A stretch of 64,000 bases of DNA from Ruegeria arenilitoris. Its GTDB lineage: Bacteria > Pseudomonadota > Alphaproteobacteria > Rhodobacterales > Rhodobacteraceae. This document shows, in pieces, positions 1-64,000 of this stretch. The stretch spans positions 248,001 through 312,000 of the forward strand of contig NZ_WQHP01000001.1 of NCBI RefSeq assembly GCF_013035315.1. The letters run 5' to 3'. Every line of letters starts with the position of its first letter. Position 1 is the stretch's first letter. The position numbers and the translations under genes were made by a program. The notes below the pieces were generated by a model, which saw only the letters and a list, made by a program, of their open reading frames with translations, was not told the DNA's origin and made no database searches.

Positions 1-2
1 CA

Positions 3-227
3 TATGGCGCGGCGCGGCTGGCTGGAGGTAAGGGCACATCTTACGGTGCACGGCTGGCGTTGTTTTGGGCGCTACTTTCCTCGACGCCGCTGGTTCTGTT
101 AAATGGCCTTGTTGCAGGATTTATCGGCTCTGGTCCCGCGCTGACGATCGTGGGCGCTATCTGGTTCGCCGTGTTCCTGTGGTTCTGGGTGGCAGGTCTC
201 AGCCAAGCGCAAAGGCAACAAGAATGA
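3..227 (+). CDS. Yip1-like membrane protein, C-terminal part (5' end outside window)
   Basis: An open frame enters from the left edge and stops with TGA at 225-227. The 74 visible residues hold two hydrophobic segments, roughly residues 19-43 and 47-66, separated by a short Gly/Ser/Pro turn, and end in a Gln-rich tail (SQAQRQQE). The stop overlaps the ATG of the next gene (ATGA), so the two are probably translationally coupled. The layout Gly-Gly-Lys/Arg, hydrophobic hairpin, polar tail resembles the C-terminal part of the next protein, so I infer a tandem pair of Yip1-type membrane proteins. The function is unknown, and since the start is missing the family call is tentative. Confidence 0.55.
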   Translation, partial: YGAARLAGGKGTSYGARLALFWALLSSTPLVLLNGLVAGFIGSGPALTIVGAIWFAVFLWFWVAGLSQAQRQQE

Positions 228-790
228 ATTCCACAGGCATTGCTCAACTTGCCGTACTGACCCTGACTAACCCTGCGCAAGCTGCCCGCCAGCTTTTAGC
301 GCTGCGACCGGGGCGTGAGGTTCTGTGGCTTGCCTTTGCTTTGGCCGTCGTTCTGAACGGCATAATCCAGCTGGGGATTGAACAAATGGTCCCGGTGCCC
401 GAAGGGGAACCGGTTCTTCCGCCAGAGCCTGTCTTTTTGGGCCTGCTGCGCTCGGCGGGTACCATGATGCTGAGCGTCGCTGCATTTCTTTTCGTCGGCC
501 GTTTTCTGGGTGGCCGCGCCTCGTTCGAAGACATCCTGACGCTCACAATCTGGCTTCAATACCTGCAGATCGCTGCGATGGTGATCACATTGGCGGTTAC
601 AATCGTTTTGCCGTTCCTGATGGTGATGTTTTTGTTGGCCACAGCCGTGATCAGCCTTTACGTCACGCTACATTTCCTGAATGAAGCGCATCAGTTCGGT
701 TCGCTTGCAAAATCTTTTGGGGTCATCGTGTTATCTGCCTTGCTGGCAGTTCCACTTGTCCTCGCTCTTACGCCCGGCGGCCCGGTATAG
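224..790 (+). CDS. Yip1 family integral membrane protein
   Basis: This 188-residue protein has about five hydrophobic segments and a short polar N-terminus (MNSTGIAQL). The Gly-Gly-Arg turn near the middle, followed by a hydrophobic hairpin, fits the Yip1 domain family. I chose ATG 224 because it overlaps the stop of the upstream gene and drops a cysteine- and arginine-rich extension from the longer frame. sufS begins 11 bases downstream. Yip1-like proteins are, as I recall, often found in SUF operons of Rhodobacterales. No enzymatic role is known; a membrane role linked to Fe-S assembly is only inferred from position. Confidence 0.75.
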   Translation: MNSTGIAQLAVLTLTNPAQAARQLLALRPGREVLWLAFALAVVLNGIIQLGIEQMVPVPEGEPVLPPEPVFLGLLRSAGTMMLSVAAFLFVGRFLGGRASFEDILTLTIWLQYLQIAAMVITLAVTIVLPFLMVMFLLATAVISLYVTLHFLNEAHQFGSLAKSFGVIVLSALLAVPLVLALTPGGPV

Positions 791-801
791 GGAAAAAGAC
801 C

Positions 802-2022
<1,221 letters not shown>

Positions 2023-2088
2023 AACCTGACCGATCCGGGAAGATTTGCAGTTGCACCCGGATCGGAACAAGGTTAGCTAACGGCCAAG

Positions 2089-2165
<77 letters not shown>

Positions 2166-2591
2166 CGTACCCCACCATTGTTCAAAAAGCTGGTAGTCAT
2201 ATCCGATACGGAAGTTATTCTAGGCGATAATTCATAGAGAAAATACGTTGAATGCCCGGAGCTGACGCGCCGTTTTCTAAAAATGGTGTCGGGTGTTCGC
2301 AGCGCGTGTTTTGCACTTGGTCGCTATCGATGCCGACGTAATTGGAGCGACGCTATCTGCCTAAACCGCTGTTACACATGGCGACCTGTCTTTGCGACGG
2401 ATTGCCCAAGACAGCACAATTTCTCTTACTTCGACAAAGCTGTTTTGGTTTGACTTGCGTATGTCATGAACCCGGCAACTTCCTATTTTCTGCCAAAAAC
2501 CTAAATCGACGCCGCTGTCGATGGCAGAACATCACATGCGCGAACTTCGGTCGACGAACTAATTCGCGTTCGAAGAAAGGAGTTCACCACT
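2166..2591. other. AT-richer intergenic stretch after the tRNA
   Basis: These 426 bases lie between tRNA-Arg and the collagen-like gene. I see no convincing coding region in either direction. The composition is visibly richer in A and T than the flanking core genes. A small inverted repeat ATCGAC/GTCGAT sits at 2505-2522. The last bases carry the AAAGGAG ribosome-binding site (2576-2582) of the next gene. No attachment-site duplication of the tRNA 3' end was recognised. Confidence 0.5.
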
Positions 2592-3329
2592 ATGAGAGTC
2601 AAAGAATAAATGTATGCCGCAGTTTTGGCGATACCAGGCAGCCTTTTGGCCGCGGGGGTGGTCAATGCGGCTAACCTAACGAGTTTGGGTCGTTTGAGCG
2701 ATGGAACCACCGTTTGGCGCATCACGAACGATTTGGATGCGCCTCAAACTGTGCGGTTGCAACAATATGGCGGGACGTTCGACAAAGAGTTCGTCGTCAA
2801 TCCAGGTACAACAATCGTTTATGGGGGAAAAGGTAGCGGGGCACAGACGCACAAAGCTTACTTTAATGGCGAGAGTACCACAAAAACCAAAGCGGCAGGC
2901 AATCAGGCTTACGATCCATATCAATCCGGTCCTGCTGGGCCACAGGGTCCGCAAGGCGCGACTGGTCCACAAGGCGAAACCGGACAACAGGGCGACGTGG
3001 GGCCGCAGGGTGAAACTGGACAAGTCGACTATGCGCGCATGATCCCGCTCCAAAACGAGATTGTCGCAAACCGGAATGCTATTGCGCGAAATGCGGAAAA
3101 CATCGCCAACAACACAGCAGGAATTGCCGCGGCGATGTCTTTGGCAGCGTTGCAGCAGAACCCGCATTATGACGGAATCCAGACGTCTTTCGGTCTTGGC
3201 TATTATGATGGGAAGACCGGGTATTCCGGATTAGTGGGTATGAAGTTGAACGACCGCATTTATGGCAATGTCGGTGTTTCGTACGGGACAGAGCCGGGTG
3301 CCGTTGCATCAATCACCATTAGCTGGTGA
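2592..3329 (+). pseudogene. collagen-like trimeric autotransporter with YadA-type anchor; in-frame stop in the signal peptide
   Basis: The only good ribosome-binding site (AAAGGAG, 2576-2582, 9 bases of spacing) serves ATG 2592, which encodes MRVKE and then TAA at 2607-2609. The same frame continues at once with ATG 2610 and runs 239 codons. Read through, residues 1-26 would make a normal signal peptide with basic n-region MRVKE and h-region AAVLAIPGSLLAAG. From ATG 2610, residues 21-106 form a small secreted head, 107-139 are 11 Gly-X-Y triplets ([13 protein letters not shown]...), 140-170 a short coiled stalk, and the last 70 residues a YadA-like four-strand outer-membrane anchor ending in Trp. 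Either this is a nonsense-mutated adhesin, or translation restarts at the ATG touching the stop. A sequencing error is possible. Confidence 0.6.
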
Positions 3330-3380
3330 TCGGGTAAAGTACCTGGGTAGCAGAATCCGGTTTCAGTTGTGTTTTGAATG

Positions 3381-3403
3381 AAAAAGAGCGCCGTATGGCG
3401 CTC
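3381..3403 (-). terminator. Rho-independent terminator of the M15-like peptidase gene
   Basis: Read on the minus strand, a 7-bp stem GAGCGCC/GGCGCTC with a 4-base loop is followed by TTTTTC. It lies 38 bases past the stop of the minus-strand gene at 3441-4010, so that gene is probably transcribed alone. Confidence 0.8.
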
Positions 3404-3440
3404 AATCATAACCATCAGCAGGACTGGAGTTTTTGGGGCG

Positions 3441-4010
3441 TTAACCGCCCCAGCTGCGGACCTCGCCGCAATCCATGTGGACAAAGTTGGAACGGTAGTA
3501 TTTGCCAACGCCACCAGCGCGGCAGGAGATGGCCGCCTTGGCCATTTGGGAAACAGAGCGCGAAGACAGACGCAGGTCAGCGGCCTGACCCTTCATGTGC
3601 AGCGAGTTCTTGGCCACACGGCGCGAGCGCGAGCGCAGCATCGCGTTTGTTTGGGGGGAGCGGTAGCCGGACAGCAGCGTGTAGGGCTCGTTCACGTCCA
3701 GCAGGTTGTGCGAAGCGGCCATGATGTCGATGGTGCGCAGGTCCATGGATTTGACCTGATCCGTGCGCCAATCGCGCATGAAGTGGTTCACTTCTTTGAC
3801 GGCGTCCTTGATGTATTTGCCATCCACCCAATAGATCATGTCGATCCGTTCGCCGGTGCGGCCCGAATACATGCGAATACGACGGATATCGCCGCCGCCG
3901 CGCAAAAAACCTGCTGCGTTGGAATAAGTCGGTGCTGCCACAACTGCGGTTGCTGCAAATGCGCCCAATAGGGCACGACGGGTCAAGCCCGAAGTACTGC
4001 TCGTAGTCAT
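3441..4010 (-). CDS. Tat-exported DUF882 / M15-type peptidase-like protein
   Basis: The start at 4010 gives a 189-residue protein with a twin-arginine signal (TRRALLGAFAATA, arginines 11-12), so it is probably exported folded through Tat. The mature domain carries the zinc-binding signature of LAS/M15 peptidases: H138 and D145 in SLHMKGQAADLRL, and H178 in NFVHMD. This matches the DUF882 (YcbK-like) family, which acts on or near peptidoglycan cross-bridges. It is divergent from an L,D-transpeptidase gene 355 bases away, consistent with cell-wall remodelling. The substrate is not known. Confidence 0.88.
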   Translation of the reverse strand: MTTSSTSGLTRRALLGAFAATAVVAAPTYSNAAGFLRGGGDIRRIRMYSGRTGERIDMIYWVDGKYIKDAVKEVNHFMRDWRTDQVKSMDLRTIDIMAASHNLLDVNEPYTLLSGYRSPQTNAMLRSRSRRVAKNSLHMKGQAADLRLSSRSVSQMAKAAISCRAGGVGKYYRSNFVHMDCGEVRSWGG

Positions 4011-4166
4011 TTTAGTTTCGTCCCGTACTGTTCCTGCCTGCACACGATGTTACGCGCGCGGTATTAATTTTTTCCCATCCCAGATGCGGGATTTATGACA
4101 CAGTCGTGAGGAGCCGCCAAGAAGTCTTTGAAATTCACCTTTTCAAGGGGGAATTTTCGGCAGTTT

Positions 4167-4195
4167 TTTGCGCAGGTGATGCAAATTGGTATAAT
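4167..4195 (+). promoter_or_regulatory. candidate sigma-70 promoter for the L,D-transpeptidase
   Basis: A perfect TATAAT (4190-4195) is preceded by a poor -35 hexamer TTTGCG (4167-4172) with 17-base spacing. A start near 4202 would leave a leader of about 160 bases that contains the palindrome at 4257-4275. This is a prediction from consensus only. Confidence 0.4.
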
Positions 4196-4256
4196 ATTGA
4201 GGCAATTAGGCATTGGCATACTGCAGCCGATGCAAACGCGCATCAGACAGAAGGGG

Positions 4257-4275
4257 ATGCATCAATTTGATGCAT
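4257..4275. promoter_or_regulatory. 19-bp palindrome, operator-like
   Basis: ATGCATCAA and TTGATGCAT form perfect 9-bp arms around one T. The GATGCA core also occurs at 4178-4183 and 4229-4234, in the same upstream region. A dimeric repressor or activator site is plausible. I do not recognise the regulator. Confidence 0.4.
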
Positions 4276-4365
4276 TTGTGAATGGACAAATCCTTCGGCT
4301 GAAAACCATATTTTACCGACATGCGCCTCAGAACGCGCAAAGTATTGAATAATCAGGGCCATCCC

Positions 4366-5970
4366 ATGCGAGCTTTTTTACGATTGCCAACACGTCTTAT
4401 TTTCGCCGCTTGTGTTTCGGCGGCAGCATCCGTGGCAAACGCCCAATCCGTGCCGGATACCGCGTTTCAAATGGCTGTTGCCGAGTTTGCACCTTCCGGG
4501 TCAGGACTCGCGGATTTCTACCGCGGCAACGATTTTGCGCCGATTTGGGTTGGTGAAAGCCCAGAGCATCAAGCGCGCCGGGCCCGTTTGATCCGGGCGC
4601 TGTCGTCAACGGATCTGCATGGTTTGCCCCAAGGGGACTACGACGTTTCGTCCCTAATGTCTCAGATGCAGGACGCACGGTCCTTGCGGGACCTTGGCGC
4701 GGTTGAGATCGCATTGAGCCGCGCGTTTTTACGCTATGCAGATGACCTTTATTCCGGTGCGTTGCGCCCTGCGCAGATTGACGACGGTCTGGTCCGCAAA
4801 GTCTCTCGACGGTCCGCCGCAGAACACCTGCAGGCGCTGACAACCGCTGACGGAGACGCCTATTTCGACGAACTCGCACCGCAATCTGTTCAGTATCGAG
4901 CATTGATGAAGCAGAAGTTGGCTCTTGAAACTCTCGTCCATCAGGGCGGATGGGGTGCGTCCGTTCCGGTGGACAAGCTGGAGCTCGGGGACACGGGCCC
5001 CAATGTCATTAAGCTGCGGAACCGCCTGATAACAATGGGCTATCTCAAGCCCACAGCCAGCCCGGTGTTCGACGACGCGTTGCTGGCCGCTGTGAAGGAC
5101 TTTCAGCAGGCGCACGGCCTGGCTGCGGACGGTGTCGCAGGACAAGGTACGATTACCGAGCTGAACCGGACCGCGTCCGAGCGCCTGAAGGCCGTTTACG
5201 TCGCCCTGGAACGCGAGCGTTGGTTGCCGCGCGAGAGGGGTGAGCGGCATATTCTGGTGAATCAAGCGGATTTCTCGGCCAAGATCGTTGATGAAGGCAG
5301 GGTCACGTTTGAAACCCGCGCGGTGATTGGCAAAAACGTTCATGATCGCCGTAGCCCTGAATTCTCGGACGAGATGGAGCATATGGTCATCAACCCCAGT
5401 TGGTATGTTCCGCGCTCGATCATCACCAAGGAATATCTGCCCAAGCTGCAGTCGAACCCAAATGCTGTGGGGCACATCCAGATCACGGATCGCAGCGGTC
5501 GGGTGGTGAACCGGGGCGCTGTGGATTTCACTCAGTTCAACACCCGGAACTTCCCATTTGCGATGCGCCAACCGCCCAGCAAAAGCAATGCGTTGGGGCT
5601 AGTGAAGTTCATGTTCCCAAACAAGTACAACATCTATCTGCATGATACGCCTCAGAAATCTCTGTTCGCGCGTGAGGTGCGGGCGTTCTCGCACGGGTGT
5701 ATCCGACTGGCGCAACCGTTTGAGTTTGCCTATGCGTTGCTGGCCAAGCAAGAAGAAGACCCCAAGGCGTTTTTCCATCGCATTCTGGCGACCGGCAAGG
5801 AAACGACGGTTCAGCTTGACCAGCATGTTCCGGTCCACCTGATCTATCGCACGGCCTATATCGGGCCGAAGGGTGAGGTTCAGTATCGCCGCGATGTCTA
5901 TGACCGGGATCGGAAAATCTGGGAGGCTCTGCAGAAAGCAGGGGTAGCCCTGCCGGACGTTCAGGGGTAA
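4366..5970 (+). CDS. L,D-transpeptidase family protein (YcbB-like) with peptidoglycan-binding domain
   Basis: A 534-residue exported protein. The start at 4366 gives signal peptide MRAFLRLPTRLIFAACVSAA..ANA. An L,D-transpeptidase scaffold domain is followed by a PG_binding_1 domain at about residues 205-265 (LELGDTGPNVIKLRNRL) and then the YkuD catalytic domain with nucleophile C445 in FSHGCIRLAQ. Enzymes of this type make 3-3 cross-links in periplasmic peptidoglycan or attach proteins to it. The length and domain order match the YcbB (LdtD) class. It stands between divergent and co-directional envelope genes; lpxD follows after 36 bases and may share its transcript. Confidence 0.92.
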   Translation: MRAFLRLPTRLIFAACVSAAASVANAQSVPDTAFQMAVAEFAPSGSGLADFYRGNDFAPIWVGESPEHQARRARLIRALSSTDLHGLPQGDYDVSSLMSQMQDARSLRDLGAVEIALSRAFLRYADDLYSGALRPAQIDDGLVRKVSRRSAAEHLQALTTADGDAYFDELAPQSVQYRALMKQKLALETLVHQGGWGASVPVDKLELGDTGPNVIKLRNRLITMGYLKPTASPVFDDALLAAVKDFQQAHGLAADGVAGQGTITELNRTASERLKAVYVALERERWLPRERGERHILVNQADFSAKIVDEGRVTFETRAVIGKNVHDRRSPEFSDEMEHMVINPSWYVPRSIITKEYLPKLQSNPNAVGHIQITDRSGRVVNRGAVDFTQFNTRNFPFAMRQPPSKSNALGLVKFMFPNKYNIYLHDTPQKSLFAREVRAFSHGCIRLAQPFEFAYALLAKQEEDPKAFFHRILATGKETTVQLDQHVPVHLIYRTAYIGPKGEVQYRRDVYDRDRKIWEALQKAGVALPDVQG

Positions 5971-6006
5971 GCACCGGGGGCAGGTCCTTAATTCGGGAAG
6001 CCCGTC

Positions 6007-7098
6007 ATGCAATATACCATTCAGCAAATCGCCGAAGCCCTGGGCGCCGAAAGCCAGGGTGATCTGAGCGTTGTCATCGAACGCGCCGCAGAACCGGCCG
6101 ATGCGGGCCCAGCTGATCTGGCCATGGCGATGTCGCCGAAATACGCCGAAGCGCTGAGCGCCGGGTCCGCTCGTGCTGCCGTGTTGTGGGAAGGTGCTGA
6201 TTGGCAAGCCCTGGGTTTGGACGCCGCGATTTTCGTTCCACGTCCGCGCATGGCGATGGCCGGAATCACCGCGATGCTGGATCGCGGGCAGGGTGTTGAA
6301 TCCGGTGTTCACCCTTCAGCCGTGATCGACCCAACTGCGGAAATTGGCGAAGGGGCCTCTATCGGCCCGCTGGCGGTTATCGGCGCACGGGTTCGCATTG
6401 GAAAGGGCGCGGTGATCGGCCCCCATTGTGTGATCGGCATGGATGCGGTTCTCGGTGACAACGCCGTTCTGCGCGAGATGGTGAGCATTGGCGCCCGGGC
6501 GCAGATTGGGGACCGGTTCATAGCCCAACCCGGCGCGCGGATCGGTGGCGATGGGTTCAGCTTTGTGACGCCCGAGGTTTCAGGTGCCGAAAACGCACGC
6601 AAGACAATGGGCGATCAAGGCGAAGCCCGCGCGCAAAGTTGGCTGCGCATCCATTCCCTTGGTGCCGTTGAAATTGGTGACGATGTCGAGGTTGGCTCGA
6701 ATTGCACCGTCGATAACGGCACTATTCGGAATACGCGCATCGGCGACGGCTCAAAACTCGATAACCTGGTCCATGTGGGCCACAACACGCGCGTCGGGCG
6801 CGATTGTCTGCTGTGTGGCCAAACCGGTGTGTCCGGGTCTGTCGAGATCGGAAACAACGTCGTGTTGGGCGGTCAGACCGGAGTGGTCGACAACATCTTT
6901 ATTGGTGACGGCGTGATCTCGGGCGGGGGAACGAAAATCCTGTCCAATGTACCCAAAGGACGCGTGATTATGGGCTATCCGGGCATAAAAATGGAAAGCC
7001 ATACAGACATTTACAAAGCGCAGCGGCGTCTGCCGCGATTGGCGCGTGACGTAGAGGCGTTGAAAAAGGCTGTTTCCAAATTGCCTTCGAGTGATTAA
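6007..7098 (+). CDS. lpxD: UDP-3-O-(3-hydroxyacyl)glucosamine N-acyltransferase LpxD
   Basis: Transfers a 3-hydroxyacyl chain from ACP to the 2-amine of UDP-3-O-acylglucosamine in lipid A synthesis. The 363 residues comprise an N-terminal uridine-binding domain (to about 100), a left-handed beta helix of hexapeptide repeats (about 105-310) and a C-terminal helix. The catalytic histidine is most likely H259 in LVHVGHNTRVG. The usual bamA-lpxD-fabZ-lpxA cluster is absent: the partners here are an ACP and a ketosynthase, 32 and 299 bases downstream. It may therefore be a second LpxD or a specialised acyltransferase. The family call is firm; sole responsibility for lipid A is not. Confidence 0.9.
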   Translation: MQYTIQQIAEALGAESQGDLSVVIERAAEPADAGPADLAMAMSPKYAEALSAGSARAAVLWEGADWQALGLDAAIFVPRPRMAMAGITAMLDRGQGVESGVHPSAVIDPTAEIGEGASIGPLAVIGARVRIGKGAVIGPHCVIGMDAVLGDNAVLREMVSIGARAQIGDRFIAQPGARIGGDGFSFVTPEVSGAENARKTMGDQGEARAQSWLRIHSLGAVEIGDDVEVGSNCTVDNGTIRNTRIGDGSKLDNLVHVGHNTRVGRDCLLCGQTGVSGSVEIGNNVVLGGQTGVVDNIFIGDGVISGGGTKILSNVPKGRVIMGYPGIKMESHTDIYKAQRRLPRLARDVEALKKAVSKLPSSD

Positions 7099-7130
7099 AT
7101 CACCCTCAACAGGATAATCAGAGGATCGTC

Positions 7131-7388
7131 ATGAGCATCAGCGACCGCGTCATCGCAATCATTGCAGAGCAGGCCGTGCTGGAGCCGTCTGATGTGACCC
7201 CCGAAAGCACGCTTGAAGATCTTGGCATCGACAGTCTTGGTCTGGTCGAGAGCATTTTTGCGATCGAGGAAGAGTTCGACATTTCGGTTCCGTTCAACGC
7301 TAACGAACCCAGCGCCAGCGACTTTGATATCACGAACGTTGCGGCGATTATCGCCGGGATCGAAAAGCTGGTGTCGGAAAAGGTCTGA
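7131..7388 (+). CDS. acyl carrier protein (specialised paralogue)
   Basis: An 85-residue phosphopantetheine carrier. The attachment serine is S35 in the GIDSLGLVES motif, which replaces the DSLDxVE of housekeeping AcpP. The protein is acidic and helical as expected. It lies between lpxD and a ketosynthase, with 9 bases before the latter, so it probably carries acyl chains for a dedicated envelope lipid. It resembles the AcpXL situation but is not obviously AcpXL, and no fabZ or long-chain acyltransferase is adjacent. Confidence 0.9.
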   Translation: MSISDRVIAIIAEQAVLEPSDVTPESTLEDLGIDSLGLVESIFAIEEEFDISVPFNANEPSASDFDITNVAAIIAGIEKLVSEKV

Positions 7389-7397
7389 CGTAGTCTC

Positions 7398-8606
7398 ATG
7401 AAACGCGTCGTCATTACCGGGGCCGGTACTATCAATTCGCTGGGCCATTCGGTGGCCGATACGCTTGAGGCCATGCGCGAAGGGCGTTGTGGGATCTCTG
7501 AGCTCGAATTTCGGGATGTCGAGCGTTTGGCCATCAAGATTGGCGGTCAGGTTCGCGGCTTTGAAGCTGAGGGCCGGTTCAACCGGCAGCAGATGAGCCT
7601 GTATGATCGTTTCACCCAATTCACGCTGACCGCAGCGAAAGAGGCGATTGATCAATCCGGGATCGAATTTCACGGTGATCTGGCCGCGCGATCTGGTGTG
7701 GTGCTTGGGACCGCCGGTGGCGGCGTTTCGACCTGGGACGATAACTACCGTTCCGTTTATGAGGATGGCAAAAACCGGGTTCACCCGTTTGTCGTACCGA
7801 AACTGATGAACAACGCAGCCGCTAGCCATGTGTCGATGGAGCATAACCTGAAGGGGCCAAGCTTTACGGTCTCGACAGCGTGTGCATCGTCCAACCACGC
7901 GATGGCGTTGGCGTTTCAGATGGTGCGTAGCGGCGCTGCTCCGGCCATGGTGACCGGTGGTTCGGAGTCGATGCTGTGTTTCGGCGGGGTCAAGGCCTGG
8001 GAAGGGCTGCGCGTCATGTCCAAGGACGCGTGCCGACCCTTCAGCGCAAACCGCAATGGTATGGTTCAGGGCGAGGGCGCAGGTGTCTTCGTGTTCGAGG
8101 AATACGAGCATGCGCGCGCCCGTGGTGCGGATATTCTGTGCGAGGTGGTCGGTTTCGCCATGTCCTCTGACGCTGCGGATATCGTGATGCCCAGCAAACA
8201 GGGTGCTTCACGAGCAATGTCCGGTGCGCTGGCAGATGCGCGGATCAGTGCAGACAAGGTGGGCTATATCAATGCCCATGGCACCGGTACCGCGGCCAAT
8301 GACAAGACGGAATGCGCGGCGGTTGCTGATGTGTTCGGCCCACACGCGGATGAGCTGATGATCTCATCGACCAAGTCGATGCATGGTCACTTGATCGGGG
8401 GCACCGGCGCGGTTGAGCTGTTGGCCTGTATCATGGCCCTGCGTGACGGAGTGATTGCGCCCACGATTGGGTATGAAGAACCCGATCCGGAATGCGCGCT
8501 GGACATCGTGCCAAACGAAGCACGCGAAGCGAATGTTGATGTTGTCCTGAGCAACGCGTTTGCCTTTGGCGGCCTGAACGCTGTGCTGGCGTTGAAACGC
8601 GTTTAA
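7398..8606 (+). CDS. beta-ketoacyl-ACP synthase (FabF-like)
   Basis: A 402-residue condensing enzyme with the KAS I/II triad: C162 in TVSTACASSNHAM, H294 in NAHGTGTAAND and H331 in STKSMHGHLIGG. It condenses malonyl-ACP with an acyl-ACP during chain elongation. It follows the ACP by 9 bases and is probably cotranscribed with it. A strong terminator lies 17 bases downstream. The location outside the usual fabD-fabG-acpP-fabF cluster suggests a paralogue serving a particular acyl chain, possibly the substrate of the adjacent LpxD. Confidence 0.92.
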   Translation: MKRVVITGAGTINSLGHSVADTLEAMREGRCGISELEFRDVERLAIKIGGQVRGFEAEGRFNRQQMSLYDRFTQFTLTAAKEAIDQSGIEFHGDLAARSGVVLGTAGGGVSTWDDNYRSVYEDGKNRVHPFVVPKLMNNAAASHVSMEHNLKGPSFTVSTACASSNHAMALAFQMVRSGAAPAMVTGGSESMLCFGGVKAWEGLRVMSKDACRPFSANRNGMVQGEGAGVFVFEEYEHARARGADILCEVVGFAMSSDAADIVMPSKQGASRAMSGALADARISADKVGYINAHGTGTAANDKTECAAVADVFGPHADELMISSTKSMHGHLIGGTGAVELLACIMALRDGVIAPTIGYEEPDPECALDIVPNEAREANVDVVLSNAFAFGGLNAVLALKRV

Positions 8607-8622
8607 GCCAGGAATCTGACAC

Positions 8623-8661
8623 AAAAAAAGCGCCACCGAAGATCTTCGGTGGCGCTTTTTT
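8623..8661 (+). terminator. bidirectional Rho-independent terminator
   Basis: Perfect inverted repeat AGCGCCACCGAAGA/TCTTCGGTGGCGCT flanked by an A-run on the left and a T-run on the right. It sits between the stops of the ketosynthase (plus) and the IalB-family gene (minus) and can serve both. Confidence 0.9.
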
Positions 8662-8673
8662 CTTGAGCGTAAT

Positions 8674-9273
8674 TTAGTTCTGCAGAACGTTCAAACTGTC
8701 GAACCCGGCGGTGAATCCGGCCAGCGAAACTTCCAGTTCCAGCAACTGATTGGGGGCCAAAACCGACACCAGCGACAGCTTGGCGGTCGAGCCCGCTTTC
8801 ATCGCGTCTACATCTCCTTGGGTAAAGCCCAACTGAGCGAGGCAGCCGACAGGGTTGCAATGATGATAGTCATAGCGTTTGCCTGGTCCGCCATCGATCG
8901 AAAAGGCGATCTGGGCCTGCAGCAAGGTTTCCAGAGGAACCACGACAGTTGCACCCGCAACGGCGGCAACACCTTCCGGCAGCCGTTCAATGGTGATCTC
9001 TGCAATTGGTTGGCCTTGCTCACCGGTCAGGACCTGACGCATTGCGCAGGGATCTTCTTCGTTATTGGTGTTGATGCAAAGGATGGCCCAGTCGCCTTGT
9101 TCCTCTTTGATGTATTGCTCTCCCAGACGGGGACCGGTTTCGCCCAGATCCAGGTCGGTGCCGACCCCGGTCTGAGGCTGAGTTTCAGTGTCCTGGGTTG
9201 CCTCTTGGGCAAATGCAGTGCCGCAGCACAAGGCGGCGGTCACCAGGCTGACGGATAGGATGTTCTTGATCAT
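8674..9273 (-). CDS. invasion-associated locus B (IalB) family periplasmic protein
   Basis: The start at 9273 gives a 199-residue protein with signal peptide MIKNILSVSLVTAALCCGTAFA. After an acidic Gln/Thr-rich linker, the domain has the IalB layout: GDWAILC, a CAMRQVL segment, and a paired-cysteine region YDYHHCNPVGC. IalB proteins are small secreted or periplasmic beta proteins named after Bartonella, where a homologue affects erythrocyte entry; in free-living alphaproteobacteria the function is unknown. The longer upstream frame is basic and lacks signal-peptide features, so it was not used. Confidence 0.85.
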   Translation of the reverse strand: MIKNILSVSLVTAALCCGTAFAQEATQDTETQPQTGVGTDLDLGETGPRLGEQYIKEEQGDWAILCINTNNEEDPCAMRQVLTGEQGQPIAEITIERLPEGVAAVAGATVVVPLETLLQAQIAFSIDGGPGKRYDYHHCNPVGCLAQLGFTQGDVDAMKAGSTAKLSLVSVLAPNQLLELEVSLAGFTAGFDSLNVLQN

Positions 9274-9423
9274 GAGTGCCTCGGCAATGTGTGTGTTGGA
9301 CTTTTTCTTTCGTCTATCACCCCTCGCCAACAGTGTCAGCGGCTAAGGTGGCGCAATTCAAGATGTGATCGGATTTTCGCCACCTTTTGGAGGCGCAGAA
9401 AGGGCAAACTCACAAACGACAAA

Positions 9424-9445
9424 GGGAGCCGTTGGAGCGGCTCCC
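9424..9445. terminator. strong unassigned hairpin
   Basis: An 8-bp stem GGGAGCCG/CGGCTCCC with a 6-base loop. On the minus strand it is followed by TTTGTCGTTT, on the plus strand by TTCGATATAATTTT. No annotated transcript clearly ends here, so it may belong to a leader of the IalB-family gene or to an unannotated RNA. Confidence 0.45.
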
Positions 9446-9563
9446 TTCGATATAATTTTCTCCCCGTCGGACTGGCCGACTTAGTTATGCGCAGACGTTA
9501 CGAAAGGCAGACGCAGCGGTCAACTGCTAACCTGAATTTTTAATGTTATGACCATGATTTGTG

Positions 9564-9665
9564 AAAAAAACCGCGCCCGGAGGCGCGGTCAGTCGACAGG
9601 GAGGAAATATGCTGACCCACAACCAAAGCCGGGGGACAGCAATTAGACTTTCGCAGCCAAAGGTT
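9564..9665 (-). ncRNA. candidate small RNA with exposed CCUCCC anti-Shine-Dalgarno loop
   Basis: On the minus strand a clear terminator (CCGCGCC/GGCGCGG stem, 4-base loop, then TTTTTTT, 9564-9588) has no minus-strand gene before it. Directly upstream is a hairpin, GGTCAG/CTGACC (9612-9617 with 9587-9592, the last two bases shared with the terminator stem), whose loop contains TTTCCTCCCTG. Loops presenting CCUCC are known from Rhodobacter CcsR (cuckoo) RNAs and rhizobial sRNAs, where they can pair with ribosome-binding sites. A weak promoter (TTGTTT, 18-base spacer, CATACA; 9700 to 9671) would give about 100 nt. The exact 5' end is a guess. Confidence 0.5.
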
Positions 9666-9712
9666 AAATTTGTATGCTGGCCGAAGATCGGTGGAAACAA
9701 GGCCTTACATTC

Positions 9713-11254
9713 ATGGACAAAAACATCTTTTTGGGCGGCTCCGGCAACGACTATAGCCAACCGCAATCGCTGACGCTGAAATATGCCAATCGTCACGGCA
9801 TGATTGCGGGGGCGACCGGCACCGGCAAGACCGTGACATTGCAAATTCTGGCCGAGGGGTTTTCGCAAGCGGGCGTCCCTGTTTTCCTGTCGGACGTCAA
9901 AGGCGATTTGTCCGGTCTGGCCAAGGCAGGCAGCGAAGACCACAAACTCCACCAGGCGTTTCAAGACCGTGCGCAGCGTATCGGTTTTGTTGACTACGCC
10001 TATGGCGCTTTTCCGGTCACCTTTTGGGATCTGTTCGGGGAACAGGGGCACCCGGTCCGAACCACCGTAACCGAAATGGGTCCCTTGTTGCTGTCTCGGT
10101 TAATGGACCTGAGCGAGGCACAGGAAGGGATCTTGAACATCGCGTTCCGGGTGGCGGACGAAGAAGGTTTGCCATTGTTGGACCTCAAGGACCTGCAGTC
10201 TCTGCTGGTCTGGATCGGGGAAAACCGGGCGCAGCTGTCCCTGCGCTACGGCAACGTTTCAACCGCTTCGATCGGAGCGATCCAGCGCCGTCTGTTGGTG
10301 CTCGAAAATCAGGGCGGTACAAAGTTGTTCGGCGAACCAGCGTTGGAACTGGCCGATCTGATGCGTTTGGACGAAAACGGGCAGGGGGTCGTGAACATCC
10401 TGGCCGCCGACAAGTTGATGGGTTCACCGCGCCTTTACGCAACCTTCCTGCTGTGGTTGCTGAGCGAATTGTTCGAGGAACTGCCCGAGGTTGGCGATCC
10501 GGACAAACCCAAGCTGGTTTTCTTTTTCGACGAAGCGCATTTGTTGTTCGATGACGCGCCCAAGGTGTTGGTGGACAAGGTCGAACAGGTCGCGCGTCTT
10601 ATTCGCTCCAAAGGCGTGGGCGTCTATTTCATCTCGCAAAATCCTGCGGACATTCCCGAAGACATTCTGGGTCAGCTGGGCAACCGGGTTCAGCACGCCC
10701 TGCGCGCGTTCACAGCACGGGATCGAAAAAACCTGCGCCTCGCAGCCGAGACCTATCGGGAAAATCCCGCCTTCGACACCGAACAGGCTATTCGCGAGGT
10801 TGGTGTGGGCGAAGCCGTAACTTCGATGCTGCAGAAAAAGGGTGTCCCGGGGATCGTCGAACGGACACTGATCCGCCCGCCGGGATCGCAGCTTGGCCCG
10901 ATCACAAAGGCCGAGCGCAAGGCGCTGATGGATGCCTCGGCGATGAAGGCGAAGTATGGGAAACTGACTGACCGGAAATCAGCCTTTGAAATCCTGCAAG
11001 CCCGCGCAAATTCAGCGGCGCAGGCTGCGGCCGAAGCGGAAGAACAGCTTGAGACGCAATCGACGGCAGAACGGGAATTCGCGACAGCGCGGCGCTATTC
11101 CGGCAGCCGCGTCGGACGATCCTCAGCCCGCGTCATGCGCAAGAAGGACACATTCGCCACCGCGATGAGCGAGGCCGTGATCAAAGAACTGAAAGGCACA
11201 ACCGGACGCCGCATCGTGCGCGGCATTCTGGGCGGGTTGTTCAAGGCTCGCTAA
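9713..11254 (+). CDS. HerA-like DUF853 ATPase
   Basis: A 513-residue cytosolic ATPase of the HerA/FtsK superfamily. Walker A is GATGTGKT (residues 33-40) and Walker B is [12 protein letters not shown], followed by the [13 protein letters not shown] segment typical of DUF853 proteins. The C-terminal third is charged and alanine/glutamate rich. The in vivo role is not established; relatives are annotated as putative DNA helicases or translocases. I chose ATG 9713 (MDKNIFLGG) because family members begin there; ATG 9674 would add 13 residues and has a comparable weak AAAGG site. It appears monocistronic. Confidence 0.85.
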
Positions 11255-11299
11255 CGGACAAACAGTCGGGCAGGTTGGGCCTGCCCGGTGCCTGACACG

Positions 11300-11551
11300 T
11301 TACTTCAGACGGCGCTGGCCTTCCTGGCGGCAATAGGCGTCCGCTTCGGATACGGACATCTTGGTCGCCGGGAAGTTGATTGCGCGATCCCAGATCACAC
11401 GGTCCTGACGATACAGCTGGCAGGTCACTTCGCCTTTGGGCGTCTGCACTTTGACAGGAGTAGTCTCAAGCTCTTCCGGTGTCGGAATGCAGCCTGCCAG
11501 GGCAACGAACAGCGGAACGATGAGGATTGCTTTGGTGAGAGAAATATTCAT
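11300..11551 (-). CDS. small lipoprotein of unknown function
   Basis: The start at 11551 gives 83 residues with a lipoprotein signal: basic start, hydrophobic ILIVPLFVA and lipobox LAGC with lipidated C21. The mature part is short, with two further cysteines (EVTCQLY and DAYCRQEG) that may form a disulfide. It lies between the HerA-like ATPase gene, whose stop is 45 bases away on the other strand, and the liv operon end. I do not recognise a domain. Confidence 0.75.
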   Translation of the reverse strand: MNISLTKAILIVPLFVALAGCIPTPEELETTPVKVQTPKGEVTCQLYRQDRVIWDRAINFPATKMSVSEADAYCRQEGQRRLK

Positions 11552-11687
11552 GTGCACTCTTCTTATACTCGTAGGTTTCCCGGATGATCGCGGGCCAAGT
11601 GTCAAGTTAGCGTAAATTCGAGCCAAAAAGAGGGCTGGATCAAGGCGGTACTTTGGATCGTCTAATCGGTATACTGCGTAAAATCAA

Positions 11688-11717
11688 GAAACCGCGCCAA
11701 AGGTTTAGCGCGGTTTC
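11688..11717 (-). terminator. terminator after livM
   Basis: On the minus strand a 10-bp stem GAAACCGCGC/GCGCGGTTTC with a 10-base loop is followed by TTGATTTT. It lies 21 bases beyond the livM stop and marks the end of the first liv operon. Confidence 0.75.
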
Positions 11718-11738
11718 AGGAATTGTATGTTTGTGATC

Positions 11739-13052
11739 CTATTTTTCCGGGATCAAACCTCTTGGGCTGAACCTGAGAACGATCAGAAGGATCAGGCCCA
11801 TGGTAAACAGACGCATATGCGCGGCGCTTTCGATCAGATGCGCCTTGAGCGCGCTGCCATCGGGCATTCCGGCGGTGATCAGGTTCATCAGCCACAGACC
11901 GATTGGTTCGACCTGAACCCACAGGAACCAGATCAGGAACGCGCCCAGAACCGCGCCAAAGTTGTTCCCGGACCCTCCGACGATCACCATGACCCAGACC
12001 AGGAAGGTGAACCGCAGCGGGTTGTAGGTGCTGGGCGTGAGTTGCCCGTCCAGCGTTGTCATCATCGCGCCCGCGATTCCGCAAATGGCCGAGCCCAGAA
12101 TGAAAATCTGCAGGTGGCGGCGGGTGACGTCCTTGCCCATCGCCTCGGCAGCGACCTCATTGTCCCGAATGGCGCGCATCATGCGGCCCCAGGGGCTGTG
12201 CAGTGCTTTTTGCGCCATCCAGAGCAGAACCAGCAAAACGATCACGAACAACAGAGAATAGCCCAACTTGACCGACAGGGTCGAGGCTGTAACCGGGTCC
12301 AGCCCGAACCATTCGGCGCGGGCGATGAAGCCCGGGTCGCTCTGCAACTCGACCTCATACCCAACCACGGGCGAGGGGCGCGGGATGCCGTAAACGTTCT
12401 TAACGCCGCGAGCCAGCCAATCCTCGTTCTTCATGATCGCAATGATGATCTCGGCAATACCCAGCGTTGCAATAGCCAGATAATCCGACCTCAGGCCCAA
12501 CGCCGTTTTGCCAATCAGCCAAGCGGCACCGGCGGCCAGCAGGCCACCTGCAGGCCAAGCCAGCAGGACAGGCATGTTCAAACCGCCCAGGTTACCTGCG
12601 ATGGCAGGGTCAATCGCCTCGACTCCAGCCACGTTGGGGTCAAAGACGGCACGATAGATAAAGAAACCCACGATAAGGATGGCAATGATCGTCAGCGTGC
12701 GCATCCGACCTTTGGGCATGCGTGTGGCGACCATGACGGCGGCCACTACAGTCGCCGCGCCCAGCAGCAATGCCAAAACGATGCCAAACCCGCCCGAGGA
12801 CCAGGCCCCCGGTGTCGGAGGGGTCGAGATCAGCACGACCGCAAGACCGCCCAGCGCGACAAAACCCATGACACCGACGTTGAAGAGGCCCGCAAAGCCC
12901 CATTGCAGGTTCACCCCGATCGCCATGATGGCCGAGATCAGACCCATGTTCAGGATCAGGATCGCAGTGTTCCAGCTTTGCGTGAACCCGGTCAGTAGGA
13001 TAAGGCCGCCGACGACGACGAAAAGCAGCGTGTTTTTGACGGACTCGGTCAT
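11739..13052 (-). CDS. livM: branched-chain amino acid ABC transporter permease LivM
   Basis: A 437-residue inner-membrane permease with about ten hydrophobic segments. It carries the BPD_transp_2 signature of LivM proteins, including the SDYLAIATLGIAEI stretch, and the VMVIVGGSGNNFGAVLGAF segment near the C-terminus. Its ATG overlaps the livH stop by 4 bases, indicating coupling. It forms the permease heterodimer with LivH for import of branched-chain or related amino acids, energised by LivG and LivF. It is longer than Escherichia coli LivM owing to insertions between helices, as is common in Rhodobacterales. Confidence 0.92.
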   Translation of the reverse strand: MTESVKNTLLFVVVGGLILLTGFTQSWNTAILILNMGLISAIMAIGVNLQWGFAGLFNVGVMGFVALGGLAVVLISTPPTPGAWSSGGFGIVLALLLGAATVVAAVMVATRMPKGRMRTLTIIAILIVGFFIYRAVFDPNVAGVEAIDPAIAGNLGGLNMPVLLAWPAGGLLAAGAAWLIGKTALGLRSDYLAIATLGIAEIIIAIMKNEDWLARGVKNVYGIPRPSPVVGYEVELQSDPGFIARAEWFGLDPVTASTLSVKLGYSLLFVIVLLVLLWMAQKALHSPWGRMMRAIRDNEVAAEAMGKDVTRRHLQIFILGSAICGIAGAMMTTLDGQLTPSTYNPLRFTFLVWVMVIVGGSGNNFGAVLGAFLIWFLWVQVEPIGLWLMNLITAGMPDGSALKAHLIESAAHMRLFTMGLILLIVLRFSPRGLIPEK

Positions 13053-14059
13053 ACCGCTTTCCCCTTAAACAGGCCCGTAGGCTTGAACAGCAGCACGATC
13101 AGCAGGATGACAAAGCTGACGGCGAATTTGTAATCGGTGGACAAGAACTGCACCAAACCTGACGGGGCCAGGCTTTCTGGCGCGATATAGGTCAGCACCT
13201 TTTTCCAGGCGTAGGTGATGGTTACCTCGGAAAACGCGATGATGAACCCGCCCGCGATGGCACCCAAAGGATTGCCGAGGCCGCCCACGATGGCAGATGC
13301 AAAGATCGGCAGCAGCAGTTGGAAATAGACGAAGGGCTTAAAGCTTTTGTCCAGCCCGTACAGCACGCCCGCTGTGGTAGCCAAAGCAGCCACGATGATC
13401 CAAGTGATCATCACAACGCGTTCCGGGTTGATTCCTGACAGCAACGCCAGATCCTCATTATCGGAATAGGCGCGCATCGACTTGCCGGTGCGCGTCTTGT
13501 TCAGGAACCAGAACAGCAGCGCAACGGCGACAACGGCCACGATCACGGTGATGCCCTGCGACGTCTTGATCGCCAGACCTTCACGCAGGCCGGTCATCGC
13601 TTTGAAGTCACGGGCAGAAACAATAAACCGCGCCCCGTCCGAGAACCGCTGATCATCCGGTCCGATGATAAAGCGCACAAGGCCATTCATGATGAACATG
13701 ACGCCCATCGACACGATCACAAGGATCACTGGTTTGGCCTTTTGTTCCCGATAGAACCGATAGACCAGCCGATCCGTTATCAACACCAAAATGATGCACC
13801 CCAGAATGGCAAAGGGCAGAGCCAACAGAGCGGTCGGCAAAGGCCCAAAACTGACGCCTGCGGCTTGCAGGCCCCACGTGACCAGCACCGCGACCATCGC
13901 GCCAAAGGCCATGGTGTCACCATGGGCAAAATTCGAAAACCGCAGGATGCCGTAGATGAGTGTGACCCCCAGCGCCCCCAGAGCCAACTGGCTGCCATAA
14001 GCAACCGCAGGCACGATGACAAAGTTTGCCAGCGCGACTAACGCGTTCAGTAAATCCAT
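13049..14059 (-). CDS. livH: branched-chain amino acid ABC transporter permease LivH
   Basis: A 336-residue permease with about eight membrane segments and the family hallmark RFSNFAHGDTMAFGAM near the N-terminus (ANFAHG in other members). The GGLGNPLGAIAGGF segment near the C-terminus is the matching EAA-like loop. It is coupled to livM by a 4-base overlap. Upstream lie a hairpin and a small secreted-protein gene rather than livF, so the operon is split between permease and ATPase genes. Confidence 0.92.
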   Translation of the reverse strand: MDLLNALVALANFVIVPAVAYGSQLALGALGVTLIYGILRFSNFAHGDTMAFGAMVAVLVTWGLQAAGVSFGPLPTALLALPFAILGCIILVLITDRLVYRFYREQKAKPVILVIVSMGVMFIMNGLVRFIIGPDDQRFSDGARFIVSARDFKAMTGLREGLAIKTSQGITVIVAVVAVALLFWFLNKTRTGKSMRAYSDNEDLALLSGINPERVVMITWIIVAALATTAGVLYGLDKSFKPFVYFQLLLPIFASAIVGGLGNPLGAIAGGFIIAFSEVTITYAWKKVLTYIAPESLAPSGLVQFLSTDYKFAVSFVILLIVLLFKPTGLFKGKAV

Positions 14060-14226
14060 TTGATCGTCTCGTTCTTTCGGGTGCGGCTTTATGGCATGCG
14101 TTTTGCCATATGCACAATCATTCCCGCGCGTTTTCTAGGGTTATTTTGGGAAAATTCTGATCTGAAAACCACAAAGTCGGACAGGGCCGGTTTGTCGATG
14201 GGACTTTGAGTGATTTCAGACGTTTT

Positions 14227-14248
14227 CAGGCGGGTCTATCCCCGCCTG
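14227..14248 (-). terminator. hairpin after the small secreted protein gene
   Basis: An 8-bp stem CAGGCGGG/CCCGCCTG with a 6-base loop, 48 bases past the stop of the minus-strand gene at 14296-14670. There is no T-run on either side, so it is a weak terminator or a processing or pausing site before livH. Confidence 0.4.
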
Positions 14249-14295
14249 AATGGTGGTTCCAAACTGGCCTACACGGCCAAATGGAGGCAAGTCTT

Positions 14296-14670
14296 TTAGT
14301 TAATGACACACGTGCCGCGTTCGTTGCGGCTGTTGGCGCCTGTTGCTCGGATTGCCAGGGAACCACTGGTGTTGTTGACCGTGTAACCAATGCTTCCGCC
14401 ATTTGCGAGTTGAAGAAATTCATTGGCACCAAGGCCTTTGAAGACGTGCAACTCGGCTTCTTCACCGTTGACGGTTACAGTGCCCTTGGACTGGCCCTCG
14501 ATCCGCTTCAGTGTGATCTTGGTGGGCGTGGCAAGAGGGCTGCATTTTCCGGACTTGCAAATCTCTTCAATCTGACACTCGTAAACAAACTCAGCCCCCG
14601 GTGTTTTCTGCGTTGTGGCCTGCGCGGCAGCGGGCAGGATCAAGGCAGCAAGAGCGGCCAGATATTTCAT
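14296..14670 (-). CDS. small secreted protein, paralogue of the gene at 15198
   Basis: 124 residues with signal peptide MKYLAALAALILPAAAQA. The mature protein has four cysteines, three of them clustered (YECQIEEICKSGKC) and one near the end (RGTCVIN), and a predicted beta-rich body. The layout MKY signal, GAxFVxxC, beta core, C-terminal GxC is shared with the divergent gene at 15198, so I infer an old duplication. Transcription could run on into livH. No known domain was recognised. Confidence 0.7.
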   Translation of the reverse strand: MKYLAALAALILPAAAQATTQKTPGAEFVYECQIEEICKSGKCSPLATPTKITLKRIEGQSKGTVTVNGEEAELHVFKGLGANEFLQLANGGSIGYTVNNTSGSLAIRATGANSRNERGTCVIN

Positions 14671-15197
14671 TAAAACTCTCCTAAAGGATGTTGGCCGATG
14701 GATCGGTCCGATTGGTGAGAAACCGGCTTTGAACAGGTCCGGTTTCGGCGCATGACTAGGTTGGGAAAATGGCGAGAATTGATCTTTCCGGGGTCAGAAT
14801 TCTGAAGTGGAAAATTTCTTTTGTTCGACGAGTATCGTAAAGGTGCATTGAAAATTCAGGTAAAATCCCGCGCTCGCTTGATGGTTTGGGCAGTAGGACG
14901 GACTCGATTGCCGTGATTTAGCCACATTCTGCAGTTCGAACCTGTAACGTCAGGCCGTAGTGGGCGCGCGGGAAATGTAACATCCAGAATCGATGACGTC
15001 GGGGTTTGTTCGCGCTCAAGAGGTTTCTTGCGACCCACGCGCTCACGCAACCTCAAGATGAAGTGAAACGTGCCAATAGCTGCTTTGATCCTGAATGGAT
15101 TTGCCTAGCTTTCCTGAACGACCCGCGGCGTTCCGCGGTGCCGGGAAAAAGAAATACGGATCACACAAAAAAGGTCCGCGGAATAGGAAGGCAAGAC
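14671..15197. other. intergenic region between two divergent paralogues
   Basis: These 527 bases contain an 8-bp-stem hairpin GAAACCGG/CCGGTTTC (14719-14746) in the probable 5' leader of the minus-strand gene and a 12-bp palindrome TCAGAATTCTGA (14794-14805). Both promoters should be here. I see no further gene. Confidence 0.5.
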
Positions 15198-15548
15198 ATG
15201 AAATACGTGGTGACGATGCTTCTGGGACTCGCAGCGCCCGGACTGACAGCTGCGCAGAGCGATCCGCTGAACGGAGCGGATTTTGTAGTGAACTGCGTGT
15301 CCGACAGCACCGGCGGATCGGTAACATTGGCGCGGTCGGGGGCCACGGACAAAGGCTTTATCGTCACTGACGAGATCAAGGGCGAGGCCACGATCATCTC
15401 GGGGCTGAATTCGCTGACCTTCCTGCATATCATGGACAAGGATGTCGTAACCTTTGTCGTCGATTTCGAGGACCGGAACTACGATATGTCAATCAAAGGC
15501 CCGCATGCGGCGCAGGATTTCGGGTCTTGTGGTGAGCCAATCGGGTAA
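15198..15548 (+). CDS. small secreted protein, paralogue of the gene at 14296
   Basis: ATG 15198 has a good AGGAAGG site 6 bases upstream and gives a 116-residue protein with signal peptide MKYVVTMLLGLAAPGLTAA. The mature part has only two cysteines (FVVNCVSD and FGSCGEP), probably one disulfide, and alternating hydrophobic stretches suggesting a beta sandwich. It is the only plus-strand gene inside the first liv locus and ends 18 bases from the convergent livF. The longer frame upstream is not signal-peptide-like and was rejected. Function unknown. Confidence 0.7.
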   Translation: MKYVVTMLLGLAAPGLTAAQSDPLNGADFVVNCVSDSTGGSVTLARSGATDKGFIVTDEIKGEATIISGLNSLTFLHIMDKDVVTFVVDFEDRNYDMSIKGPHAAQDFGSCGEPIG

Positions 15549-15565
15549 TTCGTTGAATGGGGGGA

Positions 15566-16396
15566 TTATCCCCCCAGGAAACTCTTCCGCACTTCGGGAT
15601 CAGCCAACAGTTCTTTGCCTGTACCGGTGTAGGCGTTGCGTCCCTGAACCAGCACATAGCCCTTATCGGCAATCTCCAACGCCTGGCGGGCGTTTTGTTC
15701 GACCATCAGGATCGGCAGACCGGTGCGCGAGACCTCGATGATCCGGTCGAACAGCTCGTCCATCACGATTGGTGAAACTCCGGCGGTGGGCTCGTCCAGC
15801 ATCAAAACCTTGGGCTGGGTCATCAGCGCGCGGCCCACGGCAACCTGTTGGCGCTGTCCGCCTGACAGCTCTCCGGCCGGTTGGTTGCGTTTGTCGCGCA
15901 GGATGGGGAAGAGGTCATAGACCTGTTCCATCGTTTCACTGATGTCATCGCGTCGAATGAAGGCACCCATCTCAAGGTTTTCTTCCACCGTCATCGATGT
16001 GAAAATGTTCGAGGTCTGCGGAACAAAACCCATGCCGCGGATCACGCGATCCTGCGGGGTGAGGTTGGTGATGTCCTCACCATCCAGCCGTACCGCGCCC
16101 GAGCGGACATCAAGCATGCCGAACACTGCCTTCATCGCGGTCGATTTACCGGCACCGTTTGGGCCGACGATCACGGCGATCTCGCCCTTGTCGACGGCAA
16201 TCGTACAATCGTGAAGGATGTCCGGCCCTTTTCCGTACCCACCCGTCATAGTGTCGCCGATCAGAAACGGGCCGCCATCGACCTGGTGTGTCTTGCCGCT
16301 TTTCGTATGAGCGGGCGTCATGGTGCCAACCCCGTGCGTATTGGTGATCGAGGCATCCTTGTTGCCCTTGTCATCCTGGTAAGGATTGTCGCTCAT
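15566..16396 (-). CDS. livF: branched-chain amino acid ABC transporter ATP-binding protein LivF
   Basis: A 276-residue ABC ATPase with Walker A GPNGAGKST, signature LSGGQRQQVAVGRAL and Walker B VLMLDEPTAG. It hydrolyses ATP on the cytoplasmic face of the LivHM permease. The ABC domain starts only around residue 50; the preceding extension (MSDNPYQDDKGNKDASI...) is polar and probably disordered. Its ATG overlaps the livG stop by 4 bases. Confidence 0.92.
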   Translation of the reverse strand: MSDNPYQDDKGNKDASITNTHGVGTMTPAHTKSGKTHQVDGGPFLIGDTMTGGYGKGPDILHDCTIAVDKGEIAVIVGPNGAGKSTAMKAVFGMLDVRSGAVRLDGEDITNLTPQDRVIRGMGFVPQTSNIFTSMTVEENLEMGAFIRRDDISETMEQVYDLFPILRDKRNQPAGELSGGQRQQVAVGRALMTQPKVLMLDEPTAGVSPIVMDELFDRIIEVSRTGLPILMVEQNARQALEIADKGYVLVQGRNAYTGTGKELLADPEVRKSFLGG

Positions 16397-17181
16397 GCTC
16401 CGGCCTCCAGCTTGTCTTTGTTCTTCAGGCCGGTGCCCAGATAGGCTTCGATCACGTGTTCATTGGCTTTGATTTCGTCCAGAGTCCCCTCGGCCAGCAC
16501 CTTGCCCTCGGCCATACAGATGACCGGGTCGCAGATTTTGCCGATGAAATCCATGTCGTGCTCGATGACGACGAACGTATAGCCGCGTTCTTTATTCAGG
16601 CGCAGGATTGTGTCGGCGATGGTCATCAGCAGGGTGCGGTTCACACCCGCGCCGACCTCGTCCAGAAACACGATCTTGGCGTCGACCATCATGGTGCGGC
16701 CAAGCTCCAGCAGTTTCTTTTGACCGCCCGAGACCTGACCAGCCTTATGATCAGCCAGGTGTTCGATGGTCAGGAACTCCAGCACTTCATCGGCCTTGGC
16801 CCTCAGCGCGCGTTCTTCATCGGCGATGCGCTTGCGCCCAAACCACGTGTTCCACAGCGACTCCCCGGACTGGGCGCCGGGGACCATCATCAGGTTCTCG
16901 CGGCAGGACATCGACGAAAACTCGTGCGCAATCTGGAACGTCCGCAGCAAGCCCTTGTGGAACAGATCATGCGGCGGCAGGCCGGTGATTTCCTCGCCAT
17001 CCATGAAAACGCGACCACTGGTCGGCGGCAGAACGCCCGCGATCACGTTGAACAGAGTGGTCTTGCCCGCTCCGTTCGGCCCGATCAGGCCGGTGATAGA
17101 CCCTTTTTGGATTTCCAGCGATGCCCCATCCACCGCGTGAAACCCGCCGAAATGCTTGTGCACGTCTTCGACGACGATCAT
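16393..17181 (-). CDS. livG: branched-chain amino acid ABC transporter ATP-binding protein LivG
   Basis: A 262-residue ABC ATPase. Walker A is GPNGAGKTT, the signature is VSGGQKKLLELGRTM and Walker B is KIVFLDEVGAG, in which the usual DEP is DEV, a variant. The C-terminal LivG-type tail (DEIKANEHVIEAYLG) is present. The ribosome-binding site is AGGGGAAAAG. It follows livK after a 130-base gap containing an attenuator-like hairpin. Confidence 0.93.
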   Translation of the reverse strand: MIVVEDVHKHFGGFHAVDGASLEIQKGSITGLIGPNGAGKTTLFNVIAGVLPPTSGRVFMDGEEITGLPPHDLFHKGLLRTFQIAHEFSSMSCRENLMMVPGAQSGESLWNTWFGRKRIADEERALRAKADEVLEFLTIEHLADHKAGQVSGGQKKLLELGRTMMVDAKIVFLDEVGAGVNRTLLMTIADTILRLNKERGYTFVVIEHDMDFIGKICDPVICMAEGKVLAEGTLDEIKANEHVIEAYLGTGLKNKDKLEAGA

Positions 17182-17259
17182 CTTTTCCCCTAGCCACCGT
17201 TACCGGCGTTTGTGCTTCCCCGAACCTAAAAGGTGAGGTGCGGCCTTTTTTCATTGAAA

Positions 17260-17284
17260 CAGCCCGGACACAAGGCCCGGGCTG
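17260..17284 (-). terminator. attenuator-type hairpin between livK and livG
   Basis: On the minus strand the stem CAGCCCGGG/CCGGGCTG is followed after a few bases by ATGAAAAAAGG, not by a clean T-run. Such hairpins commonly stabilise the abundant binding-protein mRNA and reduce downstream expression. Confidence 0.6.
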
Positions 17285-17311
17285 CTTGAATTTATGGCGT
17301 TTAGCGCCGGA

Positions 17312-18493
17312 TCAACGGAAGTTGACGGTCTTGTTCTCGCCGTCGGTCACTTCGATCTCGCGGTAAGAACCTGCGCTTTCACCCGGGCCGATCAGCTCGA
17401 CGCCGGACGCACCGACATAGTCGATTTCCTGGCCAGCGGCCAACAGTTCCAGACCCTTGGCCAGTTCACCCGGATAGATCTTTTCACCCGGCTCGTTGGC
17501 AACGTCCATGATCTTGGCGCCGTAATCTGCCGGGTTGGTCGAACCCGCGGCCTGCATGGCCAGCATGAACAGGGCTGCCGCGTCATAGGACTCAGGCGAG
17601 TAGGGCGACGAGCCGTCGAAACCGGCAGCTTCGGCCATGGCAAAGTACTTTTCGGCACCTTCACCACCCGAACCGGCGATCTGACCGAACGAACCGTTCA
17701 GGTCGGGACCAACGTTGGCAGGCAGCGAGTCGCCAATCATGCCGCCGGGCAGACCGAACGTGTCGAATGCACCGCTGTCCAGCGACGACTGGATGATGCC
17801 CAGACCACCCTGGTCCAGATAGCCTGCAACGACCAGGATGTCGCCACCGGCCGAGGCCAGCGCGCCAACTTCGGCCGAGTAGTCAGCCTTGCCGTCTTCG
17901 TGCGCGGCAACGATGGTGACTTCACCACCGGCTGCTTCGAACGACGACTGGATCGCGTCTGCCAGACCTTTGCCGTAGTCGTTGTTGGTGTAGGTTAGGG
18001 CGATCGAGTTGATGCCACGATCTTTCAGGATGTCAGCCATCACTTGACCTTCGCGCGCGTCCGACGGTGCGGTGCGGAAGAACAGGCCGTTGTCTTCCAT
18101 GGTCGACAGGCCGGGCGAGGTTGCCGACGGCGAGATCATGACCATGCCGTTCGGAATCGCGACGTTCTGCAGGATCGCGCCGGTGACGCCCGAGCAGTCA
18201 CCGCCGATGATGCCGGCAACGCCGTCCGCGATCATGCGTTCGCCGTTCGACGTGGCCAGACCATTGTCGATGCAGCCGGTGTCAGCGCGCGACGCGGTCA
18301 CGGTTGCGCCATCCAGCAGTTTGCCGGACTCGGTGACTTCGGCCATTGCCAGCTCGGCACCCGAGCCCATGGCAGGGGCCAGCGATTCAATCGGGCCGGT
18401 AAACCCGAACAGAACGCCCAGAGTGACATCTTCGGCCAGTGCCGGACCAGCCAGCAGAGCGGATGCTGCAGTTGCAGTAAGCAGCTTTTTCAT
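17312..18493 (-). CDS. livK: branched-chain amino acid ABC transporter substrate-binding protein LivK
   Basis: A 393-residue periplasmic binding protein with signal peptide MKKLLTATAASALLAGPALA. It has the type I periplasmic binding fold of Peripla_BP_6, opening with VTLGVLFGFTGPIESLAP. One cysteine pair is likely (DTGCIDNG with IIGGDCSGV). It is the first gene of the minus-strand liv operon and faces the divergent sugar dehydrogenase across 153 bases. The substrate is probably a branched-chain or related amino acid; the exact ligand cannot be read from sequence. Confidence 0.9.
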   Translation of the reverse strand: MKKLLTATAASALLAGPALAEDVTLGVLFGFTGPIESLAPAMGSGAELAMAEVTESGKLLDGATVTASRADTGCIDNGLATSNGERMIADGVAGIIGGDCSGVTGAILQNVAIPNGMVMISPSATSPGLSTMEDNGLFFRTAPSDAREGQVMADILKDRGINSIALTYTNNDYGKGLADAIQSSFEAAGGEVTIVAAHEDGKADYSAEVGALASAGGDILVVAGYLDQGGLGIIQSSLDSGAFDTFGLPGGMIGDSLPANVGPDLNGSFGQIAGSGGEGAEKYFAMAEAAGFDGSSPYSPESYDAAALFMLAMQAAGSTNPADYGAKIMDVANEPGEKIYPGELAKGLELLAAGQEIDYVGASGVELIGPGESAGSYREIEVTDGENKTVNFR

Positions 18494-18646
18494 ATGGTTA
18501 CTCCCTCATTGGAACGTATTCGTTCTGGGCTAGACCCTAGGCAAGCTGTCTGGAAAAGAAAAGTCCTAACGCAAATGTGTTTTTGTCAGAAACAATCCTA
18601 TTTGTTCTTATGTACTTGTCGCTGATTTTCGGAAGTGGAGATTGAA

Positions 18647-19744
18647 ATGCTGCGGGCAGTTGCGATTCTGGTCCTGTCGATTTTGGGTGCCCCAATTTAT
18701 GCCGACACTCTGCAAACCTCGGCAGGTCCGGTACGTGTAACTGCTGTCGTTCAGGGGCTGGACACGCCATGGGCCATTGGCATTCTGCCGGGCGGTGGTC
18801 TTTTGGTGACCGAACGGGATGGGGACCTTCTTTTCGTGTCGCAAGGCAAAGCGACGCGCGTTGGCCGCGTACCCAAGGTGGCAGTGAACGGGCAGGGCGG
18901 TTTGCTGGACGTCACAGTGGCGAAGGACTTCGCTCAATCGCGCGAGGTGTTTCTGACCTTTTCCAAACCTCAAAGCGGCGGAGCTGGAACAGCGGTGGCC
19001 GTTGCACGTCTTTCTGACAGCGGTGAGCAGCTGGAAAATGTGCGCGTCATCTTCGAGGCTGTTCCGGGCGGATCAACAGGCCGACACTTTGGATCGCGGG
19101 TGGTTGAGGCACGGGATGGCACGCTGTTCGTGACGATAGGCGACCGGGGCGATCGCCCAACCGCGCAAGACCGGACGAACCATATGGGCACCGTGATCCG
19201 CATCAACCGCGATGGCTCGGTGCCTGCGGATAACCCTTTTGTTGGTCAGGCAGGTATCCGGCCCGAAATCTGGTCTTACGGGCACCGCAACCCTCAAGGC
19301 GCAGACCTGGATCGGCAGGGGCGTTTGTGGATCTCGGAACACGGCGCTCGTGGAGGCGATGAGGTCAATCTGGTTCAAGCGGGCCGAAACTATGGCTGGC
19401 CGGTGATTTCGTATGGCGTGCATTACTCGGGCCAAAAGATCGGAGAGGGCACGTCGAAACCGGGAATGGAACAGCCCGAATTCTATTGGGATCCGTCTAT
19501 CGCGCCCTCGGGCCTGCTGGTCTATTCCGGCAAACTCTGGCCGGAATGGCGGGGTGACATTTTTGTCGGTTCTCTCAAATTCGATTACATCTCACGTCTG
19601 GATGGGTCGCCCCTGCGCGAGGTCGAACAGATCAAAGGCCGGGAAACCGAGCGTGTCCGGGACATCGTCGAAGCACCCGACGGTTCGATCTGGTTTATTT
19701 CGGTGGGTCAGGGCGCCGTCTACCAAATGACCCCCGAGCTTTAG
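18647..19744 (+). CDS. PQQ-dependent aldose sugar dehydrogenase (YliI/GDH-B-like)
   Basis: A 365-residue periplasmic beta-propeller. ATG 18647 follows AAGTGGAG and opens signal peptide MLRAVAILVLSILGAPIYA. Family landmarks are DTPWAIGILPGGGLLVTER, the TGRHFGSR segment with a probable catalytic histidine, IGDRGDR, and the GHRNPQG..WISEHGARGGDEVN block. Soluble enzymes of this group oxidise aldoses with PQQ and calcium. No pqq genes are visible here. Its stop shares bases with the stop of the convergent regulator (TTAG at 19741-19744). Confidence 0.88.
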   Translation: MLRAVAILVLSILGAPIYADTLQTSAGPVRVTAVVQGLDTPWAIGILPGGGLLVTERDGDLLFVSQGKATRVGRVPKVAVNGQGGLLDVTVAKDFAQSREVFLTFSKPQSGGAGTAVAVARLSDSGEQLENVRVIFEAVPGGSTGRHFGSRVVEARDGTLFVTIGDRGDRPTAQDRTNHMGTVIRINRDGSVPADNPFVGQAGIRPEIWSYGHRNPQGADLDRQGRLWISEHGARGGDEVNLVQAGRNYGWPVISYGVHYSGQKIGEGTSKPGMEQPEFYWDPSIAPSGLLVYSGKLWPEWRGDIFVGSLKFDYISRLDGSPLREVEQIKGRETERVRDIVEAPDGSIWFISVGQGAVYQMTPEL

Positions 19745-20745
19745 ACAGATAAACGCCCGCTCTGAGCACCACGCTCGCGGTAGGGCGTAGTGTTGTAGTG
19801 CGCCCGGTAGCATTTCGAGAAGTGGCTGGGTGAGGCAAACCCGCAGGCCAGCGCGACGTTGATCACGCTCATATCCGTCTGCATTAGCAGGTTTCGTGCT
19901 TTGTGCAGGCGAAGCTCCATGTAATAGCGTTTGGGTGAACGGCTTAGATAGCGGCGGAACAGACGCTCCAGCTGACGAGTGGACATGCCGACATCCTTAG
20001 CCAGAATCGAAGGCGAGATCGGCTCTTCGATGTTCTTTTCCATCATCAGGATGACCTGGCTCAGCTTGGGATGGCGTACTCCGATGCGGGTCGGGGTCGA
20101 CAGGCGCTGCGTATCCTGATCGGTGCGGATCGACGAGTAGATCATTTGATCCGCCACGGCATTTGCGAGATCTTCACCATAATCGTCGGCGATGATCTTG
20201 AGCATCAGGTCAATGGACGACGTTCCGCCCGCAGTGGTCATGCGGTTTCCATCGACCTGAAAGACGGATTTGGTCAGCTCGACTTCATCGAATTCTTCGA
20301 TGAAACTGTCCGAGTTTTCCCAATGGATCGTGGCGCGTTTTCCGTCCAGCAGGCCCGCCTTGGCCAGTGTATAGGCGGCTGTGCAAAGTCCGCCGATCCG
20401 AAGGCCACGCCGGGCCTCGCGCCGGACCCAGTTCAGAACTTTCTTGGTCGTCGCCATTTGCACGTCGACGCCGCCGCAGATCAGAACGACATCGTCGCGC
20501 TGAAGCTCATTCAGATCCCCGTCCAAGGAAAAGGTCGTTCCCGCCGAACACGAGACCGTCTCGCCGCCCTCGCCAATCAGCGTCCACGAATAAAGTTGCT
20601 TGTCCGCCATGCGGTTGGCAATTCGAAGGCTGTCCAGTGCCGAGGCAAAAGACAGCAGAGAGAACTTGTCCAAAAGGACAAAGATGAAATGGCGAGGATT
20701 GGCCTCAGTGCTTTCCACTGTGACAACTTGGCGTTGCTCTTGCAT
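19741..20745 (-). CDS. GlxA-family transcriptional regulator (DJ-1/PfpI plus AraC HTH)
   Basis: 334 residues. The N-terminal part (about 17-185) is a glutamine-amidotransferase-like DJ-1/PfpI domain with GGLCTAAYTLAKAGLL at the nucleophile-elbow position, used for ligand sensing rather than catalysis. The C-terminal part (about 225-325) is an AraC-type double HTH (LAKDVGMSTRQLERLFRRY and NVALACGFASPSHFSKCYR). Relatives include GbdR and CdhR of glycine-betaine and carnitine catabolism. No such catabolic genes flank it, so its regulon is unknown. It is divergent from the DAHP synthase gene. Confidence 0.9.
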   Translation of the reverse strand: MQEQRQVVTVESTEANPRHFIFVLLDKFSLLSFASALDSLRIANRMADKQLYSWTLIGEGGETVSCSAGTTFSLDGDLNELQRDDVVLICGGVDVQMATTKKVLNWVRREARRGLRIGGLCTAAYTLAKAGLLDGKRATIHWENSDSFIEEFDEVELTKSVFQVDGNRMTTAGGTSSIDLMLKIIADDYGEDLANAVADQMIYSSIRTDQDTQRLSTPTRIGVRHPKLSQVILMMEKNIEEPISPSILAKDVGMSTRQLERLFRRYLSRSPKRYYMELRLHKARNLLMQTDMSVINVALACGFASPSHFSKCYRAHYNTTPYRERGAQSGRLSV

Positions 20746-20914
20746 GGCTTGGTGTCCTTGATTCGGCGCCGTGTTTCGTGGCGTCCGGCGTCGTTATTGC
20801 CAGCCACCATGACCAAAGCTTGTTTGCGGCGTCAAGAGGCGCAAAAGGGATATGGTCAGTCTTCAATGCATTTTGTATAGAGACCACCTGAATACTTCAG
20901 CGGAGATGAAAGCT

Positions 20915-22285
20915 ATGACCGAATGGCAAAAAACGAACTGGCGCAACAAGCCCCGGGTTCAGATGCCAGATTATTCCGACGCGGCCGCGCTGGCCAAAGT
21001 CGAGGCCCAGCTTTCACAGTATCCCCCGCTGGTCTTTGCGGGCGAAGCACGGCGTCTCAAGCAACATTTGGGTGCCGCTGGTCGCGGCGAGGCCTTCCTG
21101 TTGCAGGGCGGGGATTGTGCTGAAAGCTTTGAACAATTCAGCGCGGATGCGATCCGGGACACGTTCAAGGTAATGCTGCAGATGGCGATGGTTCTGACCT
21201 ATGGCGCCAAGGTGCCTGTGGTCAAAGTGGGCCGCATGGCTGGCCAATTCGCCAAACCACGCAGCGCCCCGACCGAGGTGGTGGATGGCGTTGAGCTGCC
21301 CAGCTATCGCGGTGACATCATCAATGAACTGGCCTTCACACCCGAAGCACGCATTCCGAATCCCGGCAAGATGCTGCAGGCCTACACGCAGGCTGCCGCG
21401 ACGTTGAACCTGCTGCGCGCCTTCTCGACCGGTGGTTTCGCCGATATGAGCATGGTGCATTCGTGGACCCTGGGTTTCACGGATGAGCAGGACGTTCAGA
21501 AGTACTCGGAAATCGCGGACCGCATTCAGGACACGATCGACTTCATGGGGGCTGCTGGTATCACAGCAGACACCACGCATGAATTTTCGACCGTGGAATT
21601 CTACACCAGCCACGAAGGGCTACTGCTTGAGTACGAAGAGGCGCTGACCCGTCTGGATTCGACCTCGGGCAACTGGCTCGCCGGGTCCGGTCACATGATC
21701 TGGATCGGCGACCGGACACGTCAGCCGGACGGCGCGCATGTGGAATTCTGCCGTGGTGTGTTGAACCCGATTGGTCTGAAGTGCGGTCCGACCACGACCG
21801 CCGAGGACCTTAAGGTGCTTATGGCCAAGCTGAACCCCGAAAACGAAGAGGGTCGCTTGACCCTGATCGCCCGATTCGGTGCAGGCAAAGCCGGTGAGCA
21901 TCTGCCGCGTCTGGTTAAGGCTGTGAAAGAAGAAGGCGCCAAAGTCACTTGGGTCTGCGACCCGATGCACGGCAACACGATCAAGTCGGCAACCGGGTAC
22001 AAAACCCGTCCGTTCGACTCGGTCCTCCGTGAAGTGCGCGACTTCTTTGGCGTCCACCAGGCCGAAGGCACCATTCCCGGTGGCGTGCATTTCGAGATGA
22101 CAGGACTGGACGTCACCGAATGCACCGGCGGTGTTCGTGCGGTGACCGAAGAGGATCTGTCCGATCGCTACCACACCGCTTGCGACCCGCGCCTGAACGC
22201 ATCGCAATCGCTGGAGCTGGCGTTCCTTGTTGCGGAAGAGCTGACAAACCTGCGCCGCAATGGCAGCAAGCGCGCAGCCAGCTAA
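20915..22285 (+). CDS. class II 3-deoxy-7-phosphoheptulonate (DAHP) synthase
   Basis: Condenses phosphoenolpyruvate with erythrose-4-phosphate, the first step of the shikimate pathway. The 456 residues match the class II (plant and Mycobacterium type) enzyme: [13 protein letters not shown] near residue 65, the [14 protein letters not shown] block and the final [24 protein letters not shown] 20915 ([14 protein letters not shown]) was chosen because GGAG lies 9 bases upstream and the family begins here. It stands alone, with its own terminator 25 bases downstream. aroQ of the same pathway lies near 41 kb. Confidence 0.95.
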
Positions 22286-22309
22286 GGCTTTTCGCAAGAG
22301 AAATGATAA

Positions 22310-22335
22310 GGCGGGCTGAAATGGCCCGCCTTTTT
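22310..22335 (+). terminator. terminator of the DAHP synthase gene
   Basis: A 7-bp GGCGGGC/GCCCGCC stem with a 7-base loop, followed by TTTTT. It lies 25 bases after the stop and just before the convergent PAS gene. Confidence 0.85.
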
Positions 22336-22341
22336 CGTGGT

Positions 22342-23025
22342 TTATTCGTCCCTCGAAACAACCAGTCTTAGATGAGCGCGGGGACGTTCAAACCGCCCTT
22401 GGTCTTCGGCGAATCCGGTCTCAAGGCTTTGTGGTTGTGATTGAGCCACCTGAACCTCGGTCAGCGGGCGCAGGGTGTCCTCGGAAAGTGCAAAGCGCCG
22501 CGGCGTTGGACCTATTGCGCCATCGCTGACCATGACACCGAGAATACGGCTGACATCGCCCAGATCGCTTCGTAAGGGCAGCAGGATCATCCGGGCATGC
22601 AGTTGAACGCGTCCCATACGGCCCGCTGAGTTCAGACCCAAATTGGCAATCGCCGGTTGGCTAAAGACCTGTTCCGTGACCTCTTTGACCCGATCCCGCG
22701 CGCTGGCCTCAAAAAAAGCGGTCAGGGGCATGCCACGTACCTCCATCCCGGCCAGTTTGTTCAAATGGCTGCCCGCAAGACGGAACCGTGTCAGTCCGGG
22801 GGCAATGCGTTCCAGAACGAATGTGTATTCCAGAATGTTCTCAAGCCCGCGCGGGTCGATTTGTGACCGCATGGGAACGCCGTCTCCGGTCAGAAGTGCG
22901 GTCCAATACGCCTCGGCCTGTCGGATGGGCGAAAGGCTGCGCCCGCTGTCAAAACGATCCATTGCGACGATCTTTCCAAAACTTGACCCGAAACCGTTCC
23001 CGAAAATGGTTTTCATCATTATCAC
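22342..23025 (-). CDS. PAS-domain protein (PAS_5 / DUF1457-like)
   Basis: 227 residues, cytosolic. After a short variable N-terminus the stretch from about 35 to 175 has the PAS_5 layout: YWTALLTGDGVPMRSQIDP, LENILEYTFVLERI, RFRLAGSHLNKLAGMEVRGM and LLPLRSDLGDVSRILGVMV. The C-terminal 50 residues are polar. There is no output domain, so it may act as an adaptor or one-component sensor. PAS_5 proteins are frequent in alphaproteobacteria and mostly uncharacterised. A canonical CtrA site lies 117-131 bases upstream of its start. Confidence 0.8.
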   Translation of the reverse strand: MIMMKTIFGNGFGSSFGKIVAMDRFDSGRSLSPIRQAEAYWTALLTGDGVPMRSQIDPRGLENILEYTFVLERIAPGLTRFRLAGSHLNKLAGMEVRGMPLTAFFEASARDRVKEVTEQVFSQPAIANLGLNSAGRMGRVQLHARMILLPLRSDLGDVSRILGVMVSDGAIGPTPRRFALSEDTLRPLTEVQVAQSQPQSLETGFAEDQGRFERPRAHLRLVVSRDE

Positions 23026-23141
23026 CCTGGCGTCTATCGACCGTCATTTTCCTAAAATGCGAACTACTGGGGACCTCTGGCAGAGACCAGCTTTCGCAGG
23101 TGTAAGATTGACGCGGGTTGAATCAATTTTGGAGCAAATCC

Positions 23142-23156
23142 TTAACGAATGGTTAA
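23142..23156. promoter_or_regulatory. CtrA-binding-site motif TTAA-N7-TTAA
   Basis: The sequence TTAACGAATGGTTAA exactly matches the full CtrA box (two TTAA half sites, 7 bases apart). It lies in the 235-base divergent region between the PAS gene (minus) and yicC (plus), about 105 bases before the yicC start. chpT, which feeds phosphate to CtrA, is encoded in the same window. Confidence 0.6.
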
Positions 23157-23260
23157 CGACTGGCGAACAAAGCCAAAGTCAGCAAACTCTTGCCCTGAAC
23201 GTACAGTTGGCATTAGGTGCGCGCAGCAAACTGAAACGGGCAGCTATGGAAAGGGCAGGC

Positions 23261-24151
23261 ATGATAAAATCCATGACCGGTTTCGCCTCGGGCAAAGGGG
23301 CGTTTGGGCCTCATAGCTGGACGTGGGAGCTGCGCAGTGTCAACGGCAAAGGCCTGGATATGCGTCTGCGCGTACCCGAGTGGCTGACCGGGCTTGAGGC
23401 GGCGCTGCGCGCTGAGATGTCAAAGCAACTGAGCCGGGGCAATGTGACACTGTCCTTGCGCCTCAGCCGGGATGAGTCCCAGCCTGACCTGGTCTTGAAC
23501 GAAGCCGCAATGGGCGCGGTTCTTGAGGCCGTGGCCCGGACGCAAGAGATGGCTATTGCGCGCGATGTGACGCTGGCACCATCGTCGGCGGCTGATCTGG
23601 TCTCGCTTAAGGGCATGTTGGATGCTGGCAGCGATGTGGATGATCCCGGTCCCTTGGTGGCTCAACTGACGAGGGAATTCGCAGGCTTGCTGAGCGACTT
23701 TATCGAAATGCGCCAAACCGAGGGCCGGGCGTTGGCCACAATTCTGGACGAACAACTTGCTCAGGTTGCGACTTTGACTACTCAGGCAGCCGGGCTGGCT
23801 GAACAACGCAAGGACAAGATGGCCGAGGCGCTGCGCGAAAATTTGGCCCGCGTGATGGACAATGCCCAAGGGGCCGATCCCGACCGCGTCGCGCAGGAGT
23901 TGGCGCTGATTGCAGTCAAGGCGGATATCACCGAAGAGATCGATCGCCTTAAAGCGCATGTTACGGCTGCAGGTGATTTGCTGGCGCAGGACGCGCCGGT
24001 CGGGCGGAAGCTGGATTTCCTGATGCAGGAGTTCAATCGCGAGGCAAATACACTGTGTTCCAAGGCGCAAAGCGCGGACCTGACGGCAGTTGGCCTTGAG
24101 TTGAAGGCCATTATAGATCAGATGCGCGAGCAAGTGCAGAACGTAGAATAA
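23261..24151 (+). CDS. yicC: YicC family endoribonuclease-like protein
   Basis: 296 residues beginning [13 protein letters not shown], the standard start of YicC_N, after an AAAGGG site. The N-terminal domain runs to about 155 and the DUF1732 domain ends the protein with [20 protein letters not shown], the strongest family signature. Escherichia coli YicC is reported to be an endoribonuclease affecting small-RNA turnover. gmk follows after 16 bases, the conserved yicC-gmk order. The much longer frame upstream is not used by this family. Confidence 0.93.
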
Positions 24152-24167
24152 CCAAAGGAGCGCCCAA

Positions 24168-24809
24168 ATGGCGGATCGACGCGGCCTTTTAATCATTCTG
24201 TCCTCGCCATCGGGGGCAGGTAAATCGACCTTGGCCAAGCGGCTGATGCAGTGGGACTCTGAATTGGAATTCTCAGTCTCGGCCACGACACGTGCGCCGC
24301 GCCCGGGCGAGGAAGATGGCCGTGAATACTACTTCCTGAGTGAGGATGCCTTCCGTCAGCAAGTCTCCGAGGGTCAGATGCTCGAACACGCGCATGTCTT
24401 CGGCAATTTCTACGGCTCGCCCGCAGGTCCGGTGCGCGACTCGATCAACGCGGGGCGTGACGTTCTGTTTGACGTGGATTGGCAGGGCGAAGTGCAGATC
24501 CGCAACTCTGACCTTGGTAAGCACGCACTGTCGATCTTTATTCTTCCGCCCTCGATCCCCGAGCTGCGCCGCAGGCTGGAAAGTCGCGGGCAGGACAGTG
24601 AGGAGGTCATCGCCAAGCGCATGCTGAAAAGCTGGGATGAGATCAGCCACTGGGGCTACTACGACTATGTACTGATCAATGACGATCTGGATGTGACCGA
24701 AGAAAAGCTGAAAACCATCGTCAGCGCCGAACGCATGCGGCGTATTCAGCAACCGACGTTGCAGAACCATGTCCGAACCCTGCAGAACGAATTCGAAGGT
24801 GCGTCATGA
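24168..24809 (+). CDS. gmk: guanylate kinase
   Basis: Phosphorylates GMP to GDP with ATP. It has 213 residues, a P-loop [10 protein letters not shown] at 9-18, the GMP-binding segment [19 protein letters not shown] and the lid motif [18 protein letters not shown] lies 8 bases upstream of the ATG. The gene is coupled to the next by the overlap ATGA (24806-24809). Confidence 0.96.
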
Positions 24810-25330
24810 CGATTTACGCCTTGGGCGACCATTGCCCGCAAATCCACGAAGACACCTGGGTTGCGCCGGATGCCAATCTGATTGGAAAGGTTGTGCTGGA
24901 GCAGGGGGCCTCGGTCTGGTTTGGCTGTACGATCCGCGCGGACCATGAAGAGATCCGTGTGGGCGAAGGCAGCAACGTGCAGGAAAACTGCGTCATGCAT
25001 ATTGATGCCGGGTTCCCTCTGACCATTGGGAAAAACTGCACCATTGGTCACAAGGTCATGCTGCACGGCTGCACAATCGGGGAAAACACGCTGATCGGGA
25101 TGGGTGCTATTGTCCTGAATGGCGCGAAGATCGGTAAGAACTGCCTGATCGGGGCAGGGGCCTTGATCACGGAAGGCAAAGAGATTCCAGACAACTCGCT
25201 GGTCATGGGTTCACCGGGCAAGGTGGTGCGAGAATTGGATGAAGCGGCGGCGCAAAAGATCACGTTCAGCGCGCTGCATTATCAGCAGAACATGCGCAAG
25301 TTTCGTGAAACTTTGACATCTGTGCCTTAG
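24806..25330 (+). CDS. gamma-carbonic-anhydrase-like hexapeptide-repeat protein (YrdA family)
   Basis: 174 residues forming a left-handed beta helix of hexapeptide repeats ([33 protein letters not shown]). The three metal-ligand histidines expected in a trimeric gamma-CA are present: [14 protein letters not shown] and LHGC. Bacterial YrdA-type proteins often lack measurable carbonic anhydrase activity, so the enzyme assignment is provisional. It is translationally coupled to gmk and followed after 31 bases by the phoR-like kinase gene. Confidence 0.88.
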
Positions 25331-25361
25331 GTCGTCCGCAAATCTGTTGAAAGTGTCTGAA

Positions 25362-26408
25362 ATGCCCCACGATCTGCTTGCCGAAATGGTCTCGGCCGTT
25401 CCAATGCCCGCACTCATGGTGGATCAGACCGAACGGATTATCGCCGCCAATACGGACGCAAAGACGCTATTGGGCCAAAACATCGAAGGTCGCCACTATG
25501 CGACCATCCTGCGACAGCCGCAGGTCATTGACGCGATGGAACAGAGCCTGCGCACCAAGGGTCCGGCCAAAACCCGGCATTTGGCCAATGATGGTGCCCA
25601 GGATACGACGTTCGAGGTTCAGTGCCGATACATGAAGGGTGTTGGTGCCGTTGACGGCGGTGCGGTCATGGCCGTGTTTCAGGATATGACCCATTTGGAG
25701 CAGGCCAGCCAGATGCGTCGGGATTTTGTCGCGAATGTCAGCCATGAGTTGCGCACTCCGTTAACCGCATTGATGGGGTTCATCGAAACACTGCGCGGTC
25801 CGGCGCGGGACGATGTCGCCGCACGCGAGCGGTTTCTGCAGATCATGAACGACGAAGCCAACCGGATGAATCGGCTGGTGGGTGACTTGCTATCGCTGAA
25901 CCGCGTCGAAAGCGAAGAGCGGGTCCGGCCGAAGGAACAGGTCGAGCTGATAGGGTTGTTGCAGTCCACGTTGAACTCTCTGCGACCACTGGCCGAGAAC
26001 GCCAGCGTCACCCTCACGCTGGATGCACCGTCCGAACCGATTACGTTGACGGGTGACAGCGACCAGCTGCGTCAGGTTTTCACCAACTTGATCGAAAACG
26101 CGATCAAGTATGGCGGCAGCGGCGGCGTTGTGGATGTTCGGTTGACCGCATCCGAGCGGGACACTGCGATGCGGGGACCGGCCGTGCGTGTACAGATTTG
26201 TGACAAAGGGCCGGGAATCGACGCTGTACATTTGCCGCGTTTGACCGAGCGATTCTATCGCGCGGACAGCCATAGGTCGCGCGAGCTGGGTGGAACCGGT
26301 CTTGGTCTGGCAATCGTAAAGCATATCGTTAACCGCCACCGCGGTCGGTTGCGCGTGGAAAGCGATTTGGGCAAGGGCTCTGTTTTCACAGTCATTTTGC
26401 CTCGCTGA
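25362..26408 (+). CDS. phoR: phosphate-regulon sensor histidine kinase PhoR
   Basis: 348 residues from ATG 25362 (a TTG at 25347 is the alternative; neither has a strong ribosome-binding site). A PAS domain (about 10-105) precedes HisKA with phosphoacceptor H128 in VANVSHELRTPLTALMG, then HATPase_c with N, G1 and G2 boxes (NLIENAIKYGG, DKGPGID, GGTGLGLAIVKHI). No membrane segment is visible, unlike Escherichia coli PhoR, so signalling may rely on contact with PhoU and Pst. It sits directly before pstS and is the expected partner of PhoB at 32074. Confidence 0.9.
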   Translation: MPHDLLAEMVSAVPMPALMVDQTERIIAANTDAKTLLGQNIEGRHYATILRQPQVIDAMEQSLRTKGPAKTRHLANDGAQDTTFEVQCRYMKGVGAVDGGAVMAVFQDMTHLEQASQMRRDFVANVSHELRTPLTALMGFIETLRGPARDDVAARERFLQIMNDEANRMNRLVGDLLSLNRVESEERVRPKEQVELIGLLQSTLNSLRPLAENASVTLTLDAPSEPITLTGDSDQLRQVFTNLIENAIKYGGSGGVVDVRLTASERDTAMRGPAVRVQICDKGPGIDAVHLPRLTERFYRADSHRSRELGGTGLGLAIVKHIVNRHRGRLRVESDLGKGSVFTVILPR

Positions 26409-26491
26409 TTTTCACGTCTGCCTGAAACCGATTGTCCAAGGCCGCGGACCTTACGCTTCGTCAAGTTAAGAATTTCTAAGTAAATCGTGAC

Positions 26492-26520
26492 TTGTCATAA
26501 AGCTGTTACATACCTGTCAC
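26492..26520 (+). promoter_or_regulatory. Pho box (three direct repeats) upstream of pstS
   Basis: Three 7-bp repeats, TTGTCAT (26492), CTGTTAC (26503) and CTGTCAC (26514), are spaced exactly 11 bases apart, the helical period expected for tandem PhoB binding. The last repeat ends 82 bases before the pstS start. PhoB is encoded at the end of this cluster, giving autoregulation. Confidence 0.85.
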
Positions 26521-26602
26521 AAAAGGCTTACGCACGGCACTTAGGGGTGCGCGCAGGATCATCATGGGGGTGATCACAATCAAACTTTTCAGGGAGACTG
26601 AA

Positions 26603-27643
26603 ATGTCCTTTGTAAAACTGTCGGCTTCTGCGCTGGCTATCGCTGCTGTTTCGGCCACCACCGCCGCTGCTCGTGACAACGTTCAAGTCGCAGGTTCGTC
26701 GACCGTTCTGCCTTATGCTTCGATCGTCGCAGAACTGTTCGGTGAAAACACTGACTTCCCGACACCGGTTGTTGAATCGGGTGGTTCGTCCGCTGGCCTC
26801 AAGCGCTTCTGCGAAGGCGTTGGCGAGAACACCATTGACGTTGCAAACGCATCGCGCGCAATCCGCGAAAAAGAAATCAAAGCCTGTGCCGAAAACGGCG
26901 TGACCGACATCATGGAAGTCCGCATCGGTTATGACGGCATCGTCTTTGCAAGCCAGCAGTCCGGCCCCGCCTTCAACGCGTTCGAGCCGTCGGACATCTT
27001 CAACGCTCTGGGTGCAAAAGTTCTGAAAGACGGCGAAGTCGTCGACAACCCCTACAACACCTGGGCCGAATTCAACGCGGATCTGCCCGACGTTGAGATC
27101 GCAGGCTTCATCCCCGGCACCAAGCACGGCACCCGTGAAGTGTTCGAAGAAAAAGTTCTGCTGATCGGCTGTGAAGCAACCGGCGCCATGGAAGCCATGA
27201 TCGCTGGTGGCATGAGCGAAGATGATGCAGAAGATGCATGCCTGAACGTTCGTACAGACGGTAAGTCGGTCGACATCGATGGTGACTACACCGAAACCCT
27301 GGCGCGTATCGACACCAACCCGAACGGCATCGGCGTCTTCGGTCTGGCGTTCTACGAGAACAACACCGACAAGCTGAAAGTCGCGACCATGTCGGGTATC
27401 GCACCGTCGACCGAGACCATCTCGACCGGTGAGTACCCTGTTTCGCGTCCGCTGTTCTTCTACGTGAAGAAAGCCCACATCGGCGTGATCCCTGGCCTGA
27501 AAGAATACGCTCAGTTCTTCACTGCTGACGAAATCGCTGGTCCTTCGAGCCCGCTGGCCAACTACGGCCTCGTTGCTGACCCTGAGCTGGCGAAAACTCA
27601 GGAAGCGATTGCCAACGAAGTGACCATGGGCTCGGGCAGCTAA
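26603..27643 (+). CDS. pstS: phosphate ABC transporter substrate-binding protein PstS
   Basis: A 346-residue periplasmic phosphate-binding protein. ATG 26603 follows GGGAGA and opens signal peptide MSFVKLSASALAIAAVSATTAAA. The phosphate-binding loop VAGSSTVLPYA is at the mature N-terminus. Length and sequence fit the longer alphaproteobacterial PstS group, with a cysteine pair (IGCEATGAM and EDACLN). A Pho box controls the promoter, and a hairpin separates it from pstC, which usually raises PstS over the membrane components. Confidence 0.94.
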   Translation: MSFVKLSASALAIAAVSATTAAARDNVQVAGSSTVLPYASIVAELFGENTDFPTPVVESGGSSAGLKRFCEGVGENTIDVANASRAIREKEIKACAENGVTDIMEVRIGYDGIVFASQQSGPAFNAFEPSDIFNALGAKVLKDGEVVDNPYNTWAEFNADLPDVEIAGFIPGTKHGTREVFEEKVLLIGCEATGAMEAMIAGGMSEDDAEDACLNVRTDGKSVDIDGDYTETLARIDTNPNGIGVFGLAFYENNTDKLKVATMSGIAPSTETISTGEYPVSRPLFFYVKKAHIGVIPGLKEYAQFFTADEIAGPSSPLANYGLVADPELAKTQEAIANEVTMGSGS

Positions 27644-27663
27644 TCTTGGCTATCTACGAATTG

Positions 27664-27691
27664 CAGGGGGCGGCCATTTCGGTCGCCCCTG
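27664..27691 (+). terminator. intercistronic hairpin between pstS and pstC
   Basis: An imperfect stem, CAGGGGGCGGCC against GGTCGCCCCTG with one bulged G and a G-T pair, lies 20 bases after the pstS stop. There is no proper T-run, so partial termination or mRNA stabilisation is more likely than full termination. Confidence 0.5.
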
Positions 27692-27730
27692 TGCTGCTTT
27701 GAACTTTCAATCGAGACCAGTGAGGGTGTC

Positions 27731-29203
27731 ATGCCAATTCTTTGGCTCTTTCTGATCGTCGCCGCAATTTCGGTGGTCGGTTATGTAATGGGGCGGTCCC
27801 GTGCGCTGCAGAGCGCGGGCGGAGACATACGTGGCTTGCATTCGCTGCCGAACTTCTACGGTGCGAATGTTATGCTGAAAACCATGGTGCCTGCCTTTGG
27901 TCTTTTGATCATCTGGCTGCTGGTGCAGCCTCTCTACGTCAATTCCCAGGTGTCCGGCATGATCCCGGATACAGCGATCAAGGAAGGCTCCTCGCGCAGC
28001 CTGGTCATGGCCGAGGTTCGTCGGGCAGCTTCCGGTCTGGACGCGGCGGTTTCTCAGGGTCAGTTGCCAGCTTCGGTCGCCCGTGATCCGAACGCGGACG
28101 TCGCTGTCGTAACGCAAGGTCTGAAAGACGCGGGTCAGGTCGTCACCTCCGAGATCACGCAGCCCATCCTGAACGCGGCCCAAAGCTATACGAGCATGAA
28201 CGCTGTCGGTTACAGCGCCATGTCTGTCGTGGTGATCCTGCTGGCATTGGCCGGAGCAGCGATTGGGTGGTGGCAAACCCACGCGGATTACCGCGCGCGC
28301 AATGTGGTAGAGCAGGGCGTCCGCGTCCTTTTGCTGGCCGCTGCCTCGATTGCCATTCTGACCACGATCGGCATCGTCCTTTCGCTGGTGTTCAACACGT
28401 GGGAGTTCTTCAAACTCTACCCCGCGTCCGACTTCTTTTTCGGCACCACATGGTCGCCCAGCTTCTCTGGCCGTGGCGGCTCGTCCGAGCTTGGGATCAT
28501 CCCGCTGCTTTGGGGCACGTTCTACATCTCGATTGTCGCCCTTCTGGTCGCCGTTCCGATTGGCCTGTTCGCCGCGATCTATCTTAGCGAATATGCGTCG
28601 CCGCGGGTTCGGGCCTTTGCCAAGCCGCTGCTTGAGGTTCTGGCCGGTATCCCCACCATCGTCTACGGTCTGTTCGCGCTGCTGACAGTTGGTCCGCTGC
28701 TGCTGGACGTGTTTGGCGACAACGGTTTGGGCTGGATGAAGGCCGGTACGGCCGTGATGACGGCGGGCCTGGTCATGGGCATCATGCTGATCCCGTTTGT
28801 GTCGTCCCTGTCAGATGACATCATCAACGCGGTGCCGCAGGCGATGCGCGACGGGTCTTATGGCCTTGGCGCCACTCAGTCCGAGACCATCCGTCAGGTG
28901 GTTCTGCCTGCCGCGCTGCCGGGTATCGTCGGTGCGATCCTGCTGGCGGCTTCGCGCGCCATTGGGGAAACTATGATCGTGGTTCTGGGGGCAGGTGCGG
29001 CCGCACGGCTCAGCCTCAATCCGTTTGAAGCCATGACAACGGTGACCGCCAAGATCGTTAGCCAGCTGACCGGTGACGCGGATTTTGCGTCCCCCGAGGC
29101 GCTGGTTGCGTTCGCGCTCGGCATGACCCTTTTCATCCTAACGCTGGGGCTGAACGTGTTCGCCCTTTACATCGTGCGTAAGTACCGGGAGCAGTACGAA
29201 TGA
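27731..29203 (+). CDS. pstC: phosphate ABC transporter permease PstC
   Basis: 490 residues, much longer than Escherichia coli PstC (about 320) because of an N-terminal region of about 200 residues with extra membrane segments and a periplasmic part; this long form is common in alphaproteobacteria. The C-terminal half is a BPD_transp_1 permease domain with EAA loop RDGSYGLGATQSETIRQVVL. Together with PstA it forms the phosphate channel. It overlaps pstA by 4 bases. Confidence 0.93.
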   Translation: MPILWLFLIVAAISVVGYVMGRSRALQSAGGDIRGLHSLPNFYGANVMLKTMVPAFGLLIIWLLVQPLYVNSQVSGMIPDTAIKEGSSRSLVMAEVRRAASGLDAAVSQGQLPASVARDPNADVAVVTQGLKDAGQVVTSEITQPILNAAQSYTSMNAVGYSAMSVVVILLALAGAAIGWWQTHADYRARNVVEQGVRVLLLAAASIAILTTIGIVLSLVFNTWEFFKLYPASDFFFGTTWSPSFSGRGGSSELGIIPLLWGTFYISIVALLVAVPIGLFAAIYLSEYASPRVRAFAKPLLEVLAGIPTIVYGLFALLTVGPLLLDVFGDNGLGWMKAGTAVMTAGLVMGIMLIPFVSSLSDDIINAVPQAMRDGSYGLGATQSETIRQVVLPAALPGIVGAILLAASRAIGETMIVVLGAGAAARLSLNPFEAMTTVTAKIVSQLTGDADFASPEALVAFALGMTLFILTLGLNVFALYIVRKYREQYE

Positions 29204-30531
29204 CCGACGCCAGCATGCAAACCCCCGAGACGGGTCGTCGCGGCACATCGCTCACGGCGACGGATGAGCGGACACGCAAGCGGGCGCGGGCTGAAAAGCG
29301 CTTTCGCTTTTACGGCATCATTGCCATCGCAACCGGTCTGTTCTTTCTGGTCGTGCTCTTCGCATCGATCCTGAAAGAGGGCATTCCAGCCTTCACCCGC
29401 ACCGTTGTAAGCGTTGAGTTCACGTTGACGCCGGAACAACGCGAAGAGGCAGAGGGCACACTTTTTAAAACCAAGGCCTATTCTGACCTGTTCATCGCTG
29501 AATTGAACAAGGAACTGGCCGAAAGCGGTATCAATGTCGACTTTGACGAAGCCGCCATCGAGCGCCTTTTGGGTAAAGTCGGGGGCACGATCCGGACTTT
29601 CTATGCCGATAACCCTGACAAGCTGGGTGAACCAATCATGTTCGATCTGGCCGCCTCAAGCCGGGTGGACGGGTATTTCAAGGGCCGCGTGTCGCGCGAT
29701 ACGCTCCAAGACAGCCGTTTCCTTCAGCTGAGCGACCTTGATCTGGTCGACGCGCTGAAAGAGGCGGGGATCATCAAGCAAGCTTTCAACTGGCCCTTCA
29801 TCACCGGAGCGGATTCCGGTGTGGACAACCCCGGCGGGGCCGGTATCGGTGCCTCGGTCGTTGGTTCGTTCTTCATGATGCTGGTGGTTCTGGTCCTGTC
29901 GCTGCCGATTGGTGTTGCTGCCTCGATCTACCTGGAAGAGTTCGCACCGCAGAACAAGTTTACCGACCTGATCGAGGTGAATATCTCGAACCTTGCGGCG
30001 GTTCCGTCCATTGTGTTCGGTATTCTGGGTCTGGCGGTCTTCATCCAGTTCATGCACCTGCCGCAATCGGCGCCGCTGGTTGGCGGGCTTGTTCTGACGC
30101 TGATGACGCTGCCCACGATCATCATTTCGACCCGCGCGTCGTTGAAGGCGGTTCCGCCGTCGATCCGCGATGCCGCACTTGGGGTAGGGGCCTCGAAAAT
30201 GCAGGCCGTGTTCCACCATGTGCTGCCTCTGGCCGCACCGGGTATCCTGACCGGAACCATCATCGGTCTGGCTCAGGCCTTGGGTGAAACCGCGCCGCTG
30301 CTTCTGATCGGGATGGTGGGCTTTGTTGCCCGCGGTTACCCCGACGGCTTCCTGGCCGGCTTTACCGAGCCGAACTCGGCCATGCCTGCCCAGATCTATA
30401 CCTGGGCCGCACGGGCGGACGTTGGCTTCTATGAAAAAGCCTGGGGCGGAATTATCATTCTTCTGATGTTCCTGCTGACCATGAATATCATCGCAATCAT
30501 CCTGCGCCGCCGCTTTGAACGCCGCTGGTAA
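29200..30531 (+). CDS. pstA: phosphate ABC transporter permease PstA
   Basis: 443 residues with a cytoplasmic basic N-terminus, one membrane segment near residue 40, a periplasmic domain of about 170 residues (DUF3333-like) and then a five-helix permease domain with EAA loop [19 protein letters not shown]. This extended form is usual for alphaproteobacteria. Its ATG overlaps the pstC stop, and pstB starts 14 bases downstream. Confidence 0.93.
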
Positions 30532-30545
30532 GGAAGGGCACTACT

Positions 30546-31343
30546 ATGAACGATATGTCGCGAGTGGAGAGACAAGTGGACACCAATTCTATCAAGCTGG
30601 AGTGCCGTGACTGCCAAGTGTACTACGGTGACACCCACGCCATCAAAGATGTGAATGTCGATATCGAAGACAAAACTGTCACGGCATTTATTGGTCCGTC
30701 CGGCTGCGGTAAGTCGACTTTTCTGCGCTGTCTGAACCGGATGAACGATACGATCGACATCGCCCGTGTCATGGGCTCGTTTAAGCTGGACGGCGAAGAT
30801 ATCTATGACAAACGGGTCGACCCGGTGCAGCTGCGCGCAAAGGTGGGGATGGTGTTCCAGAAACCGAACCCGTTCCCCAAGTCGATCTATGACAATGTCG
30901 CATATGGCCCGCGCATCCACGGCTTGGCCAAGAACAAGGCCGAACTGGATGAGATCGTTGAAAAATCCCTGCGCCGCGGCGCAATTTGGGATGAGGTTAA
31001 GGACCGACTGGATGCTCCGGGCACCGGCCTGTCAGGTGGTCAGCAGCAGCGTCTGTGCATTGCACGGGCCGTCGCGACCGAGCCTGAGGTTCTGCTGATG
31101 GACGAGCCGTGCTCGGCGCTTGACCCGATCGCGACCGCTCAGGTCGAGGAACTGATCGACGAGCTGCGTTCGCGCTACTCGGTCGTGATCGTGACGCACT
31201 CGATGCAGCAGGCCGCACGGGTCAGCCAGAAGACAGCATTCTTCCACTTGGGCAATCTGGTCGAATTCGGTGAAACCGGTCAGATCTTTACTAATCCCGA
31301 AGATCCCCGCACCGAAAGCTACATTACCGGCCGTATCGGTTGA
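30546..31343 (+). CDS. pstB: phosphate ABC transporter ATP-binding protein PstB
   Basis: A 265-residue ABC ATPase. Walker A is GPSGCGKST, the signature is [14 protein letters not shown] and Walker B is [13 protein letters not shown], all diagnostic of PstB. The [12 protein letters not shown] stretch after Walker A is nearly invariant in the family. It powers phosphate import and, with PhoU, signals to PhoR. It lies between pstA and phoU in the usual order. Confidence 0.97.
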
Positions 31344-31359
31344 GGACAGGTATTTGAAC

Positions 31360-32061
31360 ATGAGCGAACAACATATTGCATCTGCATTCGATCGCGATCT
31401 CGAGGCGATTCAGGCCCATATCATGAAAATGGGTGGTCTGGTCGAGGCCGCAATTATGGGAGCCGCCCGGTCGTTGGAAACACGCGACGAGGAATTGGCG
31501 CAAGAAGTGCGTCAGGGCGACAAGGCCATTGATGCTTTGGAAGAGCTGATCGACGAAGAGACTGCGCGCCTGATTGCTTTGCGGGCACCGACGGCGAGCG
31601 ATCTGCGTCTTGTGCTATCCGTCTTGAAGGTTTCTGGCAACCTTGAACGGATCGGCGATTATTCGAAAAACATCGCAAAACGCACCACGGTTCTGGTCAA
31701 CGCCGGTGAGATCAATGGCAGCGCCGCCGCTCTGCGCCGTATGGCGCGCGAGGTGGAGCTTATGCTGCGCGACGCGCTGGACGCCTACATCCAGCGGGAT
31801 GCCGAACTGGCCACCGATGTGATCAACCGCGACGAAGAAGTCGACCAGATGTACAACGGTCTGTTCCGCGAATTCCTGACCTTTATGGCCGAGGATCCGC
31901 GCAACATCTCGTCCTGTATGCACCTGCATTTCATCGCCAAGAATATCGAGCGTATGGGCGACCACGTGACTGCGATTGCAGAACAGGTGGTCTATCTGGT
32001 GACCGGTGAACGCCCGACCGAGGCGCGGCCCAAGGCCGATATCACGTCGCAATCCGTATAG
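31360..32061 (+). CDS. phoU: phosphate signalling protein PhoU
   Basis: 233 residues, two three-helix PhoU repeats (about 20-110 and 125-215). The metal-cluster motif E/DxxxD occurs in each: VSGNLERIGDYSKNIA and IAKNIERMGDHVTAIAEQV. PhoU restrains PhoR when phosphate is plentiful. ATG 31360 (MSEQHIASAF) is the family start; the longer frame overlaps pstB and was not used. Confidence 0.95.
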   Translation: MSEQHIASAFDRDLEAIQAHIMKMGGLVEAAIMGAARSLETRDEELAQEVRQGDKAIDALEELIDEETARLIALRAPTASDLRLVLSVLKVSGNLERIGDYSKNIAKRTTVLVNAGEINGSAAALRRMAREVELMLRDALDAYIQRDAELATDVINRDEEVDQMYNGLFREFLTFMAEDPRNISSCMHLHFIAKNIERMGDHVTAIAEQVVYLVTGERPTEARPKADITSQSV

Positions 32062-32073
32062 GAGTACCTGGGT

Positions 32074-32763
32074 ATGTCGGCTGATCAACCTACAGTTCTG
32101 GTGGTCGAAGATGAACTGGCCCAGCGCGAAGTGCTGGCCTACAACCTCGAAGCCGAAGGGTTTCGTGTCTCCAAGGCGGCCAGCGGCGATGAGGCTTTGT
32201 TGCTGGTGGATGAGGATAGTCCCGACATCATCGTTCTGGACTGGATGATGCCCAACTTGAGCGGCATTGAAGTGTGCCGTCGATTGAAGACAAGGCCCGA
32301 CACGCGCTCGATCCCGATCATCATGCTCTCGGCTCGATCCGAAGAGGTCGACAAGGTGCGCGGGCTAGAAACCGGGGCGGATGACTATGTGGTCAAGCCA
32401 TATTCGGTTGTGGAACTGATGGCCCGCGTTCGTACACAGCTGCGCCGTGTGCGTCCGGCAACAGTCGGAATCCGGTTGGAGTTCGATGACATCATTCTGG
32501 ACTCGGAAACTCACAAGGTTAGCCGTGACAGCAAGCCGTTGAAACTGGGCCCGACCGAGTTTCGTCTGCTGAGCACGTTCATGGAAAAACCGGGCCGTGT
32601 CTGGAGCCGCGAGCAGCTGTTGGATCGGGTTTGGGGTCGCGACATCTATGTCGATACCAGAACGGTTGACGTTCACATCGGTCGTCTTCGCAAAGCGCTG
32701 ACGCAGCATGGCGGCGAAGACCCAGTACGCACAGTGCGCGGGGCGGGCTACGCCTTAGGGTGA
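32074..32763 (+). CDS. phoB: phosphate regulon response regulator PhoB
   Basis: 229 residues: receiver domain (1-120) with phosphoacceptor D56 in IIVLDWMMPNLSG and switch lysine in VVKPYS, then an OmpR-type winged helix (about 130-229) with RVWSREQLLDRVWGRDIYVDTRTVDVHIGRLRKAL-type recognition region. AGGAG lies 10 bases upstream. It closes the cluster and should bind the Pho box at 26492-26520. Confidence 0.96.
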   Translation: MSADQPTVLVVEDELAQREVLAYNLEAEGFRVSKAASGDEALLLVDEDSPDIIVLDWMMPNLSGIEVCRRLKTRPDTRSIPIIMLSARSEEVDKVRGLETGADDYVVKPYSVVELMARVRTQLRRVRPATVGIRLEFDDIILDSETHKVSRDSKPLKLGPTEFRLLSTFMEKPGRVWSREQLLDRVWGRDIYVDTRTVDVHIGRLRKALTQHGGEDPVRTVRGAGYALG

Positions 32764-32774
32764 TACAATCAGGG

Positions 32775-32792
32775 CAGGGCGGTTACGCCCTG
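32775..32792 (+). terminator. weak terminator after phoB
   Basis: A 7-bp stem CAGGGCG/CGCCCTG with a 4-base loop begins 12 bases after the phoB stop and is followed by TTCTATGC, a poor T-tract. Confidence 0.5.
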
Positions 32793-32891
32793 TTCTATGC
32801 AGTTTACTCATAGTTCGATGTGAAACTCTGACTGTTTTTTGCGATGTCGGCAGGTTACCTTGCGGCAAAGCTGATTTAGCGGAGAAGCAAG

Positions 32892-34121
32892 ATGAACGCC
32901 CCGAACACAAAACCGACTTTGCGCGCCAAAGATGCACCAGACATGGGCTCTTTTTCGTGGGACGATCCATTCCGACTAGCGGATCAGCTCAGCGAAGACG
33001 AGCGTATGATTTCCGCCAGTGCGCAGGCCTATGCGCAGGAAAAGCTGCAGCCACGTGTTCTGGAAGCCTTTCAGAACGAAGAAACCGACCCTGAAATCTT
33101 CCGCGAAATGGGCGAAATGGGCCTGCTGGGCACCACAATTCCCGAAGAATATGGCGGTCTGGGCGCGGGTTATGTGTCTTACGGTCTGGTCGCGCGCGAA
33201 GTCGAACGCGTGGACTCAGGCTATCGTTCGATGATGTCGGTGCAAAGCTCGCTGGTGATGTATCCGATCTATGCCTATGGCAGCGAAGAACAGCGCCGGA
33301 AATACCTTCCGAAATTGGCAAGCGGAGAATGGATCGGGTGTTTTGGCCTGACCGAACCTGATGCGGGTTCGGACCCGGCGGGCATGAAAACCCGCGCTGA
33401 AAAGATCGACGGCGGCTATCGTCTGACCGGCAGCAAGATGTGGATCTCGAACTCTCCGATTGCTGATGTGTTTATCGTGTGGGCCAAGTCCGACGCGCAT
33501 GACGGCAAGATCCGCGGCTTTGTTCTGGACAAAGGCCTCAAAGGGCTGAGTGCGCCGAAGATTCAAAACAAGATGAGCCTGCGCGCCTCGATCACCGGTG
33601 AAATCGTTCTGGACGGCGTCGAAGTGGACGAGGGCGCTTTGCTGCCACACGTCCAAGGTCTCAAAGGTCCGTTCGGCTGTCTGAACCGCGCGCGCTATGG
33701 GATCAGCTGGGGCGTCATGGGGGCCGCGGAATGCTGTTGGCACGGAGCACGGCAATACGGATTGGATCGCAAGCAGTTCAACAAGCCTCTGGCGCAGACG
33801 CAGCTGTTCCAGCGAAAGCTGGCAGACATGCAAACCGAAATCGCGTTGGGCCTGCAAGCCAGTTTGCGCGTTGGACGTCTGATGGATGAAGCCGAAGCTG
33901 CGCCCGAGATGATCTCGATCGTGAAACGCAACAACTGCGGCAAAGCCTTGGATATTGCGCGCATGGCACGGGACATGCACGGCGGCAACGGCATCTCGCT
34001 GGAGTTTCAGGTGATCCGCCATATGGTCAATTTGGAAACCGTGAACACCTATGAAGGGACGCATGACGTACACGCATTGATCCTGGGGCGGGCGCAGACT
34101 GGTTTGCAGGCCTTCTACTAG
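32892..34121 (+). CDS. gcdH: glutaryl-CoA dehydrogenase
   Basis: A 409-residue FAD acyl-CoA dehydrogenase. GCDH hallmarks are the [18 protein letters not shown] segment and catalytic E388 in [15 protein letters not shown]. It oxidises and decarboxylates glutaryl-CoA to crotonyl-CoA in lysine, tryptophan and aromatic degradation and needs an electron-transfer flavoprotein, not encoded here. The start follows GGAGAAGC. Downstream are an SDR and several acyl-CoA genes. Specificity is inferred from motifs only. Confidence 0.9.
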
Positions 34122-34163
34122 GATATTCTAAATATCGTGTAATCGGTATTATGTTAAATAAAT

Positions 34164-34203
34164 GGCATTGCGCGATTGGGGCTTTCCTCATATCGCCAAT
34201 GCC
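34164..34203 (+). terminator. hairpin after gcdH
   Basis: GGCATTG and CAATGCC arms (7 bp, extended by CGAT/ATCG inside) form a hairpin 43 bases past gcdH. It lacks a T-run, so it is only a possible terminator before the SDR gene at 34242. Confidence 0.4.
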
Positions 34204-34241
34204 TTAGGATCCTTTCCTGAACGTGTCTTACGGAGGTTTGG

Positions 34242-35009
34242 ATGCACCTGAACGGTAAAACTGTCGTCGTAACCGGTGCCGCGAATGGCATTGGTAAAGG
34301 TCTGGCCATCCGCTTTGCGCGCGAAGGTGCCACGGTTGTCTGCGCCGACATCGACACGGCTGCCGCCCGGTCCGTCGCAAAGGAAATTGGTGGCCATGCG
34401 TTTACCTGCGACGTCGCGGATGAAAACAGTATCAAGGCACTGATCGATCACGTCGAAGATCAGATCGCTCCGATTGATCTGTTCTGTGCGAATGCCGGTA
34501 TTCTGACGCTTGGCGGTTTGAATGTGCCGGACGAAGACTGGGACCGGATCTGGAAGATCAACGTTATGTCGCATGTCTGGACTGCGCGGCATCTGGTGCC
34601 GCGCATGATCTCACGCGGCGGCGGTTACATTATGACGACGGCCTCAGCTGCCGGATTGCTCAACCAACCTGGTGCTGCGCCTTATGGTGTTACGAAACAC
34701 GCGGCAGTTGGGTTTGCTGAGTGGTTGTCGTTGACCTACGGCCACAAAGGTTTGCGCGTGTCAGTTTTGTGTCCGCAGGCTGTCCGGTCGGAAATGACAC
34801 GCGGCCATGAGGATTCGGTTGCATCCATAGACGGAATGCTAGAGCCCGAAGATGTGGCTCAGGCCTGTGTCGATGGTATCGAGGCCGAGCAGTTCCTAAT
34901 TCTGCCGCACGGCCAGGTGCTGGATTACATCCGGCACAAAGCTGGCGACTATGATCGTTGGCTGGGCGGAATGCGAAAGCTAAATCAAGCGTTTATCGAG
35001 GGTTCCTAA
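34242..35009 (+). CDS. SDR family oxidoreductase
   Basis: 255 residues, classical short-chain dehydrogenase: cofactor motif TGAANGIGKG at 11-20, NAGILTLGG after strand 4, and the YxxxK pair in APYGVTKHAAVG. An acidic residue after strand 2 (CADIDTAAA) favours NAD over NADP. The substrate is unknown; the setting suggests an acyl-chain or small alcohol intermediate. Its stop shares bases with the convergent tesB stop (CTAA, 35006-35009). Confidence 0.85.
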   Translation: MHLNGKTVVVTGAANGIGKGLAIRFAREGATVVCADIDTAAARSVAKEIGGHAFTCDVADENSIKALIDHVEDQIAPIDLFCANAGILTLGGLNVPDEDWDRIWKINVMSHVWTARHLVPRMISRGGGYIMTTASAAGLLNQPGAAPYGVTKHAAVGFAEWLSLTYGHKGLRVSVLCPQAVRSEMTRGHEDSVASIDGMLEPEDVAQACVDGIEAEQFLILPHGQVLDYIRHKAGDYDRWLGGMRKLNQAFIEGS

Positions 35010-35875
35010 GACTTGGGCTGTGCCTTGCGCATCAAGCCTTCCTGCGTGACCGAAGCGACCAAAGTGCCATCCTGCGCGTAGATCGATCCTCGGTTGAAGT
35101 TGCGCCCTCGCCCGCTCCACGGGGAATCCATTGAATACAGGTGCCAGTTTTCAAAGTGAATTGGCGCGTGGAACCACATTGCATGGTCCAGACTGGCCGC
35201 GTTGACTTCGCCTGTGAACCAACTGAGCCCGTGCGGTCGCATGCCCGAACCCATTAAGTACATATCCGACGCGTAAGTCAGCAGAAGTTGTTGTGTGGCA
35301 GCATCCGCTCCGGCGGCTCCGGGCATGCGGAACCAGACCTGATTTTGGTCATCTGACTTTTCCGGTTTGAACGGATCAAGATGACTGGCCTCACGCACCT
35401 CAATCGGGCGTTCGCGTGTCAGTTCCATGCGCAGTTTCTCTGGCAGCAAAGGAGCGTATTTTTCACGTAGTTCAGTGCGAGACGGATAGCTTTCCGGTGC
35501 CTCCATCTGCGGCATCTGGTGATGATGATCCCAGCCTTCATCCAGAATATGAAAGGACGCGGATAGGTTCAGGATTTGTTTTCCATGCTGAATGGCTACG
35601 ACGCGCCTGGTCGTGAAAGAACCTCCATCTCGCGCTCTATCAACTTGATAAATAACGGGAATAGATGGATCTCCTGGACGGATGAAATACGCGTGCAAAG
35701 AATGGCACATGCGATCGTCGACCGTTCGATACGCCGCTGCTAAAGCTTGGGAAACCACCTGTCCGCCAAAGATCCGGGTTGGTGTTTCACCCCCCGACCC
35801 TGTGCCCCGGAACAAATCCACTTCGAGTCTTTCAAGGTCCAAAAGGTCCAGAAGGACACGTTCGGCTTCGGTCAT
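35006..35875 (-). CDS. tesB: acyl-CoA thioesterase II (TesB family)
   Basis: 289 residues forming two hotdog domains. The N-terminal domain shows FRGTGSGGETPTRIFGGQVVSQAL and HSLHAYFIRPGDPSIPVIY; the C-terminal domain shows SLDHAMWFHAPIHFENWHLYSMDSPW and the GRGRNFNRGSIYAQDGTLVAS ending typical of TesB. It hydrolyses medium- and long-chain acyl-CoA to free acid and CoA. It is probably cotranscribed with the upstream serine hydrolase, from which it is separated by 49 bases. Confidence 0.93.
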   Translation of the reverse strand: MTEAERVLLDLLDLERLEVDLFRGTGSGGETPTRIFGGQVVSQALAAAYRTVDDRMCHSLHAYFIRPGDPSIPVIYQVDRARDGGSFTTRRVVAIQHGKQILNLSASFHILDEGWDHHHQMPQMEAPESYPSRTELREKYAPLLPEKLRMELTRERPIEVREASHLDPFKPEKSDDQNQVWFRMPGAAGADAATQQLLLTYASDMYLMGSGMRPHGLSWFTGEVNAASLDHAMWFHAPIHFENWHLYSMDSPWSGRGRNFNRGSIYAQDGTLVASVTQEGLMRKAQPKS

Positions 35876-35924
35876 GTGCGAGTCTCCGGTTGGCTATGGG
35901 CAAGGCGTATCAGGGCGGCGTTTG

Positions 35925-37154
35925 TCATTCAATCAACGCGCCCAACACAAGTGCCTTTAGTTCGGCCCGCGATGGATAAGAGCTGGACGGAGACAGCTGC
36001 GTGAAAAACACGACCGAAAAATCGTTAGAGCGGTCGATCCAGAAGAAGGTCGACGCCATGCCGCCCCAGCTGAAGTCCCCCAAGGACCCGGCTGTTCGCG
36101 TTCTACCGGGGTTCACAACGACCGCACCGGCCAGACCAAAACCCATACCTTCCATCGGTTGCTCGGCAAAACTCTGCGGTCCCATCGAGGCAATGTCGCC
36201 CGGTAAGTGGTTGTGCAACATGAAGTCCACCGTCTTAGGGCTCAGCAATCTGTTGCCGTTGCCCTGCCCCCGATTTCGTATCATCTCGGCAAACTTGGCG
36301 TAGTCATCGATTGTACTGATCAAGCCGCCACCGCCCGAGAATGTGGTCGTACGTTCAAATGGCGACGTACCAGCCTGATCCGTCAGGCGTAGCGTATCGT
36401 CTCCGGTTTCCGCCGAGTTCAAAGCCATCGCATCCCCGGCTAGCGGAGTGTAGAGCGACGCAAACCGATCCCCTGCCCCTTTGGGCACGGCAAAGCCGGT
36501 TTGCGTCATGCCGAGTGGCTCAAATATTTCCGCCGCAAGAAACTGGTCCAGAGACCGACCCGAAACCACCTCGACGACACGGCCAAGAACATCGGTAGAA
36601 ACCGAATACTCCCATCGACTGCCGGGCCGAAATGCCAGCGGCAGGCTCGCCAGCGCGTGGATGCGATCCTTTAGGGGACCCTGATCGGGGCCAAAGATCA
36701 GATCCCGCGCGTCCATCGCCTTTGGAAGAACTCCGGGGTTGAACGGATAGCTGAAACCGCTGGTATGCGTCAGCAATTGATGCAGCGTCGGAGGCGGCGC
36801 GTCCTCAATCTGATCCAAACACTCTGCTCCCGGAAGGAGGGCCTGCATGGACCCGAATTCTGGCAGAAAGTCAGAGAGTTGTGCGTCAAGGTGAAACAAT
36901 CCGCGCTCGGCAAGCATCATCACTGCGACCGAGGTGACGGGTTTCGTCATCGAATAGATGCGCACCAGCGTATCGCGATCAAACGGCAGGCCCTGTTCAA
37001 CGCTTCTAAAGCCGCAGGCATGAAAAAACGCCTCGGTCCCGCGATGCGTCACCAGCAATGAGCTGCCGGGATACTTCCGATCGTCCACATAGCGCTGCAT
37101 CCAGTCCCGTATACGATTTAAACGGTCAGGATCAAAACTCGACTGGCTGCACAT
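35925..37154 (-). CDS. serine hydrolase of the beta-lactamase / class C family
   Basis: The start at 37154 has a strong AGGAGG site and gives 409 residues without a signal peptide. The SxxK pair is S68/K71 in RIYSMTKPVTS; the second motif is YSVSTDVLGRVVE. These are features of class C-like esterases (EstB/LACTB-like) rather than of true beta-lactamases, and the lack of a secretion signal fits a cytosolic esterase. It lies before tesB on the same strand. The substrate is unknown. Confidence 0.87.
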   Translation of the reverse strand: MCSQSSFDPDRLNRIRDWMQRYVDDRKYPGSSLLVTHRGTEAFFHACGFRSVEQGLPFDRDTLVRIYSMTKPVTSVAVMMLAERGLFHLDAQLSDFLPEFGSMQALLPGAECLDQIEDAPPPTLHQLLTHTSGFSYPFNPGVLPKAMDARDLIFGPDQGPLKDRIHALASLPLAFRPGSRWEYSVSTDVLGRVVEVVSGRSLDQFLAAEIFEPLGMTQTGFAVPKGAGDRFASLYTPLAGDAMALNSAETGDDTLRLTDQAGTSPFERTTTFSGGGGLISTIDDYAKFAEMIRNRGQGNGNRLLSPKTVDFMLHNHLPGDIASMGPQSFAEQPMEGMGFGLAGAVVVNPGRTRTAGSLGDFSWGGMASTFFWIDRSNDFSVVFFTQLSPSSSYPSRAELKALVLGALIE

Positions 37155-37340
37155 AGTTGACGGAACCTCCTGGGCACAATTGTCCAATCATGGCTGGTGA
37201 AGCACTGAATTAACAGGGTAATTCGCAGTTGGGTTATCAGATGCTGCGTCCCGCTTCGCGCAACTGTTACACTGAACGCGTTACAGATTCGCCTGGTGGT
37301 TCTGAGTACAATTCGTTGATCGTCTTATCGGAGGCAGACC

Positions 37341-37949
37341 ATGACGCAGCCCATAGAGTTCTTTTTCGATTTCTGCAGCCCCAATGCCTATTTGGCACAT
37401 AAGGTTTTGCCCGAAGTGACGAACAAGCATGATCAGGCCCTGAATTACGTGCCGGTGTTGCTGCCAACGATTTTCAAGGCCACCAACAACCAAAACCCGT
37501 TCGAGGCGTTCTCGGAAAACCGCCAGAAGACTGCCTATTTGACCCATGACCTGCATCGCTATGCAAGACGACGTGGGCTGAGCTTTCACATGAGTCCGCA
37601 CTTCCCGGTGAATACAAAGTTTGCCATGCGAGGTGCTCTGTTTGCGTCCGGTAAAGCCTGGGAATCCAAGTATATAGACGCAATATTTGATGCGATCTGG
37701 GTGCATGGTCAAAAGGTGGATGAGCTGAGTGTGCTGATGGATATTCTGCAAGAAAACGAATTGCCCGCCCGCAAGATACGGGAGGCAATGACCGATGCCG
37801 AGATCAAGCAGCGGCTCAAGGACCAATCCAAAGCTGCGGTGAAACGTGGTGTTTTCGGGGTGCCCACCATGTTTGCGGGCACCGAGATGTTCTTTGGCAA
37901 AAACAGCCTGACGAACCTCGAACTGGAGCTGTCTCAGGCGTCAGCCTGA
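37341..37949 (+). CDS. 2-hydroxychromene-2-carboxylate isomerase family protein (kappa-GST/DsbA fold)
   Basis: 202 residues with the DsbA-like thioredoxin fold and helical insertion. The active-site segment is FFFDFCSPNAYLA with the SPN/Y serine that activates glutathione in kappa-class GSTs; cis-proline is in GVFGVPTMF. Relatives isomerise 2-hydroxychromene-2-carboxylate in naphthalene degradation, but in marine alphaproteobacteria the true substrate is usually unknown. GGAGG lies 8 bases before the ATG. It is convergent with the phosphotransferase gene. Confidence 0.88.
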   Translation: MTQPIEFFFDFCSPNAYLAHKVLPEVTNKHDQALNYVPVLLPTIFKATNNQNPFEAFSENRQKTAYLTHDLHRYARRRGLSFHMSPHFPVNTKFAMRGALFASGKAWESKYIDAIFDAIWVHGQKVDELSVLMDILQENELPARKIREAMTDAEIKQRLKDQSKAAVKRGVFGVPTMFAGTEMFFGKNSLTNLELELSQASA

Positions 37950-37954
37950 AAGGC

Positions 37955-38989
37955 CTAGGATTTCAACGCGGCAAGCCCGTGTTGCGCGAAGATTGGAACG
38001 TATGCTCCGAACACCTGTGCGCGTTTGGGGTCTGAGGCGTTTCCATCCAGTGCGCGTTTGTAGACTCCCTGTAGGATCCCGGCCATTCGGAAGAAGTTGA
38101 AGGCCAGATAGAACCCAAAATTGTCAATCCCCGGTATTCCCCGGCGGTCGCAATATCGTGCGATAAACTCTTGATCTGATGGCAATCCTAGCGCTTGGCG
38201 GTCGACGCCGGCCAGACCGCGCCCCTCTTTTCCGGGGGGCAGTTGCCACTGCATGATCACCGCAGCCAGATCTGCATAGGGGTGGCCGATTGTCGACAGT
38301 TCCCAATCCAGAACGCCGATGCAGCGGGTCCCGTTTTGTTCGAACATCAGATTGTCGATGCGATAGTCGCCGTGCACCAGGGTGCGTTGGCCGTCATCTT
38401 CGGGGATGGACGTCTCAAGTGCCACGATCAGTTCGTCCATTTCAGGGACGGTTGCGGTCTCTGACGCGCGATACTGCTTGGTCCAGCGCGCGATCTGACG
38501 TTCGAAGTAGTTCCCCGGCGGGCCGTAGTCCGACAGGCCAACTGCATCGACGTCGACCTCATGCAGATCGGCCAGCACGCGGTTCATCTCGTCCAGCACA
38601 CCGGTGCGAGTGGCCTTGTCGACATCGTCCATCGTGGGCTCCAGAAACACGCGCCCCTCCAGTCGTTCCATCACGTAGAAAGCCGAGCCGATGACGTCGT
38701 CATTCTCGCAAAGCAACATCATGCGCGGTACTGGAACGGCACTGTCGGTCAACGCGGTTTGCACGCGAAATTCTCGATCAACGGCGTGCGCGGATTTCAA
38801 CAGCACGCCCGGCGGCTTGCGGCGCAGCACGTAGGTTTTGGCCGGAGTGCCCAGCTCGAACGTTGGGTTAGACTGGCCGATTGCGAACTTCGTGGCTTCG
38901 AGCGGACCCTGATAACCGTCCAGATGTGCACTGAGATAGGCATCCAGCGCGTTGAGGTCGAGTTGTGATTTCGTATCTTTTTCAGACAT
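37955..38989 (-). CDS. APH-type phosphotransferase (ACAD10-like)
   Basis: 344 residues with an aminoglycoside-phosphotransferase/choline-kinase fold: catalytic loop LVHGDYRIDNLMFE and metal motif GVLDWELSTIGHPYADLA. This subgroup (ACAD10/11 N-domain-like) is widely found next to acyl-CoA dehydrogenases and phosphorylates 4-hydroxyacyl-CoA in characterised relatives. Its neighbours here (SDR, quinone oxidoreductase, TesB, GcdH) support a hydroxy-fatty-acid or acyl-CoA role. Antibiotic resistance is unlikely. Confidence 0.88.
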   Translation of the reverse strand: MSEKDTKSQLDLNALDAYLSAHLDGYQGPLEATKFAIGQSNPTFELGTPAKTYVLRRKPPGVLLKSAHAVDREFRVQTALTDSAVPVPRMMLLCENDDVIGSAFYVMERLEGRVFLEPTMDDVDKATRTGVLDEMNRVLADLHEVDVDAVGLSDYGPPGNYFERQIARWTKQYRASETATVPEMDELIVALETSIPEDDGQRTLVHGDYRIDNLMFEQNGTRCIGVLDWELSTIGHPYADLAAVIMQWQLPPGKEGRGLAGVDRQALGLPSDQEFIARYCDRRGIPGIDNFGFYLAFNFFRMAGILQGVYKRALDGNASDPKRAQVFGAYVPIFAQHGLAALKS

Positions 38990-39003
38990 CTAAACACCAC
39001 ACT

Positions 39004-39822
39004 CTAAAGTGCTTCGGCAAAGATGTTACCAGCCGTCACGACGTTGATGCCGCCGGACACAGGGATCACAGCCCCGGTCACGTAGCTCCCGCCGCGTCCG
39101 CACAGAAACAGCATGCAACCGGCGATGTCTTCGTCCCGTCCGACGCGTCCCAACGGCACCGATTTGCCAACCTTGTCGCGGGTTCCTTCATCGCCTGTCG
39201 CAAAGGCAGTCATGCGCGAGACGAACGGTCCGGGCGCAAGGGCGTTGACGGTGACATGGTACGGCGCAAGCTCCTTTGCCAGAATTTTGGTCAGGTGCAG
39301 TACTGCGGCTTTGGAGGCGGAATAGCTATAAGCTCCGTCGCCCATAGGAACCTCGCCCATTACCGAGCCGATATTGACGACACGCGCCGGGTCATCTGGC
39401 GTTCCTGATTTCATCAGCATCGGCAACAAGCGCTGCGTGAGTTCAAACAGGCCCGCTACGTTGATCGACATGACCTTTTCCCAGGCGTGATAAGGGAACT
39501 GACCCATGGGCGACCCCCATGTGATTCCAGCATTATTCATCAGGATATCAATGGTGTCTGTCCGGCTCTTCACCTCGTCCACCATAGCCTGAACACCCTC
39601 TTCCGTGCCGACATCGCCGCTGAAACCTTCGGCATGGCCCGGCGCATCCAGCGCGTTTAACTCAGCGGCAACTGCCTCACACGCGTCTCCCTTGCGCGAT
39701 GCGATCAGGACGCGGGCCCCTGCCCTGACAAGCGCTTCGGCCGCCATCCGGCCGATCCCTGTGGCGCCGCCGGTCACAAGCGCGGTTTTGCCCTGCAGTG
39801 AGAATAAGGTTTCAGGGGTCAT
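39004..39822 (-). CDS. SDR family oxidoreductase
   Basis: The start at 39822 is preceded by GAGGAGCAG and gives 272 residues. The Rossmann motif is TGGATGIGRM and the catalytic pair is in YSYSASKAAVL. SRKG after strand 2 favours NADP. The C-terminus PVSGGINVV is typical of 3-oxoacyl-ACP reductase-like SDRs. It lies 14 bases upstream-side of the phosphotransferase gene and is probably cotranscribed with it, which suggests a hydroxyacyl-CoA oxidoreductase, not proven. Confidence 0.85.
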   Translation of the reverse strand: MTPETLFSLQGKTALVTGGATGIGRMAAEALVRAGARVLIASRKGDACEAVAAELNALDAPGHAEGFSGDVGTEEGVQAMVDEVKSRTDTIDILMNNAGITWGSPMGQFPYHAWEKVMSINVAGLFELTQRLLPMLMKSGTPDDPARVVNIGSVMGEVPMGDGAYSYSASKAAVLHLTKILAKELAPYHVTVNALAPGPFVSRMTAFATGDEGTRDKVGKSVPLGRVGRDEDIAGCMLFLCGRGGSYVTGAVIPVSGGINVVTAGNIFAEAL

Positions 39823-39959
39823 GGTCTGCTCCTCGGTTTTTTGCGTGTAGACGTGCGCGGCGGTCATGGGCGAGACTTCCATCCCGCTGAATTCTTGACA
39901 ACATCCGCTGCTGCGCCAAAGTTCCTCCTAAACTGAATAACAAGGACAACAGGATCATT

Positions 39960-40961
39960 ATGCAAGCTTTACTCAGCGTCGCTCCGGGCGGGCCGGACAC
40001 ATTGGAACTGACGACACTGCCCGATCCCGAACCTAAAAAAGGCGAGTTGCTGGTCGGCGTCAAAGCAGCCGGGGTCAATTTCCCCGACACGCTGATGATC
40101 CGGGACATGTATCAGATCAAACCGCCCCGTCCCTTCGCCCCGGGCGGAGAGATCGCGGGCGAGGTTCTGGCAGTTGGCGAAGGCGTAACGGGGTTTGAGC
40201 CCGGCGACCGGGTTCTTGCGCTGACCGGACATGGAGGTTTTGCCACTCGGCTGACGGTCAAGGCGGCCTCTGCCATCAAATTTCCCGATACGATGCCGTT
40301 TGAAGACGCGGCCTGCTTTATCTTCACCTATGGCACCTCGTATCACGCGCTGAAAGACCGCGCCGCGTTGCAACCCGGGGAAACGCTGTTGGTTCTGGGC
40401 GCTGCGGGTGGTGTCGGAAGCGCTGCGATCGAGCTTGGCAAGGCGATGGGAGCGCGCGTGATCGCCGCTGTGTCGTCAGAGGAAAAGGCCGAGTTTTGCC
40501 GTCAGATCGGTGCGGACGAAACCATCGTTTATTCCCGAGACATGGACCGGGACGCGCAAAAGGCATTCTCTTTTGAAATCAAGGCATTGGCGGGCGCGAA
40601 TGGTGTTGATGTCGTGTATGACGCTGTCGGGGGTGACTATGCCGAACCTGCGTTGCGCAGCATGGCGTGGAGTGGACGGTTTCTGGTTGTCGGCTTTCCC
40701 GCAGGCATTCCGAAAATTCCGCTCAATCTGCCGTTGTTGAAAGGGTGTCAGGTCGTGGGCGTTTTCTGGGGTGCTTCGGTTTTTCGCGATCCCAAGGGCC
40801 ACAGCGAAAACATCAGCGAATTGTTTGACCTCTACGCAAAAGCTCAGATCAAACCGCAGATCAGTGCGCGTTTTTCCTTGGATCGGGCCAGCGAAGCCCT
40901 GACACTTTTGAACGATAGAACCGTGCTCGGGAAGGTTGTGGTCACTATGCCGGAAAACTGA
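39960..40961 (+). CDS. NADPH:quinone oxidoreductase family protein (zinc-free MDR)
   Basis: 333 residues, medium-chain dehydrogenase/reductase fold. The GroES-like domain (1-125) is followed by a Rossmann domain with LGAAGGVGSAAIELGKA. Zinc-ligand cysteines are absent, as in quinone oxidoreductase and crotonyl-type enoyl reductases. It is divergent from the SDR at 39822. The substrate could be a quinone or a 2-enoyl thioester. Confidence 0.88.
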   Translation: MQALLSVAPGGPDTLELTTLPDPEPKKGELLVGVKAAGVNFPDTLMIRDMYQIKPPRPFAPGGEIAGEVLAVGEGVTGFEPGDRVLALTGHGGFATRLTVKAASAIKFPDTMPFEDAACFIFTYGTSYHALKDRAALQPGETLLVLGAAGGVGSAAIELGKAMGARVIAAVSSEEKAEFCRQIGADETIVYSRDMDRDAQKAFSFEIKALAGANGVDVVYDAVGGDYAEPALRSMAWSGRFLVVGFPAGIPKIPLNLPLLKGCQVVGVFWGASVFRDPKGHSENISELFDLYAKAQIKPQISARFSLDRASEALTLLNDRTVLGKVVVTMPEN

Positions 40962-41065
40962 ACTGAGGTGGGTCGCTTCCACACAGGTGCCGGTCGTATG
41001 ATCCGGGGCCGGTGGACATTCATACCTATTCACGTTTATGAACCGGTAACGAGGACAGTGAATTG

Positions 41066-41515
41066 ATGAATAAAGTTCTGATTTTGAACGGTCCGAACCT
41101 GAACTTGCTGGGCACACGGCAACCTGAGGTTTACGGACATACAACGTTGAAAATGGTTGAAGAAACCTGTGTCAGCCACGGCGCCTCTATTGGGTTGGAG
41201 GTGTCGTATCTCCAGTCGAACCATGAGGGCGTTCTGATTGACGCCATCCATGCTGCCAAGGGCAAACAGGACGGTATCGTGCTGAACGCCGGGGCTTATA
41301 CCCACACGTCTATCGCGTTGATGGATGCGATCAGCTCGGTTGAGCTGCCTGTGGTCGAGGTTCACTTGTCCAACATCCACGCGCGCGAACCGTTCCGCCA
41401 TAAGTCCTACATCGCTCCGGTCGCGCTCGGCCAGATTTGCGGGTTTGGGTTGCAGAGCTATGTTGTGGCGCTAAATGCGCTGTCTGCGCACTTGCGGGAC
41501 AAGGGGGCTGTATGA
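41066..41515 (+). CDS. aroQ: type II 3-dehydroquinate dehydratase
   Basis: 149 residues, the usual size of this dodecameric enzyme. It dehydrates 3-dehydroquinate to 3-dehydroshikimate. Motifs are LNGPNLNLLGTRQPEVYG (catalytic tyrosine in EVYG), NAGAYTHTSIAL and EVHLSNIHAREPFR with the catalytic histidine. ATG 41066 is preferred over the in-frame TTG immediately before it. Its stop overlaps the start of the LuxR-type gene (ATGA, 41512-41515). Confidence 0.95.
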   Translation: MNKVLILNGPNLNLLGTRQPEVYGHTTLKMVEETCVSHGASIGLEVSYLQSNHEGVLIDAIHAAKGKQDGIVLNAGAYTHTSIALMDAISSVELPVVEVHLSNIHAREPFRHKSYIAPVALGQICGFGLQSYVVALNALSAHLRDKGAV

Positions 41516-42267
41516 AGCTAAGCGAGTATCTGAATTTCCTCAGCTACGTGAAGACGCTGGAAGAGCTTTGGGATGCCCATTGCCGTCAGATGGCGAAGTT
41601 CGGATTTGATCGCTTGCTCTATGGCTATACGCGCTACAGAACGGAAACCTCTTTGGGCGACCCCGAAGACTTTACGATTCTGACGAACCACGGAAAGGCT
41701 TATCTGGACGGTTTTCTGCGTGACGGCTTGTACTTCAACGCCCCGATGTTGAAATGGGCGCTGAACAACGAGGGCGCGGCCAGTTGGAAAATGATCCAGG
41801 ATATGAGCGCCGACGGCTCAATGAGCGCCGAGGAGCGTCGGGTCTACGAATTCAACCGCTCAAAAGGCGTGGTTGCGGGCTATACGGTCAGCTTCACTTC
41901 GGTCTCTATGCGATCAAAGGGGGCCATTTCCCTTTCAGCAGGTGGCGGGCGCAGTCAGCAAGAGGTTGACGCCGTGTGGGCCGAACATGGCGAAGACATC
42001 CTGCTGATGAACAACGTCGCGCATCTGAAGATCCTCACCCTGCCCTATAACGCACCCAACCGGGCGCTGACGAAACGCCAGCGCGAGGCGCTGGAATGGG
42101 TCGGCGATGGTAAGACCACCCAGGACATCGCGCTGCTCATGGGGCTGACTGCGGCAACTGTCGAAAAACACCTAAGGCTCGCGCGTGAGGCGCTGTGTGT
42201 TGAAACAACGGCACAGGCGGTCCTTAAGGCGTCGCTGCAGAATCAGATGTTCATCATGGAAGCCTGA
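41512..42267 (+). CDS. LuxR-type transcriptional regulator with autoinducer-binding domain
   Basis: 251 residues. Residues about 10-165 match the autoinducer-binding domain (LWDAHCRQMAKFGFDRLLYGYTR, the conserved Trp/Tyr pocket region), and 185-245 form a LuxR HTH (LTKRQREALEWVGDGKTTQDI..TAATVEKHLRLAREAL). No luxI-type synthase lies nearby, so it behaves as a LuxR solo (VjbR-like). It is translationally coupled to aroQ by a 4-base overlap. A 20-bp palindrome lies 10 bases past its stop and could be an operator or terminator. Confidence 0.9.
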   Translation: MKLSEYLNFLSYVKTLEELWDAHCRQMAKFGFDRLLYGYTRYRTETSLGDPEDFTILTNHGKAYLDGFLRDGLYFNAPMLKWALNNEGAASWKMIQDMSADGSMSAEERRVYEFNRSKGVVAGYTVSFTSVSMRSKGAISLSAGGGRSQQEVDAVWAEHGEDILLMNNVAHLKILTLPYNAPNRALTKRQREALEWVGDGKTTQDIALLMGLTAATVEKHLRLAREALCVETTAQAVLKASLQNQMFIMEA

Positions 42268-42277
42268 CGTGTTCTTT

Positions 42278-42297
42278 TTGACGCTAATTTGCGTCAA
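42278..42297 (+). promoter_or_regulatory. 20-bp palindrome after the luxR-type gene
   Basis: TTGACGC and GCGTCAA arms around TAATTT. Length and symmetry resemble a lux-box-type operator, but it may equally be a weak terminator (followed by TTTACG). Confidence 0.4.
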
Positions 42298-42318
42298 TTT
42301 ACGTAGGGTAAGGAAATC

Positions 42319-42354
42319 ATGACTTCCCGAATCTGGGGCCCAGTTGCAAAGTGA
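42319..42354 (+). CDS. possible 11-residue leader peptide
   Basis: ATG 42319 has a TAAGGA site 4 bases upstream and encodes MTSRIWGPVAK, then TGA. The last codons run into the 5' arm of the nested RNA fold at 42336-42421, the arrangement of leader peptides that control folding. No plus-strand gene follows, so the interpretation is speculative. Confidence 0.25.
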   Translation: MTSRIWGPVAK

Positions 42355-42421
42355 TATTGTTCCGTGAGTGGTGGCTTTAGCCTGGGAACATTTTGGTCGG
42401 ATCTTTGCAATTTCAGGGCTC
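42336..42421 (+). ncRNA. candidate structured RNA with nested stems
   Basis: Four nested helices can form: GGGCCC (42336) with GGGCTC (42416), TTGCAAAG (42344) with CTTTGCAA (42403), TGTTCC (42358) with GGAACA (42385), and GGC/GCC closing a TTTA loop (42373-42382). Such a coordinated rod in a non-coding stretch is unlikely by chance. I do not recognise the family, and the strand and ends are uncertain. Confidence 0.4.
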
Positions 42422-42476
42422 TCCGATCACTCTGGCATAAGGGCGTTTATTTTTCCGCGTTTCTGTGTTGGAATCT

Positions 42477-42516
42477 TTGAGGGGCCTCGACCATCCCCAT
42501 CTGCGGGGCCCCTCAA
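42477..42516. other. 10-bp-stem hairpin
   Basis: TTGAGGGGCC and GGCCCCTCAA enclose a 20-base loop rich in CCATCCCC. It has no T-run. It may be the 3' part of the candidate RNA or an operator. Confidence 0.4.
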
Positions 42517-42557
42517 TCTCTTCAAGTGAGTGATGGACAAGTGCTTTAATACGCACG

Positions 42558-42589
42558 AAAAAACCGACTACGTTTCCGTAGTCGGTTTT
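42558..42589 (-). terminator. terminator of the rpsB-tsf operon
   Basis: A perfect 13-bp inverted repeat AAAACCGACTACG/CGTAGTCGGTTTT with a 4-base loop, flanked by a T-run on the minus strand. It lies 45 bases after the tsf stop. Confidence 0.92.
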
Positions 42590-42633
42590 CCAATTTGCGC
42601 TGGTTGAGGCCCCTTGCAGGGCCTCTGTCAGGC

Positions 42634-43509
42634 TTAGCCTTGGGCTGCTTTAGCAACTTCGGCTGCGAAGTCTTCTTTTTCGACCACGATGCCTTCGCCA
42701 ACTTCCAGACGGATAAAGCCGGTGATGGTTGCGCCTGCTTCTTTGGCGGCTGCTTCAACGGTCAGGTCAGGGTTCACAACGAACGACTGGTTCAGCAGAG
42801 TCGATTCCGCGACGAATTTCTTCATGCGGCCTTCGATCATCTTTTCGATCACCTGCTCCGGCTTGCCGGATTCGCGGGCGATGTCCATCTGAACCTGCTT
42901 TTCCTTCTCGACAACAGCCGGGTCCATGTCCGCTTCGGACAGAGCTGCCGGGTTCACAGCTGCAATGTGCATTGCAACCTGTTTGCCGATTGCTTCGTCA
43001 CCGCCGGTCAGAGCCACCAGAACACCGATTTTGCCCATGCCGTTGGTGGCCGCGTTGTGGACGTAGGACACAACGGTGTCGCCCGACAGTTTGGCCATAC
43101 GGCGCACCGACATGTTCTCGCCGATAGTGGCGATCTTGTCGGTCAGGGTGTCTGCAACGGTCTTGCCGCCCAGATCGGCCGCCAGCAGTGCGTCAACATC
43201 TGCGACGCCTTCAGCTGCATAAGCGATCTTGCCAACCATTTCCTGGAACTCGGCGTTCTTCGCGACGAAGTCGGTTTCCGAGTTCACCTCAACAGCAACA
43301 CCGTTGCCGCCGTCGACGTGTACTGCAACCAGACCTTCGGCTGCGGTACGGCCGGATTTTTTGGCCGCTTTCGCCAGACCTTTGGTACGCAGCCAGTCAA
43401 CGGCTTCGTCCATGTTGCCGCCGGTTTCGGTCAGCGCTTTTTTCGCGTCCATCATGCCTGCGCCGGTCGAGTCGCGCAGTTCTTTAACCATTGCTGCTGT
43501 GATTGCCAT
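42634..43509 (-). CDS. tsf: translation elongation factor Ts
   Basis: 291 residues. It is the guanine-nucleotide exchange factor of EF-Tu. The N-terminal UBA-like segment ([26 protein letters not shown]) and the TDFVAKN motif of the core are present. It follows rpsB by 77 bases, the conserved order, and ends in a strong terminator. Confidence 0.97.
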
Positions 43510-43586
43510 CTTTAGGCTCTCCTCAATTCAAACGGAATTGGGGCAGGTCATACCCTGCCCCATATGTCATTTACGTGACGGGCAGC

Positions 43587-44378
43587 TTACGCTTCGGCAG
43601 ATGCTTCTGCTTCTGCCGGGGCTTCTTCTGCAACGGCTTCTTCAACCGGAGCTTCTTCGAAGGCACCCAGGTCAACACCTGCTGCACCCATCTGAGCGGT
43701 CATACCGTCCAGAGCGGCACGAGCGGCCAGATCGCAGTACAGCGAGATTGCGCGGGCTGCGTCATCGTTGCCAGGGATGATGTAATCAACACCGTCGGGC
43801 GAGCAGTTGGTGTCGACAACAGCCACAACCGGGATACCCAGCTTGTTGGCTTCCGCGATGGCCAGTGCTTCTTTCTTGACGTCGATGACGAACAGCAGGT
43901 CAGGAACGCCGCCCATCTCACGGATACCGCCCAGCGAAGCTTGCAGCTTGGCCTGGTCACGTTCCATGCCCAGACGCTCTTTCTTGGTCAGGCCTTCGGC
44001 GCCCGATTCCATGGCTTCGTCGATCTGGTTCAGACGGTTGATCGACTGGGAAACGGTTTTCCAGTTGGTCAGCGTGCCGCCCAGCCAGCGGTGGTTCATG
44101 TAGTACTGAGCCGACTTTTCAGCCGCTTCAGCGATCGGGCCAGCGGCCTGACGCTTGGTACCAACGAACAGAACGCGGCCACCTTTGGCAACGGTGTCAC
44201 GAACGGCCTGCAGAGCCTGGTCCAGCATAGGAACGGTCTGGGTCAGGTCCATGATGTGGATGCCATTGCGCGAGCCGTAGATGAACGGGCCCATGCGGGG
44301 ATTCCAACGCTGTGTCTGGTGACCAAAGTGAACGCCAGCTTCCAGCAGCTGACGCATGGTGAACTCGGGAAGAGCCAT
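43587..44378 (-). CDS. rpsB: 30S ribosomal protein S2
   Basis: 263 residues with the S2 landmarks [22 protein letters not shown] and [20 protein letters not shown]. The last 30 residues form an Ala/Glu tail ([19 protein letters not shown]), a low-complexity extension usual in alphaproteobacterial S2. It is the first gene of the operon with tsf. Confidence 0.98.
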
Positions 44379-44546
44379 GCTATTCTTTCCTTTTCCGGTT
44401 TACGCCTCGGCGGGGGTGAAAGAAGCGGATGCTCCAACCGGCGGGCCAGATAAGGATGTCTCCCCTACAAAGCCCAAACCCCGCCTGCGGGTTTGAATGG
44501 CGCGCGTATACGGCAGGTTTGAATGCAGTGCAAGGGCCAATCGCCC

Positions 44547-45401
44547 TTATTTTTCAAGGCGCGCCAGAGAATGTGCATGGCGCACGGCCTCTTCGCAATG
44601 CGCGGCCAGTGCTTTGCGGTTTTCGAAGTCACTTACCTTGGCCGGGGCGTGATAGATCAGCTCAACCGATCCTTGCCGGCGCGCGCCCAAGGTCTTGAGC
44701 AGATGCGGCCCGAACTCCATATCTCCCCACCAGCCATAGAACCTGTCGGGCTGGCCTTTGGGCGCATGAAAGATCACCGAGACCGGCTGCACATACATGA
44801 AATCCCGCAGCTCATCCGCGAAGAACGCGGCGAAAAGCGTTGTTTTAAATGGCAAAACCCGCAAGCCGTCGGTCGATGTGCCCTCGGGAAAAAACAGCAG
44901 CTTGTGCCCCGCTTTCAAGCGTTCCTCGAACACCTGTGTCTGTTCTCGGGCCTTCTTCCGGTCGCGCTCAATGAACACGGTGCCGGTCGCACGGGCCAGC
45001 CAGCCGATGCCGGGCCATTTGGCGACTTCGGCCTTTGATACGAAATAGACCCGTTTGCGCGCATTGAGCGCGAAGATGTCCAGCCAGGACGTGTGGTTGG
45101 CAACCACGGCACCCCTCTCGGTCATCAAATCCCCAGAGTAACGAATACCGATGCCCAAAAGCCGAAGTGCATTGCGGCAGACAAACTGCACGATGAACGG
45201 CGTGACCGGACGGCGAAGACCAAACAGCGGGTATTCGACAAGGCGGACGGCCAGCAGGACAATCAGCCCGCCAAAAACCAGCAATGCAAGCGGCACGCCT
45301 CGAAGGATCACCAGAAGCCAACCCAGCACACCCAGTTCAATTGGGTCGGGTGCGTCCTCACTATCCCAAAGTGGTTCGGACACCGGCTCAGGCTCCGCCA
45401 T
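44547..45401 (-). CDS. olsA: lyso-ornithine lipid O-acyltransferase (PlsC family)
   Basis: 284 residues with one or two N-terminal membrane segments (about 27-55). The acyltransferase motifs are NHTSWLD (HX4D) and FPEGTSTDG. OlsA adds the second acyl chain to lyso-ornithine lipid; some OlsA proteins also act on lysophosphatidate. The call rests on the adjacent olsB, whose stop it overlaps by 14 bases. A plain 1-acylglycerol-3-phosphate acyltransferase cannot be excluded from sequence alone. Confidence 0.85.
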   Translation of the reverse strand: MAEPEPVSEPLWDSEDAPDPIELGVLGWLLVILRGVPLALLVFGGLIVLLAVRLVEYPLFGLRRPVTPFIVQFVCRNALRLLGIGIRYSGDLMTERGAVVANHTSWLDIFALNARKRVYFVSKAEVAKWPGIGWLARATGTVFIERDRKKAREQTQVFEERLKAGHKLLFFPEGTSTDGLRVLPFKTTLFAAFFADELRDFMYVQPVSVIFHAPKGQPDRFYGWWGDMEFGPHLLKTLGARRQGSVELIYHAPAKVSDFENRKALAAHCEEAVRHAHSLARLEK

Positions 45402-46143
45402 AGATGCGGCGCTGGCGTTCGTTCATACGCGCGGTATCCAGGATCAGGCAAACATCGGTGGTGTTAAAGGCATGGTCGATGAAAGCCCCCTCGCCCACAA
45501 AGCCGCCAAGCCGCAGATAGGCTTTGATCAATGCAGGGACCTGCACCATCGCCGCGCGTCGATCCAGCGCGTCGGGCGCGACCAGATCCATGGATTGAAA
45601 CACATCCGGTTGCGCTCGAACCCTCAGGTCCTCTGGCGCGAGGTGATTGTGGTGCAGCATCGACAGCGGTTGCGCCAGTTTCTGTACGTCGATGCCATGA
45701 AAACTGGCGACCCCGAACAGAACCTCGATCTGGCGCTCGTTTACATAGGCGGCCAAACCGTTCCACAGGTGGTACATCGCTGTGCCACCGCGATAGTCAG
45801 GATGCAGGCAAGAGCGGCCAAGCTCCAGCAGCTTACGGCCGCTCTGTTTCAGGACGGTCAGGTCGTATTCGTCTTCGGAATAGAACTGTCCCAATTCCAT
45901 TGCACGTTCACCGGGTAACAGTCTGTAAACGCCAATAACTTCGCCTGTCGCATCGTCATAGGCCAGCATGTGGTCAAAGTAGGGATCGAAGCGGTCCTGC
46001 TCCAACCCGGCCTCATGATCTACCATCTCACCGCCGCCGCCCAGCTCGCGGACAAACACGTCGTAGCGCAGCCTTTGGGCGGCGCGCAATTCGGCCTCGG
46101 ACTCTGCGAGTTTGACGGTGAAAGTGGGGCCTGCATCCGGCAT
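45388..46143 (-). CDS. olsB: L-ornithine N(alpha)-acyltransferase (OlsB)
   Basis: 251 residues from ATG 46143. It belongs to the GNAT-like OlsB family: AQRLRYDVFVRELGGGG, DHMLAYDDATGEVIGVYRLLP, LELGRSCLHPDYRGGTAMYHLWNG and the GVASFHG block. It transfers a 3-hydroxyacyl chain from ACP to the alpha-amine of ornithine, the first step of ornithine lipid synthesis. It is coupled to olsA. These phosphorus-free lipids often accumulate under phosphate limitation; no Pho box was seen upstream. Confidence 0.9.
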   Translation of the reverse strand: MPDAGPTFTVKLAESEAELRAAQRLRYDVFVRELGGGGEMVDHEAGLEQDRFDPYFDHMLAYDDATGEVIGVYRLLPGERAMELGQFYSEDEYDLTVLKQSGRKLLELGRSCLHPDYRGGTAMYHLWNGLAAYVNERQIEVLFGVASFHGIDVQKLAQPLSMLHHNHLAPEDLRVRAQPDVFQSMDLVAPDALDRRAAMVQVPALIKAYLRLGGFVGEGAFIDHAFNTTDVCLILDTARMNERQRRIYGGA

Positions 46144-46240
46144 CGGCGTTTCCGTTCTTGTTTGCGCGCTGATACCGCAGATTTCGGGAGAATGGCAACC
46201 GGCGGCGCTGTTGCAGGCGTTAACCAATCTTAAACCAGTT

Positions 46241-46423
46241 TCACGGATCAAAGACGGGCGTCAGGGCGATGCGATTTCCGTCAATCACCACTTTTCCCTG
46301 TTCCTGGAAATTCACGGTGATCTTGCCAGCGATGTTGGACTGTACCTGTCCAATGCCCCAATCGGGGAAATCGGGGTGGCGGACATACATGCCCGGTGCA
46401 AGAATAGCATTAAGGTCTGTCAT
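46241..46423 (-). CDS. DUF3553 domain small protein
   Basis: 60 residues from ATG 46423. The whole protein is one DUF3553 unit: LAPGMYVRHPDFPDWGIGQVQS followed by ITVNFQEQGKVVIDGNRIAL. This is a small beta-barrel related to the tail of UvrD/Rep-type helicases. The function is unknown. It lies 44 bases from the divergent chpT and 97 bases before olsB on the same strand. Confidence 0.85.
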   Translation of the reverse strand: MTDLNAILAPGMYVRHPDFPDWGIGQVQSNIAGKITVNFQEQGKVVIDGNRIALTPVFDP

Positions 46424-46467
46424 GTTCGAGCTCCGGTCCGGCGGCAGATACAACAGGAGAGGTACGC

Positions 46468-47064
46468 ATGGGCGACACCAACGTCAATCTGGCCGAGCTT
46501 ATCGGATCGCGAATTTGCCACGATCTGATTAGCCCGATTGGAGCGATCACGAACGGGCTGGAACTGCTTGAAATGGTCGGGTCCGTGCAAGGCCCCGAGA
46601 TGGAGTTAATCTCGGGCAGTGTCGGCAGTGCCGGGGCAAGAATCCGGTTCTTTCGCGTCGCGTTCGGCTCGGCCAGTGACCAGCCGCTCGGTCGCGCCGA
46701 AGTTACCGAACTGTTGAAGGATGTTGAAAGCGTCGGTCGTGTGCGCGTCAACTGGCACGTGACTGAAGCCGTGCCGCGCAATCAGGTCAAGCTCGCCTTT
46801 TTGGCCCTGATGTGCTGTGAAAGCGCGATGCCGATGGGTGGAGAGGTAACCGTCGAAAACAACGGTGGCGCATGGACCGTGACGGGGGTTGCCGACAAGC
46901 TGAATGTCGACATGGACCTTTGGAAAAACCTTCCCAAGGGGCAGTTTGCCAACAAAGTCACACCGGCGCATGTTCAATTCGCGCTTTTGCCGCAAACGGC
47001 TGCGTCAATGGGGCGGCGGGTTGCGGCGGAAACTACCTCAACCCGCGTTGTGATCCGGTTTTAG
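46468..47064 (+). CDS. chpT: histidine phosphotransferase ChpT
   Basis: 198 residues. The dimerisation and phosphotransfer helices carry H18 in [21 protein letters not shown]; the remainder is a degenerate ATPase-like domain lacking nucleotide motifs. ChpT passes phosphate from CckA to CtrA and CpdR, controlling cell cycle, motility or gene transfer agent genes depending on the lineage. Its stop shares bases with the convergent proA stop (TTAG, 47061-47064). Confidence 0.93.
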
Positions 47065-48323
47065 GACCGAACGGTCCCGTTGCCGCGCACCAAGTATTTG
47101 AAACTGGTCAACTGAGCGGCCCCGACCGGGCCGCGCGCGTGCATCTTGCCTGTGGCAATCCCGATCTCGGCGCCCATGCCAAATTCGCCCCCGTCGGCGA
47201 ATTGCGTCGACGCGTTGTGCATCAGGATTGCACTGTCCAGCCGCTCAAAGAAGCGGGCGGCGGCAGTGGCATCTTCGGTCATGATACAATCGGTGTGGTT
47301 CGATCCATATTTCCGGATATGCGCAATCGCTGCGTCGATATCTGCGACCGGCTTGGCAGCGATGATGCTGTCGAGGAACTCCTTGCCCCAGTCATCGTCG
47401 GTGGCGGAAATTGTACCGTCGACAGCCAGATTGCCTTCGGCATGGACTTCAACACCGGCTGCAAGCAGCGCCGAAATGATGTCACGGCCCAGTGTTTCGG
47501 CCACGTCCTGATGGATCAACAGACATTCAGCGGCGCCGCAGATTCCAGTGCGCCGGGTCTTTGCGTTCAGCACGACCTCCAGCGTTTTCTGCGGATCGGC
47601 GGTCTTATCGACATAGATATGCACGATACCCTCCAGGTGGGCGAAAACCGGCACCCGCGCCTCGCGCTGCACCAGCCCGACCAAGCCCTTACCACCACGG
47701 GGAACGATCACGTCCACATAATCCGTCATGGTCAGCAATTCCTGCACCGCGGCCCGGTCGCGGGTGGGGACCAGTTGGATCGCGTCTTCGGGCAGGTTCG
47801 CGGCCTTCAACCCTTCGACCAGACAGGCGTGAATGGCGGTTGAGGAGTGGAAGCTTTCCGACCCACCCCGCAGGATCACCGCATTGCCCGACTTCAGGCA
47901 CAAGGCACCTGCATCGGCAGTCACGTTCGGACGGCTTTCATAGATCACGCCGATCACGCCCAGCGGAGTGCGAACACGCTGAATGTTGAGGCCCGATGCC
48001 ATGTCCCATTCAGACAGAACTTCGCCTACCGGATCGGCCTGATCCGCGACTGTGCGCAGACCGTCGACCATGCCCTGGACGCGCGCTTCATCCAGCATCA
48101 GGCGGTCCATCATCGCCGGGCTCAGGCCCTTTTCGCGACCGAATTCCAGGTCTTTCTTGTTTGCCTCGATGATCTGAGCGCGATTAGCCCATACCGCATC
48201 GGCAGCGGCGATCAGGGCTGCGTGTTTACGCTCGGCAGTCGCGAAGGCCAGATCGGCCGAAGCTGCCTTGGCGCGTTTTCCAAGATCGGCCATCAGGGCG
48301 GGAATATTGTCGAAATCCTTCAT
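47061..48323 (-). CDS. proA: gamma-glutamyl phosphate reductase
   Basis: 420 residues, aldehyde-dehydrogenase fold. It reduces gamma-glutamyl phosphate to glutamate semialdehyde for proline synthesis. Landmarks are [45 protein letters not shown] and the catalytic cysteine region [13 protein letters not shown]. proB lies upstream on the same strand after 44 bases. Confidence 0.97.
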
Positions 48324-48367
48324 CTCATATGCCTTTCGGTCGGTCTTATTTGTCTATCATTGCGCCG

Positions 48368-50505
<2,138 letters not shown>

Positions 50506-50533
50506 CTACTGCAAAGGCCCCATCGGCCACAAG

Positions 50534-51070
50534 TCAGAGTTTTTTACTGTAAGTCCAGGTAGGCACGTTCGCATCGCGCGCCACCGAGTAGCTTTCGGCA
50601 TCCCCAAGGTATTCAAACCCGCAATGGGTCAGCACCCGGGCCGAGGCCGGATTGTCCTGAAACACGCTGGCAAACATGGTGGCGTTTTCCAACGGGTTGG
50701 CATTGACCAGAGTTTCAACGGCCAGCGACGCAACGCCCGTGTTCCAATAGACAGGCGCGACCCAATAACCGACCTCGGACTGGTTGCGGTCCAGTCGCGT
50801 CAGTGAAATCAGGCCAATCAGCTCGGGACCACCATCTTTGGTGGCATCCATCGCCCAGACATCCTCATCCCGGTCCTCGGCCATCGAACGGGACACGAAT
50901 GCCTCGATCGAGCCGGGCGGCAGCGGATGCGGGATCGATGTGGTCATACGTGCCACGCGCTCATCACCTGCGTAATGTTCAATGAGACCCAAATCCGACC
51001 TGCGCAGCGGGCGCAGATCGAACCGCTCGGTTTCTATGACCGGCTGGTTTATGATCGTCTCCAGTTTCAT
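50534..51070 (-). CDS. GNAT family N-acetyltransferase (RimJ-like)
   Basis: 178 residues, acetyl-CoA-binding GNAT fold of the Acetyltransf_3 group: ETERFDLRPLRRSDLGLIEHYAG, EVGYWVAPVYWNTGVASLAVETL and FQDNPASARVLTHCGFEYLG. Members modify amino groups of small molecules or protein N-termini. The location between rpmA and obgE is common in Rhodobacterales. It is coupled to the 55-residue gene before it (TCATGA). Confidence 0.88.
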   Translation of the reverse strand: MKLETIINQPVIETERFDLRPLRRSDLGLIEHYAGDERVARMTTSIPHPLPPGSIEAFVSRSMAEDRDEDVWAMDATKDGGPELIGLISLTRLDRNQSEVGYWVAPVYWNTGVASLAVETLVNANPLENATMFASVFQDNPASARVLTHCGFEYLGDAESYSVARDANVPTWTYSKKL

Positions 51071-51234
51071 GAGTGCGTTCCTCCTCCGAACAACACGTAA
51101 ATTATGGACGCAAAAGCAAAACTAAATAACGTCCACATCAGATATTTGCGGCCCAGACGATGTTCAACCGCATGGGCAATCCGACCTTGTGTCAAGGTCG
51201 GTATAAAGCTTGCTGCATTGGTCATCGGGGCCAT
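51067..51234 (-). CDS. small single-pass membrane protein (55 residues)
   Basis: This short frame opens MAPMTNAASFIPTLTQGRIA, is basic in the middle (HAVEHRLGRK), then has one clear membrane helix YLMWTLFSFAFASIIYVLF and a Gly-rich end. Its TGA stop (51067-51069) overlaps the ATG of the GNAT gene, and the GNAT ribosome-binding site GGAGGAGG lies inside it, so coupling is likely. The predicted start has no strong ribosome-binding site; ATG 51225 is an alternative. Function unknown. Confidence 0.6.
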   Translation of the reverse strand: MAPMTNAASFIPTLTQGRIAHAVEHRLGRKYLMWTLFSFAFASIIYVLFGGGTHS

Positions 51235-51261
51235 TGATCAAAACTGCGTTAAAACGAGAAA

Positions 51262-51288
51262 GGGGACCGGCATTTTCTGCCGGTCCCC
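51262..51288 (-). terminator. terminator of rplU-rpmA
   Basis: An 11-bp perfect stem GGGGACCGGCA/TGCCGGTCCCC with a 5-base loop, followed on the minus strand by TTTCTCGTTTT. It lies 31 bases after the rpmA stop. Confidence 0.9.
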
Positions 51289-51319
51289 CTGGAATTTTTC
51301 AAACCTTACGGGTTTCGGC

Positions 51320-51589
51320 TTACTCTGCGGCCTCCGCCACTGGCAGGACCGAAATGAAGGTGCGGTTTTTGAGTCCCTTGTGGAACTTCACGGCGCCATC
51401 GGTGGTTGCAAAGATGGTGTGATCTTTGCCCATACCTACGCCCTCGCCCGGCCAGAACTTGGTGCCGCGCTGACGTACGATGATGTTGCCTGCGATGGCT
51501 GCTTGGCCACCGTACAGTTTCACGCCAAGGCGGCGACCAGCTGAGTCGCGACCGTTACGGGAGGAACCGCCAGCTTTTTTATGTGCCAT
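51320..51589 (-). CDS. rpmA: 50S ribosomal protein L27
   Basis: 89 residues beginning [20 protein letters not shown], invariant for L27, with [20 protein letters not shown]. There is no cleavable N-terminal extension of the Firmicutes type. It follows rplU by 11 bases. Confidence 0.98.
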
Positions 51590-51600
51590 TCTCTCTCTCC

Positions 51601-52221
51601 TTAGCCTTTGGCCAGCTCTTTGGCCTGCTCAACCCACTCGGGTTTCACTTTGACCGTTTCGATAGCAGCAATCTGCTCGTCCGACAAGGCGGCCAGAGCA
51701 GCAAAGCTCTCGATACCGGCTTCTGCCAGCTTCTTGGCAGCGGCAGGGCCGACACCGTTCAGCTTGGTCAGATCGTCAGCGGCAGCAGCAGCGGCGGGTG
51801 CCTCTGCTTTGGCTTCAGCTTTCTTCGCAGTAGGCTTTTTCGCCGCCGGAGCAGCTTCGCCAGCCGGAGCCGAACCGGTTGCAGCTTTGATGCCAGACTT
51901 GTCAGCGCCCGACGCCAGGATGTCGGTGATCTTGACCAAAGTCAGCTTCTGACGGTGGCCAACGGTACGCTTCGAGCTGTGCTTACGACGGCGCTTGACG
52001 AACTTGATGACCTTGTCACCTTTGATCTGTTCGATCACTTCGGCCTGTACGCCTGCGCCTTCAACGAAAGGAGCACCAACAACCGGAGCGTCGCCACCCA
52101 GCATCAGAACATCGTTGAATTGAACTTTTTCACCTGCGTCGGCAGCCAGCTTTTCAACGCGGAGCACATCGCCCGCCTGAACCTTGTACTGCTTGCCGCC
52201 AGTCTTGAGGACCGCAAACAT
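51601..52221 (-). CDS. rplU: 50S ribosomal protein L21 with C-terminal helix-hairpin-helix extension
   Basis: 206 residues, twice the usual L21 length. Residues 1-103 are normal L21 ([38 protein letters not shown]). Residues 104-160 are an Ala/Lys linker ([18 protein letters not shown]), and the last 45 are a helix-hairpin-helix unit ([20 protein letters not shown]) that normally binds DNA or RNA. Similar tails occur in other Rhodobacterales. ATG 52221 is the L21 start; the longer frame lacks support. Confidence 0.95.
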
Positions 52222-52430
52222 GCGTCTTTCCTTTTCAAACCCGCGTTCTGTGGTCCCCTTTCGGGCGTTACTGGCTTTCGCCACCTCGAACAGCGCGCCC
52301 TTTTCGGGCTGTGTGACGACCTTTCGGGACAACCCCTTGGGTCAATAATGACGAGACCCGGCGCGGAGAAACCGGCCGGGATGCGCGCTTATCCATAGAA
52401 TGGCTGGGAAAGTCAACAGTAAATAGAGGG

Positions 52431-53231
52431 TCAAAGGTCCGATGCGCTGAGCGCGCGTGAGACCGCCTGCCCCAATTCAAAGTAGACCTGATCATAAATC
52501 AGATCGAAGCCGACAAAAAAGGCCTCATTCATGGCGCGTCCCGTATCGGTGCGGGAAAAGGCGATGTTCTCGCGCATCTGGGCTTCGGTCAGAGGCTGAT
52601 AAGCAAGCAGCAAAAAAGAGTACAGCCAAGTACGGGTCTCTTCGGTAACGCTGTCCTTTTCCGACAATAGCTGCGCCAGGATGTCTTCGGGGTTAGCGCC
52701 CGTTTCGCCGCTCAGGCCGCGAAAAAAGTTGTAATCCGAACTCAGGGAACTTTGGACATTCCTATCGATCAGATCATTGACCTCGATGTATTCGTCGACC
52801 AGCAGGAACAACGAGGTGTCCTGCGCACTGTCCAGGTAAGCCTCGCGCGCCATGTCCTTGATGGTTTCGTCCGCGAATGCCAGCCGTGCCGAGTTTTCCA
52901 GCGTGACAATGGTTTGGCCCACTTCGCTTTCAAAAAACACGATCGCGCGGTCCATTTGACTGTCTGTCAGGCGGCTCTCAAAGGTCTCAGCAATCTGCTG
53001 CTGCATCCGTTCGGGCGCGTAAATCTCCTCAATCTGGGCCTCGAACACCGGTCCGCCGGTGTTTCCCAGAAACGTCTCATCCAGTTCTTGCCCTTGCACC
53101 CTGCCCTCATCCCGCAGAATCTCAACGACCTGTTCGATCTTGAGCGCCTGCATCAGACGCTCGACCCGGTCCGAGGCAGCCGCAGGAACGGCGAATAGCA
53201 GAAAAGACAAACACGCAGCGGTCAGACGCAT
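52431..53231 (-). CDS. DUF2059 exported protein (first of a tandem pair)
   Basis: 266 residues with signal peptide MRLTAACLSFLLFAVPAAA. It is an all-helical DUF2059-type protein: SDRVERLMQALKIEQVVEIL and the repeat of amphipathic helices ending with FDLIYDQVYFELGQAVSRAL. DUF2059 proteins are periplasmic and of unknown function. Its ATG touches the last base of the upstream paralogue's stop (53231), so the two are coupled. Confidence 0.8.
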   Translation of the reverse strand: MRLTAACLSFLLFAVPAAASDRVERLMQALKIEQVVEILRDEGRVQGQELDETFLGNTGGPVFEAQIEEIYAPERMQQQIAETFESRLTDSQMDRAIVFFESEVGQTIVTLENSARLAFADETIKDMAREAYLDSAQDTSLFLLVDEYIEVNDLIDRNVQSSLSSDYNFFRGLSGETGANPEDILAQLLSEKDSVTEETRTWLYSFLLLAYQPLTEAQMRENIAFSRTDTGRAMNEAFFVGFDLIYDQVYFELGQAVSRALSASDL

Positions 53232-54073
53232 CAGATATCCTGTGCCGGGTGCAGTTCGGCCATTCTTGCGGCGAGGTCTTCGAACTTCATGGCCATGATT
53301 TCATATTGGATGGCGTTCAACAGCTCATAGACCTCTTGCATCAGCGGTTGCTCCAACGCGTCGGCATAAGCAACGACCTCGGCGTCCGAGAAGTCTTTAT
53401 AGGTATAGGCAGCCCCAGCCAGAGCGGACAGTTGCAACGCCTGCCGCATTCCGGTTTCGCTGCGCCGAAGCATTTCCCTAAGCTCATCGGCGCTCAGTTG
53501 CAGGTCGATCACACCCGAGGCGCTGGCCGCGAGAAGAAAGCGCAACTGAATCTCTTGCACAGCCCGCAAAGCAGTGCCGCTGGAGTCAATCGCGCGATTC
53601 ATGCGTTTGAGCTCTTCGACGCGTTTCGAGCCATCTTGGATCAGGCCCGATACGATTTCCTGCCCTTCCGTCTGCTTGGCTTCATCGTCTTCGATCATGT
53701 GAGACGCGTTTTCGGCCTGAACCAAGCGCTGCCCCAGGTCCGAAGCATAGAACTCGACCGCGTGGTTCAGCGCATCATCGCTCAGCGTTTGTTCCAGAAT
53801 CGAAACGGCGATGTTGTGCATGTCTTCGACATCAAAGACTTCTTCGGTCAGACGGGTCCAATCCGATCCAAACCCGTCGGGGTCAATGCCCAGCATCTGA
53901 GGCGCCGAGGCTGAAGCCAGCGCTATGCTTTCAAGGGCAACATCAAACCCGGTTGTGGTCAAAAACGCCTCGATCCGGTCCCGGCTGGCTGCAAAAGCCT
54001 GCTGCGACAGAAGAGCAAGGGTGAAAACAACGGCTGAAAGCGGCACAACGGCCCGGTGTAGAGCATAGGTCAT
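53231..54073 (-). CDS. DUF2059-like exported protein (second of a tandem pair)
   Basis: 280 residues from ATG 54073 with signal peptide MTYALHRAVVPLSAVVFTLALLSQQAFA. It is helical and similar in plan to the next gene: SRDRIEAFLTTTGFDVALESI, EFYASDLGQRLVQAENASHMI. The paralogues share the FYxSxLGQ / FFESEVGQ segment and length. This is the first gene of the pair in transcription order. Function unknown. Confidence 0.75.
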   Translation of the reverse strand: MTYALHRAVVPLSAVVFTLALLSQQAFAASRDRIEAFLTTTGFDVALESIALASASAPQMLGIDPDGFGSDWTRLTEEVFDVEDMHNIAVSILEQTLSDDALNHAVEFYASDLGQRLVQAENASHMIEDDEAKQTEGQEIVSGLIQDGSKRVEELKRMNRAIDSSGTALRAVQEIQLRFLLAASASGVIDLQLSADELREMLRRSETGMRQALQLSALAGAAYTYKDFSDAEVVAYADALEQPLMQEVYELLNAIQYEIMAMKFEDLAARMAELHPAQDI

Positions 54074-54196
54074 AAGCAAGAGCCTAGGCGAATTACGGCG
54101 TCAGGCAACGGAAAATCCCAGCTTTGTTAATTTTCGGAATTTTCTGCTTGCACCCCCGCGCGTTCCTCACTAAATCCCCCCCTCACAGACCCCCGC

Positions 54197-54286
54197 GGAG
54201 AGGTGCCGGAGTGGTCGAACGGGGCGGTCTCGAAAACCGTTGTGGGTGCAAGCCCACCCAGGGTTCGAATCCCTGTCTCTCCGCCA
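54197..54286 (+). tRNA. tRNA-Ser(CGA)
   Basis: A complete 90-base class II tRNA. Acceptor stem GGAGAGG/TCTCTCC, anticodon loop CTCGAAA with anticodon CGA (reads UCG), a long variable arm (GTGGGTGCAAGCCCAC), standard TTCGAATC T-loop, discriminator G and encoded CCA (54284-54286). Confidence 0.96.
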
Positions 54287-54485
54287 CAATCCCTTTCGGA
54301 TGACGGCCTTTTTCAAGCAAAGCGTGCGCAACGACCGCGAGGCGGCGTGTTATTGCCATCTGGTATGGTCAGATCGGCGCAGGCTGGCTCAATTCCCGGA
54401 TTTGAAGTGAACTCCGGGGAATTCCCCTTTGATTTCCGGTATTTTCCACCCATCTGGGCGACACGTATTTCAAGGAGATCCCCCT

Positions 54486-54980
54486 ATGTCGCGTACTCTT
54501 ATTCTCGCAGTTATCGTCGCTGGCCTTGGCGCTGGCATCTACTATTACCTAAATCAACCTGAACCCACGCCTGCTGAGCGGCTGCAATCGGCGGCGCAAG
54601 AAGCGGGCGAAGCCGTGAACGACGCCGTTGACGCGGCCACCGAGCAAGCGAATGAGGCTGCATCTTCGATCACAGAGCAGGCTACCGAAGCCGCCGAGCA
54701 AGCCGGACAGGCAGCCACCGATCTGGCAAACCAGGCCAGCGATCAGGTTGCCTCACTGGCCACGCAAGGCCAGGATCTGGTGAATTCCTGGATCGAAGAA
54801 GGCACGCTTTCCGTTCAGAACTTTGACTATGACGCCATTGTCGCCTCGGTTCAGGACAGTCAGTTGTCGCAGGACCTGAAAACACAGGCGCTGAATATCC
54901 TTGATGAAATCAAGGCGTCACCTCAGTTGATTGCAGAGAAAATCGAAGAGTTGCGCACCCTTCTGACATCTCAGCAATAA
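54486..54980 (+). CDS. membrane-anchored alanine-rich coiled protein
   Basis: 164 residues. ATG 54486 follows AAGGAG. An N-terminal membrane segment (TLILAVIVAGLGAGIYYYL) is followed by about 70 residues of 11-residue-like amphipathic repeats rich in Ala, Glu and Gln (QSAAQEAGEAVNDAVDAATE), resembling LEA or apolipoprotein-type helices, then a polar C-terminal helical domain (DYDAIVASVQDSQLSQDLKTQ). It is probably periplasmic and tethered. Function unknown. It has its own terminator. Confidence 0.7.
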   Translation: MSRTLILAVIVAGLGAGIYYYLNQPEPTPAERLQSAAQEAGEAVNDAVDAATEQANEAASSITEQATEAAEQAGQAATDLANQASDQVASLATQGQDLVNSWIEEGTLSVQNFDYDAIVASVQDSQLSQDLKTQALNILDEIKASPQLIAEKIEELRTLLTSQQ

Positions 54981-54985
54981 CCCTT

Positions 54986-55020
54986 ATGGGCCGTTCGCTT
55001 CAGAGCGGCCCATTTTTTTT
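54986..55020 (+). terminator. terminator of the coiled protein gene
   Basis: TGGGCCG..CGGCCCA stem followed by eight T residues, starting 6 bases after the stop codon. Confidence 0.92.
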
Positions 55021-55160
55021 GTCGCGGGCAAGCTCCCGCTACGTCAGTTCCCACTTTGATTGACGTATGGACGGGCGTTTGGTTGGCTGTTTCCTAAATC
55101 CGAATACCACACGCACCAGACCCGGTCGGTCCTGTGCCTGTACAGCAGATAGGAGACAGC

Positions 55161-56189
55161 ATGACCACCCTGCCCCCCAAAATGTTCGCCGTAATTCAAA
55201 CCCATGACGGGTACACCGGCTCTCCGTCTGGGCCATTCATCGAGGACGCCGCCGATTGGTTGGCCGAGGCCGAGGTCGACATTCCCGAACCCGGTCTCGG
55301 ACAGGTTCTGATCAAACTGCGCACGGCATCGGTGAACCCGTCCGACATTCACTTTATCAAGGGCGAATATGGGCAGCCGCGCGTCAAGGGTGTGCCGGCC
55401 GGATTTGAGGGCTGCGGCGACGTTGTTGCAACCGGCAAAGGGGCCGAGGCATTGCAGGGTCAGCGGGTCGCCTTTGTCGCGGCAGGTTCAGGGGCCTGGG
55501 CTGAATATGTGGTGACGCAGGCACTGATGTGCATCCCGCTGCGTCCCGACATTTCGGATGAGGACGGATCGGCCCAGATCGTGAACCCCATGACCGCGAT
55601 GGCCATGGTCGATATCGCGCGCGGCGCCGGTGAGGCCTTTGTAGTATCTGCTGCCACCAGCCAGTTGGGCAAGCTGATGTGTGCTCTGGGTCGTGACCTT
55701 GGGTTGAAACCCATTGCCCTTGTGCGCCGAGCTGAAGCTGTCGAAGTCATAAAAGCGCATGGTGCACATGAGGTTCTGGTCACTACAGATCAGGATGTGG
55801 TCCAGAAATTCTCTGAACTCAGCCATGAATTAAAACCCCGCGTCTTTCTTGATGCGGTCGCGGATCAATTGTCCGAACAGCTGTTCTGCGCGATGCCCAA
55901 CGGCGCGCGATGGGTTGTTTACGGAAAACTCAGCCCCGAGCTGCCAAAGCTGACACAGACAGGTCAGTTGATTTTCATGAACAAGCGGATCGAAGGGTTC
56001 TGGCTGACGCAATGGATGACCTCGACCCCGCCTGCGGACCAGATGCGCGTGGTTGCGGAAGTTCAGGCCCGTTTTGCTGATGGACGCTGGAAAACTGATG
56101 TGTCGGAACGGCTTAAACTGCGTGATGTCGTGGGAAAATTGGCAGATGCGCTGAAAAAGAGTGACGGAAAGGTTCTGATCACGCCATAG
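55161..56189 (+). CDS. zinc-free MDR alcohol dehydrogenase/quinone oxidoreductase-like protein
   Basis: 342 residues from ATG 55161 (AGGAGACAGC upstream). GroES-like domain LGQVLIKLRTASVNPSDIHFIKGEYG and Rossmann domain FVVSAATSQLGKLMCALGRDLG, in which the usual GGVG is replaced by SQLG. Zinc-binding cysteines are lacking. Close relatives include trans-2-enoyl-CoA reductase-like and quinone oxidoreductases. The substrate is unknown. The next operon starts 76 bases further. Confidence 0.82.
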   Translation: MTTLPPKMFAVIQTHDGYTGSPSGPFIEDAADWLAEAEVDIPEPGLGQVLIKLRTASVNPSDIHFIKGEYGQPRVKGVPAGFEGCGDVVATGKGAEALQGQRVAFVAAGSGAWAEYVVTQALMCIPLRPDISDEDGSAQIVNPMTAMAMVDIARGAGEAFVVSAATSQLGKLMCALGRDLGLKPIALVRRAEAVEVIKAHGAHEVLVTTDQDVVQKFSELSHELKPRVFLDAVADQLSEQLFCAMPNGARWVVYGKLSPELPKLTQTGQLIFMNKRIEGFWLTQWMTSTPPADQMRVVAEVQARFADGRWKTDVSERLKLRDVVGKLADALKKSDGKVLITP

Positions 56190-56198
56190 TAGTACAAG

Positions 56199-56251
56199 GC
56201 CCCGAACGTAGCAGGACGTTCGGGGCTAAAAAAAACGCCGGGCATACCGGC
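56199..56251 (+). promoter_or_regulatory. tandem hairpins in the leader of the second liv operon
   Basis: An 11-bp perfect stem GCCCCGAACGT/ACGTTCGGGGC (56199-56226), then an A-run, then a small hairpin GCCGG/CCGGC (56237-56251) ending three bases before the GGGAGGAG site of livH. The first lacks a T-run, so it is a weak terminator for the upstream gene or part of a structured leader. Confidence 0.5.
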
Positions 56252-56265
56252 ATGGGAGGAGAAAA

Positions 56266-57141
56266 TTGGATAACGCGCAGCTGCTGATCAGCGGGCTGGC
56301 GAATGGCTGTGTCTACGGCCTGATCGCGCTTGGATTTGTACTGATTTACAAGGCAACCGAAGCCGTGAATTTCGCGCAAGGCGACTTCATGATGCTGGGT
56401 GCCTTTGTCACCATCGGACTGACGAATACCGAATACATGGGGTTGCCATTCTGGCTGGCATTGCCGATCTCTCTGGGGATCATGGCGGCTTTGGGGTACC
56501 TTCTGGATCGCCTAATCATCCGGCGATTGTTCGGGGAAAGCCAAACGGCCGTGGTGATCCTGACCATCGCATTGGGTTTTGTGATCCGGTTCGTCGCCGG
56601 GCTGATCTGGGGGCACGAGCCGCAGACATTGCAAAACCCACTGGCCGGTAAAGAGGTGCGTTTCGGCGGGCTGGTTCTGGGGATGGAGGACGTGGCGGTC
56701 ATCGTCGTCACCATCCTGCTGACCTGGGGCCTGTATGTTTTCTTCAGCCGCACCAAGCTGGGTCTTGCGATGCAGGGCGCCTCTCAGAACCAGTTGGCGG
56801 CCTATTACATGGGTATCCCGGTTAAGCGCGTGCAGGGGTTCATCTGGGCCCTCGCCGGAGTGGTCGCCGGGATCGCCGGTATCCTTTTCGCTGCAAAAGG
56901 TTCGGTCGATCCCAGCAGTGGCTTGCTCGGTATCAAAGCCTTCGCTGCGGCGGTCATCGGTGGTTTCGGCAGCCTGCCCGGTGCTCTGGCCGGAGGGCTG
57001 GTTGTCGGCGTGATCGAACCCTTCGCCAGCCGATACATCGCCGCCGGGTACAGTCAGGTCGCGCCTTACGCCTTGTTGTTGGCCGTGCTGATCTTCCGTC
57101 CAAACGGGCTGTTCAGCCAGGTTCGGGTCAAGAAGGTGTAA
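56266..57141 (+). CDS. livH: Liv-type ABC transporter permease LivH
   Basis: 291 residues starting with TTG (56266) after the strong GGGAGGAG site. It has about eight membrane segments and the LivH hallmark EAVNFAQGDFMMLGAFV near residue 40, with GGFGSLPGALAGGLVVG near the C-terminus. It is the first gene of the plus-strand operon livH-M-G-F, acyl-CoA synthetase, binding protein. It is a different lineage from the livH at 13049 (shorter, unlike sequence). Confidence 0.93.
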   Translation: MDNAQLLISGLANGCVYGLIALGFVLIYKATEAVNFAQGDFMMLGAFVTIGLTNTEYMGLPFWLALPISLGIMAALGYLLDRLIIRRLFGESQTAVVILTIALGFVIRFVAGLIWGHEPQTLQNPLAGKEVRFGGLVLGMEDVAVIVVTILLTWGLYVFFSRTKLGLAMQGASQNQLAAYYMGIPVKRVQGFIWALAGVVAGIAGILFAAKGSVDPSSGLLGIKAFAAAVIGGFGSLPGALAGGLVVGVIEPFASRYIAAGYSQVAPYALLLAVLIFRPNGLFSQVRVKKV

Positions 57142-57144
57142 GCG

Positions 57145-58242
57145 ATGCGAGTTATCTTCAAAACCAACTACATGCAGGATATCCGGCCCTGGAAGGACAC
57201 CTACCAGCTCAGCCTCTACCTGATCCTGCTCGTGATCATCGTCGCCGCACCGTGGTGGCTGGATGAGTTTTACCTGGGTGAACTGACCAATGTTCTGATC
57301 TGGGCCATCGCGGGTCTGGGTCTGATGGTTCTGACCGGCCATACCGGGCAGGTCAGCCTTGGTCACGCTGCGTTTCTGGCCTTTGGCTGCTATGCCAACG
57401 TCATCCTTCTGGAAGCAGGCGTGCCGTTTCTGATCGCCTTCCCGCTGGCGGGCATCCTGACGGGTCTGGCTGGGGTGACGGTCGCGATCCCTGCCCTGCG
57501 CCTGCACGGGATCTATCTGGCGATCTTTACCATGGCTCTGTCCATCCTGATGGATGACGTCATCGTTCTGGCTGAGCCGATCACAGGCGGTGTGTCGGGC
57601 AAGTATCTGGGCGGCGTTGAAATCTTCGGCTTTCTGGTTGATCGCTGGGGGACACCGGTGCAGTTCTTCTGGCTGGTGTTGGGCGTGGCCGTTCTGGTGA
57701 CCCTCGGATACATCAACCTTTTGCGCGCGCCGCTTGGGCGCAGCTTTATCGCGGTGCGCGACTCTGAGGTTTCGGCTCAGGCGATGGGCGTCGATATTGC
57801 CCGCACCAAGATGATCTCGTTCGCGCTGTCTTGCGCTGTGACCGGTTGGGCTGGAGCGCTGATGGGCATGTATGCCGGTGCGTTCAATAACGAGACGTTC
57901 AGCGTTGTGATCTCGATCCAGCTGTTGATGATGATCGTGATCGGCGGGTTGGGTTCGATCCACGGAGCGTTTCTTGGTGCGATCGTCATCGGGTTCCTGC
58001 CTCAATTCCTGTCGATCTCGAAGGAATATGTCGGCGCGCTTTTTGGCGGCAGCACCGTTGCCATTCCGGGTCTGGAGTTCGGCATCTTCGGTATGATCCT
58101 GATCGCGTTCATCCTGTTCGAACCGATGGGTATGTATGGGCGCTGGCTGAAAATCCGTACCTGGTTCGAACTGTTCCCCTTCTACCGCAAGGATATGTTC
58201 AAACGTCAGAAATCCTACCTCAAGACGGAGCGCCTGAGATGA
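57145..58242 (+). CDS. livM: Liv-type ABC transporter permease LivM
   Basis: 365 residues. The core has VLTGHTGQVSLGHAAFLAFG, a LivM signature, and LLMMIVIGGLGSIHGAFLGA near the C-terminus. About ten membrane segments. A polar N-terminus of 25 residues precedes the first helix, and a basic tail of 40 residues follows the last. It starts 3 bases after livH and overlaps livG by 4 bases. Confidence 0.93.
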   Translation: MRVIFKTNYMQDIRPWKDTYQLSLYLILLVIIVAAPWWLDEFYLGELTNVLIWAIAGLGLMVLTGHTGQVSLGHAAFLAFGCYANVILLEAGVPFLIAFPLAGILTGLAGVTVAIPALRLHGIYLAIFTMALSILMDDVIVLAEPITGGVSGKYLGGVEIFGFLVDRWGTPVQFFWLVLGVAVLVTLGYINLLRAPLGRSFIAVRDSEVSAQAMGVDIARTKMISFALSCAVTGWAGALMGMYAGAFNNETFSVVISIQLLMMIVIGGLGSIHGAFLGAIVIGFLPQFLSISKEYVGALFGGSTVAIPGLEFGIFGMILIAFILFEPMGMYGRWLKIRTWFELFPFYRKDMFKRQKSYLKTERLR

Positions 58243-59003
58243 GCTTGCTTGAGTTTGAAAATGTCACCCTGAAATTCGGTGGCCTGACGGCGGTGAACGA
58301 TCTGTCCTTCGAGGTCGAAGAAGGCGAGGTTTTTGCCATAGTCGGTCCAAATGGCGCGGGTAAATCCACGGTTTTTAACCTGATCTCACGGTTTTACGAT
58401 CCCTACGCAGGTTCGATCCGGTTTGACGGGCACGACCTGTTGGCAGTCAAACCCTCGGGCGTGGCGGCCTATGGCGTGGCGCGGACGTTTCAGAATATTG
58501 AACTGTTCGAACATGCCACCGTATTGCAGAACCTTCTGGTTGGGCGGCATCGGCATCGCAAAACCAACCTGTTCTCCGAGGTGCTGTTCCTGCCCTCAGC
58601 CCGGCGGCAAGAGCTGGAAAACCGCGAAAAGGTCGAAGAGATCATCGAGTTCCTCGATCTGCAGGCATTCCGTGACAAGATGATCTCGGGCTTGCCCTAC
58701 GGCGTCCGCAAGGTGGTCGAGGTTGCGCGCGCACTGGCGACCGACCCCAAGTTGCTGTTGCTGGACGAACCTGCTTCGGGGCTGTCGGTCGAAGAGACGA
58801 CGGATATGCGCTGGTGGATTGACGATATCCGACGGCAGATGGGCACGACTGTGCTGATGGTGGAGCATGACATGGGGCTGGTTTCCGGCGTGTCCGATCG
58901 AGTTCTGGCCATGGCTGACGGCGCGAAACTGGCGCTTGGCACACCGGCCGAGGTCCAGTCACACCCGGCGGTGATCGAAGCCTATCTGGGGAAAGCCTCA
59001 TGA
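58239..59003 (+). CDS. livG: Liv-type ABC transporter ATP-binding protein LivG
   Basis: 254 residues. Walker A GPNGAGKST, Walker B KLLLLDEPASGLS. The signature is SGLPYGVRKVVEVARAL, where the usual SGGQ is SGLPYG, as in many LivG proteins. The C-terminal GTPAEVQSHPAVIEAYLG is typical of LivG. It overlaps its neighbours by 4 bases on both sides. Confidence 0.94.
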   Translation: MSLLEFENVTLKFGGLTAVNDLSFEVEEGEVFAIVGPNGAGKSTVFNLISRFYDPYAGSIRFDGHDLLAVKPSGVAAYGVARTFQNIELFEHATVLQNLLVGRHRHRKTNLFSEVLFLPSARRQELENREKVEEIIEFLDLQAFRDKMISGLPYGVRKVVEVARALATDPKLLLLDEPASGLSVEETTDMRWWIDDIRRQMGTTVLMVEHDMGLVSGVSDRVLAMADGAKLALGTPAEVQSHPAVIEAYLGKAS

Positions 59004-59773
59004 GCGAACCGATCCTGAAAATCCGAAATATCGAAAGCTTTTACGGCCCGATCATGGCGATCCGCGGCGTGTCGCTGGATGTGCATCCCGGTCAGATCGT
59101 TTCAATCCTCGGGGCAAACGGTGCGGGCAAGACAACGCTGATGAAAACCGTCTCGGGTGTGATGGACCCGGAGAAGGGAAAGATCACGTTCCACGGCGAA
59201 GACATTCAGGGGTCAGAACCACACAAGGTCGTCCAGAAAGGCATCGTTCATGTCCCCGAAGGCCGCGAGGTCTTCCCCCTGCTGACTGTGGACGAAAACC
59301 TGAGCCTTGGGGCGTATACGCTGAGGGACAAAGGCCAGATCGACCATGATCGCGATCTGGTGTTTTCGTATTTTCCGATCCTCAAGGAACGCCGCAATCA
59401 AGAGGCTGGCACGCTTTCAGGCGGGCAACAGCAGATGTTGGCCATCGGACGTGGGTTGATGGGGAACCCGAAGATCATGCTGTTGGATGAGCCTTCACTG
59501 GGCCTGTCCCCGCTGTTGGTGCAAGAGATCTTTGGCATCCTCAAACGGCTGAACGACGAACAAAACATGACGATGATGTTGGTTGAACAGAACGCCAATG
59601 CCGCGCTGGAACTGGCCCATCATGGCTACGTGATGGAGGTCGGTCGCATCGTGATGGATGGAGCTGCAAAGGTTCTGATGCAGTCCGAGGACATCCAGAA
59701 CTTCTATTTGGGCGTGCAGGAAGAAGGCGCGCGGGAGAACCGTCGCTGGAAACGCAAGAAGACGTGGAGGTGA
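59000..59773 (+). CDS. livF: Liv-type ABC transporter ATP-binding protein LivF
   Basis: 257 residues. Walker A GANGAGKTT, signature LSGGQQQMLAIGRGL, Walker B IMLLDEPSLGLSP. It shows the LivF-specific VHVPEGREVFPLLTV block. The C-terminus is extended and basic (RENRRWKRKKTWR). The acyl-CoA synthetase begins 5 bases after the stop. Confidence 0.94.
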   Translation: MSEPILKIRNIESFYGPIMAIRGVSLDVHPGQIVSILGANGAGKTTLMKTVSGVMDPEKGKITFHGEDIQGSEPHKVVQKGIVHVPEGREVFPLLTVDENLSLGAYTLRDKGQIDHDRDLVFSYFPILKERRNQEAGTLSGGQQQMLAIGRGLMGNPKIMLLDEPSLGLSPLLVQEIFGILKRLNDEQNMTMMLVEQNANAALELAHHGYVMEVGRIVMDGAAKVLMQSEDIQNFYLGVQEEGARENRRWKRKKTWR

Positions 59774-59778
59774 GACAG

Positions 59779-61665
59779 ATGAACATCAGCACCCTGCCCC
59801 CTCAGATCACAGTCAACGGCGTTCGCCTGAACGCGACACCCGGCCAACGCCCCGTGCGCGTCGATGAGTGCATTACGATCTGCGAGCTGTTTCAGAAACG
59901 CTGCGCCGAATTGGGTGATCGCACGGCCCATCGCGAAAAGGACTTTGGGATCTGGAGGTCATACTCCTGGGCGGATTACTGGAATCATGCCAAATGGATC
60001 GGTCTGGCGCTTCGCAAGCTGGGTCTAAAGCGCGGAGAGGTCGTCTCGATCCTGTCGGAAGACAGCAAGGAATGGGTCTGGTTCGATATGGGTATTCAGG
60101 CTGTCGGGGGCATTGCGTCAGGCATCTACACCACAGACTCGGCCAGCCAGTTGCAATACCTGATCAATGACAGCGGCAGCCGTTTTCTGATCGTCGAGAA
60201 CGAAGAGCAGTTGGACAAGTTCCTGCAGATCGAGGACGAGGTGCCTGAGCTGCTGAAAGTCATTATTCTGGATGATGAGGGTCTGCATGACCTGAACCAT
60301 CCCCGCTGCATGATGATTGAAGAGTTCTACAAACTGGGCCAGCAGGCCGAGACCGAGGAGCCCGGCCGGTTCGAAGCCGAAATCGCGCTCGCCACGCCGC
60401 AGGATACCGCCCTTTTGGTTTATACCTCGGGTACAACGGGTATGCCCAAGGGCGCGATGTTGAGCCATGAAAACATTCTGGCAGCCATCGAGTGTGGCGC
60501 TCATTCCCTGCCAACCCAAAGCAACGACGAACAGCTCTGCTTTCTTCCGCTGTGCCACATTCTGGAGCGCGACGTTTCCGTCTATTTTCCACTGGCTGCG
60601 AAATGCACTGTCAATTTCGCCGAGAGCCCAGAGACGGTGTTTGCCAACCTGCAAGAGGTCTCGCCCTCGACCTTTACCGCCGTTCCGCGCGTGTGGGAGA
60701 AGATCTATTCCCAGGTTCAGATCATGGCGCAGGATGCTACGCCTGCTGGTCGGGCTGCCTATGGTATGGCAATCAAAGCCGGATTGGCGCGGGCCGAGTA
60801 CATTTTGGAGGGCAAACCTGTGCCCGCCGGAGTGGCCGCGCAATACTGGCTATGGGATCGACTGGTCCTGCGCAACCTGCGTCGAATGCTGGGCATGGAC
60901 AAGATGCGCCGTGGCGGATCGGGTGCGGCCCCGATCTCGACCGATCTGTTGAAATGGTATTGGGCCATCGGCGTACCACTGATCGAAGGGTTCGGGATGA
61001 GCGAAACCTCGGGCCTCGCCACGCTGAACACGATCGAACATAACAAGATTGGAACCGTCGGGTGCAGGGTTCCCGGTAATGACATCCGCATATCGGAGGA
61101 AGGTGAAATTCAGCTGAAGGGTCTGAACATCTTTCAAGGCTATTGGCGCAACAACGCCAAGACGGCGGAAACGTTCACCGCAGACGGATGGCTGCGCACC
61201 GGCGATATCGGGTTCATCGACGATGACGGCTATGTCACTATCTCGGGCCGGATGAAGGACATCATTATCACCGCCGGCGGCAAGAACATCACCCCGGCCG
61301 AGATCGAAAGCCGATTGAAGTTCAGCCACTATATCTCGGACGCGGTGATCATTGGCGACAAGCGCAAATACCTGACGGCGCTCATCATGATCGATCAGGA
61401 AAACGTCGAGAAGTTCGCTCAGGACCGGAAGATTCCGTTTTCGAATTTTGCCTCGCTATGCGCTGCGGCTGAGGTCAAGGATCAGATCCAGGCCGAGATC
61501 AACGCGGTCAACAAGGACTTTGCCCGCGTCGAGCAGATTAAGGATTTTCGCCTGATAGACGTGCTTCTGACAGCAGATGACGATGAGCTGACAGCGACCA
61601 TGAAGCTAAAACGCAGTTTTGTGGAAAAGAAACACAGTCATCTGATCGAAGATATGTACAAATAG
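59779..61665 (+). CDS. long-chain acyl-CoA synthetase-like AMP-dependent ligase
   Basis: 628 residues from ATG 59779 (GTGGAGG upstream). ANL-superfamily motifs: TSGTTGMPKGAM (P-loop), GFGMSETSGL, GWLRTGDIGFIDDDGY and KNITPAEIES. It activates a carboxylic acid as an acyl-AMP and then a CoA thioester. The length and the FLPLCHILERDVSV motif match the long-chain (FAA/bubblegum) group. It is embedded between livF and the binding-protein gene, so it probably acts on the imported acid. The real substrate is unknown. Confidence 0.9.
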   Translation: MNISTLPPQITVNGVRLNATPGQRPVRVDECITICELFQKRCAELGDRTAHREKDFGIWRSYSWADYWNHAKWIGLALRKLGLKRGEVVSILSEDSKEWVWFDMGIQAVGGIASGIYTTDSASQLQYLINDSGSRFLIVENEEQLDKFLQIEDEVPELLKVIILDDEGLHDLNHPRCMMIEEFYKLGQQAETEEPGRFEAEIALATPQDTALLVYTSGTTGMPKGAMLSHENILAAIECGAHSLPTQSNDEQLCFLPLCHILERDVSVYFPLAAKCTVNFAESPETVFANLQEVSPSTFTAVPRVWEKIYSQVQIMAQDATPAGRAAYGMAIKAGLARAEYILEGKPVPAGVAAQYWLWDRLVLRNLRRMLGMDKMRRGGSGAAPISTDLLKWYWAIGVPLIEGFGMSETSGLATLNTIEHNKIGTVGCRVPGNDIRISEEGEIQLKGLNIFQGYWRNNAKTAETFTADGWLRTGDIGFIDDDGYVTISGRMKDIIITAGGKNITPAEIESRLKFSHYISDAVIIGDKRKYLTALIMIDQENVEKFAQDRKIPFSNFASLCAAAEVKDQIQAEINAVNKDFARVEQIKDFRLIDVLLTADDDELTATMKLKRSFVEKKHSHLIEDMYK

Positions 61666-61695
61666 TAAAAGGGATAACCCAAAGGGAGGACTAAG

Positions 61696-62856
61696 ATGAG
61701 GAATGTGATCACGCGGCTGGCGGCTGCCACCGCTTTGACAGCTGCGGCAAGTTTCGCCAGCGCACAGACCCAAGGCGTCACCGATGATGAGATCGTCATC
61801 GGGTCAGTCAATGACCTGAGCGGCATCTTCGCGGCTGTTGGCGTTCCGGCGATCAAAGGGGCCAATGTCTATTTCGACCGCGTCAATGCAGAAGGCGGCG
61901 TGCACGGGCGTCAAATCCGCTACGTCGTCGAAGATAACGGATACCAGATGCCGCGCGCGATGCAGGGCTATAACAAGCTGCTGAATCGCGACAAGGTGTT
62001 TGCCATGCTGCAATCCCTTGGCACACCGATGAACCTGGCCGGGTTCAAGCTGTTGGATCCAAAGGGCATTCCGAACGTCGCCCCCCTGACCGCCGCGCGG
62101 CAAATGCTGCAAGATCCGATGGACAACAAATTCACGTCGTTCTCGACCTATTTCGATCAGAGCCGCGTCGGGGTGAAGTATCTGGCCGAGCAGTTTGGGG
62201 CGCAGAATGTCTGCACCATGTATCTGCCGACCGACTTCGGCGAAGAGATTCTTGAAGGCAGCAAGGCCGGAGCGGAAGAAGCCGGTATCAATTTTGCCGC
62301 AGAGACCACGCATAAACCCGATGAGGCGGATTTCGTGGGGTCGCTCAGCAAGCTCAAAGAAGAAGGCTGCGATATCGTCACAATCGCATTGGGCGTGCGC
62401 CAGGCGATCACCGTGGTCGGAACGGCCAAGAAGATGGGCCTTGAAGAAATGAAGTTCCTCGGCACCTCGGCCAGTTTCCTGACCGTTGTCGCGCAGGTTC
62501 CCGGTGGTGTGACCGATGGCTTCTATGCCGCCGCCTCATGGCAGGACCTTTGGGCACGTGCCGACGAACCCGCCCCTGCTGCCTTTATCGAAGAGTACAA
62601 AGCTGCGACTGGTGAAGACCCTGTTGGTTTCGCCATGCTGGGGTATGCCGCTGCGGACATGATGGTTCGGGCTCTTGAAGCCGCTGGCCCGGATCTGACC
62701 CAGGAAAGCTTTATCGCCGCGATGGAGACGCTGGATTATCAGGATGACCTGGTCGGCAATCATATGACCTTTGGTCCGGATGACCACCAAGGCGCGGACT
62801 CGGTTTATGTCAGCGTTGTCGAAAATGGTGCCTGGAAGATGGTGTACGAGGAATAA
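61696..62856 (+). CDS. Liv-type ABC transporter substrate-binding protein
   Basis: 386 residues with signal peptide MRNVITRLAAATALTAAASFASA. The Peripla_BP_6 fold is shown by IGSVNDLSGIFAAVGVPAIKGANVYFDRVNAEGGVHGR. GGAGG lies upstream. It is the last gene of the second liv operon, with a terminator 24 bases after the stop. The sequence is unlike LivK at 17312, so a different ligand is likely; an aromatic, dicarboxylic or other carboxylic acid is inferred from the adjacent acyl-CoA synthetase. Confidence 0.9.
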   Translation: MRNVITRLAAATALTAAASFASAQTQGVTDDEIVIGSVNDLSGIFAAVGVPAIKGANVYFDRVNAEGGVHGRQIRYVVEDNGYQMPRAMQGYNKLLNRDKVFAMLQSLGTPMNLAGFKLLDPKGIPNVAPLTAARQMLQDPMDNKFTSFSTYFDQSRVGVKYLAEQFGAQNVCTMYLPTDFGEEILEGSKAGAEEAGINFAAETTHKPDEADFVGSLSKLKEEGCDIVTIALGVRQAITVVGTAKKMGLEEMKFLGTSASFLTVVAQVPGGVTDGFYAAASWQDLWARADEPAPAAFIEEYKAATGEDPVGFAMLGYAAADMMVRALEAAGPDLTQESFIAAMETLDYQDDLVGNHMTFGPDDHQGADSVYVSVVENGAWKMVYEE

Positions 62857-62879
62857 ACCCGACCCCTGTTCCAACGAAA

Positions 62880-62908
62880 AAGGGCTCGCAGATGCGAGCC
62901 CTTTGATT
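62880..62908. terminator. bidirectional terminator
   Basis: Stem GGGCTCGC/GCGAGCCC with a 4-base loop. The plus strand continues TTTGATTTT and the minus strand TTTTTCG, so it can serve both the second liv operon and rpsI. Confidence 0.88.
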
Positions 62909-62927
62909 TTGTGCACTCGGCAGCGAA

Positions 62928-63413
62928 TTAACGCTTCGAGAACTGGAACGAACGACGCGCTTTGCGCTTACCGTATTTCTTACGTTCAACAACACGGCTG
63001 TCGCGGGTCAGGAAGCCAGCAGCTTTCAGAGCACCACGCAGGGACGGATCGTACAGCTGCAGCGCTTTCGAGATGCCGTGCTTGACCGCGCCGGCCTGAC
63101 CGGTCAGGCCACCGCCTTTGACGGTTGCAACAACGTCGAATTCACCTTCAACGCCGGCAACCTGGAACGGCTGGCGCAGGATCAGCTGCAGAACGGGACG
63201 CGCAAAATACTTGTCCTGATCTTTGCCGTTCACGGTGACCTTGCCGGAGCCCGGCTTGATCCAAACGCGGGCAACAGCGTCTTTACGCTTACCGGTGGCG
63301 TAGGAGCGGCCCAGCTCGTCACGTACGGGTTCACGCACGATGACTTCTTCGGCCACGGTTTCAACGCCTGCGACGGCGCTCAGCTCTTCGAGAGTATTGA
63401 TCTGATCAGCCAT
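62928..63413 (-). CDS. rpsI: 30S ribosomal protein S9
   Basis: 161 residues. The canonical C-terminus RRSFQFSKR reaches the P-site tRNA. The core is [20 protein letters not shown]. An acidic N-terminal extension of about 35 residues ([20 protein letters not shown]) precedes it, as in other alphaproteobacteria. It follows rplM after 6 bases. Confidence 0.98.
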
Positions 63414-63419
63414 CGGTCA

Positions 63420-63878
63420 TTAGCTCCGGGTGTTTTTCTTGTTCATGGACTTAACGTCCAGAACTTCGGGGGCCTGGGCTTCGTGCGGGTGCTCGGCACC
63501 GGCGTAAACGCGCAGGTTGGTCATTTGCTGACGCGCCAGACGGTTGCCCGGCAGCATGCGCTTGACCGCTTGGGTCACGACGCGCTCGGGGTGTGCACCC
63601 TCGAGGATCTGCTGCTTGGTGCGCGACTTGATGCCGCCCGGGTGGCCAGTGTGCCAGTAGAAGTTCTCTTCGCGCTTCTTGCCGGTCATCTGGATTTTGT
63701 CAGCGTTGATCACGATGACGTTGTCGCCCATGTCCATGTTCGGGGTGAACGACGCTTTGTGCTTGCCACGCAGGCGCATGGCGACGATCGAGGCAAGACG
63801 GCCCAGAACAACGCCCTCGGCGTCGATCAGGATCCATTTCTTGTCGATGTCTGCAGGTGTTGCAGAAAAGGTTTTCAT
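63420..63878 (-). CDS. rplM: 50S ribosomal protein L13
   Basis: 152 residues beginning [20 protein letters not shown], with [20 protein letters not shown] and the [13 protein letters not shown] segment. It is the first gene of the rplM-rpsI operon. The promoter is not visible with confidence in the 122 bases to the window edge. Confidence 0.98.
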
Positions 63879-64000
63879 GGCAGGATAGTCCTGTTTGATG
63901 TGAAAGACCGCCCCAAGGCGGAGCGGCCCGAATTCGATGGAGCGTATTTAGAGGGCACGGGCGTGCAGGTCAACATCGCCAATCGTAATTAAAATGATAT

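Follow-up and report, generated by a model that had tools for sequence, protein, structure and literature searches.

Two tandem small RNA genes on the minus strand of the herA-ialB spacer of Ruegeria as indicated by genome comparison

Introduction

Small RNAs that expose a CCUCCC seed raise a puzzle, since such a seed could match the Shine-Dalgarno regions of very many mRNAs. Does the spacer between ialB and herA of Ruegeria encode an sRNA of this anti-Shine-Dalgarno type, and what might restrain it? The initial annotation had proposed one unannotated sRNA of about 100 nt on the minus strand. Here we compare this spacer within the genus and across the family Rhodobacteraceae. The analyzed window is the whole stretch of 64,000 nt of Ruegeria arenilitoris DNA, and all positions refer to it unless stated otherwise.

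Results and discussion

Arrangement and conservation of the spacer

The spacer is located between ialB (PF06776; 8674-9273, minus strand) and the divergently orientated gene of a HerA-like ATPase (PF05872; 9713-11254, plus strand). It is 439 nt in size in the window and ranged from 426 to 507 nt across the genus, with both neighbours kept in all 54 genomes. Of the testable loci, 99 of 101 had ialB downstream on the sRNA strand and 94 of 103 had herA upstream.

The stretch containing the proposed sRNA, here named RNA1, had sequence matches in all 54 Ruegeria genomes. The mean column identity within the genus was 0.99 at 9458-9480 and 0.97 at 9588-9606. It was 0.83-0.90 for terminators and promoter boxes, 0.57 for the RNA1 hairpin and 0.55-0.68 for the remaining spacer. 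The first of these positions belongs to a second conserved sRNA gene (9490-9418), which was overlooked by the initial annotation and is here named RNA2. It starts 73 nt beyond RNA1 on the same strand in the window. The order RNA1-RNA2 on one strand was found in each of the 81 loci with matches to both, separated by a gap of 46-296 nt.

A scan of the whole window with Rfam gave nothing above cut-off within the RNA1/RNA2 stretch. From the comparison we consider it nearly certain that the two sRNA genes are real and constitute a locus of Rhodobacteraceae for which Rfam has no family. At the level of sequence, the comparison demonstrates both genes, their strand, the RNA2 promoter, both terminators and the conserved complementarity described below. 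We infer transcription, a role of Hfq, mRNA targets, and titration together with its direction.

No earlier account of the pair was found in the covered parts of the main text of open-access papers on Rhodobacter, Roseobacter and alphaproteobacterial sRNAs, and the pair may be present as an unnamed entry of an RNA-seq table. A word search in the accessible text of a Paracoccus sRNA paper (PMC5107571) gave no match. A survey of Ruegeria pomeroyi, as far as its accessible text goes, comprises 30 trans-sRNAs with coordinates in the supplement (PMC4809877).

Structure and strand of RNA1

RNA1 is a predicted sRNA of approximately 100 nt (9564-9665, minus strand, predicted 5' end), supported by the genus matches, the covariance model and the paired stems. 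According to the fold it consists of a short 5' hairpin, a variable hairpin (9641-9610), the unpaired UUUCCUCCCU and a terminator. The strong minus-strand terminator noticed initially was confirmed (9564-9590; stem 9590-9569 followed by a T run), with TTTCCTCCCTG immediately 5' of it. The unpaired linker between hairpin and terminator reads UUUCCUCCCUG and is part of the anti-Shine-Dalgarno-like core UUUCCUCCCUGUCGACUGACC (9587-9607), in which CCUCCC is unpaired at 9604-9599 and the final bases join the terminator stem. From this fold it follows that the motif lies in a linker and not in a hairpin loop, where the initial annotation had placed it.

The 101 nt from 9660 to 9560 folded at -40.0 kcal/mol compared with a mean of -28.4 kcal/mol for shuffled sequences (z -3.4; 0 of 200 shuffles as low). 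The fold of the full 149 nt (9564-9712) was less marked (z -2.35; 2 of 200 shuffles as low). A promoter-like box TACAAA-n-TTAACC is located at 9662-9674; TTAACC was present directly upstream of RNA1 in 59 of 81 loci and TANAN..TTAAC in 43 of them. A conserved -35 element was not seen upstream.

The alignments used for covariation of both RNAs were fitted to covariance models, so that structure is favoured in the respective figures. In 81 loci, drawn from nearly one genome per genus, 95.5% of the cells in the RNA1 stems were paired and 260 cells carried double changes. None of 500 shuffles reached this pairing, which dropped to 42-53% when the partners were slid by 1-3 columns. In the variable hairpin 91.2% of the cells were paired and each of the 7 pairs had changed on both sides; in the terminator the latter applied to 7 of 9 pairs, with 98.8% of the cells paired. 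Compensatory changes were also present in the free alignment of the genus, in 11 of 16 pairs. Read on the minus strand, the stems contained 152 G-U versus 9 A-C combinations, counts which the opposite strand would swap.

Conservation of the motif and its stem in relatives was thus found as the initial proposal had implied: TTCCTCCCTG was exact in 52 of the 54 Ruegeria genomes and the stems were kept through compensatory changes. Altogether, strong support for an sRNA of this length and strand with an anti-Shine-Dalgarno-like CCUCCC comes from its occurrence in the genus (54/54) and the family (233/295), from covariation and from the strand counts.

The good ribosome-binding site that had been noted on the plus strand is there, as AGGGAGG was kept in 53 of 54 genomes. 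However, this conservation is a by-product, since AGGGAGG is the RNA1 core read on the other strand, and the ATG was retained in only 9 of 54. A plus-strand leader peptide was therefore rejected, and the idea that the motif originated from such a site found no support. More generally, the stretch might be protein-binding DNA or encode a plus-strand leader peptide instead of acting as RNA. The kept ribosome-binding letters would suit this explanation; the lost ATG, the covarying stems and the minus-strand predominance of G-U over A-C make it hardly credible.

The sole long minus-strand ORF through RNA1 (9527-10051; 174 codons) runs antisense to herA and crosses the terminator. It was taken as spurious because the stretch differs in length among the genus genomes (131, 132, 129 and 128 nt) by amounts that are not multiples of three. 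The letters of the RNA1 terminator recur at 11 further places in the genus genomes. Six of these were read (L055, L056, L058, L061, L062 and L063), and in all of them a near-identical terminator directly follows a gene for a ribosomal protein, which by eye resembles rpmJ. These six repeats were therefore rejected as relatives of RNA1, with which they share terminator letters only.

RNA2, a second sRNA gene

RNA2 (9418-9490, minus strand, predicted 5' end) is a predicted sRNA of about 72 nt according to the covariance model and the paired stems, and is a probable sponge. A -35 box TTGACC (9518-9523) and a -10 box TAACGT (9495-9500), separated by 17 bp, are followed by GCAUAACUAAGUCGGCCAGUCCGACGGGGAGA and a terminator (9420-9449). 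The conserved part comprises the stem-loop GUCGGCCAGUCCGAC and the linker GGGGAGA (9459-9480).

RNA2 had matches in 241 genomes, and we analyzed 91 of these loci, namely the 30 best, 60 lower-ranked ones and that of Rhodobacter sphaeroides. The pattern TTGACN-N17-TANNNT preceded RNA2 in all 91, always with a spacer of 17, whereas random windows of the same loci contained it in 325 of 20000 cases even with spacers of 16-18 allowed. The promoter is sigma-70-like and looks constitutive. In the stems 99.0% of the cells were paired and 232 carried double changes; pairing fell to 33-67% when the partners were slid by 1-3 columns. The terminator had 98.5% of its cells paired and changes on both sides in all 12 pairs, and the stem-loop hardly varies. 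With 124 G-U versus 3 A-C combinations on the minus strand and with the promoter on that strand, a plus-strand RNA at this site was rejected.

The constant position of ialB downstream on the same strand would also be expected if RNA2 were a leader or attenuator part of ialB, and RNA1 the 5' region of herA, and neither a free sRNA. Against this stand the complete terminator and T run of RNA1, and the own promoter and covarying terminator of RNA2. Moreover, in R. sphaeroides a catalase gene and an OxyR-like gene occupy the herA side and both RNAs are still present. We regard this explanation as very unlikely. By eye, a conserved promoter-like CTGACA box of ialB itself lies 3' of the RNA2 terminator in the window (9313-9345) and in other loci; such a box would speak against RNA2 as the ialB leader, too.

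Distribution in the Rhodobacteraceae

Of 295 Rhodobacteraceae genomes, drawn almost one per genus, 241 matched the covariance model of RNA2 and 233 that of RNA1. Each RNA thus occurs in about four fifths of the sampled genomes, including Ruegeria and R. sphaeroides (very probably strain 2.4.1). The assignment of the latter genome (G103, seven contigs) is based on a reaction-centre H protein with 100% identity to the known sequence and on the SorY position given below. In R. sphaeroides, RNA2 was located at C4:1426530-1426603 with RNA1 directly before it. At this locus (C4:1424000-1429500, L308) the sRNA pair adjoins an ialB-like gene and fabF; the catalase, OxyR-like and ialB-like genes were named by reading their translations. 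In 10 of the 91 RNA2 loci no RNA1 match was found, so RNA1 is not the sole reason for RNA2 to exist.

Among 289 genomes of the class, the RNA2 model gave 8 matches, 3 within the family and 5 weak ones outside, which on reading lacked the RNA2 core. The RNA1 model gave 12 matches, 3 within the family and 9 weak ones outside. Seven of these nine were read; all 7 contained CCUCCCU, and 5 of 7 CCUCCCUGUU, so that they resemble RNA1 in their general type. In five loci of other alphaproteobacterial families (L378, L379 and L381-L383) the RNA1-model match has AAGCCUCCCUGU before the terminator, and in 4 of the 5 a small hairpin ACGUCU...AGACGU is placed directly upstream. These are probably another sRNA of the RNA1 type.

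The exact RNA2 core was present in at least 119 stretches of named genomes, 80 of which were listed. Among the matches listed, all were by title or genus from Rhodobacteraceae in the wide sense, except for bins assigned only to Rhodobacterales, Alphaproteobacteria or Pseudomonadota and one genome labelled Maritalea.

Complementarity between RNA1 and RNA2

The RNA1 core reads CUCCCUGUCAGACUGGCC in many genera, is one base shorter in Ruegeria and reads CUCCCUG-AACU-GGACUGGCC in R. sphaeroides. A core CUCCCUGUYRGACUGGCC is, with variations, common to RNA1 and the known sRNAs SorX and SorY, and the stem-loop and linker of RNA2 form its near-complement. The RNA2 core GGCCAGUCCGAC(A/G)GGGAG is complementary to the RNA1 core and, in the window genome, better to SorX and SorY. 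Part of the complementary stretch lies inside a 5-bp stem that must open. Between the cores of RNA1 and RNA2, 1035 of 1064 cells from 76 genomes held standard pairs.

In the window strain the two RNAs paired at -32.9 kcal/mol, which is unremarkable, as 47 of 1000 RNA2 shuffles were as low. Elsewhere this applied to 3 (L103), 1 (L308) and 0 (L123) of 1000 shuffles. A test for covariation between both RNAs in a fixed alignment, covering 76 of the 81 pairs (one was skipped and the others failed the core pattern), was null with 718 of 5000 permutations as high. This result is explained by both seeds being nearly invariant.

The null test would equally be expected if RNA2 bound a protein or, as an ordinary sRNA, acted in trans on C-rich mRNA targets. 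The complementarity would then result from the resemblance of GGGAG to Shine-Dalgarno and of CUCCC to anti-Shine-Dalgarno sequences. The loci that keep RNA2 without an RNA1 match fit this explanation as well, as does the near-invariant stem-loop, which a protein site might also produce. However, Shine-Dalgarno logic covers GGGAG/CUCCC only and not the further match of GGCCAGUC with GACUGGCC, and it leaves the association of CUUGCC with CAAG described next unexplained. We therefore consider an ordinary sRNA unlikely, though a serious alternative to a sponge.

In three loci (L309, L364 and L376) CUGGCC of RNA1 was replaced by CUUGCC and CCAG of RNA2 by CAAG. A follow-up set comprised 59 further genomes, chosen by their RNA1 match alone, and the discovery genome G346 (L445). 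The RNA2 pattern was found in 43 of these 60, the other 17 being outside the count; one match (L437) is probably false. With the discovery genome excluded, CUUGCC went along with CAAG in 5 of 5 cases, and CAAG was present in 1 of 37 others. The association had a p value of approximately 7e-6 (calculated by hand, without L445) or 1.1e-6 with L445. A further double change was found in L126, where RNA1 CUGACC faces RNA2 GGUCAG.

Uncompensated changes were found, too. CUUGCC was present without CAAG in L338 and L368, and in L101, L105 and others RNA1 CUGACC was opposite an unchanged RNA2. The RNA2 loop base that faces the U of RNA1 was a pyrimidine in 4 of 76 genomes. One locus (L441, genome G166) combined RNA1 CUCGCC with RNA2 CAAG, an intermediate between the two matched states; on a FabF tree this genome adjoins G277, which carries CUUGCC without CAAG.

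The FabF tree included 29 of 30 rows (G163 was left out), with G217 on a long branch. The fabF match of the latter (C1:909739-910930, L475) consisted of two pieces that overlap and differ in frame, possibly due to a frameshift or sequencing error. The combined CUUGCC-CAAG state needs 4 changes on this tree, at least 2 of which are forced by well-supported branches, and thus must have been gained or lost repeatedly. A tree-corrected test of co-change, restricted to the 3 independent pairs on supported branches and hence of low power, gave a p value of 1 (sign test). Overall, the compensatory changes are suggestive of co-evolution of the RNA1 and RNA2 seeds.

SorX and SorY as putative clients of RNA2

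SorX of the window genome (C20:252866; 80.6 bits) reads CUCCCUGUUGGACUG, and by reading 15 contiguous bases pair with RNA2, two G-U pairs included. A SorY-like RNA (C1:380302) reads CUCCCUGUUGGACUU. Its name rests on the likeness to a SorX-model match of R. sphaeroides at C4:1632636, which fits the 5' end of SorY given as 1,632,642 in the accessible text of PMC6238624.

For a 28-nt part of RNA2 in the window genome, duplex energies were -38.7 kcal/mol with the SorY-like RNA, -36.1 with SorX and -30.4 with RNA1. Of 31,984 background segments from the window, 6 reached the energies of SorX and the SorY-like RNA, all of them the own antisense of RNA2, and 33 reached that of RNA1. In R. sphaeroides the duplexes with SorY, SorX and RNA1 had energies of -39.6, -39.3 and -36.0 kcal/mol, respectively, the background count being that of the window. 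Accordingly, in the window genome RNA2 is better matched to SorX and the SorY-like RNA as clients than to RNA1, and pairing with RNA1 is stronger in other genera.

Within the 4.39-Mb genome CTCCCTGTYNGACTG had one mismatch-free site, which is located in SorX. With one mismatch it was found in the own antisense of RNA2, in the SorY-like RNA and at two other places. Genome-wide there was no excess at up to 2 mismatches (41 sites versus 68 for the reversed pattern). An extended complementarity to the cores of several sRNAs, as expected for a sponge, was thus found for RNA2; it was weakest for RNA1 of the window strain.

Proposed function of the pair

We propose that RNA1 is a trans-acting anti-Shine-Dalgarno sRNA of the SorX/SorY/alphaR8 type, and that RNA2, with its own promoter, is a sponge encoded beside one of its clients. 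We assign this reading a probability of roughly 0.6. RNA1 would probably be induced under some condition, and its unpaired UUCCUCCCUG between hairpin and terminator would mask Shine-Dalgarno sequences, with CCUCCC binding these regions of mRNAs. RNA2, supplied by its constitutive-looking sigma-70-type promoter, would use the loop CCAGU and the linker (A/G)GGGAG to pair with the unpaired cores of RNA1, SorX and SorY. As the RNA2 core is nearly complementary to the core common to these sRNAs, it most likely pairs with and titrates all three. RNA2 may thereby titrate or destabilise these sRNAs, and only a surge of the stress sRNAs would then pass. For RNA2 we consider a sponge mechanism likely.

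Pairing is symmetric, and the direction could also be reversed, with RNA1, SorX and SorY repressing RNA2 as the effector. In Caulobacter, over-expression of the sRNA SisA also lowers full-length CrfA, its titrating partner, according to the accessible text of PMC12559287. The promoter of RNA2, which looks constitutive, suits a buffer more than a target, and we regard the reversed direction as quite improbable.

Returning to RNA2 as a sponge, a broader generalization can be considered. A constitutively transcribed decoy with the mirror image of the core common to RNA1, SorX and SorY could set one threshold for the whole stress sRNA class, with seeds of clients and decoy that evolved together, in most sampled genera of Rhodobacteraceae. 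We put this forward tentatively, at slightly less than even odds. If true, a conserved and probably constitutive decoy beside one anti-Shine-Dalgarno sRNA would be a direct answer to the restraint of such sRNAs, and SorX and SorY, which belong to the oxidative stress response of Rhodobacter, would gain a common partner.

Comparison with known sRNAs

The initial annotation had related the motif to CcsR and alpha-r14. In the Rfam search no such family was found for RNA1 at E values up to 10, and Rfam may lack a CcsR model. In CcsR the anti-Shine-Dalgarno motif is of the CCUCC type and unpaired. An unpaired motif of this type is what RNA1 has in common with both; by neighbours and architecture they are the wrong relatives. 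In R. sphaeroides CcsR has four copies, which are transcribed together with a DUF1127 (ccaF1-like) gene upstream of them (PMC10253847, accessible text), and alpha-r14 (NfeR1) has three hairpins with CCUCCUCCC unpaired in each (PMC10746234, accessible text). In contrast, RNA1 has a single copy at its locus next to ialB and herA, and its one CCUCCC is placed in a linker. Both identifications were therefore rejected. In three Ruegeria genomes (L098, L099 and L100 of G002, G036 and G043) a further SorX-model match directly follows a DUF1127-like frame and has GGGACCUCUUCCU before the terminator; it is a candidate for a CcsR-like RNA of this genus.

RNA1 is best read as a divergent relative of the SorX/SorY/alphaR8 type. 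Its Rfam scores were all below cut-off, the best being SorX (RF02784) with 25.1 bits (cut-off 46.6; E 0.00044), followed by suhB/mmgR (RF00519) with 19.8 bits (41) and SorY (RF02651) with 14.1 bits (111). A further suhB match at 54946-55026 of the window was dropped, as it contains no CCUCCC. SorX, likewise of Rhodobacteraceae, has the core CUCCCUGUUGGACU directly before its terminator. The gene whose 3' UTR gives rise to SorX is ompR. This origin from a 3' UTR (title of PMC5056773, as cited in PMC8307010) differs from RNA1, whose upstream neighbour herA is divergent. SorY resembles RNA1 by its core ACCUCCCUGUUGGACUU and by transcription from its own promoter (PMC6238624, accessible text), as seems to apply to RNA1.

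For RNA2, the R. sphaeroides sRNA StsR is similar in its length of 72 nt and in having an sRNA as partner. Here we take SorY to be RSs1543 and SorX to be RSs2461. Together with RSs1624 at 1,724,505 (PMC6238624, accessible text), the RSs numbers rise by about 0.94-0.95 per kb. From this spacing of names StsR (RSs0827) would be expected at approximately 877 kb, compared with 1426.5 kb for the RNA2 ortholog. Judged by this map position, RNA2 would be a gene other than StsR, an identity which the common length had suggested at first. StsR acts on the sRNA UpsM and depends on RpoHI/RpoHII, as stated in the accessible text of PMC8307010.

In the alphaR8 sRNAs (MmgR, SisA-D) the defining UUUCCUCCCU is single-stranded, preceded by a weak hairpin and followed by a Rho-independent terminator, and most species encode them beside an N-formylglutamate amidohydrolase (FGase) gene (PMC12559287, accessible text). 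The same arrangement with the exact 10-mer was found in the window, and the 10-mer was exact in only 10 of the 54 genus genomes. The neighbours of RNA1 differ, being ialB and herA and not an FGase gene.

The closest parallel in pairing mode is CrfA of Caulobacter crescentus, which pairs with the UUUCCUCCCU core of the four alphaR8 siblings SisA-D, titrates them and lowers SisA (PMC12559287, accessible text). The likeness concerns the mode of pairing; RNA2 differs in that it adjoins one client and that its complementarity spans GGCCAGUCCGAC(A/G)GGGAG. In both systems a G/A-rich stem-loop RNA is complementary to a core common to sibling sRNAs, and the clients consist of a hairpin, a single-stranded motif and a terminator.
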